Below, in pieces: positions 1-38,683 of a DNA stretch of 38,683 nt; the first letter of the stretch is position 1; every line of letters starts with the position of its first letter. The stretch spans positions 1 through 38,683 of IMG/VR virus record IMGVR_UViG_3300042923_001135. One strand, given 5' to 3'. The stretch comes from a virus. A model generated the notes under the pieces. That model searched no databases. It saw nothing but the letters and a program-made list of their open reading frames with translations, and was not told the origin of the DNA. Made by a program: the position numbers and the translations under genes.

Positions 1-1
1 T

Positions 2-1546
2 TCTTCTCCAATAGAAGACATTACTCCTAAGTATAAGCATGAAGGATCAGGAGCTACAAAGTCAACATATAACGGATATGTCGATGCAGGAAATGCGGCT
101 TTGTTGTCAGTTAATATAGTTGACTGGCTTGCAACGCCGGAATCATATATTGGCTTTGATGATGTCAATCATACTCAAGGAATAAATACACCAATACCTA
201 TGGCGGACGTAGAAAAGAATACCACTCAAGCAGAACCATGGGCAACTCCAACTTACGATCCATGGAATACAAACACATTTGCATACGGTTCATACAATGC
301 ACCACAAGGCCCAATCAGTACGGTTATTAGTGTAACCGGTATTACATTAACTCCAACAGCTATGTCTCTAAATGTAGGAAGTACTCAAACAATAACAGCA
401 AACATCATACCAAGCGATGCAACAAATAAAACTGTTACCTGGACTAGTAACAATACTGCAGTTGCTTCTGTAGCGAATGGAGTTGTCACAGCAAAGGCGC
501 AAGGAACAGCAGTTATAACAGCAACAACACAAGATGGTGGGAAAACAGCTACCTGCAATGTGACAATAACTGAAGGAACGGTAGCAGACGGATCTTGGCT
601 ATATCCTTACTCTGTAGCACAGGCTATAGTGAATCAGAATAATACGCTCAAAACTGTTAAGGGATATGTAGTTGGACAGCCAATATCTGAGAGTACCGTT
701 ATAACAAGCTCATTCCCGAATGATTATGCTTTGGCTTTGGCAGATAATCCTGATGAAACAGATACAACTAAAATGATATATGTGCAGATTCCAACTTCTT
801 ATAGGCCAACCTTCGGCATGCAAAGCAATCCTGGTTCTCTAGGAAATCAAATAAAAGTAACAGGCTATTTAACTCCATACTTCACACCTCATCCCGGTAT
901 CAAAAGTGTTACAGCCATGGAGGAATTGGTTGAGCAAATCAATGTAACTGGAGTTACGTTGGATCAAACTGCAATTTCTCTGAATGCAGGAAGTACGCAG
1001 ACATTAACAGCTACTGTTTCACCGGCTGATGCTACTGATAAAACTGTTACTTGGTCAAGCAGCAATACAGCAGTTGCTTCTGTATCAAATGGAGTTGTTA
1101 CAGCTGAGGCGCAAGGAACAGCAGTGATAACAGTAACTACGGTAGATGGCGGAAAAACAGCCGCTTGTAACGTTACAGTAACTACTGTTTTAGGGGATGG
1201 ATCATATCAATATCCTTACTCTGTAGCACAGGCTATAGTGAATCAAAACAATACACTCAAAACTGTTAAGGGATATGTGGTTGGACAGCCAATATCTGAG
1301 AGTACCGTTATAACAAGCTCATTCCCGAATGATTATGCTTTGGCTTTGGCAGATAATCCTAATGAAACAGATACAGCTAAAATGATATATGTGCAGATTC
1401 CAACTGCTTATAGGCCAACCTTCGGCATGCAAAGTAATCCTGGTTCGTTGGGAAATCAAATAAAAGTAACAGGATACTTAACTCCATACTTCACACCGCA
1501 TCCCGGAATTAAGAGTGTTACAGCGATGGAGATAATAACTCAGTAA
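2..1546 (+). CDS. Host secreted multidomain protein, 3' part (Big_2 and DUF6359 repeats)
   Basis: The frame is open to the left edge, so this is the C-terminal part of a larger host protein; the first ATG at 101 is unlikely to be the start. The first ~100 residues I cannot assign. After them come two copies of a Big_2 immunoglobulin-like domain plus a DUF6359-type domain: Big_2 at about 330-575 and 944-1185, DUF6359-like at about 600-910 and 1209-1540. The Big_2 copies show the family pattern of TWSSSNTAVASV followed by NGVVTA. The DUF6359 copies are almost identical at nucleotide level, offset by 609 bases, which indicates a recent tandem duplication. Such domains occur on surface or secreted hydrolases and nucleases of Firmicutes, where they serve binding or spacing. 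The catalytic identity is not visible here. A terminator follows directly. This gene lies outside the prophage. Confidence 0.85.
   Translation, partial: SSPIEDITPKYKHEGSGATKSTYNGYVDAGNAALLSVNIVDWLATPESYIGFDDVNHTQGINTPIPMADVEKNTTQAEPWATPTYDPWNTNTFAYGSYNAPQGPISTVISVTGITLTPTAMSLNVGSTQTITANIIPSDATNKTVTWTSNNTAVASVANGVVTAKAQGTAVITATTQDGGKTATCNVTITEGTVADGSWLYPYSVAQAIVNQNNTLKTVKGYVVGQPISESTVITSSFPNDYALALADNPDETDTTKMIYVQIPTSYRPTFGMQSNPGSLGNQIKVTGYLTPYFTPHPGIKSVTAMEELVEQINVTGVTLDQTAISLNAGSTQTLTATVSPADATDKTVTWSSSNTAVASVSNGVVTAEAQGTAVITVTTVDGGKTAACNVTVTTVLGDGSYQYPYSVAQAIVNQNNTLKTVKGYVVGQPISESTVITSSFPNDYALALADNPNETDTAKMIYVQIPTAYRPTFGMQSNPGSLGNQIKVTGYLTPYFTPHPGIKSVTAMEIITQ
602..1515 (+). repeat. Tandem near-identical DUF6359 coding repeats (602-906 and 1210-1515)
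   Basis: Two stretches of about 305 bases inside the secreted protein gene are nearly identical, with only scattered mostly synonymous differences. They are offset by 609 bases. The Big_2 segments between them are clearly related but much more diverged. This contrast suggests recent duplication or gene conversion of the DUF6359 portion. Confidence 0.85.
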
Positions 1547-1596
1547 TATGGAGCCAGGTGCAGAACTTAAGAACTTATTCTATACAAATTAAACAA

Positions 1597-1639
1597 AACA
1601 CCCAAAATCTCAAAACAGGATTATGGGTGTTATTTTTTT
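1597..1639 (+). terminator. Rho-independent terminator of the host gene
   Basis: The perfect 8-bp stem AACACCCA (1597-1604) / TGGGTGTT (1624-1631) is followed by a T-rich run. It lies 50 bases after the stop codon of the secreted protein gene. Confidence 0.8.
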
Positions 1640-1661
1640 ATAGTAAAAATCTTTTTCCAAT

Positions 1662-1683
1662 AAAAAAAGTGCCTTCCAGCACT
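1662..1683 (-). terminator. Minus-strand terminator behind the tRNA fragment
   Basis: Read on the minus strand, AGTGC (1683-1679), loop TGGAAG, GCACT (1672-1668), then seven T residues. It sits just downstream of the tRNA-Pro 3' end and was probably the terminator of the original tRNA gene. It converges with the plus-strand terminator at 1597-1639. Confidence 0.6.
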
Positions 1684-1696
1684 CTCATCTCAATAA

Positions 1697-1750
1697 TGGT
1701 CTGGGTGACAGGAATTGAACCTGCGACCTCTTGAACCCCATTCAAAACCA
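1697..1750 (-). other. Probable attL: 3' fragment of tRNA-Pro(GGG)
   Basis: On the minus strand the segment reads as the 3' half of a tRNA. It has an anticodon stem-loop TTTGA-ATGGGGT-TCAAG with GGG anticodon, the variable loop AGGTC, a T arm GCAGG-TTCAATT-CCTGT, and an acceptor strand CACCCAG plus A and encoded CCA. The acceptor implies a 5' strand CTGGGTG, but no such strand or D arm exists at 1751-1800, so the gene is not complete here. An integrase gene begins 59 bases away. Phages that integrate in tRNA genes usually carry a copy of the 3' end and restore the tRNA at the other junction. I infer that this is the displaced host 3' end, with the intact tRNA-Pro expected beyond the right edge of the window. 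Confidence 0.7.
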
Positions 1751-1808
1751 GATATAGCAATTGCAATTTATAAAAGGCAATTTGTTAGCTACGCGTTAGC
1801 AACCGTCA

Positions 1809-2900
1809 CTATTTTAGCATCTCTATAGTCTTTCTTAAATCTTCGATTTCCGGATGTGTATAAACTTTATCTGTGGTATCTGAGCCTACTACGTGGCCTA
1901 TAAGCTTCTGAATGTTAGCTGGTTGGGCTTCAACTCTATTTAACATTGTGGCGAAGGTATGCCGACACGAGTGAGGAGTTAAAGGACGTACCCCCATAGT
2001 TTCCAAGGCTGGTGCGAATTTTTTCTCACGATAGGTTCTTGCTGATAACGACTTACCTTTCTCATCACAAAATATAGTATCTCCGTTCTTGTTGAACCAT
2101 TTTATGAAAATTGGATAAATTAGAGGATGAATAGGAACGATACGGTTTTTCCCAGCATCAGTCTTGATTCCTCCGGTTATAACTTTATTCTCCATATCAA
2201 CATTAAATTTTGTAAGCATGAGCATTTCGGAAACTCTCATTCCTGTATAGCAAAGTACTAAGATAGTATCTGCCCAAGGCACCTTGTATATATTTTTCCT
2301 AAAGATTTCTACTTCCAAGTCGTTAAAGGGCTCCCTTTCATTTGTTTCTACCTTACCAATCTTGATAAGACTTGAAAAGTTTTTCGGGATGATGCTATTT
2401 TGATAAGCGTATTCACAAAGAGTATACACTAGTGACTTCATTTTTGTTAAAGTAGATTCGCTTACCTTTTCAATGTCTCTGGCTTCATTAATGGCTTCTT
2501 GGAAATGGTCTGAGCGAAGTTCGCAAAATACGCTATTCTCCATCTTAGAAAATCTTTTCCACGCAGCCTTTATTCCATCTTTGGTGCTTTTACTTATATC
2601 TTCTGCAAATTTTACTTTTGACCATGATTCATAAACCTGTCCCAAGGTCATTGTAGATTTTTGTGGTGATAGTCCAGCATTGTGCATTAGTAAAGCAGTC
2701 TCAGCTTCACTTTCTTTCTCGAAATATCCTAAGATTTCTCTTTCTTGTATAACTTTATTGCCTTCAAGTTTAGAGCGCCCAACAGTAACAGCAGCCACCC
2801 AAGGTTTTCTTCTTCTTCCAGATAGCTTATATACTGTACCTTGACCATTGAATCTTTTTAAAGGCTTATTTTTTGGTTTTTTCTTCTTTTCTTCAGCCAT
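1809..2900 (-). CDS. int: Tyrosine recombinase (phage integrase)
   Basis: This 363-residue protein has the usual three parts of phage integrases: a basic N-terminal AP2-like arm-binding region (about 1-60), a SAM-like core-binding domain (about 80-170), and a C-terminal catalytic domain. The catalytic set is visible: R222 in CYTGMRVSE, K246, H310 and R313 in HSCRH, H336 in LIGH, and Y347 in DKVYTH. It catalyses site-specific integration and, with an excisionase, excision. It lies next to the tRNA-Pro fragment that I take as attL, and is transcribed toward it. The ATG at 2900 has AGGTAGGTGG upstream. It is probably transcribed from its own promoter in the gap before the metalloprotease gene. 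Confidence 0.95.
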   Translation of the reverse strand: MAEEKKKKPKNKPLKRFNGQGTVYKLSGRRRKPWVAAVTVGRSKLEGNKVIQEREILGYFEKESEAETALLMHNAGLSPQKSTMTLGQVYESWSKVKFAEDISKSTKDGIKAAWKRFSKMENSVFCELRSDHFQEAINEARDIEKVSESTLTKMKSLVYTLCEYAYQNSIIPKNFSSLIKIGKVETNEREPFNDLEVEIFRKNIYKVPWADTILVLCYTGMRVSEMLMLTKFNVDMENKVITGGIKTDAGKNRIVPIHPLIYPIFIKWFNKNGDTIFCDEKGKSLSARTYREKKFAPALETMGVRPLTPHSCRHTFATMLNRVEAQPANIQKLIGHVVGSDTTDKVYTHPEIEDLRKTIEMLK

Positions 2901-2943
2901 TCTACCACCTACCTAATTCATTTTTCTTATAACCATAAAGATT

Positions 2944-2973
2944 ATTATATATAAAAAATTTACTATCCATCAA
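2944..2973 (-). promoter_or_regulatory. Possible integrase promoter
   Basis: On the minus strand, TTGATG (2973-2968), an 18-base spacer and a perfect TATAAT (2949-2944) lie upstream of the integrase start in AT-rich DNA. The -35 match is only four of six, so this is tentative. Confidence 0.4.
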
Positions 2974-2980
2974 ATAGTTT

Positions 2981-4027
2981 TTAAAAAGGCAAATCGTCCT
3001 CATCTTCAGCTGGAAAAAACTCATGTTCTAAAATATCTTTATTTGTGGCAACTTCCTGTTCAAATTCCATATTTTCTTTTACAACATTCCAAGGAGCTAG
3101 CCACTGATCCTGAAAAAAAGTGGTTTCAGCACCGCAAATTGAACAGTACCTAGCATTCCCGGGTGCGATTGTTCCGCACTCATTTTCGTTTATACACCTG
3201 TTAACTATATAAGTTCCGCATATGATACAATAGCCGCCTTCACCTAATTCACTATTTCCACACTTGGGGCACATAAGGGCTCGCCCTTCAGGATCTAATT
3301 CATAGCCATCATTGTAACGCATCTTACCATCCTCCCATAGTAATTTTTTATTTCCACATATAGGACAATATCTCGCTTCTTTGGAGTAGTATGTATAATT
3401 ACAAAGGTTACATGTTTTGGTATACATATAACCATAAAAGATATTCAATATTCTTGAAGTATATGTTTTTGATAAACTAGATTTTTTTTCGATAATTTGA
3501 TTAATACGAACTTTGGCAGCTTGAACTGAAAGGCCACAATGTTTTTGCAAAAAACTAATGGAAACAGATTTCATTGAAAGTAACACGGGAGAAGGAGAGA
3601 GAATTTCTCCTGCAAACAAATTAGCTTCATCTTCTAACGCTTTATATTCTTTCTCGCTTAATCCTCCCCTAGAAATTATAGTTTTATCAAACTCTTCTAA
3701 ATGCTTCAAGTAGATATGAGCAATTTCATGCATTAGCGTAAATAGTATTCGCCCTTTTGATTTTATCGAATCATTGTACGCTATGGAGTGAATATTCCCT
3801 TTATATGCAGTAAATGCATCTTCACTGCCATAAGCATCTATAATATCTTTAACCGATATATTATGTTTCTTTGCGTAATATCTGTATGTTCTTAAGGTAA
3901 TTTTATTTTTTGTTAATAAATCATATGGATCAATAGGTAATCTAGTGATCTTATTTTCTAACAAGAACAAATAAACCATTCTGTACACATATGAATACCT
4001 GCATTTATTAATTATCTTCGTTGCCAT
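2981..4027 (-). CDS. ImmA/IrrE-family metalloprotease with zinc ribbons and an SSB-like C-terminal tail
   Basis: The N-terminal half matches ImmA/IrrE (DUF955) proteases: the zinc motif HEIAH at about residues 100-104, with a downstream acidic helix EDEANLFAGEIL. In this family ImmA cleaves the neighbouring phage or ICE repressor when DNA damage or other signals occur. The C-terminal half holds three Cys pairs of zinc-ribbon type (CNLC/CPIC, CPKC/CIIC, and a third ending CSIC). The last residues are EFFPAEDEDDLPF, which copy the acidic tail of bacterial SSB proteins. The ATG at 4027 with GAGGAAGCGG upstream is preferred. A TTG at 4042 would add five residues. The gene overlaps the end of the repressor gene, so the two are co-transcribed and translationally coupled. 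I infer that it is the inducer protease of the repressor. Confidence 0.85.
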   Translation of the reverse strand: MATKIINKCRYSYVYRMVYLFLLENKITRLPIDPYDLLTKNKITLRTYRYYAKKHNISVKDIIDAYGSEDAFTAYKGNIHSIAYNDSIKSKGRILFTLMHEIAHIYLKHLEEFDKTIISRGGLSEKEYKALEDEANLFAGEILSPSPVLLSMKSVSISFLQKHCGLSVQAAKVRINQIIEKKSSLSKTYTSRILNIFYGYMYTKTCNLCNYTYYSKEARYCPICGNKKLLWEDGKMRYNDGYELDPEGRALMCPKCGNSELGEGGYCIICGTYIVNRCINENECGTIAPGNARYCSICGAETTFFQDQWLAPWNVVKENMEFEQEVATNKDILEHEFFPAEDEDDLPF

Positions 4028-4634
4028 TCTCCGCTTCCTCAATCATTGACTCTGCAAGTTTCTTTAATAAATCTTTTTTATCTTTTGATAAGTTTTTACT
4101 TGCTCTTGCTATAGCTCTAATGTCGGGATCATTAAAATCATCAGTTGTGTCGTACTTGGAAATTACTTGCGTGCCATACTGTGTAGGCTCTTCATATACA
4201 CTATCGGCATCATATCGACTAACAGTGTTATTTACAAAATCGTATTTGTACGGTTGGGTTCCCCTTGATGTTTCTATATCAATTACTATATTTTTAAGAG
4301 ATACTTTTCCATTGTTATTAATTGCAGGTTCAAGTATTTTTCTTAGTTTTTCGTCGTTCTTAGCTATTTTCACTAAATAGGACCACATTCTGTTTTCATC
4401 AAGCGCATCTTTTGAAGTTATCTCCTCAATATTGATCTCTTCATCAGAAATTAAATCATATATTTGTTTATCTAGCGCTTGAGCTATTTTACTTAATGTA
4501 TCAAGTGAGGGACTACTTTTATCATTTTCTATTTCACTAATTGTAGATTTTGATAAGCCAGTCTTTTCTCGTATTTGCATTATAGATAGACCTTTTTCTT
4601 TTCTAATTATTCTAATTCTTTCTCCAACATTCAT
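4008..4634 (-). CDS. XRE-family phage repressor (CI-like)
   Basis: The 208-residue protein has an N-terminal helix-turn-helix of XRE type (residues about 5-60, with the LSIMQIREKTGLSKSTISEIE stretch as its core) and a C-terminal part without a LexA-type Ser/Lys protease signature. A repressor that cannot cleave itself and is followed directly by ImmA fits the ImmR/ImmA arrangement known from ICEBs1 and related elements. It is transcribed divergently from the Cro-like gene. The intergenic region carries several copies of a GTTCG-type motif that overlap both promoters, so it likely represses the early operon and regulates itself. The ATG at 4634 is preceded by AGGAGTGAG. Confidence 0.9.
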   Translation of the reverse strand: MNVGERIRIIRKEKGLSIMQIREKTGLSKSTISEIENDKSSPSLDTLSKIAQALDKQIYDLISDEEINIEEITSKDALDENRMWSYLVKIAKNDEKLRKILEPAINNNGKVSLKNIVIDIETSRGTQPYKYDFVNNTVSRYDADSVYEEPTQYGTQVISKYDTTDDFNDPDIRAIARASKNLSKDKKDLLKKLAESMIEEAENGNEDN

Positions 4635-4648
4635 TTAACTCACTCCTT

Positions 4649-4678
4649 AATAAAAGTACGGTAAACCATACTTTTATT
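4649..4678. promoter_or_regulatory. Perfect 10-bp inverted repeat at the repressor promoter
   Basis: AATAAAAGTA (4649-4658) and TACTTTTATT (4669-4678) are perfect inverted copies around CGGTAAACCA. The centre contains the CGGTAAA core seen in the operator copies. It overlaps the -10 and start region of the repressor promoter, so it probably serves autoregulation. A transcript hairpin is an alternative. Confidence 0.6.
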
Positions 4679-4703
4679 ATATCACTAAGTTCGGTAAAGT
4701 AAA
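4676..4703 (-). promoter_or_regulatory. Repressor promoter (leftward)
   Basis: On the minus strand, TTTACT (4703-4698) is followed by a 16-base spacer and a perfect TATAAT (4681-4676). An operator copy starting at 4689 lies between the two boxes. Confidence 0.55.
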
Positions 4704-4823
4704 CAAGAAAATCGAAGATATATTAAGAATCGTTCAGATAAAACGACATAGTTCGGCAAAACGGTAAATTATGTTCGCTAAACAGGTAATTAGCAAATTT
4801 GAAAAAGTTCGGTAAAGTGGTAA
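4689..4823 (+). promoter_or_regulatory. Operator array, four GTTCG-type sites
   Basis: Three 17-base sites share the pattern GTTCG-S-Y-AAA-NN-GGTAA: GTTCGGCAAAACGGTAA (4751-4767), GTTCGCTAAACAGGTAA (4773-4789) and GTTCGGTAAAGTGGTAA (4807-4823). A partial fourth, GTTCGGTAAAGT, starts at 4689. Each full site contains two GGTAA-like half units 8 bases apart in direct orientation. The site at 4807 lies between the -35 and -10 boxes of the rightward promoter, and the one at 4689 inside the leftward promoter. They are the likely targets of the XRE repressor and the Cro-like protein. Confidence 0.7.
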
Positions 4824-4826
4824 TAT
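4799..4826 (+). promoter_or_regulatory. Early promoter (rightward)
   Basis: TTGAAA (4799-4804), a 16-base spacer and TAATAT (4821-4826) precede the Cro-like gene. An operator copy fills the spacer, so bound repressor would block RNA polymerase. Confidence 0.55.
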
Positions 4827-4845
4827 TTGTACAGGAGGTGATGAA

Positions 4846-5061
4846 ATGGGAAACAAAATTAGAGAAATTATAGACGAAAAGGCCCTTAAAATCTCACGAG
4901 TTATTGAAAAGACTGGATTATCGAAATCTTATTTCTATGATGTGATGAATGGAGTAAGCGTACCCAGTTTAGCGAACGCAAGAAAGATATCAGAAGTTCT
5001 TAAAGCGCCTCTAGATCAACTATTTCCGGATGAAGTATCAAAAGAAAGCGAGGTAGAGTAG
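4846..5061 (+). CDS. Cro-like XRE-family regulator
   Basis: This small 71-residue protein is almost entirely one helix-turn-helix domain (VIEKTGLSKSYFYDVMNG as recognition region). It is the first gene of the rightward early operon and faces the repressor. By position and size it is a Cro-type regulator that would shut off repressor synthesis or moderate early transcription. The ATG at 4846 has a strong AGGAGGTGAT upstream (4833-4842). Its stop codon abuts the start of the antirepressor gene. Confidence 0.85.
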   Translation: MGNKIREIIDEKALKISRVIEKTGLSKSYFYDVMNGVSVPSLANARKISEVLKAPLDQLFPDEVSKESEVE

Positions 5062-5799
5062 ATGGATGAACTAGTAAAAATCAAGGTTAATCAGAATAAT
5101 GAGCAAGCAGTTTCAGCAAGAGAGTTACACGAAAAATTAGGTATAGCAAAAAGATTTACAGATTGGTTTACATATCAAGCTGAAAAATTAGGATTGCAAG
5201 AGGGCAGAGAGTTTATCACAATTTTGGGAGAAACCTCTGTGGTAGGTGGAAGACCTGCAACAGACTATATAGTACCTCTAGATATAGCAAAACACATTTG
5301 CATGGTATCAGGTGGAGAAAAAGCTCACACAATCAGAGAATATTTCATTCAAGTAGAACGTGCTTGGAATAGTCCGGAACAGGTTATGGCAAGAGCTCTG
5401 CAGATAGCAAACTGGAAGATTGAAACATATAAGGACAAACTTGCTCTGGCTGAAAATAAAATTGAAAAAAACAAGCCAAAGGTGCTCTTTGCAGAAGCTG
5501 TTGAGGTGTCTCACACATCAATCTTAATTGGGGACCTAGCAAAGATAATCAAGCAGAACGGATACGACATTGGTCAAAAGCGATTGTTTGAATGGTTAAG
5601 AAATAACGGTTACCTTATCAAAAGTGGTAACAGTAAGAACATGCCAACTCAAAAGTCAATGGATATGGAACTATTTGAGGTAAAGGAAAATACTATTAGC
5701 AATCCGGATGGTAGCGTCAGAGTAACCAAGACTACAAAGGTTACTGGTAAGGGACAAATATATTTTATTAACAAGTTTCTTTGTGAGATACCTGCATAG
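5062..5799 (+). CDS. Phage antirepressor (AntA/AntB N-terminal, KilAC C-terminal)
   Basis: The N-terminal half (about 1-110) matches the AntA/AntB antirepressor fold, with SARELHEKLGIAKRFTDWF near the start and GGEKAHTIREYFIQVERAW at its end. The C-terminal part (about 125-245) is a KilAC/ANT domain, with the typical WLRNNGYLIK near residue 180. Proteins of this build antagonise CI-type repressors and promote the lytic cycle. The start codon follows the Cro-like stop directly, without an intergenic base. Together with ImmA this gives the phage two possible routes to inactivate repression. A DNA-binding role independent of the repressor cannot be excluded. Confidence 0.9.
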   Translation: MDELVKIKVNQNNEQAVSARELHEKLGIAKRFTDWFTYQAEKLGLQEGREFITILGETSVVGGRPATDYIVPLDIAKHICMVSGGEKAHTIREYFIQVERAWNSPEQVMARALQIANWKIETYKDKLALAENKIEKNKPKVLFAEAVEVSHTSILIGDLAKIIKQNGYDIGQKRLFEWLRNNGYLIKSGNSKNMPTQKSMDMELFEVKENTISNPDGSVRVTKTTKVTGKGQIYFINKFLCEIPA

Positions 5800-5810
5800 G
5801 AGGGGTTAGT

Positions 5811-6026
5811 TTGAGTACTTTAACTACTTTTAATGATATTAAGAATAATATGCCACTAAAACTAACGATACAAGAAGCTGCTCAAGTAATGGGGGTTACA
5901 CCAAGGTTTCTTCAGTTGGCACTTCAGCAGAACAAATTTGATTTTGGAGTAGCTGTTGAGGGAGAAAGGTGGGTATATTACATAAACACAGAGAGATTCA
6001 TTAAATACATGAAAGCTGCGAGTTAG
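5811..6026 (+). CDS. Small HTH protein, excisionase/MerR-like
   Basis: The 71-residue protein has a winged-helix start of the excisionase type: LTIQEAAQVMGVTPRFLQLAL, then a wing with WVYYINTERFIKYM. It starts with TTG at 5811, justified by AGGAGGGG just upstream. It belongs to the early operon, 11 bases after the antirepressor gene. It could be the excisionase that works with the integrase or an early transcription regulator. The sequence does not decide between these. Confidence 0.7.
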   Translation: MSTLTTFNDIKNNMPLKLTIQEAAQVMGVTPRFLQLALQQNKFDFGVAVEGERWVYYINTERFIKYMKAAS

Positions 6027-6101
6027 TAAGCCAGTTTAACATACATTGCAAGCATCGGTATCTACCATATTAAAGCCTAATAAGCTTTAGGAGTGATATA
6101 A

Positions 6102-6284
6102 ATGAAAACGTTTTTTAAGTTAAGAGAAGCAGTACAAATATATAGGATTGGGAAGGAGGTATTCTATAAAACAATATACAGCAGTGAGCTTAAGGCTTAT
6201 ATCACAAATGGCAGAGACTTTTTACTTAAAGTATCAGAAATTGAAGCTTGTATGAATCCAAAAGGCTTCATACAGCTTAATTAA
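6102..6284 (+). CDS. Small HTH/excisionase-like protein
   Basis: A 60-residue protein resembling helix-turn-helix domain 17 or excisionase proteins: FFKLREAVQIYRIGKEVFYK followed by a basic, wing-like segment. The start ATG at 6102 has AGGAGTGAT upstream. It is separated from the previous HTH gene by about 75 bases that contain a small inverted repeat, TAAAGC/GCTTTA. It is the second candidate for the phage excisionase. DNA-binding is likely, its exact job unknown. Confidence 0.6.
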   Translation: MKTFFKLREAVQIYRIGKEVFYKTIYSSELKAYITNGRDFLLKVSEIEACMNPKGFIQLN

Positions 6285-6301
6285 AAAAAGGAGGAATACA
6301 A

Positions 6302-6541
6302 ATGAGAAGTACAGGTATTGTAAGAAAAATTGATGAGCTGGGTAGGGTTGTTATCCCTAAGGAGCTCAGGAGAACCATGGATATCGACGTAGGCGATGCT
6401 TTAGAAGTGTTTACAGAAGGTGAACATATCGTCTTTAAGAAGTACGAACCCGGCTGCATATTCTGTGGACGAGTAGAAGGCGTGATAGTCCACAAGGGCA
6501 AGAACATTTGTCCTACTTGCAGAGCTGAACTAAGAAAGTAG
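6302..6541 (+). CDS. AbrB-family transition-state-type regulator
   Basis: The 79-residue protein begins with a clear AbrB/SpoVT swapped-hairpin domain: STGIVRKIDELGRVVIPKEL, then a second strand pair ending HIVFKKYEP. The C-terminal part carries two Cys pairs (CIFC and CPTC), the form found in AbrB paralogues of clostridia. AbrB proteins bind AT-rich promoters of stationary-phase and sporulation genes. A phage-borne copy could tune host or phage transcription during infection. The start at 6302 has AGGAGGAA upstream. Confidence 0.9.
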   Translation: MRSTGIVRKIDELGRVVIPKELRRTMDIDVGDALEVFTEGEHIVFKKYEPGCIFCGRVEGVIVHKGKNICPTCRAELRK

Positions 6542-6552
6542 GGAGGACGAAT

Positions 6553-6918
6553 ATGAGTAAAACAACGCGAAGCAAACTCAGTTTTCTAAGTTTAATAATA
6601 GCAATATTGATTCTCGCTGTAGCAGTAAGATATCAATCATCTGAAATTAAAAATCTCCAAGCTACCATCCAAGAGCAGGCTAGCGAAAAAGCTCCTGAAA
6701 TAATCGAAGGACAGTACACAATCATCCACTACCCACCGGGTTGGACTAATGCCATCTACATAACCGAATACTATCTGGATGGTAAAACATTATGGTTTAA
6801 AGAAAAGGGAAGCACAGAATTTAAACCGATATGGTTTCCTGGTCTTCTTCCTGTGGATGGCTGGATAGAAGGCGAAGCACTCATGAACTATGGCTACTGG
6901 ATTTCGGAATACGAATAG
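6553..6918 (+). CDS. Single-pass membrane protein of unknown function
   Basis: The protein has 121 residues. A hydrophobic segment near residues 10-28 (SFLSLIIAILILAVAV) is an N-terminal membrane anchor. A short coiled stretch and a globular part rich in Trp, Tyr and Gly follow and would lie outside the cytoplasm. No known family is recognised. It belongs to the early operon, with an RBS GGGAGGA upstream. Confidence 0.65.
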   Translation: MSKTTRSKLSFLSLIIAILILAVAVRYQSSEIKNLQATIQEQASEKAPEIIEGQYTIIHYPPGWTNAIYITEYYLDGKTLWFKEKGSTEFKPIWFPGLLPVDGWIEGEALMNYGYWISEYE

Positions 6919-6930
6919 GGAGGTGTGGAC

Positions 6931-7293
6931 ATGGCCACAGAGAGACAAAAATCAATTTGTGTGTATATGAATGCTCGATGTCCGGACAGGCAGTTTACAC
7001 CTTTAGAAGTAGCAATGATAGAGTCTCAACAAGGATTTGAAAATAGGCATAGAGAGGACAAATCAATCAATTATAAGTCAAGGATAGGTAAGCACATCCT
7101 CAACCAGCGTATAGCAAATCTGGTTAACAGCGCCCTGCAGCCTAAGGTGCCAATATCGGCAGAACATATTCAACTGTATAAACGCTGCTGGGCGGATGAA
7201 TTCAGCGACAGAACCGGTAAATGTGCTTTTGGTTTTCCAGAGGTCAGGCTGAGATATGGCTATGACCCAGTAACCGGTCAAGAAGTAATTTAG
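6931..7293 (+). CDS. Hypothetical early phage protein
   Basis: The ATG at 6931 is preferred because GGGAGG lies eight bases upstream; a GTG at 6925 would add two residues. The protein has about 120 residues, is basic and contains no clear motif. It ends with LRYGYDPVTGQEVI. It sits in a run of small early genes with tight spacing. No function can be given. Confidence 0.65.
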   Translation: MATERQKSICVYMNARCPDRQFTPLEVAMIESQQGFENRHREDKSINYKSRIGKHILNQRIANLVNSALQPKVPISAEHIQLYKRCWADEFSDRTGKCAFGFPEVRLRYGYDPVTGQEVI

Positions 7294-7307
7294 GAGGTGT
7301 AAATACA

Positions 7308-7457
7308 TTGAATAATGATTTGTTAATAGAATTAGTAAGGCATTGTCTGCTAGAAGTATCAAAGACTGAGATATCCCCAAATGTATTTGCTGACTTTGAG
7401 TTAGCAGCTCGCAAAGTCATTGACGAGCTAAAGGCAAATGCAACGGAGGATAAATAA
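7308..7457 (+). CDS. Small early protein, 49 aa
   Basis: A TTG start at 7308 follows a perfect AGGAGGTG (7292-7299) at good spacing. The 49-residue product is helical and acidic, with LLIELVRHCLLEVSK near its start. It fills the gap between two other early genes and ends two bases before the next ATG. No family is recognised. Confidence 0.6.
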   Translation: MNNDLLIELVRHCLLEVSKTEISPNVFADFELAARKVIDELKANATEDK

Positions 7458-7458
7458 T

Positions 7459-7554
7459 ATGTCTGATAAAGCTCAATACGCTTCTATATATGCTGGGGGT
7501 TTTATAATTGCCTTTGCATCTCTGACTTTTGTATATATCAAAATACTTATCTAG
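7459..7554 (+). CDS. Membrane microprotein, 31 aa
   Basis: ATG at 7459 is preceded by GGAGGA at a spacing of eight bases. The short product has one hydrophobic helix, YAGGFIIAFASLTFVYIKIL, so it is a predicted single-pass membrane peptide. Its stop codon overlaps the RBS of the next gene. Such microproteins are often missed. The function is unknown; a regulator of a membrane protein or of host envelope functions is possible. Confidence 0.55.
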   Translation: MSDKAQYASIYAGGFIIAFASLTFVYIKILI

Positions 7555-7564
7555 GAGGGATAGC

Positions 7565-7792
7565 ATGAATTCATTTGAGGTTAAACAAATGCGTGAGAGG
7601 CTGGAGCTTCAGGATGAAAACATCTGGTTCATGAGCGGATTCTTCGAAGAAAGAAAGAAATCCGCAGAAGCTTCCGGCAACAAAGAAGCTGCAGCAGCTT
7701 ATGGGGATATAGCTACTATGCTAGAGCGTGTAAAAGACGATGAGAGCTTAAAGAAAATATACCTAAAGAGGTGTTTACCAAATGGATCCTAA
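7565..7792 (+). CDS. Small helical early protein
   Basis: ATG at 7565 with TAGGAGGGA upstream gives a 75-residue, charged, probably all-helical protein (VKQMRERLELQDENIWFM near the start). An in-frame GTG further upstream at 7529 lies inside the preceding microprotein and is not favoured. The end overlaps the start of the next gene by 11 bases. No family is recognised. Confidence 0.65.
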   Translation: MNSFEVKQMRERLELQDENIWFMSGFFEERKKSAEASGNKEAAAAYGDIATMLERVKDDESLKKIYLKRCLPNGS

Positions 7793-7973
7793 AGGAAGCT
7801 TTAAAAACCTTGGCGGCAGATGGTATGTAGCATGCTGGGAATGCAACAAAGGGATTAATGGAAGACAGAGCTGTAAGAACGGTATGGTGGCAAAGAACCT
7901 TAAGCAGGGATGTTACAATGGCCTATTATTGGACAAGTATACGAAAGATGGTGAGGTGAATGAAGGAGATTAA
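7782..7973 (+). CDS. Small Cys-rich early protein
   Basis: The 63-residue protein has four Cys in its first ~45 residues (CWEC, then single Cys), suggesting a small metal-binding or disulphide fold. It starts inside the end of the previous gene and itself overlaps the next gene by 14 bases, so the three genes are translationally coupled. Function unknown. Confidence 0.6.
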   Translation: MDPKGSFKNLGGRWYVACWECNKGINGRQSCKNGMVAKNLKQGCYNGLLLDKYTKDGEVNEGD

Positions 7974-8676
7974 TTCGAAAATTCAACATCCTAAAGGACA
8001 AAAGGATCCTGGGCCGGGGTTATCGTTAAGCTTCAATTTGGAGCTTATAAAAGGCGAACGTATTAAGGTCATTAAAATAGGGAGAGCAGGTATGCAATCT
8101 CAATATGTATGTTCAGTGGTACATGAGACGGATAAGTTTGTAACAGTTGATTTGGGAAACTACAAAGAAACATTGGACAAGTTCGACATTCAAAGGAATC
8201 GAATCACAATAGAAAGGTTAGGTGATGAAATGAGAAAGAAACTTGAAGGACCAAGTAAGGAGGCGCTTGCGGAGATATGTAAGGGATGCAAAACCTCAAA
8301 CGAAGCAGCAAAGGCAGTTGCTAAAAAGTTTATTGTATCAATGTCTACAGCAAAAAGATGGATTAATGAGGCTGGTATGAAGTTTGGTAACAGTATTCAA
8401 AATGAAATTGCTCCTACAAACATTCAGGAAGAAACACCCTCAGCAAATTTAATAACCAAAGAGGAAAGCTTCTCGAAATCAGATGACCTATGTCCTGATG
8501 CTAAAGAACCTGAAAAAGAACCAGCAGTTAAGTTTAGTCTAACAATGTCTACTTACCAGATAGGAAAAGGAGTTATCCTTGTAGATTATCAGAGGGAAAC
8601 AATCAAGTTTATAGAGGCAGAATTTAGTTACGATGAAGCTGCAGCTGTAGTACAGCTTATAAATGAAATTCTATAA
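7960..8676 (+). CDS. HTH-containing early phage protein
   Basis: The 238-residue product has an N-terminal region of beta character (about 25-90). A helix-turn-helix-like segment follows (about 97-145, SNEAAKAVAKKFIVSMSTAK then RWINEAG), then an acidic linker and a C-terminal domain of about 50 residues that ends EAAAVVQLINEIL. It may bind DNA as an early regulator. The protein family is not recognised with certainty. The start overlaps the previous gene. Confidence 0.65.
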   Translation: MKEINSKIQHPKGQKDPGPGLSLSFNLELIKGERIKVIKIGRAGMQSQYVCSVVHETDKFVTVDLGNYKETLDKFDIQRNRITIERLGDEMRKKLEGPSKEALAEICKGCKTSNEAAKAVAKKFIVSMSTAKRWINEAGMKFGNSIQNEIAPTNIQEETPSANLITKEESFSKSDDLCPDAKEPEKEPAVKFSLTMSTYQIGKGVILVDYQRETIKFIEAEFSYDEAAAVVQLINEIL

Positions 8677-8681
8677 AAAAA

Positions 8682-8736
8682 GTGCCCACATAGAGGCACA
8701 AAAGAAAATATTCTCAATGCCAGTATAACACTGGCA
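8682..8736. other. Two small hairpins after the HTH gene
   Basis: GTGCC (8682-8686) pairs with GGCAC (8695-8699); it has seven A residues before it and would be a terminator only for minus-strand transcription. A second hairpin TGCCAGT (8718-8724) / ACTGGCA (8730-8736) with loop ATAAC lacks a T run. They may act as RNA processing or stability elements inside the early transcript. Confidence 0.4.
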
Positions 8737-8761
8737 ACTAATTTTATCAAGGGAGGGCAGA

Positions 8762-8905
8762 ATGATGAGTTTTATAAGAAAAATACAAAGAAGTATTTTG
8801 AGGGCCACTATGGAGAGGGAAGACGTGGACCATCCAAATAGAAGAGTCACAGACAAGTACAAGAGAGCCCGCATAAGAGCCCGCAAAAATGCAAGGGGGT
8901 ATTAG
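8762..8905 (+). CDS. Small basic protein, 47 aa
   Basis: ATG at 8762 with AGGGAGGGCAG upstream. The product is strongly basic, with many Arg and Lys in the second half (KYKRARIRARKNARG), and could bind nucleic acid. It ends two bases before the TTG start of the following large gene. No family is recognised. Confidence 0.6.
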   Translation: MMSFIRKIQRSILRATMEREDVDHPNRRVTDKYKRARIRARKNARGY

Positions 8906-8907
8906 TC

Positions 8908-11112
8908 TTGAATACCTTCTATACCAAGTGTGGTATTGCGTTTAAGAAATCAAGTACCGCAGGGGTGACTGGTTACACGGATCCAAACAATCCGAAATGC
9001 GAGAGTTGTCATTTTAGGGTAGACGTAAAAGAAGGCTGGCCTCCGGTACATAAAAAGTATGAATGTCGCGCTGGCAGCAAACCGCCGAATCATAAGAACG
9101 AATGGCATGGCAGCCTGGATGATAAAAACACAATTCGCATATGGTCCCTGGATCATGAGTTTATGGAGTCAATCATTGCATTCTGTCAGAAGCATCCGGA
9201 TTTAGGGGCAAGTTATAACCAAGACCTTGATGATTGCCGCAGAGTTGTATCAGTCAGCTGTACTGCAAATAAAAAGGGTATGGAAGCAAAGAAAGAGCTT
9301 GTGGGTAGGTTATTTGGAGAAGCAAAAGAAGACTCCGACGAAATAGATGGCACTTGCGCAAACTGTGAATACGGCATTGATTATGGTGAATCTGTCCTAT
9401 ATATCAAGTATAGCGAGAGCGGCAAAGAAAAGGATGTAAAAAAGAATGATAGCTGTCATAACTATACACCGGTTGAAGATGATACTGATTGGGAGCCTAA
9501 GGGTGATTTGGAGGGTCAACTTGCTGAACATCTGGATGCAGTGGATAAGAAAGAAAATGTTTGCCCTTACTATATAAGTCATAAAGAGGACGAGCCTTTC
9601 ATTCAATGCAGAGATATGGTTAATACAAGGCATGCTGACTGGATAAGGCCAAGAGAAAATGGTGAACTTCATAATCGGTATTTTCACTATACCTGCAAAG
9701 GAAGCTATTACGCTTGCGCTCTATACGCTGAAATGAAATCAAAGGATGAAAATAAATCTTGTAGCATAGGACAGTGCCCTTTCCACGAATGCATGTCAGA
9801 TGCTTGTGCAATCGAAAATGTTAGGCAAACAGGACCGCATATTATTCTTGAGCATGCTGAGAAAGTTAAAGAATATTGCCCTGTAAAATACATGGTCGAT
9901 AGACACAAACGAGAAATTGAAGAACCAAAGGAGGACAAAACAGTGATTCCACAAGAGCAAAAGTGCGAATTCAAAGATGATGAATGTCCATATTACTGTA
10001 ATCACAATGAAGGTTGTTCACTTAAACTTTCAACTGGTGATGCAATAAAACTAATGCTAAAGTCTATGGGCGAATACAACTGCGATGTGTACATGGAAGC
10101 AATAAGCGAACTCAAAGTGATTACAGAACTGGTAAAACCAGAAGATAGATATATCGAAGAGGAAAAGCCCCAGACCTTCGATTACAGCACAGTTGACACA
10201 GAAACAGCAGCCTTCCTGCAGGAGAAGGAAGCAAAGATAACTCAAATCCGGATGATGTCGGTGTTGGCCATAGGCAAAGAGCTTAAAGAAGTGCATGAAA
10301 AGCTTGCGAATCATTATCAGGGTACTTTTGGGAAGTGGTGTAAAAACATAGGGATTACAGATCAAACAGCAATGAACTATATAAAAGCACATGAGTATGT
10401 TGCCAAAAATTTTGGCAACATCGAAGACGCAGAAAGCATCCAACCATCACTTTTATTTGCTATCAGCAAGACGTCGGCTCCTGCAGAACTGCAGATAGCT
10501 GTTATGGATGGTGACATCACAACCCACAAGCAATACAAGGAGCTGGAAGCTCAGCTGAAGGCTAGAGAAGCTGAGAAGGAAGCTGAAGAGAAAAAAGCTA
10601 GAGAAAATTATCTTGCAGCTCAACGATATAAGGAGGATGCTGAAGCCGCCAAAAGGGCATTACAGCAGTCCCAAAGCGAGCATCAGCGTAAGAACGACAA
10701 TCATAAGTTTGAGATAGACAATCTGAACAGGACAATACAGGAGCTCAGATCTCAAATTAATGATTCGTCCGAACCTGTGGAAGTCGAGGAACTTCGCATG
10801 CAATTAAAGGAAGCGCAAAGGCAAGTTAATATACTCACTGATGAGCTGATGAAGCCTGTTGATGTAGAGCCGGCAATAGTAGAAAAAGAAGTGGAAGTTG
10901 AGAGAGCTGCAGATAAGGACTTTGAGTATATTTCCGATATCATCGGGAAACTGCTTACAGCCCACACTGGGCAAATAAAGAACTGGGCGAAGGTGCTCGG
11001 CGAAAATAGTAAGTTCGACCTTGAAAGCACCCGGCAGAACCTAATAGCCATGAACAGGCAGGTAGGCAATATGATGGATGCTATTGAGGACCAAATATCA
11101 AATAAACATTAG
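8908..11112 (+). CDS. Large Cys-rich protein with C-terminal DUF3102 and coiled coil
   Basis: The TTG at 8908 follows AAGGGGG at eight bases. In its first ~400 residues the protein has about 24 Cys in several clusters (for example CESC, CANC, CPFHEC, CPYYC), which suggests several small zinc-binding modules. Residues about 430-560 match DUF3102, a domain common in phage and plasmid proteins, with a helix-turn-helix-like GKWCKNIGITDQTAMNYIK. A long coiled coil (about 545-660) and a helical tail follow. DUF3102 proteins usually are much shorter, so the Cys-rich front half is unusual. It precedes the recombination genes and may bind DNA as a scaffold or partition-like factor; this role is an inference. 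Confidence 0.75.
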   Translation: MNTFYTKCGIAFKKSSTAGVTGYTDPNNPKCESCHFRVDVKEGWPPVHKKYECRAGSKPPNHKNEWHGSLDDKNTIRIWSLDHEFMESIIAFCQKHPDLGASYNQDLDDCRRVVSVSCTANKKGMEAKKELVGRLFGEAKEDSDEIDGTCANCEYGIDYGESVLYIKYSESGKEKDVKKNDSCHNYTPVEDDTDWEPKGDLEGQLAEHLDAVDKKENVCPYYISHKEDEPFIQCRDMVNTRHADWIRPRENGELHNRYFHYTCKGSYYACALYAEMKSKDENKSCSIGQCPFHECMSDACAIENVRQTGPHIILEHAEKVKEYCPVKYMVDRHKREIEEPKEDKTVIPQEQKCEFKDDECPYYCNHNEGCSLKLSTGDAIKLMLKSMGEYNCDVYMEAISELKVITELVKPEDRYIEEEKPQTFDYSTVDTETAAFLQEKEAKITQIRMMSVLAIGKELKEVHEKLANHYQGTFGKWCKNIGITDQTAMNYIKAHEYVAKNFGNIEDAESIQPSLLFAISKTSAPAELQIAVMDGDITTHKQYKELEAQLKAREAEKEAEEKKARENYLAAQRYKEDAEAAKRALQQSQSEHQRKNDNHKFEIDNLNRTIQELRSQINDSSEPVEVEELRMQLKEAQRQVNILTDELMKPVDVEPAIVEKEVEVERAADKDFEYISDIIGKLLTAHTGQIKNWAKVLGENSKFDLESTRQNLIAMNRQVGNMMDAIEDQISNKH

Positions 11113-11124
11113 GGAGATGAAAAC

Positions 11125-12084
11125 ATGGAAACTGTAAACATAATAAACGACTTTGACCCAAATGAATACAACCTCTTAATACCGGTGCAGAGTCTACAAG
11201 AGATTAATCCAATTTTTAAGTACGTGCGCAATGAAGTATTAATCAGTACAAAGCTCCAGGATAAAGAAATATATGAAGAAAAATCCGCAGGAAAAGGAAT
11301 GTTTGCATTAACACATAAAGCGCTTATGAAGCTGTGTAATGCTGGCAATGGCCAGATAGTGGAAGTTAAAAAGATACAGCCAAGAGTATGCGAAAAATGC
11401 ATTGAAGTAGCAGGGCGTACTGGTATAGCTCCTAAATGTGTAGGATGCGAAGCCAGATATAACGTGGCAGCTCATGTAACAATGAAGTTCCCGGAGCTTT
11501 CCGGAGGCTGGAAGATAATACAGGCATCAAGAGAAGTAGATCTTTCTGCAGTTGCAAAGGCTGGTCAAGCTGATAAGCTAAAGGAATTTGCCGGTGAACA
11601 TGCCGAGAGTAAAGCAATTTCAAGAGTTATAAGAAAAGCATTTGCTATCAAGTCAGCATACTCTCTTGAGGAACTTAAAAAACCTTTTATCGCAGTATAT
11701 CCAGTACTTAATGCAAATGACCCTGACGCAAAGAGAGCTTTGATCGCCGGGTCGATGGCTGCAAGTAATCTTCTTTATGGTAGTGGGCTGACCCTTGGAG
11801 CGCCGGAGGAAGTGAAGCAGATAGAAGCTCCTGCTGATGCTACTAATGTTGTATCTGCTGATGATTATGACGTAGAACCATTGGACGTAAATGAGCATGT
11901 TGAGGCAGGAGAACACCCGGATACAGAGCCTGAAAAATTCTTCTGCGGTAATCCTGATTGTGGAGTAGAGATTAAGGCTAACGTGGCAGATTACAGCATT
12001 AAAAAATACAAAATGCCTCTATGTGTTAAGTGTCAGGGTATCGCTAAGAAAAGGCTTGAAGATAAGGAGGCTGCTAAAAAGTGA
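11125..12084 (+). CDS. Possible phage single-strand annealing-type protein with zinc ribbons
   Basis: The 319-residue protein stands directly before the SbcD-SbcC fusion gene and overlaps it by four bases. The central region (about 120-205) has a beta strand WKIIQASREVDL, then the helix AESKAISRVIRKAFAIK. This resembles the conserved ExKAxxRxxR stretch of Rad52/ERF/Sak annealing proteins. A CEKC...CVGC motif (about 93-112) and a C-terminal CGNPDC...CVKC ribbon add metal sites. Annealing proteins paired with an exonuclease are a classic phage recombination pair. Overall similarity to a known family is weak to the eye, so the functional call is tentative. Confidence 0.45.
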   Translation: METVNIINDFDPNEYNLLIPVQSLQEINPIFKYVRNEVLISTKLQDKEIYEEKSAGKGMFALTHKALMKLCNAGNGQIVEVKKIQPRVCEKCIEVAGRTGIAPKCVGCEARYNVAAHVTMKFPELSGGWKIIQASREVDLSAVAKAGQADKLKEFAGEHAESKAISRVIRKAFAIKSAYSLEELKKPFIAVYPVLNANDPDAKRALIAGSMAASNLLYGSGLTLGAPEEVKQIEAPADATNVVSADDYDVEPLDVNEHVEAGEHPDTEPEKFFCGNPDCGVEIKANVADYSIKKYKMPLCVKCQGIAKKRLEDKEAAKK

Positions 12085-15000
12085 AGATATTACATACAGC
12101 AGACTGGCATTTGGGGGCCTACGTTGGCCCTCAATGCGATAATCCACTAATACGCATGGCGAATACTTCAGTTTGCCTTGATGCTCTTGTTGAATGCGCT
12201 GTAAATGAACGTCCTGACATTATTATCATTCCAGGTGATATCTTCCACACAGCTAGAGTGTGGTCAGATAGGGCAATCGCAGAGGTAAAACTAGCCTCAG
12301 AATATCTGACTGTATTAGCAAATATAGCTCCAGTTGCAGTGTTGTATGGGACTCCTAACCATGATGGTGCAGCTCAATTTGATGCACTGGAAAAAATGGT
12401 CGGAGTAAACACTGTGCATCAAGTAATCTTCTACACTATACCGTGTTTACATTCAATCAGTACAGCTGCAGGACCGGTGTTGCTGGCAGGGTTGCCTGGT
12501 TTTGATAAAGGACATTTTAGAGCTCAATTTCCTGGGCTGTCTGCAGAAGAAGAAAATCAAATATTCAGCGAGCAACTGTCTCAAATTGTACAAGGTTTGA
12601 GTGCACAACTAACACCCGGTATTCCGTTCATATTGATGGCTCACCACACTGTAGTGGGCTGTGAAATGGATAATGGCACCCATATATTTCAAGCCAATGA
12701 AATTGTTTTGAGTTCATCAGCTTTAGATAGCAGCAATTTCGATATAGCTTGCCTTGGCCATATACATAGACCTCAGGAGGTAATCGCGTGTCAGAAGCCG
12801 GTGTTTTATGCAGGAAGTATAGATGCAACAACTTTTAATGATGAGGGTAATGATAAAGGCTTCTGGATACATGAGATTGATGAAAATTTACCGTTTGACA
12901 GATACTCCAATAGTAGATATATCAAAACGCCACACACAGAATTCATAACTCTTAATTGGCCACAAGATGCAGTGCAAGCATATAACGAAATCGGAATTTC
13001 TGGATTTGGGAATATTGAAAAAATCAGAAATAAAGTTGTTAGGGTCTTATATTCATGCGATCCTGCAACAGAAAAAGCGCTAGATAAAAAGAAACTTGAG
13101 CGCGACTTACTGTCTGCCGGTGCATATTATGTCAGTGAAATTCGTCCTGAGCGCATTGAGGCAAGTGTGAACCGTGAAGCAATGACAGAAAAGCTGACTG
13201 TAGTTGATTGTTTGAAAAGATATTTGGAAGAGAAGAAGCTACCTAACGCAGAGTTGATAATTCAGGAAGCAATGCCGCTTATTCAACAAGCTGAAGCATC
13301 CACTATAGCAGGAGGACAAAGCGGCTTATTTCTTCCCCTGGAGATATCAGTTAAGAATTATAGGAGCTATGCAGAAGAAACCTTTAGTTTTATGGATATA
13401 TACTTTGCCATGGTAAACGGTGTAAATGGTTGTGGTAAGTCAAGCTTATTCATGGATGCTCCAAGTGACTGTTTGTTTGAAGAACCAAGAGAAGGTGAAC
13501 TCACCGGATGGATCAGAACTGGACAGAAATCCGGAAGTATATCTTTTACTTTCATGCTAGGGAAAGACACCTGGAGAGTTACGAGGACCAGGACAAGGAG
13601 TGGTAAGGGAACTTTGGCTCTGGCTAAGTTAGTATCGATGGAGAACGAGTGGGAAGACCACAGCTGCTCTAAGATGGACGACACAAAGAAGAAGATTATA
13701 GAGTTGTTAGGTATGGACTGCAACACTTTCCAGAGCTGCGTACTGATAATGCAAAACAAATATGGATTATTCCTTGAAGCACAATCTGATGATCGTATGG
13801 CAATTCTGGCAAATCTATTAGGTCTCGGAATATACGACCAATTAGAGAACTTGTCTGATAAAAAGAGGCTTGAGGTCAGCAGAATACTTAATGCTAAAAA
13901 GGATGAAAGCTCCAAACTCATAGAAAGTGTTGAAGCAAAAGAAACTCTTCAAATTCAAAAAGAGAATGAACTATTTTCTTTAGAAATCTTAGAGGCTAAA
14001 CGGCTTACGCAAAAAGAAGCTGAAAAGAATATACAAGCCACTATTGATGAGGCAGCCAAAGTAGAGCAGGAAGTTAAACAACTTCTTTCTGAAGTAGCTC
14101 AATTGGAGTTATCAAAGAATCAAAAGCAATTGATACTAGATGAGTTAGACAAAAACTATGCAACTACTTGTACCTTCCTGAGCAACGAAAGCCATTATAT
14201 CAGTCAACACGAAATGTACTTAAATAAAGTTGATAAGCTTTCTGACTTATCCGGGAAGAAGCTGCTAAAAGATATAAAGGTTAAATCTCTCAATGAAAAG
14301 AGTCAAAGGCTTGCTAGTGTAAAAAGTGCCATTACTAACATTGAAAGTGAGATTGAACAAACAAATAAGCTTCTTAAGGATAGACCTAATATAGTAGAGT
14401 TCCTTGCTGCTAACCAAAATATTGACGATTTAATTGAGACACAACAGAAGGAAAAAGAAGAGTGCATTAGGATTAATGGGGATTTAAATGACCTTAATAA
14501 TAAGCTATCTTCTCACAATATTGAGGTTAAAGCAATTGAGTTAAGGCTAAGTCAAAAGCTTAATAATGCTGCTGAGAAAGCAAAGATGCTTGAGAATAGC
14601 AATTGTATTGATGCAGAACATGCTAAATGCAAGTTTTTAGCTGATGCTGTTGAGGCAAAAGAACACGTTCCAGGAATTGAGAAGGAAATAGCTCAAGAAA
14701 AAGAGAGATTGATTAATATCGCAGCAGACCTTCAGTCGCAAATCCAAGTTAAAAATCTTGAATTAGAAAGCAATTGCTATAAAGTTGAAACGCTGGGAAG
14801 TCTTCTGCAAAGACAAAGGGAATGTAATATAAAGAAGCAGCAACTAGCTGCTATGGATGCCCAGCAGTTAGCATTGTCCACTCTGGAGAAAAGACTTATA
14901 GACCTGAAGCAGCAACTCAGTGAACTACAGATAGAGGCGGAAATTGAGCAAGAAGAAGTTGAAACACTCACAGCCGAATGCGAAGGTTACGAAAAACTTA

Positions 15001-15890
15001 GTACTGAGCTAGAAGCATTAAAGCACGATGAGGACAAGTATCACAAGATTCCATCCGGCAAGCAATATTTAGCAAGTATAGAACCTCAGATTAATATGGT
15101 AAGGACTGAAATAAAGGAGCTTGCTGAGGGAATTGACCTTAAGAAATTAAAGGCTGCTGATATTCAAAAAAACAATAAAGACCATAGCTCCATAAAACTA
15201 AACCTTGAGGCTGTAAAACAAGAAATTGTTTTATTAGACCAACAAATAGCAATGGCCAACCGTACCATTGGCGGTATTGATGAAAAGCTTCAAAGAATTG
15301 CTGAGTGTGAAGTTCAGATGCAGGGGCTTAAAGCTGAGATAGATAATTTGGCATCACAAGTTAATACATATCAGATATTGCAAAATGCTTTCAGCCAGGA
15401 TGGTATTCCGCATCAGATTATAAGAGATATCATCCCTGAACTAGAAGCAAATGCTAATGAGATATTAAGCCAAATGACAGGCGGTTGGATGCGTGTGGAT
15501 TTCAAGACTGAAAAGGTTGTTAAAAGCAATAAGAGTAAAGAAATTGCTACCCTCGATATTATAACTACTGACGCATATTACGGAGAAATGCCATATCTAA
15601 GCAGATCCGGCGGACAGCGTACAAGAATAAATCTGGCAGTTGGATTCGCATTAGCAATCATTAAGGCCTCTAGGGTCGGACTGCAGCTTGGCATGTTGTT
15701 TGTAGATGAGCCTTCATGGCTTGATGAGAAGGGTACAGAAGAATATTGCATGGCATTGCAGACTATTCATAACAAATATCCTGAAATGCGGATTGTTGCC
15801 ATAAGTCATGATGCTTCAATGAAGGCTAGCTTTCCACAGCAGATATTAGTTGAAATGACAGACGAAGGCAGTAAAGTAAGAAGGTTGTAA
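12081..15890 (+). CDS. Single-chain SbcD-SbcC (Mre11-Rad50-like) fusion nuclease-ATPase
   Basis: The 1269-residue protein joins two enzymes that are normally separate. The N-terminal calcineurin-like phosphoesterase of SbcD/Mre11 type shows D8 and H10 in TADWHLG, GD near 53, NHD at 93-95 (within TPNHDG), HH at 188-189 and GHIH at 226-229. A cap region (to about 410) leads into an SbcC/Rad50 ATPase: Walker A GVNGCGKS at 447-454, a long coiled coil (about 600-1120) with C842 and C850 at the hook, the signature SRSGGQR near 1174, Walker B MLFVDEP near 1205 and the SHD loop near 1241. The complex processes DNA ends, hairpins and breaks. The GTG start overlaps the preceding gene by four bases. Confidence 0.93.
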   Translation: MKILHTADWHLGAYVGPQCDNPLIRMANTSVCLDALVECAVNERPDIIIIPGDIFHTARVWSDRAIAEVKLASEYLTVLANIAPVAVLYGTPNHDGAAQFDALEKMVGVNTVHQVIFYTIPCLHSISTAAGPVLLAGLPGFDKGHFRAQFPGLSAEEENQIFSEQLSQIVQGLSAQLTPGIPFILMAHHTVVGCEMDNGTHIFQANEIVLSSSALDSSNFDIACLGHIHRPQEVIACQKPVFYAGSIDATTFNDEGNDKGFWIHEIDENLPFDRYSNSRYIKTPHTEFITLNWPQDAVQAYNEIGISGFGNIEKIRNKVVRVLYSCDPATEKALDKKKLERDLLSAGAYYVSEIRPERIEASVNREAMTEKLTVVDCLKRYLEEKKLPNAELIIQEAMPLIQQAEASTIAGGQSGLFLPLEISVKNYRSYAEETFSFMDIYFAMVNGVNGCGKSSLFMDAPSDCLFEEPREGELTGWIRTGQKSGSISFTFMLGKDTWRVTRTRTRSGKGTLALAKLVSMENEWEDHSCSKMDDTKKKIIELLGMDCNTFQSCVLIMQNKYGLFLEAQSDDRMAILANLLGLGIYDQLENLSDKKRLEVSRILNAKKDESSKLIESVEAKETLQIQKENELFSLEILEAKRLTQKEAEKNIQATIDEAAKVEQEVKQLLSEVAQLELSKNQKQLILDELDKNYATTCTFLSNESHYISQHEMYLNKVDKLSDLSGKKLLKDIKVKSLNEKSQRLASVKSAITNIESEIEQTNKLLKDRPNIVEFLAANQNIDDLIETQQKEKEECIRINGDLNDLNNKLSSHNIEVKAIELRLSQKLNNAAEKAKMLENSNCIDAEHAKCKFLADAVEAKEHVPGIEKEIAQEKERLINIAADLQSQIQVKNLELESNCYKVETLGSLLQRQRECNIKKQQLAAMDAQQLALSTLEKRLIDLKQQLSELQIEAEIEQEEVETLTAECEGYEKLSTELEALKHDEDKYHKIPSGKQYLASIEPQINMVRTEIKELAEGIDLKKLKAADIQKNNKDHSSIKLNLEAVKQEIVLLDQQIAMANRTIGGIDEKLQRIAECEVQMQGLKAEIDNLASQVNTYQILQNAFSQDGIPHQIIRDIIPELEANANEILSQMTGGWMRVDFKTEKVVKSNKSKEIATLDIITTDAYYGEMPYLSRSGGQRTRINLAVGFALAIIKASRVGLQLGMLFVDEPSWLDEKGTEEYCMALQTIHNKYPEMRIVAISHDASMKASFPQQILVEMTDEGSKVRRL

Positions 15891-15902
15891 GGAGGACAGG
15901 CC

Positions 15903-16076
15903 ATGAAACTATGTGAAAGATGTGGAATTAAACCGGTATATCATCCTGAAGCAAGTTATTGTAAAGAATGTGAAGATAGATTAGATAGTGGTCCTTTAAC
16001 AAGATTATTGAAGGGGAGGACAGGCTATGAAGCACGGAAAGAGGCTAACAAAAGGAATGAAGAAATTCCTGAATAG
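15903..16076 (+). CDS. Small zinc-ribbon protein, 57 aa
   Basis: ATG at 15903 with GGAGGACAG upstream. The front part has two CxxC pairs (CERC and CKEC), a minimal zinc ribbon, followed by a basic helical tail. The tail overlaps the next gene by 50 bases in another frame. No specific function can be given. Confidence 0.55.
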   Translation: MKLCERCGIKPVYHPEASYCKECEDRLDSGPLTRLLKGRTGYEARKEANKRNEEIPE

Positions 16077-16191
16077 TATAGGACTTAATCCGGATAACTG
16101 GCTGTACATTAAGAACACTCCGGAAGAGGTTCACTTCATAAATGTCAATTCATCGAATACAAGAGTATTTAGGAAGGGAGAAATTAAATAA
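16027..16191 (+). CDS. DUF6906-like small phage protein, 54 aa
   Basis: ATG at 16027 with GGGGAGGACAG upstream. The sequence begins MKHGKRLTKGMKKFLNSIGL and continues with PDNWLYIKNTPEEV, which I recognise as the pattern of the small DUF6906 proteins found in many Firmicute phages. Its function is unknown. It starts inside the zinc-ribbon gene, and its stop codon abuts the next ATG. Confidence 0.65.
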   Translation: MKHGKRLTKGMKKFLNSIGLNPDNWLYIKNTPEEVHFINVNSSNTRVFRKGEIK

Positions 16192-16695
16192 ATGGGAAGA
16201 AGAAGAATGGGCGTAAAGCCGCCAAAGGAAAAACCAGAGCTTAAAGAAGCTCCAGAAGTTCAAGAACTTGCAGCAAGGCTTATAGATAACATACATGGTC
16301 ACTTGGCTGAAGCAAGAATAAAATATTTGTTTCGTACTGGCAAGTGGGAGCTGAAAGGAAAAACTATTTACGGCAGAGCAGAGAAGGTTTCTGCAAAATG
16401 GAAGTATCTCACTGAATACGATTTTGTTGTAACAATAAATAGAGATATCTGGTTTGCTAATAAGCCAGAAATAAGGCAAGCGATTTTGGATCACGAACTT
16501 ACTCACTGTGCGCGAGGTGAGGATGACAAGCAAGGTAATCCAAAGTGGTACATACAACCGCACTCAGTTGAAGATTTTATTGGGATAATTCAAAGGCATG
16601 GGCTCTGGACAAATGGGCTGCAGAGTTTAGTTAAGGCCAACTCAGAATATGAGCAATTGTCAATGTTTCCTATGGACACAGGAACTGAAGGTTAA
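16192..16695 (+). CDS. Putative phage metallopeptidase (PhageMetallopep family)
   Basis: The 167-residue protein has a zinc motif of the type HELTH at about residues 103-107 (ILDHELTHCARGEDD), with conserved surroundings such as YDFVVTINRDIW. It fits the phage metallopeptidase family PF18894, often found among early recombination genes. The natural substrate is not known. The ATG follows the previous stop without a gap. The last residues QLSMFPMDTGTEG form a flexible end. Confidence 0.8.
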   Translation: MGRRRMGVKPPKEKPELKEAPEVQELAARLIDNIHGHLAEARIKYLFRTGKWELKGKTIYGRAEKVSAKWKYLTEYDFVVTINRDIWFANKPEIRQAILDHELTHCARGEDDKQGNPKWYIQPHSVEDFIGIIQRHGLWTNGLQSLVKANSEYEQLSMFPMDTGTEG

Positions 16696-16697
16696 TC

Positions 16698-17168
16698 ATG
16701 GTCGAGAAAATGACTCAAAAGGACAAAGTTGATAGAGGTGAGAAGGGAGAGGAGCTAATAACCTCCTCTCTCCGTTCCTCAAAACTCTGGAACCATAAAT
16801 TCATTAATGCCGGCTTCGGGACAGTTTTCGATAAGCTTGTTATCCCTCCCGGTGGGGGATACGCATTAGAGGTTAAGGTCCGTAAGGACCCCACAATAGG
16901 ATATAACACAAAGAGCATAACGCCAAACGAAAGAAGAGGTCTTAATAAGTTTGTTGATATGGTAGGCGCCGACAATACCTTCATCATCGGAATATGGATT
17001 AATGATGATATTAAGAGAGCTTTTTTGATCCCCTGGGTTGATGTCCGGGAAGCCGTCTGCAGCGGAGTGAGAGGCAGCATAAAGATGCTTGACTTCGAAG
17101 AGCTTGAGAGAAAAGGAACTGGATGGAACCTGGAGCGATTTAAGAATGTAAAGGGAGTGACGCTATGA
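16698..17168 (+). CDS. RecU-like PD-(D/E)XK nuclease (Holliday junction resolvase type)
   Basis: The protein has 156 residues. Visible motif order: RGEKGEELI helix near the start, FDKLVIPPGGGYALEVKVRK carrying the D...ExK catalytic core, then SITPNERRGLNKFV, which resembles the conserved region after the core in RecU. RecU cuts four-way junctions in Gram-positive bacteria and phages. Here it sits between the SbcCD fusion and SSB, a fitting place for a resolvase of phage recombination intermediates. A different role within the PD-(D/E)XK superfamily is possible. The start has only a weak GAAGG upstream. Confidence 0.75.
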   Translation: MVEKMTQKDKVDRGEKGEELITSSLRSSKLWNHKFINAGFGTVFDKLVIPPGGGYALEVKVRKDPTIGYNTKSITPNERRGLNKFVDMVGADNTFIIGIWINDDIKRAFLIPWVDVREAVCSGVRGSIKMLDFEELERKGTGWNLERFKNVKGVTL

Positions 17169-17347
17169 AGCGCATGAGCCCCGAAGCCTTTGCTGAAAGA
17201 AACAGGCTAATCAAAGAGGGTAGAGACAGGGAACGTAAACGGACAAGTGAGGCAGATGCTCATATCAAGGATAACGTTGTGAAGGTAAAAAAGAGCCGTG
17301 CTAGGTACATGTGTCATAATGCAGCTTACGCTAAGCTCTCAGAATAG
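17165..17347 (+). CDS. Small basic phage protein, 60 aa
   Basis: ATG at 17165 overlaps the nuclease gene by four bases, so translation is coupled. The product is rich in Lys, Arg and Glu (MSPEAFAERNRLIKEGRDRE near the start) and has no recognisable fold motif. It is probably helical in its first half and could bind nucleic acid. Confidence 0.55.
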   Translation: MKRMSPEAFAERNRLIKEGRDRERKRTSEADAHIKDNVVKVKKSRARYMCHNAAYAKLSE

Positions 17348-17366
17348 TTAAGAAAGGTTGAGATAT

Positions 17367-17516
17367 ATGCCAAGAAGAAAATCCAATGCGAGGCAATTAT
17401 GTAAGCCAAAGAAATTAAAGGCTCAAATATTACAGCTGCCAATTGAATGTGAAAGAGATGAAATTAGTCCCGGGAAGCTTGTGGCTGCAGCTGAATACAA
17501 AGTAGTGGAGGTATAA
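17367..17516 (+). CDS. Small phage protein, 49 aa
   Basis: ATG at 17367 with AAAGGTTGAGA upstream. The first residues are basic (MPRRKSNARQ). The remainder contains Cys twice. It lies just before the ssb gene and ends one base before its ATG. The gene is short but the tight spacing supports it. No function is recognised. Confidence 0.5.
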   Translation: MPRRKSNARQLCKPKKLKAQILQLPIECERDEISPGKLVAAAEYKVVEV

Positions 17517-17517
17517 G

Positions 17518-17925
17518 ATGAATAAAGTTGCATTAGTAGGACGATTAACGAAGGATCCTGATGTTAGATATACAGCAAACAGTCAAACTGCAGTAGCTAA
17601 ATTTACTCTGGCTGTTAATAGGATTTACAAACAGGAAGGACAGCCAGAAGCTGATTTTATACCGATAGTTGTCTGGGGAAAACAAGCAGAGAATGCAGGT
17701 AAATATATCGGCAAAGGAAGACTTGTTGCAGTATCAGGAAGAATCCAAACAAGAAGCTGGGATGACCAGGAAGGAACGCGACATTATGCAACTGAGGTTG
17801 TAGCTGATGAAGTCCAGTACCTTGATAAGGGCAAGGACAGTGGGCAGTCTACCAGCAATAATAGCAGTAGTTACAATAGCGAAGACTTCTATCCTGCAGA
17901 GGGCGAAGATGATCTTCCATTCTAG
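17518..17925 (+). CDS. ssb: Single-stranded DNA-binding protein
   Basis: The 135-residue protein has a complete OB-fold of bacterial SSB (about 1-105), starting MNKVALVGRLTKDPDVRYT and including FIPIVVWGKQAENA. A flexible Ser/Asn-rich linker and the acidic tail EGEDDLPF follow. SSB coats single-stranded DNA during replication and recombination, and its tail docks partner enzymes. The tail closely matches the C-terminus of the ImmA-like protein at the left end of this prophage. The gene is embedded in the recombination module. Confidence 0.97.
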   Translation: MNKVALVGRLTKDPDVRYTANSQTAVAKFTLAVNRIYKQEGQPEADFIPIVVWGKQAENAGKYIGKGRLVAVSGRIQTRSWDDQEGTRHYATEVVADEVQYLDKGKDSGQSTSNNSSSYNSEDFYPAEGEDDLPF

Positions 17926-17934
17926 GAGGCAAAT

Positions 17935-18114
17935 ATGGAGAACGTAGTTGAAATATTAAAACTTCTAAAAACCTTCTGTGAAACGCAGGTAAAAGCTCTC
18001 CCTAATGATGAGGGTTGCAAAATCTGCCCCAATGCTCAAGTATGTGACTTTGAAGTTTGGGAAGCTGCACAGAGGGAATTGGATGAAGCAGAAATAAATA
18101 TTGAGATTTATTAG
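17935..18114 (+). CDS. Small phage protein with Cys pairs, 59 aa
   Basis: ATG at 17935 is preceded by TAGGAGGC. Residues 21-35 hold a run of Cys (CKICPNAQVC), which could bind a metal; the ends are acidic helices. It lies between ssb and the helicase gene with close spacing. No family is recognised. Confidence 0.6.
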   Translation: MENVVEILKLLKTFCETQVKALPNDEGCKICPNAQVCDFEVWEAAQRELDEAEINIEIY

Positions 18115-18124
18115 GAGGTGCTCA

Positions 18125-19528
18125 ATGAATATAACAATAGATAGCATGATTAGGTTAAGGGATGTGCCGGTGCACATCCTCTTGGCCATCAAGAAAGAAC
18201 TAACGATAAACAATCCCATGTACATAAAAAAGAAACGCATGGGCCTGAATCTCTGGGGTACTGAGAAGGAAATTAAATTTTATAGTGAAGAAGATGGGGC
18301 ATTGGTTCTTCCAAGGGGATATATGGATAGACTCTTCTTCCTTACTGGAGGTAGCGAATACCAAGAAAATAGGCTTTTAAAGCAAAATGTAATTTATCCT
18401 CAAAAACCAAAGCTAAGGGATTATCAGGAACCTTTCCCTAGACGTGCAAAAGGCTCTCTAGGCAATGGAGTTTATGTAATGCCATGTGGCGCCGGTAAGA
18501 CATCAAGTGCGATGGGAGTCATATATGAGCTACAGCAGCCTACTCTATGGATAACCCACACTTTAGATCTCCTTAATCAAAGCATGGAGAGCGCTAAGAA
18601 GTTTTTGGGCTTGACCGGTGCTCAGATAGGTATTATCCAGGGAGATAAGTGCAGCATAGGAAGTCATATGACATTTGCTACGGTACAGACTCTGGCAAAT
18701 AGAGATCTGACTGACATAGTGAAGAGGTTCGGCTGTATCATTGTGGATGAGTGCCACTTGGTATTTAAAGGCGATGGTAAGAATTTGAGAATGTTCAACG
18801 GTGTTATATCGCAGTTCCCGGCATATTATCGATTTGGTTTAACAGCCAGCGAGTTCAGGAGCGATGGGCTGATTCAAAGTATGTTTCATATTCTCGGGCC
18901 CAAGCTTTATGAAGTAGATCAGGATGACCCAAGGCTAATGACAATGAAGCCTAGGGTTGAGTTCATCCCGACAGAATTCTTCTATCAGCCTCCTGAGGAC
19001 AAGATGCTTAACGTAGCCATCATGACATCAAAGATGAAGGATGATGCAGCGCGTAACGTAATACTCAAGAGTGTACTAATCAACCATGTAGATAGCTCAG
19101 ATTACTGCCTGGTGCTGGGAGATAATTTAGAGCACCTCAGGATGCTGAAAACCTTTGTAGAAAAGCAGGGAAGACTTGCAGCGTTTGTCTGTGGAGAGAC
19201 CCCTAAACCAGAACGTAAAAGAATCATGGACGATATGCGTTCCGGGCAATATCATTACCTTTTTGCTACATATCAGTTGGCAAAGCTCGGGCTTGATATA
19301 CCAATACTTAATAAATTAATTCAGGCTACACCCAAAAGAGATAAAACAAGCATACAGCAAGCTGTGGGTAGGGTTATGAGACCTGAAGAAGGGAAAAAGC
19401 AGCCGGTAGTATATGACATAATAGACAAGTTGACTCCACAGCTCAGAAACTGGGGATATGACAGAGCTAAGGTATACAGAAAGCTTGGATGTGAAATTAT
19501 TGGCGGGCCTAAGACGCGAGGAAAGTAG
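18125..19528 (+). CDS. SF2 DNA helicase (DEAD/DEAH type)
   Basis: ATG at 18125 with AGGAGGTGC upstream is preferred over the TTG at 18101 inside the previous gene. The protein has 467 residues. It shows motif I MPCGAGKTSSAMG near residue 122, motif II IIVDECH near 205, motif III FGLTAS near 238 and motif VI QAVGRVMRPEEGK near 420. This is the arrangement of UvsW- or RadD/Ssl2-like superfamily 2 helicases in phages. Such enzymes unwind branched DNA, remodel forks or support recombination-dependent replication. The location next to SSB and the resolvase fits this. The exact subfamily is not certain. Confidence 0.9.
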   Translation: MNITIDSMIRLRDVPVHILLAIKKELTINNPMYIKKKRMGLNLWGTEKEIKFYSEEDGALVLPRGYMDRLFFLTGGSEYQENRLLKQNVIYPQKPKLRDYQEPFPRRAKGSLGNGVYVMPCGAGKTSSAMGVIYELQQPTLWITHTLDLLNQSMESAKKFLGLTGAQIGIIQGDKCSIGSHMTFATVQTLANRDLTDIVKRFGCIIVDECHLVFKGDGKNLRMFNGVISQFPAYYRFGLTASEFRSDGLIQSMFHILGPKLYEVDQDDPRLMTMKPRVEFIPTEFFYQPPEDKMLNVAIMTSKMKDDAARNVILKSVLINHVDSSDYCLVLGDNLEHLRMLKTFVEKQGRLAAFVCGETPKPERKRIMDDMRSGQYHYLFATYQLAKLGLDIPILNKLIQATPKRDKTSIQQAVGRVMRPEEGKKQPVVYDIIDKLTPQLRNWGYDRAKVYRKLGCEIIGGPKTRGK

Positions 19529-19529
19529 T

Positions 19530-19796
19530 ATGTTGAGCTTCGATAAAGACAAATTTACTTTAGTTTTTATAGCAAGTGAAGACCAGAAGGCAGAAGCGCT
19601 GTCTGACTTTGAGAAAATGAACGTCAGGATAAGCAATATGTTTAAGTATATCGAAAATCCGGATACCACTGAAGCTGAAAGAGCAAAGTATGAATCTAAG
19701 TCTGTTGAGTTCATGAGGACTATAGCTGTAGCAGCTGACATTTTGAGCGCTATGGGGATTTCGGAGAGCGAGGTTAAGAAGAGGTATAAATTTTAA
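19530..19796 (+). CDS. Small helical early protein
   Basis: ATG at 19530 just after the helicase stop, in a different frame; a longer reading frame begins inside the helicase gene but has no supported start. The 88-residue product is charged and helical. There is no known motif. The last part ILSAMGISESEVKKRYKF resembles many short early phage proteins. No function is assigned. Confidence 0.6.
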   Translation: MLSFDKDKFTLVFIASEDQKAEALSDFEKMNVRISNMFKYIENPDTTEAERAKYESKSVEFMRTIAVAADILSAMGISESEVKKRYKF

Positions 19797-19825
19797 AGAT
19801 AAATAAAGGCAAGGGAGAGGATTTG

Positions 19826-20056
19826 ATGAGGAATACACTTGGAGATTTAAATAATCATTTGTTTGCTCAATTAGAGAGATTGAGTGATGAGGAGCTAAAA
19901 GGTGAAGAATTGCAAGAAGAAATAAGTAGAGCAAAGACAATAACTTCAGTCGCTTCACAAATAATCTCCAACGGGGCGCTAGTCCTTGAAGCAAAAAGGT
20001 TGGTTGATGACAGCTGGGATAAAGAAGTTAAGCTACCAAGAATGTTGGAGGGGTAA
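19826..20056 (+). CDS. Small conserved-type phage protein
   Basis: ATG at 19826 with GGGAGAGG upstream; a TTG one codon earlier is too close to that site. The 76-residue protein begins MRNTLGDLNNHLFAQLERL and is helical throughout. Short proteins of this kind frequently lie upstream of HNH genes in Firmicute phages. The function is unknown. Confidence 0.65.
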   Translation: MRNTLGDLNNHLFAQLERLSDEELKGEELQEEISRAKTITSVASQIISNGALVLEAKRLVDDSWDKEVKLPRMLEG

Positions 20057-20058
20057 AT

Positions 20059-20844
20059 ATGCCTTATAAATACTCTAAAGAACTGAAAACGTTCATTGCT
20101 GAAAACGTAAAAGGCACAACCACAAAAGAGCTTGTGGAACTTGTAAATGCTAAGTTTGGGACAAATTTCACGGAATCGAAAATGAAGTCATATAAGACTA
20201 ATAACAATCTAAAAAGCGGAACACAGGTAGGCCTACCAGCTGGGAGACCGACAAAACTCTATCCTGAGCACATAAAAGCCTTTATAGCAGAGCACTACAC
20301 CGGAGTAGGTCCAATGGACATGACAGAGCTGCTGAATAACACCTTCAAGACAAGCTACACAGTAAAGCAATTGAAGTCATACTATGCAAACAACAAAATA
20401 AACAGTGCCTTGGATGGACGGTTCCAAAAGATGCACATACCTGCTAATAAAGGGCAAAAGGGATATCATGCGCCTGGTAGCGAAAAGGGTTGGTTCAAAA
20501 AAGGTAACACACCTAAAAACCACAGACAGGTAGGTAGTGAACGTGTAGATGTTGATGGATATACCCTCGTTAAGACAGCTGAACCCAATGTATGGGAACT
20601 AAAGCACAAGTTGATTTGGGAAGAAAAAAACGGTCGTGTGCCAGAGGGACATATTCTTACTTTCCTTGATGGGAATAAGGCTAATATTACTTTGGATAAT
20701 TTGATTATCATATCCATGGCTGAGTCGTTGGAAATGAACAGGTCAAAACTAAGAAGCGACAATTCAGAATTCACAAAAACCGGGGTTTTGATAGCTAGAA
20801 TCAAGACTACTATAGGTAAAAGTAAGAAGACAGCGAGTGAATGA
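20059..20844 (+). CDS. HNH endonuclease with duplicated N-terminal HTH units
   Basis: The 261-residue protein has two related helical units at about 1-52 and 68-115. Both read YxxxxKxFIAE, then a T/ELLN or T/ELVN helix, then a K-SYxxNNK end; they are likely DNA-binding repeats. The C-terminal half holds an HNH nuclease core: WELKHKLIWEEKNGRVPEGH, then LTFLDGNKANITLDNL. Free-standing HNH enzymes of this kind are common in phages, where some are homing endonucleases and others take part in packaging. Being early and far from the terminase, a homing or selfish role is more likely. Confidence 0.85.
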   Translation: MPYKYSKELKTFIAENVKGTTTKELVELVNAKFGTNFTESKMKSYKTNNNLKSGTQVGLPAGRPTKLYPEHIKAFIAEHYTGVGPMDMTELLNNTFKTSYTVKQLKSYYANNKINSALDGRFQKMHIPANKGQKGYHAPGSEKGWFKKGNTPKNHRQVGSERVDVDGYTLVKTAEPNVWELKHKLIWEEKNGRVPEGHILTFLDGNKANITLDNLIIISMAESLEMNRSKLRSDNSEFTKTGVLIARIKTTIGKSKKTASE

Positions 20845-20871
20845 TTTGAATAAAAAAAAGGAGTGATACAA

Positions 20872-21063
20872 TTGACACCAGATAATTTATTAGTATGGAC
20901 ATTAAGCTTAGTGTGTTCGGGTTTGTTAATATGCTTACTTGCATTAGGCATAAGAGGAACTGTAAGGATTTTTATGTCAAAAGATGAAGCGAAGGAAGAA
21001 GAAGAGTATGAGCTAGGACACCCAAAAAGACCTCCTATTCCTCCACCGAAACAGACGACATAA
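20872..21063 (+). CDS. Small membrane protein with Pro-rich tail
   Basis: TTG at 20872 fits the AAGGAG at 20858-20863; a GTG at 20863 would lie inside that site. The product has about 63 residues. One membrane helix (VWTLSLVCSGLLICLLALGI) is followed by an acidic stretch and a proline-rich end PPIPPPK. Predicted inner-membrane protein with a cytoplasmic tail. Function unknown. Confidence 0.6.
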   Translation: MTPDNLLVWTLSLVCSGLLICLLALGIRGTVRIFMSKDEAKEEEEYELGHPKRPPIPPPKQTT

Positions 21064-21103
21064 TTTGAATATAATGTGTACCATGTGGGAAGGAGTTGAT
21101 AAG

Positions 21104-21400
21104 ATGGAAATACAGTTCAAAGCCAATCAATTTGGTAGTTATTGTAAAATCGAGAACAAATGGACAGGTAGAAAAAATGGATTAACTTTTAAAATTGAGC
21201 GACAAAGCAAATTTATATCATCGACCGAAACTATTGAAAATTATAGACTTGCGGTGCTGAAACCATTATCACGATATAAACGGACTTCTCCCATAAACCA
21301 TGAAAATTTATACACTAACTTTAATGATGATATAGGTTTTTTAAGTTTTGAAGAAGCTAAACTTTTTGCCGAAGATTGGCTGACTCACTATTTACAGTGA
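21104..21400 (+). CDS. Hypothetical phage protein
   Basis: ATG at 21104 with GGAAGGAG upstream gives a product of 98 residues; an upstream in-frame start at 21065 lacks an RBS. The protein is of mixed alpha/beta character and ends with FEEAKLFAEDWLTHYLQ. No family is recognised. The flanking genes are ordinary early accessory genes. Confidence 0.6.
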   Translation: MEIQFKANQFGSYCKIENKWTGRKNGLTFKIERQSKFISSTETIENYRLAVLKPLSRYKRTSPINHENLYTNFNDDIGFLSFEEAKLFAEDWLTHYLQ

Positions 21401-21438
21401 GTCGCACAACAAGAAGAATGTGTTGAGGGGAGAGAGCT

Positions 21439-21936
21439 ATGAAAGTATTATCATTAATTCAACCATGGGCGAGCTTAATAGCCTTCAGTGAAAAGAAAAT
21501 CGAAACCAGATCATGGGCGACAAAATACAGAGGTCCCCTATTGATACATGCAAGTGCAAATTTCCCTAGAGATTGTAAGGAGATATGTATGCAAAGGCCT
21601 TTCGGTAATGTTTTAAGCTTACATGGATTTACCCCGATTCGAAACGGTAAGATTCAGATAAGAAATTCTGAGAACAAAGAACTGCCTGTAGGAATGATTA
21701 TTGCAAAATGTAACTTAGTTGATTGTAAGAAGATAGTTTCTGAAGAATCATATCATGACATTGCATGTTTAGAGGGTGGTCCTGATGTTTTCGGGAATGA
21801 ATACTTTTTTGGAGACTATACCCCAGGAAGATATGCATGGATTCTTGAAGATATCGAAATTTTAGAGCATCCGATACCAGCTAAGGGGAAGCTGGGGCTG
21901 TGGAACTATGAACTTGCAGCTACAGTAAAGGAGTGA
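21439..21936 (+). CDS. ASCH-domain protein
   Basis: The 165-residue protein begins MKVLSLIQPWASLIAFSEKK, then IETRSWATKYRGPLLIHAS. This is the typical front of ASCH (PUA-like) domains, which bind RNA or modified nucleotides. Some ASCH proteins are RNases or amidohydrolases for modified bases. In phages they are frequent early accessory genes. The substrate cannot be read from the sequence. The RBS is GAGGGGAGAG. Confidence 0.85.
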   Translation: MKVLSLIQPWASLIAFSEKKIETRSWATKYRGPLLIHASANFPRDCKEICMQRPFGNVLSLHGFTPIRNGKIQIRNSENKELPVGMIIAKCNLVDCKKIVSEESYHDIACLEGGPDVFGNEYFFGDYTPGRYAWILEDIEILEHPIPAKGKLGLWNYELAATVKE

Positions 21937-21940
21937 TAGT

Positions 21941-22444
21941 TTGACAAAGCAATATGCTGATGCCTCAACCTATGAGGCTAAGCTTAATAGAGTTATGGAA
22001 CGTCTGGGAATTAAAGAATTCAACTATGATTTCAGCCGTCATGGTGCCTGGGTAGAGTTTCGATATAAAGGTGAATTGTATAGGTTTGACCATAGTGTAG
22101 AGAAAGCCAAATCGAGAGGTATAAAACTAACTTACGGTAGTGACGCCTTCGCTCAGATTGTTCTAGCTCTGGAGGACCTTGCAAGAATGGTAGAGCGTGG
22201 AATATACGACCTTCAGACATGGGTCAGTGGTATGAAGTATCTACCTCCTGTTATTGAAGTTCCGAGCTTCTTCAAGGTGCTAGGCTTTGAGACAATACCT
22301 GCATCAGAAGAAGATATAAAGACCAGGTATCGTACACTAGCAAAGCAACTGCATCCTGATGGCGGTGGAGACAATGAAGACTTTATAAACCTGTCAAAGG
22401 CAGCTGAGGAAGCAATAAAGTATCTGAAGTCTGCAGGTAAATAA
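21941..22444 (+). CDS. J-domain protein (DnaJ-like co-chaperone)
   Basis: TTG at 21941 with AGGAGTGAT upstream. The last ~65 residues form a J domain: FFKVLGFETIP, then RYRTLAKQLHPDGGGDNEDF with the HPD motif. The J domain stimulates the ATPase of host DnaK. The front ~100 residues are not a recognised DnaJ part. Phage J-domain proteins may recruit DnaK to remodel replication complexes, as known for host DnaK/DnaJ in lambda replication. The gene lies two genes upstream of the primase-helicase, which suits this idea. Confidence 0.85.
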   Translation: MTKQYADASTYEAKLNRVMERLGIKEFNYDFSRHGAWVEFRYKGELYRFDHSVEKAKSRGIKLTYGSDAFAQIVLALEDLARMVERGIYDLQTWVSGMKYLPPVIEVPSFFKVLGFETIPASEEDIKTRYRTLAKQLHPDGGGDNEDFINLSKAAEEAIKYLKSAGK

Positions 22445-22463
22445 TTGGTGAAAGGATAAAGGA

Positions 22464-22652
22464 ATGAAGAGCTTGTTTGAGGTAAATGGAATAAACAGGT
22501 TTGAGAGTAATAAGAAGATGATCGTATCAGTGTATGGTGTAAGAACTTCAGAAACTAACAAATTTAAAGCTGAATTTCTCGTTTACTATAATGGCCACTG
22601 GATTGGGATGGACGCTGATAATTATACACCGATAGCTAATAAGCACGAATGA
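22464..22652 (+). CDS. Hypothetical small phage protein, 62 aa
   Basis: ATG at 22464 with GAAAGGATAAAGG upstream. The short product has beta character and conserved-looking aromatic residues (VYYNGHWIGM). No family is recognised. It sits between the J-domain gene and the primase gene. Confidence 0.55.
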   Translation: MKSLFEVNGINRFESNKKMIVSVYGVRTSETNKFKAEFLVYYNGHWIGMDADNYTPIANKHE

Positions 22653-22704
22653 TTAATAATAATTTTAAAAGATACAAAGGCGCAAAGGCAGGTGATTACT
22701 AAGA

Positions 22705-25083
22705 ATGCAACAATTTATAAACATACCAAATGAATTACGGCTATTAAACAGATGGGTTTGCTGGAAAATGGAAGAGCGCAACGGCAAGCCCACAAAGGTT
22801 CCTAAGAATCCTAAAGACGGCAAAAATGCTATGTCAAATGAATCTAATACATGGGGAAGCTTCAAGCAAGCGGTTGATAGATGCAAGAAAGATAAAACAT
22901 TGCTTGGCATAGGCTTTCAGTTTGAGGGTTCCGGTTATGCCGGGTTTGACATTGACGGCTGCCGTGATAAGGAGACTGGGGAGCTTACGCCTGAAGCGCA
23001 GGATATTATTAATACACTAGATAGTTATACCGAAGTAAGCGCCAGCGGCAAGGGAGTTCATGTAATCTGCAAAGGAACCGTTCCTGATGGAAGGTCCCGT
23101 AATGGTAAATTTGAGTTGTACTATAAAGGCAGATATTTTGTTATGTCTGGAGATGTAATTGAGGGAAGAGACACGATATATGAACGTACTGAGCAGCTAG
23201 CCATCGTACACCAAAAGTATATAAATGTGCAGAAATCTTCTAAGAGTGTATCAAAATCTAATGAAAACGTACACAAGGGAAATAACTCTGTATTTGGGAT
23301 GTCGGATGATGAGCTTATTAAAAAGGCTATGTCATCTAAAAACGGTAACAGGTTTGAGAGCCTTTATAGAGGTGACTGGAACGGATTGTATGCAAGCCCC
23401 AGTGAGGCAGACATGGCACTTTGCAATATGCTTGCATTTTGGACAGGCAGAGATGCTGATGCAATGGATCGTATCTTCAGGATGTCAGCTTTGTTCCGTG
23501 ACAAATGGGATGAGCGCCGTCCTGGGGGTACGTATGGCAGCATGACAATTCAGGAAGCAATCGATAAGTGTGATGAAGTGTATGAGCCGAAAAAAGAAAG
23601 GCAGCGGAAGGCGCCTGAGACGGTGATGAGCTTCGAGGAGCAACTTCCTCCAGATTATGATGATGGCTTTGACCAGCTGCTACAGGAAAAGGAAAAGGAA
23701 AAGAAAAAGTCATTTACCCTGGACGATATAGGGAATGCTGAAAGGTTGATTGCCAAGTTTGGTGAGAATTTGAGATATTGCTTCCCTTTTAAGTCATGGC
23801 TGGTGTGGGACAAGAATCGCTGGAGGATTGATAACAAGGGTGAAATATATGAGATGTCCAGGCAGACGGCTAGAGGGATAATCCAGGAAGCGTTTAGTGC
23901 TCCGGACGAAAAGAGGGATGCAATTCTCCGGCATGCGCGTAAGAGCTGCGATGATGCAAAGCTCAATGCAATGATTAAACAGGCCCGTAGTTTACCGGGA
24001 GTACCGGTGGATCCTCTGGAGCTCGATAAGAGTAACTGGCTGCTTGCTGCAGAGAATGGGACTATTGATTTAAAGACGGGAAAGCTCCGTGAGCATGACC
24101 GCAATGATATGGTCACCAAAATAACGCCTATCACATATGACCCCAAAGGGAAAGCACCTACATGGGAAGCTTTTCTTGATAAGATATTCTGCAGTGATAA
24201 GGAGCTGATCAGCTTCATCCAGAGAGCTGTCGGCTATAGTCTGACAGGATCTACTGCAGAACAGTGTTTTTTTATGTGTCATGGCACCGGCAGTAATGGT
24301 AAGAGTACACTGTTTAATGTACTCAGTGACATCCTGGGGGATTATTCTAAGACTGCAGATATGGAGCTCTTTACAGAGCGCAGAAATAATCAGAACTCCA
24401 GTAATGAGGTTGCTATGCTGCAGGGTTCCAGACTGGTTACTACGGTGGAGACAAATGACGGTGTTAAGCTGAATGAAGCGCTGGTAAAGAAGCTCACCGG
24501 GAGTGATTTAATTGTGGCCAAAAGATTATATGCTGATGCCTTTGAGTATCGGCCGGTATTTAAAATTTGGATGGCCGTAAATCATTTGCCCATCATCAAG
24601 GGTACAGATATAGGTATATGGCGCAGAATTAGAATTGTGCCTTTTAATGCATACATATCAGATACCGAGAAGGACGTGAAGCTTCCGGAGAAGCTAAAGA
24701 TTGAGTACCCTGCAATACTACGCTGGGCTGTAGAAGGCTGCATGCAATGGCAAAAGCAAGGGCTGAATCCGCCGGCAAAAGTTTTAGCTGCTACAGAAGA
24801 GTATAAGCAGGATCAGGATATGTTTGGTGAGTTCATATCTGCGTGCTGTGTTGTAGGTAGAAGTATAAGATGCTCGGGTAAGCATCTCTACGCGGAATAT
24901 GAGCGGTGGTGTGAAGAGAATAATTATAAAACGCTTACTGCAAAGAGCTTTGTTCGTGCAATGCGAGAAAAGGGTTTTATGCAGGAGGTCACCAGAAGTA
25001 GAAGGTATGACTGGGTCGGTATTGGAGTAGCTACTCCGGATGATGTTGAAGATGTATTCCAACAAACCTACTGGCAAAAATGA
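22705..25083 (+). CDS. Phage/plasmid primase-helicase, P4 type
   Basis: The 792-residue protein unites a primase-polymerase-like front (about 1-160) and an SF3 helicase at the end. The front shows the acidic pair in GFDIDGC (D82, D84) and SGKGVHVICKG. A region of about 210-290 is the primase C-terminal helper. The helicase part has a D5_N-like domain (about 400-510), Walker A CHGTGSNGKS near 527-536, and the downstream VETNDG and WMAVNH motifs of D5/P4 helicases. It opens the origin and primes DNA synthesis. A repeat-rich non-coding region directly downstream is the best origin candidate in the window. Confidence 0.95.
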   Translation: MQQFINIPNELRLLNRWVCWKMEERNGKPTKVPKNPKDGKNAMSNESNTWGSFKQAVDRCKKDKTLLGIGFQFEGSGYAGFDIDGCRDKETGELTPEAQDIINTLDSYTEVSASGKGVHVICKGTVPDGRSRNGKFELYYKGRYFVMSGDVIEGRDTIYERTEQLAIVHQKYINVQKSSKSVSKSNENVHKGNNSVFGMSDDELIKKAMSSKNGNRFESLYRGDWNGLYASPSEADMALCNMLAFWTGRDADAMDRIFRMSALFRDKWDERRPGGTYGSMTIQEAIDKCDEVYEPKKERQRKAPETVMSFEEQLPPDYDDGFDQLLQEKEKEKKKSFTLDDIGNAERLIAKFGENLRYCFPFKSWLVWDKNRWRIDNKGEIYEMSRQTARGIIQEAFSAPDEKRDAILRHARKSCDDAKLNAMIKQARSLPGVPVDPLELDKSNWLLAAENGTIDLKTGKLREHDRNDMVTKITPITYDPKGKAPTWEAFLDKIFCSDKELISFIQRAVGYSLTGSTAEQCFFMCHGTGSNGKSTLFNVLSDILGDYSKTADMELFTERRNNQNSSNEVAMLQGSRLVTTVETNDGVKLNEALVKKLTGSDLIVAKRLYADAFEYRPVFKIWMAVNHLPIIKGTDIGIWRRIRIVPFNAYISDTEKDVKLPEKLKIEYPAILRWAVEGCMQWQKQGLNPPAKVLAATEEYKQDQDMFGEFISACCVVGRSIRCSGKHLYAEYERWCEENNYKTLTAKSFVRAMREKGFMQEVTRSRRYDWVGIGVATPDDVEDVFQQTYWQK

Positions 25084-25103
25084 TTAACTTCATCATGTAC
25101 ATC

Positions 25104-25370
25104 AGCATTTTTTCAATCTTCACCATCTAAGCTGAGTAGTTGAAAATGCTAGTGTTTGAGATTGCATTCAAGAATAAATTGGTGTATGTGGTGATTTGTT
25201 TTCTATAACTTTTTTTATATTTTTTCATATAGTACTTTTATATTTTTACTTCACCAATATTCATCAAAAAGAAAAATAAATATATATAAATAAAGTAAAA
25301 TCAATGGTTTAGGCTAATGGTGAAGATTGTATATGAAAGTCAAAAAATAATGAAATGCTGGTGAAGATTG
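25104..25370. repeat. Candidate replication origin with repeated TGGTGAAGATTG
   Basis: The 312 bases between the primase and the late activator hold no gene. The 12-mer TGGTGAAGATTG occurs at 25318-25329 and 25359-25370 and, inverted, as CAATCTTCACCA at 25114-25125. A shorter inverted match CTTCACCA is at 25249-25256 and a degenerate TGGTGATTTG at 25189-25198. Between them lie very AT-rich stretches (about 25200-25300). AGCATTTT and AAAATGCT flank the first copy as a hairpin. Iterated sites around an AT-rich zone beside a P4-type helicase gene are typical of replication origins. Sites for the activator downstream are an alternative. Confidence 0.55.
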
Positions 25371-25395
25371 CTGAATAGCAGAAAAGGAGGTAAAC

Positions 25396-25992
25396 ATGGC
25401 AAATGCAAAAACAAATAAGGCTGAACAAAAACTATTTGATATAGCAAAAATAGCTGCTGGTGAAGTCCTTAAGGAATATACTACTGAACAAGAGCGTAAA
25501 TTTAAGAGTTTTGCTTTTAAGAACACAAAGCTGCTGTTGGAAAACTATATAAAGCTTAGGGACCATATAGTTAATGCTAAAGATAACAGAGAAGATATTT
25601 CGTTTGATGATCTTAATCTATCTGAATTGGTTGATTCAAAAGCTCTGTCTCAAGAAGAAGTCGAAGAACAAGAAACAGATTTCTATAATAAGCTGATGCA
25701 AGATATTGAACCTGAGCTCTTTATTGAGTCCATACGACGTAGCCGTTGTAGAACAATAATCATGGTGGCTCATATCGAAGCAAATATCAAACTGTTGTCG
25801 ATAAGGGCTAAGGATAAAAATGAGCATCATAAATTTGAGGTTTTGAAGAAGGCATATTTTGATGGAATCAGCTTCGAAGAGCTTGCTGTAGATAATCATT
25901 GCGATGTAACAACTGCTCGGAGGTGGGCTAACGACATGATTAGACAATTAAGCGTTTTACTCTTTGGAGTGAATGGAATCCAGCTAAAATAA
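25396..25992 (+). CDS. ArpU/RinA-like late transcription regulator
   Basis: The 198-residue protein is helical. Its end has a sigma-region-4-like helix-turn-helix: KKAYFDGISFEELAVDNHCD, then VTTARRWANDMIRQLSVLLFG. This arrangement is typical of the ArpU/RinA family, which activates late operons of Gram-positive phages. The position, at the end of the early genes and immediately before the non-coding late control region and the terminase genes, supports this. The RBS is AAAGGAGG. Two direct copies of TGGTGAAGATTG lie upstream and could bear on its own control. Confidence 0.75.
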   Translation: MANAKTNKAEQKLFDIAKIAAGEVLKEYTTEQERKFKSFAFKNTKLLLENYIKLRDHIVNAKDNREDISFDDLNLSELVDSKALSQEEVEEQETDFYNKLMQDIEPELFIESIRRSRCRTIIMVAHIEANIKLLSIRAKDKNEHHKFEVLKKAYFDGISFEELAVDNHCDVTTARRWANDMIRQLSVLLFGVNGIQLK

Positions 25993-26027
25993 CTGAGAAA
26001 ACTAGCTGCGAAAACTTTGCAAAAATA

Positions 26028-26062
26028 TTGCACTTTTCATGCAAATCGACCTGTTATATAAT
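26028..26062 (+). promoter_or_regulatory. Late promoter with possible activator site
   Basis: A perfect TATAAT lies at 26057-26062, but the -35 region has only a poor box (TTTTCA, 26035-26040). Over the same place sits the inverted repeat TTGCA-N7-TGCAA (26028-26044), and TTTGCAAA starts at 26016. A weak -35 overlapped by a dyad is what an activator-dependent late promoter would show. The candidate activator is encoded immediately upstream. Confidence 0.5.
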
Positions 26063-26068
26063 CGTATT

Positions 26069-26149
26069 ATGAAAAGCTGTATAGAAATAAAACTCCTATA
26101 CAGTACATAATTGACAAAAGCCCACTGATTAGCGGTGGGCTTTTTATTT
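26069..26149 (+). ncRNA. Candidate short RNA: hairpin plus terminator
   Basis: From the expected start near 26069 a transcript would contain the perfect 8-bp hairpin CTGTATAG (26077-26084) / CTATACAG (26096-26103), then the terminator hairpin described next. The product would be about 80 nucleotides with two stems and no reading frame. It may be a small phage RNA, or a leader where transcription stops until an antitermination step allows reading into the late operon. No known RNA family is recognised. Confidence 0.4.
26116..26149 (+). terminator. Strong terminator before the late genes
   Basis: Ten-bp stem AAAAGCCCAC (26116-26125) / GTGGGCTTTT (26135-26144), followed by further T residues. 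It lies downstream of the late promoter and upstream of all structural genes. Confidence 0.85.
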
Positions 26150-26190
26150 GTAAATAATTAGTTTGGAAGCTGCACAAGAATGAGTGAACT

Positions 26191-26290
26191 GAAACGGAGG
26201 TTCCATCGGTGGATGTGGACTGATTCCGCGTTTTCTGTATCAACTGCAGAGGGAAAATGCTACGATTGCTAGGGGTGGGGGCTGTAGCAT
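26191..26290 (+). other. Structured non-coding segment
   Basis: No gene is visible from 25993 to 26305. In this part GAAACGGA (26191-26198) can pair with TCCG/TTTTC (26225-26235) around a CG bulge, and ATGCTAC (26257-26263) pairs with GTAGCAT (26284-26290) around a G-rich loop. The composition is more GC-rich and less A-rich than the coding neighbours. It ends just before an RBS. A structured late leader, or part of a packaging or recognition site, is possible. Confidence 0.35.
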
Positions 26291-26305
26291 AAATGAGGTG
26301 TTTTT

Positions 26306-26407
26306 ATGGATGACTATAAAGAGCATAAGTGTTATAAATGTATCTGGAGCACTTGGACAGGGTTAAGCTTTTATTGTCCATTTATGAACTGTATAGTACA
26401 AAGATAG
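26306..26407 (+). CDS. Zinc-finger microprotein, 33 aa
   Basis: ATG at 26306 with GAGGTG upstream. The tiny product has two Cys pairs spaced like a zinc knuckle: CYKC near the start and CPFMNC near the end. Very small CxxC proteins upstream of terminase genes occur in other Firmicute phages. Function unknown. The short length lowers certainty. Confidence 0.5.
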   Translation: MDDYKEHKCYKCIWSTWTGLSFYCPFMNCIVQR

Positions 26408-26411
26408 CGTG

Positions 26412-26442
26412 GAGGCCTGGCATACTCCTCCGTGCTGGGCCT
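26412..26442 (+). other. Imperfect hairpin before the membrane cargo gene
   Basis: AGGCC-TG-GCA (26413-26422) can pair with TGC-TG-GGCCT (26433-26442) through a two-base internal loop. An alternative pairing is GGAGG/CCTCC. There is no T run, so it is not a normal terminator. Confidence 0.35.
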
Positions 26443-26505
26443 TATCATTTAGCAGGAATTTCCTTTTGATTGCCGAATATGGTAATTGAAGGGAGGTGAG
26501 TTAAT

Positions 26506-26982
26506 ATGCCATACGAAATAGATTGGAACGCAGTTTCTGCAATTGGACAAGTTGCCGGGTCATTAATAACTGCAATCGCAATTATCATAGCTTTAAGAAA
26601 GGATAAACCTCAAATTTATTTGTATGTACCTGTTAAGTATGATGAAGGTAAAAGTGCGGTACAAGTAATAGTAACAAATACCGGTTATATACCAGTAACT
26701 ATTTCAACTGTTACAAGGCTATCATTCAAGCAAGTTGTATTACAAATATTTGAAATTACTGGTGATCCGTATCTTGCACCAGGAGAAAAGCGAATGATTG
26801 CAGAAATCAAGAAAGAATCCTACACCGAAAATGAATTGAAGCAAATATGGAATACTTTATGTGTGATAGATCATACGGGTAGAATTTATTTTACGCAAGA
26901 CAAACTATTTCCAAGGATTAGAAAGTATTTACTAATCAAACTACCAGCATATATAGGCTTAAGACACGTGCCGAGAATTTAG
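26506..26982 (+). CDS. Membrane-anchored protein, possible cargo gene
   Basis: The 158-residue protein has an N-terminal membrane helix (about 10-30, AIGQVAGSLITAIAIIIALR). A cytoplasmic beta-rich domain follows, with VQVIVTNTGYIPVTI resembling an immunoglobulin-like strand pattern. An RBS GGGAGGTGAG precedes the ATG. A terminator follows immediately and non-coding DNA surrounds the gene, so it looks like an independent insertion (moron) between the late promoter and the terminase. Phage genes at this place often serve superinfection exclusion or host fitness; here that is only inferred from position. Confidence 0.65.
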   Translation: MPYEIDWNAVSAIGQVAGSLITAIAIIIALRKDKPQIYLYVPVKYDEGKSAVQVIVTNTGYIPVTISTVTRLSFKQVVLQIFEITGDPYLAPGEKRMIAEIKKESYTENELKQIWNTLCVIDHTGRIYFTQDKLFPRIRKYLLIKLPAYIGLRHVPRI

Positions 26983-27012
26983 AGTGAGTTTATTAATGAA
27001 CTCGCTTTTTTT
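26982..27012 (+). terminator. Terminator behind the membrane cargo gene
   Basis: GTGAGTT (26984-26990) pairs with AACTCGC (26999-27005), including one G-T pair, followed by seven T residues. It begins at the stop codon. Confidence 0.75.
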
Positions 27013-27150
27013 CATGGGTCCTTCTGGAGCTCATACTCATTGCGGTACTGGCGAGTCCCGAGATTTTGCTAGATATAAAATTTTTCTTATTGATTTCGTG
27101 CGTGTCGTGTTTTTATACATTAATTAACAAAAACGAAGGTGGTGGCGAAA

Positions 27151-27648
27151 ATGTTGCCTTTATTTGTTAGCTCTTCTGATTTAGCTAAAGTTTTAGGAAT
27201 AACTCAAAGAAGAGTACAGCAGCTTGAGAATGAAAATACCCTGGTTAAGAATGCTGATGGTAAATTTGAGCTGTCAAAGAATATTGAGTTGTACTACACA
27301 TGGAAACTGCAGCCTTCAAATAATGCAAATTATGATACAGAGAAGGCGCTGCATGAAAAGGCTAAAAGAGAAAAGGCCGAGATGATTAATGCAAAGCTCA
27401 AAGGCCAGCTCCATGATGCAAAGGATGTTGAGCGAGTAATGACTAATATGCTTGTAACTTTTCGTAGTAAAATGCTTGGTCTGCCTTATAAGCTTGCGCC
27501 GAAGCTTGTAAAACAGAAAAATGTTAATATAATAAGCTCTGTTTTAGACAAAGAAATAAAGGATGTGTTGCTTGAGCTTTCAGAATATGACCCAGCAATG
27601 TTTACAGGAGAGATTGAAGGTGTGGAGGATGAAGAAGAAAACAATTAA
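27151..27648 (+). CDS. terS: Terminase small subunit (Nu1-like)
   Basis: ATG at 27151 fits the AAGGTGGTG at 27136; GTG codons at 27139 would overlap that site. The ~165-residue protein starts with a winged helix FVSSSDLAKVLGITQRRVQQ like lambda Nu1. A basic helical region (HEKAKREKAEMINAKLKGQL) follows, then a C-terminal acidic end EGVEDEEENN that would touch the large subunit. It recognises the phage packaging site. The non-coding DNA at 27013-27138 is the probable cos region. It overlaps the large subunit gene by 20 bases. Confidence 0.85.
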   Translation: MLPLFVSSSDLAKVLGITQRRVQQLENENTLVKNADGKFELSKNIELYYTWKLQPSNNANYDTEKALHEKAKREKAEMINAKLKGQLHDAKDVERVMTNMLVTFRSKMLGLPYKLAPKLVKQKNVNIISSVLDKEIKDVLLELSEYDPAMFTGEIEGVEDEEENN

Positions 27649-29488
27649 TCTGTTTAAGCAAATAGTAAAAACCGTCGCCCCACCTCCACAAATCAAAGTA
27701 AGCCAATGGGCAGAACAAAACAGAGTTCTTTCTTTCGAATCTTCTGCTGAACCAGGCAAATGGAGCAATGATAGAGCTCCCTACCAGGTCGAGATAATGG
27801 ATGCCGTCAATAACCCCACAATTGAAAAGGTTGTAATGATGACATGTTCTCAGGCTGGAAAGAATGAGATCATCAACAATATCATTGGCTATTTTATAGA
27901 TATAGACCCATGTCCTATGATGTTGATTGAGCCCACACTTGACGCAGCTGAAGATTATTCAACAAGAAGATTGGATCCACTGTTTAGAGATACAAAAGTT
28001 CTTAATGAAAAGGTTGCTGATAAGAAGAGCCGTGACAGCAACAATACAAAGCTGAATAAGAATTTCCCTGGAGGATCCTTGACACTGGTCGGAGCTAATA
28101 GCCCTACTGGATTGGCGTCAAAACCTATAAGAATTCTTCTGGCCGATGAAATTGGAAGGTTTCCTGTGTCAGCTGGTGATGAGGGTGATCCTTTAAGCCT
28201 TGGTGAAAAAAGAACAATTACATTCTTCAACCGTAAAAAAGTATTTGTTTCTTCTCCCGGAATAAAGGGAATCTGCCGCATCGAAGAGGAATATCTTGCC
28301 GGCACTCAGGAGAAATGGCGTAAGAAATGCCCTGAATGCGGCAGTTATGAATATATAAACATTAACGGAGTCAAGTTTGAGTATTCCAAGGATGATAAAG
28401 GCAATTATAAAGTCTGGAATATTGTATATAGATGCTCTCATTGCGGAGCTAAATATGATGAATTTGATTGGTCGAACACCGAAGGCAAATGGATAGCGGA
28501 TAATCCCAGCGCAGAAAACGTAAGGAGCTTCCACATCAACGCATTCGTTTCTCCATGGTGGAGGTGGGAGGACATTGTTCTACAGTGGCTTAAAGCAAAA
28601 AAGGACCCAGACAAGTATAAAGTTGTTAAGAATACTATCTTCGGTGAAACTTGGGAAGAGGAAGGCGAGTTTGAGAATGAGGATTTCTTGCTTGAACGTC
28701 GCGAAAAATATCCTGCAGAGCTTCCTGATGGCGTATTGATACTGACAGCTGCCGTTGACGTCCAGGATGACAGATTTGAGTATGAGGTTGTGGGCTACGG
28801 CAAAGGTGAGGAAACTTGGGGTATAGAAAAAGGTATCATCATGGGTTCTCCAGATAAAAAAGAAACTCAGCAATTCCTTTTAGATAAGATAGATACTGTG
28901 TTTCGTTTCAAGAATGGAATTGGATTAAAGATATCATTTACCTGCGTTGACTCCGGAGGACATTTTACTGAAGAAGTATATAAATTCACTAAAGCTAATG
29001 AACATAAACGTATATTCGCCATAAAAGGTATGGGAGGCACAGGATACCCATTAATTTATAAGCTATACCGTAGCAAGAAAGAAAATGCTGCGGTATTTAT
29101 TTTGGGTGTTGACTCCGGAAAGGCAAAAATAATGGGAAGACTTAAGATAAAAGAGCCTGGCCCTGGCTATTGCCACTTCCCGAATGATGAAAGTAGAGGT
29201 TATGACCGAATTTATTTCAAAGGTCTGATATCTGAGAAATCGGTTAGGCATAAATATAAGGGCCAAATAAGACTTGTTTGGGAGAAAGTCGCCGGTACAA
29301 CCAAAAGAAATGAGCCTCTTGACCTGCGGAATTACGCTCAAGCAGCCTTTGAAATACTCAATCCTAACCTTGACGAAGTAGAAAAAAGGCTGCAAAATGC
29401 GATATTAGCAGGTGAGAAAACCGCAAATTTAGCTCCTAAAAAGCCTCATAGAAAGCGTGGAGTGGTCAAAAAGGGTATAGAAATTTAA
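27629..29488 (+). CDS. terL: Terminase large subunit (lambda gpA family)
   Basis: ATG at 27629 is chosen; an earlier frame inside the small subunit gene has no homologous start. The ~619-residue protein belongs to Terminase_GpA: a region with KVSQWAEQNR near the start, the ATPase site MTCSQAGKNEI, Walker B LLADEIGRFP, a zinc ribbon (CPECG...CSHCG) in the middle, and the nuclease part with AAVDVQDDR, then FTCVDSGGHF. GpA-type motors cut at cos and pump DNA into the prohead. The type suggests cohesive-end packaging. Confidence 0.95.
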   Translation: MKKKTINLFKQIVKTVAPPPQIKVSQWAEQNRVLSFESSAEPGKWSNDRAPYQVEIMDAVNNPTIEKVVMMTCSQAGKNEIINNIIGYFIDIDPCPMMLIEPTLDAAEDYSTRRLDPLFRDTKVLNEKVADKKSRDSNNTKLNKNFPGGSLTLVGANSPTGLASKPIRILLADEIGRFPVSAGDEGDPLSLGEKRTITFFNRKKVFVSSPGIKGICRIEEEYLAGTQEKWRKKCPECGSYEYININGVKFEYSKDDKGNYKVWNIVYRCSHCGAKYDEFDWSNTEGKWIADNPSAENVRSFHINAFVSPWWRWEDIVLQWLKAKKDPDKYKVVKNTIFGETWEEEGEFENEDFLLERREKYPAELPDGVLILTAAVDVQDDRFEYEVVGYGKGEETWGIEKGIIMGSPDKKETQQFLLDKIDTVFRFKNGIGLKISFTCVDSGGHFTEEVYKFTKANEHKRIFAIKGMGGTGYPLIYKLYRSKKENAAVFILGVDSGKAKIMGRLKIKEPGPGYCHFPNDESRGYDRIYFKGLISEKSVRHKYKGQIRLVWEKVAGTTKRNEPLDLRNYAQAAFEILNPNLDEVEKRLQNAILAGEKTANLAPKKPHRKRGVVKKGIEI

Positions 29489-29507
29489 AAAAACTGGGGG
29501 TAAATTC

Positions 29508-29759
29508 ATGAGTGTTGATTTACAAAGTAGGCTCGATAGCACGAAAAGAAGACTAGATTTATACTATGCTGCTGAAGAAGCGGTATTATCTGGCCAAGAA
29601 TACAGGATAGGCAGTAGAAGCTTGCGAAGGGCTGACTTGAATGAGATTCGAAGCACAATATCACAGCTTGAAAATAAATGTGATGAGCTGCAAACACAAA
29701 TAGAAAGTAACGGAAAAGGATCACGCAGAGCTTTTAGAATAACACCACGTGATCTTTAA
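29508..29759 (+). CDS. gpW-like head-tail joining protein (DUF6148-like)
   Basis: The 83-residue protein lies between the terminase and portal genes, the same place as lambda W. The pattern EEAVLSGQEYRIGSRSLRRA, then DLNEIRSTISQLE, matches small W-like/DUF6148 proteins. These attach to the head after packaging and prepare it for tail joining. Confidence 0.75.
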   Translation: MSVDLQSRLDSTKRRLDLYYAAEEAVLSGQEYRIGSRSLRRADLNEIRSTISQLENKCDELQTQIESNGKGSRRAFRITPRDL

Positions 29760-29781
29760 TTTTGAGATGAGGTGATTAACC

Positions 29782-31389
29782 TTGAATGTAATAGATAGAG
29801 CAATTGCAGTCATAAACCCGGAGGCTGCTGTGCGGCGGGAAGTTGCAAGAGCTAGGCTTGGGGCTATGGAGAAGATACAAAATAGCGGTTACTCCGAATC
29901 TGGCGCCAGTCATCAGAAGAAATCGATGAAGGGGTGGACAACAAACAGTAAAAGCCCCCGAGAAGATATTGATGCCAACCTCAATACATTAAGACAGCGC
30001 TCAAGAAGCTTATATATGTCAGCTCCTGTGGCGGTATCTGCATTAAAAACAAACAGGACGAACATTGTAGGATCTGGCCTTAAGCTAAAAAGTAGAATTG
30101 ATTATATAACTTTAGGTATAACACCTGAGCAAGCGCAATCTTATGAAAAGCAGATTGAACGAGAATTCTCGTTGTGGGCTGATTCAAAATTCAGTGATTC
30201 GCTTAGGATAAACAATTTCTATGAAAATCAGCAGCTGGCACTTTTGTCGTGGCTGCTAAATGGTGATGCCTTCGGTGTCATGAAGATGGATGATAGAAAG
30301 CCTTACATGCCATATGGGTTAAGGGTTCATCTTATCGAAGCTGATAGAATAAGCACACCAAGCAATAGCGCGAAAGCGTCATTCTTAATAGCAAACAAAA
30401 CAATTGGCGAAAACAAAGATAACGGCAACCCTATTTACAACGGGGTTGAAGTGGATAAGAGTACCGGCGCCATTGTAGCGTATTGGATTGCCAACCAGTA
30501 TCCAGGCTCCAACGATAAAGGCAAAAAGACCGAATGGACTAGAGTTGAAGCTGTAGGAGAAAAGACTGGAAATCCAAATGTGTTGCAGCTTATGGAGTCA
30601 GAACGATGTGAACAGTATAGGGGAGTGCCTTACCTAACGCCGGTAATTGAAACCTTAAAACAGATATCGCGATATACAGAAGCCGAATTGACAGCAGCTG
30701 TCGTTCAGGCTTTTTTTACTGCCTTTATTAAGTATGAAGGCAACAAAGGCAGTAACCCAATAATGGATGCAATAGCAGATGAGGACCAAGTGGATCAGGA
30801 GGACCCAAATTCTTATGAATTGGGATCTGGGACTATTAATGTTTTAGGCCCAGGTGAAGATGTTATCTTTGCAGATCCAAAGCGTCCTTCCAGTGGCTTT
30901 GAGATGTTCTTTAACACCATGGCAAGACAAATTGGCTCTGCATTAGAGATACCGGCCGACCTTTTGACAAAAGCTTTCAATTCTTCTTATTCTGCATCCA
31001 GAGCCGCCATGTTGGAAGCTTGGAAAATGTTCAGAATGCGTAGAGGCTGGTTTGCGAATGACTTTTGTCAGCCAATTTATGAGTTGTGGTTATCTGAGGC
31101 TGTAGCACTTGGTAGAGTAAAGGCACCAGGGTTCTTTAACGACCCACTTATTAAGAAGGCATGGTGCAATGCAGAGTGGATAGGCCCGGCACAAGGTATG
31201 CTTGACCCTGTAAAAGAGGTTGACGCTGCAACCAAGAGAGTTGAACAGGGTTATTCAACACGTGAACGTGAGACTACAGAGCTCACTGGTGGTAATTGGG
31301 ATGATAATATTGCTCAAATTCAGAAAGAAAATGAGCAGTTATCAAAAATAAAACCTTTGAAGGAAGGAGGAAATGAAAACAATGGCTAG
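29782..31389 (+). CDS. Portal protein (lambda gpB family)
   Basis: The 535-residue protein matches the lambda-type portal: a long N-terminal region with NLNTLRQRSRSLYMSAPVA and TNRTNIVGSGLKLKSRID. The central part includes LAAVVQAFF-type helices and the conserved IPADLLTKAFNSSYSASRAA near residue 390. Twelve copies form the channel through which DNA enters the head. The TTG at 29782 has AGGTGATTAACC upstream. The end overlaps the protease gene by 17 bases. Confidence 0.95.
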   Translation: MNVIDRAIAVINPEAAVRREVARARLGAMEKIQNSGYSESGASHQKKSMKGWTTNSKSPREDIDANLNTLRQRSRSLYMSAPVAVSALKTNRTNIVGSGLKLKSRIDYITLGITPEQAQSYEKQIEREFSLWADSKFSDSLRINNFYENQQLALLSWLLNGDAFGVMKMDDRKPYMPYGLRVHLIEADRISTPSNSAKASFLIANKTIGENKDNGNPIYNGVEVDKSTGAIVAYWIANQYPGSNDKGKKTEWTRVEAVGEKTGNPNVLQLMESERCEQYRGVPYLTPVIETLKQISRYTEAELTAAVVQAFFTAFIKYEGNKGSNPIMDAIADEDQVDQEDPNSYELGSGTINVLGPGEDVIFADPKRPSSGFEMFFNTMARQIGSALEIPADLLTKAFNSSYSASRAAMLEAWKMFRMRRGWFANDFCQPIYELWLSEAVALGRVKAPGFFNDPLIKKAWCNAEWIGPAQGMLDPVKEVDAATKRVEQGYSTRERETTELTGGNWDDNIAQIQKENEQLSKIKPLKEGGNENNG

Positions 31390-32545
31390 GTTTTGGAATT
31401 TCTCAAATAATCAGGAGAATGAAAATGAAGTGGAACTTCGGATAACTGGAGAAATCTTAGACGATGGAGATTCATGGATTTATGACTGGTTTGGTATTCC
31501 TCATGCTTCACCAAATGCTTTCAGAACTGAGCTATCAAAACATAAAGGTAAAAATATCACTATTTGGATTGATAGCTATGGTGGTGATGTATTCGCTGGT
31601 GCTGGCATGTATAACGCGCTGATGGAACATAAGCAAAGTGGTGCAAAAGTTACAGTCAAGGTTGATGGAAAGGCCATGAGCGCAGCATCGGTTATTGCAA
31701 TGGCGGGAGATGAAATACTCATTAGTCCTGTGGGAATGATGATGATACATAATCCTATGTCATATCTTTCTGGGGGTTGGGGCGAAGCAAAGGATTTCCG
31801 TCATGCTGCAGATGTATTGGACGAGGTAAAGGAAACCATCATGAATGCTTACCAAGCAAAGACTGGCAAATCAAGAAACAAGATATCTGAATTAATGGAT
31901 AATGAAACATATATGTCAGCAAAAACAGCAATAAAGCAAGGATTTGCTGATAAAATTCTTTATTCAGATGCAAATGAATCAACACCAGTTGAAAATAATT
32001 TTATGCTAAGTAGATTAGCAATTATAAATTCAATGGATGATACCAAGAAGAAACTTATTGAGTTTATCCAAAGTGCTCCACAGGCAACTGCCGCAGAGCA
32101 AACACCTGTAGCAAATATAGCAAACTCAAACTCGAAAGGAGAAAAGAAGATTATGAACCTAGAAGAATTAAGAGCTGCCTATCCGGATTTAGTGGCTCAA
32201 ATTGAGAATAACGCTAAACAGGAAGGCGCAAAGGAAGAAAGGCAACGTATCCAGAACATCGAAGAGATTTCTAAAAACATTGACCCTGCACTGGTTAATA
32301 AGGCCAAGTTCGAAGAGCCTATGAATGCTGAAAAGCTTGCTTTTGAGGCTATGAAGCTGAATGCACAGAAGGGTCAAGAATACTTACAGAATGTTGCTAC
32401 TGAGACACAGAATTCAGGAGTGCAAGCAGTAGCAGCTGCAGCTAATAATGCTGTTTCCACAGGGGAGCAAAAGCCTAAGAAGATAGAAAACGTAATATCT
32501 GAAGTAGGCGCAAAATTTGAAAGAGCAAGAAAGGGTGAAAAATAA
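31373..32545 (+). CDS. ClpP-like head maturation protease fused to scaffold (gpC-like)
   Basis: The 390-residue protein has a ClpP/S14-type protease front (about 20-205). The Ser lies in GKAMSAASVIAMAG, the His in MMMIHNPMS, and an acidic residue follows later as triad partner. The rear part (about 250-390) is helical and charged, of scaffold type, beginning MNLEELRAAYPDL. This equals lambda gpC/Nu3. A good Shine-Dalgarno before an internal in-frame ATG suggests separate scaffold synthesis. The start may be 31373 or 31382. Confidence 0.92.
   Translation: MKTMARFWNFSNNQENENEVELRITGEILDDGDSWIYDWFGIPHASPNAFRTELSKHKGKNITIWIDSYGGDVFAGAGMYNALMEHKQSGAKVTVKVDGKAMSAASVIAMAGDEILISPVGMMMIHNPMSYLSGGWGEAKDFRHAADVLDEVKETIMNAYQAKTGKSRNKISELMDNETYMSAKTAIKQGFADKILYSDANESTPVENNFMLSRLAIINSMDDTKKKLIEFIQSAPQATAAEQTPVANIANSNSKGEKKIMNLEELRAAYPDLVAQIENNAKQEGAKEERQRIQNIEEISKNIDPALVNKAKFEEPMNAEKLAFEAMKLNAQKGQEYLQNVATETQNSGVQAVAAAANNAVSTGEQKPKKIENVISEVGAKFERARKGEK
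32153..32545 (+). CDS. Nested scaffold protein from internal start (Nu3-like)
   Basis: Within the protease gene, AAAGGAG (32136-32142) precedes an in-frame ATG at 32153. The product of about 130 residues would be the pure scaffold: helical, charged, rich in Ala, Glu and Lys, ending EVGAKFERARKGEK. Lambda makes Nu3 in the same way from inside gene C. Independent translation here is inferred from the site and from this analogy. Confidence 0.55.
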   Translation: MNLEELRAAYPDLVAQIENNAKQEGAKEERQRIQNIEEISKNIDPALVNKAKFEEPMNAEKLAFEAMKLNAQKGQEYLQNVATETQNSGVQAVAAAANNAVSTGEQKPKKIENVISEVGAKFERARKGEK

Positions 32546-32934
32546 TGAGAGAGGGATTAGGCGGATATGCAGTATTAGCAACTAATGAACCTGATAAGCT
32601 CTTGGCTGGCGCTGATATACCGGTACTGGTGGAAGGCGTTACGCTTAAGGCTGGTCAGGGCATTCTCAACAGAGGATCTGTAATAGGCATTGAAACAGCA
32701 ACCGGTAAAGGCATACTTTGCGATAAAAATGCTGTAGATGGATCTCAAACAGCAAAGTTTATACTTGCTGAAGATTCTATCGACACAACAGCTGCTGATG
32801 TTATTGCTTCCAGCTATAAGTCAGGCAAGTTCAACAAAAAAGCACTTATATTCGGCGTAAACGGTGCACCGGCTACTCTCGACGCAGATTTGAGAGATGT
32901 GGGTATATACCTAGCTGATGAAATAGCATACTAA
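32545..32934 (+). CDS. Head decoration protein (gpD-like)
   Basis: The 129-residue protein resembles lambda gpD and related stabilisers: LVEGVTLKAGQGILNRGSVI near 30-50, FILAEDSIDT in the middle, and a C-terminal arm with the ending LADEIAY. It adds to the mature capsid surface. It overlaps the preceding stop by one base (TAATG), and lies between the scaffold and the capsid genes as in lambda. Confidence 0.88.
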   Translation: MREGLGGYAVLATNEPDKLLAGADIPVLVEGVTLKAGQGILNRGSVIGIETATGKGILCDKNAVDGSQTAKFILAEDSIDTTAADVIASSYKSGKFNKKALIFGVNGAPATLDADLRDVGIYLADEIAY

Positions 32935-32950
32935 AAGGAGGGCATTTTAA

Positions 32951-34018
32951 ATGACACAAATTGATAGACATATCCCAAGAACCCAAGGCGGGGTATTCGA
33001 AAAGAATATGCCCGTTTCTACTTTTTTGAGAGACACTTTTTTCCCTAAGTTCGAGACTTTCGATACTGAAAAAGTTGAACTCGATGTAAGAAAAGGCGGT
33101 TATATAGTGGCCCCATTCGTGGCACCACTTGTTAACGGCATCCTCATGGAGCGTCAAGGGTATACAACTAAAGAGTATGCACCTCCTACAATCGCTCCTA
33201 AGAGAGTACTGGATCCAAAAATCCTACAAAAAACAATTCCAGGGGAAAATACTCATACTTTAATGAGTCCGGAAGAAAGACAGCAGTATTACATTGAGCA
33301 AGATATGCAAGAAATGGATGATGCAATCTCAAGATCTGAAGAGCTGATGATTGCTCAGGTGCTCACTACAGGTAAAATAAACGCAAAAGGCTACTATAGT
33401 GAGGATCTAACAAAGTATGTTGACATTATAATAGACTATGGATTTACTCAAAAGGAAGTACTGATGGACGCAGCTAAGTGGGATCAAGCTACTTCTACAA
33501 AGTATGCTGACCTGAAGAGGGCGGTCACTGCTGTAAGAAAAGCAGGATACAATCCTACAACAATAGTAGTCGGAGATACAGCTTGGGAGCTGCTGCAAAA
33601 GGATGCAGATTTCATGGCTCGCTTAGACAACACAAGAATTAACCTTGGCATGATAGCACCTGAGGTAAGAACACAAAACGGCAATGGTCTTGTATATCTT
33701 GGCGACCTCACTGAGCTAGGTATCCAACTGTGGGCTTACTACGCATGGTATAAGGACGTTGATGGAACTGTTAAGAGATTTATTCCTGATGACCATGTTG
33801 TTATACTTCCAGGAGAAGTCGGTGATATAGCATACGGCGCTATCACTTACTTAGAGCAGACAAGCTTTAATGATGGTGAGTATGTGACCTATGAAGGTAC
33901 AAGAATACCAAGAACACTAATCAATCAGCAAAGCAACGTTAAGGAAATGGTGCTTTCGTCAAAGCCTATACCAAGACCTTTCGATGTAGACAGCTGGTAT
34001 GTTCTTGATGTAATTTAG
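32951..34018 (+). CDS. Major capsid protein (gpE family)
   Basis: The 355-residue protein matches the lambda gpE-type capsid family: RDTFFPKFETFDTEKVELDV near the start, APFVAPLVNG with the following EYAPPTIAPKRV, and a C-terminal part with VYLGDLTE-like strands and IPRTLINQQSNVKEMVLSSK. It forms the icosahedral shell. RBS AAAGGAGG precedes the ATG. Confidence 0.95.
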   Translation: MTQIDRHIPRTQGGVFEKNMPVSTFLRDTFFPKFETFDTEKVELDVRKGGYIVAPFVAPLVNGILMERQGYTTKEYAPPTIAPKRVLDPKILQKTIPGENTHTLMSPEERQQYYIEQDMQEMDDAISRSEELMIAQVLTTGKINAKGYYSEDLTKYVDIIIDYGFTQKEVLMDAAKWDQATSTKYADLKRAVTAVRKAGYNPTTIVVGDTAWELLQKDADFMARLDNTRINLGMIAPEVRTQNGNGLVYLGDLTELGIQLWAYYAWYKDVDGTVKRFIPDDHVVILPGEVGDIAYGAITYLEQTSFNDGEYVTYEGTRIPRTLINQQSNVKEMVLSSKPIPRPFDVDSWYVLDVI

Positions 34019-34030
34019 GGGGTATTGGCA

Positions 34031-34450
34031 ATGGTAAAGGTAATTGGAGTTAAAGTAAGGGCACACGGAAAAGAATATAAGCCAGGGGACACGATTTCAA
34101 ACTTGTCCCCTGCAGATGAAAAATCTCTTATAGATGACGGATATGCAGAAAAAGTTGATGGAACTGGTGATAAGCTGTCTGGAAAAGAGAAAGATAACAC
34201 TCCTACCGCTGAAGAACTGATTAAGCTAATCGAAGCTTCCAATGTCAAAGAAGACGTTGAGAAGATATTGGCAGAAGAGCTGGCAAACAAGCATAGAAAG
34301 ACTGTCTTAGCTGCTGCTGCTACCAAGTTGGAAGTCTTAACAGGTAATGATGATGATGACCAATCAGGTAAAGGCGGTTCGGAAGATCCAAGCAAATTAG
34401 TCGGCGGCTTCAATGCATCAGATGTCATAGTTCCCGGTGAACAGCAGTAG
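34031..34450 (+). CDS. gpFI-position head protein
   Basis: ATG at 34031 is preferred, with TAGGGGG upstream; a TTG at 34025 would add two residues. The product of 139 residues starts with a small beta domain (VIGVKVRAHGKEYKPGDTI) followed by an acidic helical part and a flexible Asp/Gly-rich tail. It stands where lambda FI lies, after the capsid gene. FI helps packaging and terminase turnover. The similarity is positional; residues alone do not prove it. Confidence 0.6.
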   Translation: MVKVIGVKVRAHGKEYKPGDTISNLSPADEKSLIDDGYAEKVDGTGDKLSGKEKDNTPTAEELIKLIEASNVKEDVEKILAEELANKHRKTVLAAAATKLEVLTGNDDDDQSGKGGSEDPSKLVGGFNASDVIVPGEQQ

Positions 34451-34463
34451 GTAGGTGATGCTC

Positions 34464-34775
34464 ATGAGCTTTAAAGAGTTATTAGCTGCAGATATAAGTA
34501 CTTTCATCAATTCAGATGAATTTGCAGAAGCTCACAACATAGATGGCCGAATCTTGAATGTAGTCGTTGACAACGATAGGTTGATGCAACGAAGCAATAA
34601 GGAGTTTGACGGCATATCTGTGGGTGAGCTTCTATATTATGTGTCAGCGGCTGATTATGGTCCGCCTCCCAAGGTAGATGCTGTACAATACTTTGATAAT
34701 AAGATTTATCAAGTATTTGATGTAAGACCTGATGCAGGATTGTATGAAATAATATTGCGTAGGAATGATGTTTAG
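34464..34775 (+). CDS. Head-tail joining protein (gpFII-like)
   Basis: Several starts are close together (GTG 34455, ATG 34458, ATG 34464). The AGGTGAT at 34453 fits the last. The product has about 103 residues, MSFKELLAADISTFINSDEF, then beta strands with VDAVQYFDNKIYQVF and an end IILRRNDV. This fits the FII-type connector that caps the portal and meets the tail. Position after FI supports it. Confidence 0.75.
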   Translation: MSFKELLAADISTFINSDEFAEAHNIDGRILNVVVDNDRLMQRSNKEFDGISVGELLYYVSAADYGPPPKVDAVQYFDNKIYQVFDVRPDAGLYEIILRRNDV

Positions 34776-35378
34776 ATGGCTACAGGTAAGATAACTATTG
34801 ATGTTAGCAGCCTCAATAAAGTAGGAAAAGAGCTGAAGGGACTAGAAAAGCAAATGCCTGGTGCTATTGCATCGGCACTAAACAGAGCTCTAGACCATGG
34901 TGTGACCCAGATTGCAAAGATCGTACCAAAGGTATATTCGATAAAACAATCTGAGGTTAAGGCAGCTATCAAAAAGAACCCTGCGAGCAAGGGAGATATA
35001 TCAGCAAACATAGTTATCAAGGGGGGAAGGCTAACATTTGTGCATTTCCCCTTTACTCCTAAACTGCCAAACACAAAACGTAAAGTCAAGGTAAAAATTA
35101 AGAATGGCGGCAAAAAGGAAGTAAAAACAAATCCAAGTGCTTTTATTGCACCTACTGGGGCGAAATCAGCTGATAAGGTGCAATATAACGTATTTGTAAG
35201 GAAAGGGCAAAAGAGGCTGCCCATCACTGTCCTTCGGACTTTATCAATACCTCAAATGGTTGAAAATGAATCAGTTCAGCCTATAATATCAGAGGCAATG
35301 ACTAATAAGCTGAATGAGCGTATTGACCATGAAATCAAATACAGACTCGATAAAGCAGCAAAAAATATAAAGGGATGA
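34776..35378 (+). CDS. Minor tail protein Z-like
   Basis: The 200-residue protein begins MATGKITIDVSSLNKVGKEL and contains GAIASALNRALDHGVTQIAK. That is the pattern of lambda gpZ and related minor tail or tail-completion proteins. The middle is basic. The ATG follows the connector stop directly, the same order as lambda FII-Z. Confidence 0.88.
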   Translation: MATGKITIDVSSLNKVGKELKGLEKQMPGAIASALNRALDHGVTQIAKIVPKVYSIKQSEVKAAIKKNPASKGDISANIVIKGGRLTFVHFPFTPKLPNTKRKVKVKIKNGGKKEVKTNPSAFIAPTGAKSADKVQYNVFVRKGQKRLPITVLRTLSIPQMVENESVQPIISEAMTNKLNERIDHEIKYRLDKAAKNIKG

Positions 35379-35383
35379 TATTT

Positions 35384-35899
35384 ATGACCGACAATATGAT
35401 CCTTGAAGACCTGAAATCTTTTCTGGAGCAAAAGGTAGCTTCTAAGTTTAAGCTGCAGGCGGCAGAAGAAAACTTAAACGAATATAAGCTTGTCAATCCC
35501 GCTGTATTCGAGTGCTATATTCCGCCAAATAACTTTTTGCCGCCAGAATTGGTATCGGCGGTGCCTTGTATGTTAGTAGGATTAGAAGAAGGCCAAGATG
35601 ATGGTACTGAAGCTAGCTTAAACATCCGGATTACTTTCGTTGTATATAATCCGGGCGAATATGCAAATGGTAAGTTTACACCAAATTTCCAAGGCTACAA
35701 GGATATTCTAAATTTAATTACAAGAACAAGAATGGAACTGGCAAAGGCTGCTGTTATTGGTGAAACATCATTAAGGCGGCCTTTTAAGTGGGGTATGTAT
35801 CAAGATAGCCCATATCCTTATTGGTATGGTTGGCTGACTTTTGGCGCGGAATGCGCATCTATGGAATACATACCCGACACAGTAAAAAATTATTTATAA
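35384..35899 (+). CDS. Tail terminator/completion protein (U position)
   Basis: ATG at 35384 has AAAGGGATGAT upstream; an ATG at 35375 overlaps the previous stop and is less favoured. The protein has about 171 residues, with mixed beta strands (ASLNIRITFVVYNPGEYA) and a Trp/Tyr-rich end YPYWYGWLTFGAE. It lies just before the tail sheath gene, where a tail terminator is expected. No confident family match. Confidence 0.6.
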   Translation: MTDNMILEDLKSFLEQKVASKFKLQAAEENLNEYKLVNPAVFECYIPPNNFLPPELVSAVPCMLVGLEEGQDDGTEASLNIRITFVVYNPGEYANGKFTPNFQGYKDILNLITRTRMELAKAAVIGETSLRRPFKWGMYQDSPYPYWYGWLTFGAECASMEYIPDTVKNYL

Positions 35900-35912
35900 A
35901 GGATGTGAAAAT

Positions 35913-37151
35913 ATGCCATATTTACATGGGGCTTTTGGGGAGCAAGTGCCTACCCAAGATAAGCTGCCGCCTTTAGGCGTTGGAACTATACCGATATACA
36001 TAGGCACTGCTCCACTTACCGAGGTTGTGGATACGGCCGCAGCAATCAATAAGCCAGTAATTGCATACACATTTGAGGATTGCAAAACTAAGCTGGGCTA
36101 TTCAGATGACTGGGATAAAAATACTTTGTGTGAAGCGATGTATGCCCACTTCAAAAACAGTATAAGACCTATAGGTCCTGTAATCTTCATTAACGTGTAT
36201 AATCCAGCAATACACACAGAATTATCACCGGTAGCCTCGGTTGACATTATAGGTGGTACAAGTGTAGACGGAGTTAGAACCGGTATTGATTGCGTAGAGC
36301 TTGTTTATCAGATGTTTGGAGTAATACCATCCATACTTGCTGCTCCTGGCTGGCGTCAAAATCCTACAGTATATGAAGCTTTAGTTGCAATCGCAAACAA
36401 GATAAACGGACATTGGGATGCGGTGTGCGTTGTGGATATCGACAGCACTGCAGCCGATACTTTGGCAGAGGCTAAGACCTGGAAGACAACCAATACGTAC
36501 ACTGATAAAGAAGCAAAGGTGTGTTGGCCAAAGGTTATAAAAGAGGATAAGGAGTTCTGGCTGTCCACATTGACAGTTGTTAGAATGCAGCAGACCGACT
36601 ATGAAAATGACAATACTCCTTATGAAAGTCCATCAAACAAGCCTCTGGACATTACTGGTACAGTGGTAGCTAATGGTACTGCAATAATGTTTGATGAAGC
36701 TCAGGCTAATGACCTTAACAGCGAAGGCATTACTACCGTGACCTATAGAGCTGGCAGATGGGTCCTTTGGGGACCTCATAACGGCAACTACAAATACGGC
36801 ACAGAGATAGATCCGAAGGACAAATTTGACTGCAGTATTAGGATGATGAGATATCTTACAAACATGTTCCAGGTCAATTACATGGCTGATATCGACTCAC
36901 CATTAAACAGAGCAAAGGTAGATACAATCCTGAATGATGCTCAAGCATGGTTGAATTCTTTGGTATCAGATGGAAAAGTGCTATTGGCGGAAATAGCCTT
37001 CAATGAAACAAGCAATCCAGTGGCAAGCATAGTTGAAGGCGACTTTGTATTTGATGTACAGACTACAACAACTCCACCGGGCAAGAGTCTGACATTTAAG
37101 GTGCAGTACACCACTGCCGGAATCAGCACCTTATATGGAGGTGAAAGTTAA
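35913..37151 (+). CDS. Contractile tail sheath protein (P2 FI-like)
   Basis: The 412-residue protein starts MPYLHGAFGEQVP, and continues with GVGTIPIYIGTAPLTEV, typical of myovirus sheath proteins. The middle contains GVIPSILAAPGW and the end has a conserved RAGRWVLWGPHNGNYK, then RMMRYLTNMFQ. Sheath subunits form the contracting outer tube that drives the tail through the cell envelope. This shows that the phage is a myovirus although its head genes are lambda-like. The gene overlaps the tube gene start by one base. Confidence 0.95.
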   Translation: MPYLHGAFGEQVPTQDKLPPLGVGTIPIYIGTAPLTEVVDTAAAINKPVIAYTFEDCKTKLGYSDDWDKNTLCEAMYAHFKNSIRPIGPVIFINVYNPAIHTELSPVASVDIIGGTSVDGVRTGIDCVELVYQMFGVIPSILAAPGWRQNPTVYEALVAIANKINGHWDAVCVVDIDSTAADTLAEAKTWKTTNTYTDKEAKVCWPKVIKEDKEFWLSTLTVVRMQQTDYENDNTPYESPSNKPLDITGTVVANGTAIMFDEAQANDLNSEGITTVTYRAGRWVLWGPHNGNYKYGTEIDPKDKFDCSIRMMRYLTNMFQVNYMADIDSPLNRAKVDTILNDAQAWLNSLVSDGKVLLAEIAFNETSNPVASIVEGDFVFDVQTTTTPPGKSLTFKVQYTTAGISTLYGGES

Positions 37152-37672
37152 TGAAGATTGCTAATAAGACTATAGCATACAGCATTTATGCAAAAATTTT
37201 TGGGAAACAAAAACAAATTGCAGAAACAACAGATATACAGCTGCCATCAGCGGAAATGTTAACTGACACCTTAAAAGGAGCTGGAATTCTCGGTGAAATT
37301 GATTGGCCATCATATGCGCAGCCTGGGAGTATGGTTTTTGTTACAAACTTCCGGATTTCAGGAGCTGATGCAGTAGCGATATCTGCACCAGGACTTCAGG
37401 AATTTGAAGTGCGGTGGGTCGTGGATAAGTTTGACACCAATAACATTAAAATCGGAGTAGAAGCTCATAAGGCTTTTATCAAGTGCGTTCCTAAAAAGCA
37501 AGACAATGGTAAGCTTGAGCCTTCTGCCGGCATGGACGGTTCTAATGAGTACGAGGTATTTTACTTCAGAAGAATCATCGACGGTGTTGAAGTACTTCTG
37601 ATTGATAAGTTCAATTACATTTACAAAGTAAACGGCGTAGATTACGCTTCACAAATTGCGGCAGCTCTTTAG
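37151..37672 (+). CDS. Major tail tube protein (P2 FII-like)
   Basis: The 173-residue protein has the P2-type tube pattern: TDIQLPSAEMLTDTLKGAG, then MVFVTNFRISGADAVA, and a C-terminal FYFRRIIDGVEVLLIDKFN. Tube subunits form the inner conduit for DNA. It follows the sheath gene, as in P2. A 12-bp hairpin spans its stop codon. Confidence 0.95.
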   Translation: MKIANKTIAYSIYAKIFGKQKQIAETTDIQLPSAEMLTDTLKGAGILGEIDWPSYAQPGSMVFVTNFRISGADAVAISAPGLQEFEVRWVVDKFDTNNIKIGVEAHKAFIKCVPKKQDNGKLEPSAGMDGSNEYEVFYFRRIIDGVEVLLIDKFNYIYKVNGVDYASQIAAAL

Positions 37673-37685
37673 GGCTGCCGCAATT
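37654..37685 (+). other. Perfect 12-bp hairpin across the tube gene stop codon
   Basis: AATTGCGGCAGC (37654-37665) pairs perfectly with GCTGCCGCAATT (37674-37685) with an 8-base loop; the stop codon is inside. It lacks a T run. It may be an RNA stability element, or a partial brake that raises tube over downstream gene expression. Confidence 0.65.
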
Positions 37686-37708
37686 CTATATCTGAGGAGG
37701 TTTTAAGA

Positions 37709-38044
37709 TTGGATATTTTAAAATTATCAAAACCTATTATGGTTAACGGCAAAGAAGTAAAAGAACTGAAATACGACTTTGATGAGATGACTGCTCAGGA
37801 TAAGCTGAACGCGGGCAAGAACTATAAGAAAGCTGGAAATGTTATGTCCGTACAAGAGCTTGATAGCGACTATCACTTATATATGTTTTCAGAAGCTGCT
37901 GCTAAAGCAAATGAAAGTCTTGATATAAACGATGTGCTCAGGATGAGTGCTAAAGATTCAGCAAAAGCAGAGGCATTAGTAAGAGATTTTTTCTTCTTAG
38001 ATTCGGAGGGTACGTCGCAGAACAATACATCCGAGAAGCAATAG
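37709..38044 (+). CDS. Tail assembly chaperone gpE
   Basis: TTG at 37709 with TGAGGAGG upstream. The 111-residue protein resembles P2 gpE: KLSKPIMVNGKEVKELKYDF near the start and a helical rest. It helps to build the tail around the tape measure protein. Near its end the codons GAT TTT TTC form the slippery heptamer T-TTT-TTC, allowing a share of ribosomes to enter the -1 frame and make a longer form. Confidence 0.9.
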   Translation: MDILKLSKPIMVNGKEVKELKYDFDEMTAQDKLNAGKNYKKAGNVMSVQELDSDYHLYMFSEAAAKANESLDINDVLRMSAKDSAKAEALVRDFFFLDSEGTSQNNTSEKQ

Positions 38045-38190
38045 CACAGATAACTATGCATACATCCACGACCAGAGCTGAATGTATGCAAATGCCTTTA
38101 ACGGACTTGGTGGAATTTTACGAAGATCTTGCTGACGAAGCTGAGAAGATAAATGAACAACAGCGGAAGGAGGCGAATAGGCATGGCTAG
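37709..38190 (+). CDS. gpE-E' fusion by -1 frameshift
   Basis: After 37993 the -1 frame stays open to the TAG at 38188-38190. The fused chain has 95 residues of gpE and about 65 of the new frame, including MPLTDLVEFYEDLADEAEK and a basic end. P2 and its relatives make E and E+E' from the same kind of T-TTT-TTN heptamer. The tape measure gene starts 8 bases before the end of this frame. The separate E' frame has no good start of its own, which supports frameshift expression. Confidence 0.85.
37987..37993 (+). promoter_or_regulatory. Slippery heptamer TTTTTTC for -1 frameshifting
   Basis: Read in the gpE frame as T-TTT-TTC, it matches X-XXY-YYZ, and both tRNAs can re-pair in the -1 frame on TTT-TTT. 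The -1 frame stays open downstream for 65 codons. Confidence 0.8.
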
Positions 38191-38683
38191 TAAAAGAGAA
38201 CTGCAAGCTCTGATTGTATTAGCTGGTAAAGTAGACCCTTCTCTACAAAATGCCCTTAGGAAAGCCCAGGGAGAGACCACAAAGACCTCGTCATCAATGA
38301 AAAAGCTTACGCAAATGTCGAATAAATATATTAATGGCATAATCAAGTCTGCTGCAACTGTGGGTGGTGTTGTGACAGCTACTTTGGCTGTTGTTGCAAA
38401 TAAGGGTCTTAACTTGGCCTCTGACCTGAATGAGGTACAAAACGTTGTTGATACAACATTTGTTCAAAGTGCAAATCGGATAGATAAATGGGCAGATGTG
38501 GCTTTAGAGAATTTTGGGTTGGCAAAACTTCAAGCTAAGCAATTTAGTGGGACAATGGGAGCGATGTTAAAGAGCAGTAAAATTACTGGGCAAGCATTGG
38601 TTATAATGTCAGAAAACCTCTCAGGTCTTGCAGGTGACTTTGCTAGTTTTTATAACTTAGACGCTGAAGAAGCGTTTAATAAG
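38183..38683 (+). CDS. Tail tape measure protein, 5' part
   Basis: ATG at 38183 with GGAAGGAGGCG upstream; the frame is open to the right edge, so only the first 167 residues are present. The start is a short coiled region with VDPSLQNALRKAQGETTK. A hydrophobic stretch GVVTATLAVVANKG follows, then SDLNEVQNVVDTTF and DKWADVALENFGLAKLQAKQ, which are typical of clostridial phage tape measure proteins. It sets tail length and leads DNA ejection. Its position after E/E' equals P2 gene T. Confidence 0.93.
   Translation, partial: MASKRELQALIVLAGKVDPSLQNALRKAQGETTKTSSSMKKLTQMSNKYINGIIKSAATVGGVVTATLAVVANKGLNLASDLNEVQNVVDTTFVQSANRIDKWADVALENFGLAKLQAKQFSGTMGAMLKSSKITGQALVIMSENLSGLAGDFASFYNLDAEEAFNK

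Follow-up and report, generated by a model that had tools for sequence, protein, structure and literature searches.

The locus described here raises the question of why a protease that belongs to a lysogeny switch should end in the acidic tip of a single-stranded DNA-binding protein (SSB). The window analysed, 38,683 bases long, corresponds to an entire IMG/VR virus record, and the protein in question belongs, as the ImmA-type protease, to a lysogeny switch resembling ImmR/ImmA. Pfam detected in it Peptidase_M78 (9e-11) and, at residues 253–299, DZR (2.5e-6); against PF06114 it scores 42 bits, above the cut-off of 22, and its best PHROG match is phrog_19315 (6e-77), a family of unknown function. 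Alignments of relatives revealed that H100, E101, H104 and E134 are invariant, i.e., the HEXXH motif and a conserved glutamate downstream of it. The initial annotation had recognised three zinc ribbons before the tail, and the cysteine spacing indeed yields three ribbon-like modules (C206/209/221/224, C253/256/267/270 and C278/284/295/298) whose Cys pairs are invariant or nearly so in the aligned relatives. The AlphaFold model of the protein (mean pLDDT 90.7, 54-row alignment) shows the M78 body, the ribbons, and a helix at residues 313–336 that starts at a conserved Trp and is followed by an end predicted to be disordered. The best fold match of this model in the PDB is PprI/IrrE, and the best PDB match by sequence is CapP (7t5t, E 0.0015). 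Pfam found no match to the SSB family (PF00436), with its OB fold, in the protease, which may function in the manner of an SSB tail but is not itself an SSB.

The genes surrounding the protease are those of an immunity region (Table 1). The repressor gene, whose product is the presumed substrate, is located directly upstream of the protease gene and overlaps it by 20 bases; likewise, the upstream neighbour encodes an HTH_3 protein in 58 of the 60 cases sampled across the zinc-ribbon M78 family. The same gene order, in which an HTH repressor immediately precedes the M78 protease, is present in ImmR/ImmA of ICEBs1 and in phage repressor/M78 pairs such as that of Listeria MpaR. In those pairs of the ICEBs1 ImmR/ImmA type that have been studied, the M78 protease cleaves the adjacent repressor. 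In the module of the window the cro and antirepressor genes are divergent, and, unlike the ImmA of the ICEBs1-type pairs, the protease carries three zinc-ribbon-like modules and an SSB-type tail after the protease domain. Other genes of the record include one for a protein of 1,269 residues (12081–15890, + strand) with an N-terminal calcineurin-like phosphoesterase and, more distally, a weak match of the SMC/RecF type, resembling a fusion of SbcD-like and SbcC-like parts, and one for a primase-helicase of 792 residues (22705–25083, +), similar to D5_N and the NrS-1 polymerase. Beside the integrase end lies a gene for a protein of 481 residues with Big_2 and DUF6359 domains (101–1546, +), which may be lysogenic cargo or host sequence.

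Table 1. Features of the window relevant to the protease and its tail.
Feature	Position	Strand	Basis
Tyrosine integrase, downstream of the protease	1809–2900	−	Pfam Phage_integrase 3e-22
M78 induction protease of the ImmA/IrrE type, 348 aa, bearing zinc ribbons and an SSB-type tail at its C-terminus	2981–4027	−	Translation
SSB-type tail EFFPAEDEDDLPF, protease residues 336–348	2984–3022	−	Translation; codon comparison
Three zinc-ribbon-like modules, residues 206–298	3134–3412	−	Cys spacing; Pfam DZR
Catalytic HEIAH, residues 100–104	3716–3730	−	Alignment of relatives
HTH_3 repressor (ImmR/CI-like), 208 aa, presumed substrate	4008–4634	−	Pfam HTH_3 1e-14
Cro-like HTH protein, divergent	4846–5061	+	Pfam
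Antirepressor Ant (AntA and KilAC), divergent	5062–5799	+	Pfam ANT 2e-35, AntA 2e-21
Phage SSB, 135 aa, ending DFYPAEGEDDLPF	17518–17925	+	PF00436 2e-36
C-terminal tail of the SSB, used for comparison with that of the protease	17884–17922	+	Codon comparison

The protease terminates in FFPAEDEDDLPF and the SSB of the same phage in FYPAEGEDDLPF. A codon comparison of the last 13 residues (EFFPAEDEDDLPF and DFYPAEGEDDLPF) reproduced exactly what had been noticed in the initial annotation, namely that 10 of the 13 are identical and that nine of these ten are encoded by different codons, only one codon being the same. When the record was searched with a DNA pattern for D-D-hydrophobic-P-F-stop, only two matches were obtained, the protease and the SSB. 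The end of the protease, EDDLPF followed by the stop codon, thus brings together acidic residues, a hydrophobic residue, Pro, Phe and a free carboxylate, the composition of the acidic tip of SSB (SSB-Ct), which in E. coli reads MDFDDDIPF. In the AlphaFold model there is no secondary structure past residue 336 and the tail has a pLDDT of 57–64; the tail is therefore predicted to be disordered and exposed, as an SSB-Ct would be.

To learn how widespread this ending is, a survey was seeded on protease and zinc-ribbon patterns and not on the tail. Relatives were recovered with an alignment as query; as a single-sequence query the window protein retrieved no relative among viral contigs and three weak matches in genomes. 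The resulting set comprises 84 zinc-ribbon M78 proteins with less than 90% identity, and 34 M78 proteins lacking ribbons and 1,245 other ORFs of the same loci served as controls. The initial annotation had proposed searching ImmA/IrrE proteins for an SSB-type terminus, and the terminal PF was found in 49 of the 84 zinc-ribbon proteins (46 with the full acidic-hydrophobic-P-F pattern) versus 0 of the 34 without ribbons and 5 of the 1,245 neighbouring ORFs, among which only one, the SSB of the window itself, has the full pattern. When the family is reduced to clusters below 40% identity, 16 of 29 end in PF. Tailed proteins are present in a Lysinibacillus phage (SDFMU_Pfc, DEDPDFPF), in the Latilactobacillus phage TMW 1.706 P1 (TEALPF), and in a plasmid record of Bacillus glycinifermentans that carries genes of phage type (LSDELPF); in two Streptococcus Javan phages the protease is devoid of the tail. 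An acidic C-terminus could resemble that of SSB by accident or as a neutral remnant, as the many tail-less members of the zinc-ribbon family might suggest; nevertheless, chance is contradicted by these counts and by the divergence of the linker while the tail stays, and we rejected it as highly improbable. Among tailed pairs with 45–90% identity in the core, the mean identity is 26% in the linker and 68% in the last four residues; given that PF itself was a selection criterion in this comparison, the acidic positions are the independent part of the evidence that the tail is retained.

To account for the scattered distribution of the tail, the tree requires about 20 changes of state, which implies repeated loss or gain; together with the roughly 40% of the zinc-ribbon family that is tail-less, this indicates that it is not essential to the protease. 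It had been anticipated that absence of the tail from close homologues would speak against its significance. The nearest relative (L096) bears a VPF tail and so preserves the claim in this respect, yet L037, placed beside it, has no tail, as is the case for some 40% of the family. Four tail-less proteins (L002, L127, L140 and L150) end in DEMTF, EGQEIF, EEEIQF and MEELLF, near misses that look as if the tip were decaying. Other unusual architectures were also observed. In a clostridial genome (G314; L098:1498–3351, − strand), a frame of 617 residues contains three HTH_3 domains, the M78 domain, ribbons and a terminal DDDLPF, an apparent fusion of repressor and protease. In three loci (L056, L070 and L099) the protease stops early and a second ORF in another frame, similar to the family, ends in NNPPF, NDIPF and NDLPF, respectively; these split frames could be sequencing errors, programmed frameshifting or frameshifted pseudogenes. 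In a Cytobacillus spongiae plasmid (L249:2480–3910), a zinc-ribbon M78 protease with a degenerate terminus, MNSPF, precedes a second protein, which consists of ribbons and has neither the protease domain nor the tail.

The tails of the family were also compared with a profile of 44 SSBs ending in PF. Acidic residues occupy positions −4, −5 and −6 in 78, 71 and 47% of the protease tails versus 93, 80 and 68% of the SSBs, and at −7 both groups have Ser more often than any other residue; at −3 the proteases have L, I, V, F, P or M, with Leu, Ile and Val as in SSBs. The protease tails therefore have in common with the acidic tip of PF00436 proteins the preferences over the last seven residues and the Pro-Phe terminus, but, unlike it, they are placed on a protein without an OB fold. 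Upstream of the tip, the 13 preceding residues resemble SSB tails with p<0.05 in 14 of 57 protease tails (about 3 expected) and with p<0.01 in 6 of 57, the null being shuffled versions of each tail itself. Some family proteases carry an unusual, lineage-specific SSB tail with an extra C-terminal Asn, IPDGIDEELPFN. A DNA pattern for the terminus DE-x-LPFN matched in only 2 of 398 clostridial genomes, each time in an SSB ending in GDGFMNIPDGIDEELPFN, and three proteases have closely similar endings with the extra Asn: L026 (SGFMDIPDSIDEGLPFN; tail peptide IPDSIDEGLPFN), L144 (AFMTIPDDIDEELPFN) and L195 (YEIPDGIDEELPFN), the last of which branches far away from L026 and L144. Likewise, the tails of L011 and L042 match SSB tails of the DPF...P type that end in DDLPF. 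Recent copying from an ssb gene was considered as the origin of the tails. The three Asn-ending proteases and their matching SSBs have 3–7 codons in common among 13–14 identical residues, and the two SSBs have 6 of 16 in common with each other; the two degrees of codon sharing being similar, convergence and an old capture from an ssb gene are inseparable. From these comparisons, the C-terminus of the protease has most likely been selected to mimic the acidic tip of SSB.

This copying bears on the idea that the acidic tail inhibits the protease itself, folding onto its own ribbons or onto a site for ssDNA until ssDNA displaces it, much as the SSB-Ct can compete with DNA for the OB fold of SSB. 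According to PMC8509808, the SSB-Ct makes contact with the OB fold and regulates the binding of ssDNA; the position of the tail after a helix and its predicted disorder also speak for this idea. Nevertheless, self-inhibition leaves the copying of lineage-specific SSB tails such as IPDGIDEELPFN unexplained, and in the model the placement of the tail relative to the body is of low confidence (pLDDT 57–64); we consider it unlikely.

Pairs of a protease and an SSB from the same genome or the same phage record, 12 in all, were also compared. At position −3 the two proteins carry identical residues in 10 of them (4.7 on average in permutations, p=0.0003), in a test that is small and for which this position was picked after inspection of the data; over the last 7–11 residues of the same pairs the similarity is not significant (p 0.16–0.24). 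An SSB match was found in only 4 of 50 related phage records, which indicates that the copied model is usually the SSB of the host and not that of the phage. The phage's own SSB was rejected as the general model of the mimicry, the remaining 46 records, some of which may be fragments, having no SSB match. Hence, the proposal of the initial annotation that an induction protease has been selected to bear an SSB-type tail is strongly supported by the family survey, but its emphasis on the SSB of the phage was probably misplaced, given also that several tails match bacterial SSB lineages. Its further suggestions, docking to the partners of SSB and a link between cleavage and replication stress, are plausible.

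The residue at −3 is also relevant to the main rival explanation, according to which the C-terminal LPF is a degron read by ClpXP or an adaptor, so that levels of the M78 protease stay low until the host protease becomes saturated under stress. In some strains of S. mutans the last three residues of SsbA, LPF, suffice for degradation by ClpXP; nevertheless, E. coli, S. gordonii, S. sanguinis and three of six S. mutans strains do not recognise the signal (PMC5143411). A degron would have no need for the residue at −3 to follow the SSB of the same record, and in the family this position varies (I, V, F, P, M, L) while the acidic residues at −4 and −5 are retained. On account of this variation and retention the degron appears disfavoured, although it is slightly less improbable than self-inhibition.

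Returning to mimicry of the SSB-Ct, its possible consequences can be considered in the light of what is known of this tip and of M78 proteins. The SSB-Ct is the recruiting site for more than 17 partners; in the case of RecO, a hydrophobic pocket accommodates the terminal Pro-Phe of the tip (PMC7913777). Fusion of an SSB C-terminal domain to PriB raised ssDNA binding and the stimulation of PriA (PMC8509808). The tail of the protease would dock into the SSB-Ct pocket of genome-maintenance proteins of the host (or the phage), e.g., RecO, PriA or RecQ, and, as such partners gather on SSB-coated ssDNA, the protease would be concentrated at stalled forks and damage. SSB-coated ssDNA already bears many SSB tails, so that the protease would have to compete with them or act at a high local concentration, which speaks against this reading. 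There, ssDNA, perhaps held by the zinc ribbons, would switch on the M78 domain, and the activated protease would cleave the adjacent repressor, leading to prophage induction. Stimulation of this protease by ssDNA would be in line with its fold and family, since PprI and CapP, the M78 proteins whose triggers are known, are activated by ssDNA (PMC10904395). In pneumococcal prophages, ImmA responds to the state of recombination, and the signal was proposed to be ssDNA alone or a different ssDNA-associated protein (PMC12637031). We assign a probability of roughly 0.6 to the reading in which the tail, as a mimic of the SSB-Ct, docks the protease at ssDNA, and ssDNA triggers cleavage of the repressor; docking, activation and cleavage are the inferred steps. 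A tail that binds the same pockets as the SSB-Ct could instead act as a decoy, occupying host proteins such as RecO and altering RecA loading or repair, with no guidance of the protease. There is precedent for mobile elements that modulate RecA filaments, i.e., RamT/RamA of ICEBs1 (PMC11841131); nevertheless, the switch protease of an immunity operon is probably not abundant enough to compete with SSB, and a decoy seems as improbable as self-inhibition.

The mechanism suggested here can be compared with two other M78 systems. The PprI/IrrE-DdrO system of Deinococcus has the M78 fold in common with the window protease, and the ssDNA trigger would be alike; besides an HTH, PprI possesses a GAF-like domain with direct ssDNA-binding activity (PMC10904395), it has no zinc ribbons, and the passages of that source considered here describe no SSB-like tail. 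CapH/CapP of CBASS also consists of an M78 protease and a repressor, and is activated by ssDNA as cited in PMC10904395; unlike the lysogeny switch of the window, it governs a defence operon. Taken singly, the protease, its operon and the SSB tip are all known. Literature searches, covering open-access papers, found no earlier report of SSB-like tails on ImmA proteins, nor of the family-wide combination and its lineage-specific copying.

For the activation of ImmA-type proteases in phages, the SSB-type tail points to concrete candidates, the proteins that bind the SSB-Ct, and an SSB-like terminus found outside the SSB family offers a general cue for annotation. As a tentative generalisation, to which we give somewhat less than even odds, the zinc-ribbon ImmA proteases of Bacillota prophages may be sensors of replication stress that read the SSB interactome of the host by means of a short, host-matched peptide, in which case the route to induction need not pass through the RecA-driven self-cleavage of a repressor. 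Over half of the zinc-ribbon relatives keep the ending and some copy the version of one bacterial lineage, which suggests that these prophages sense replication trouble by posing as SSB.
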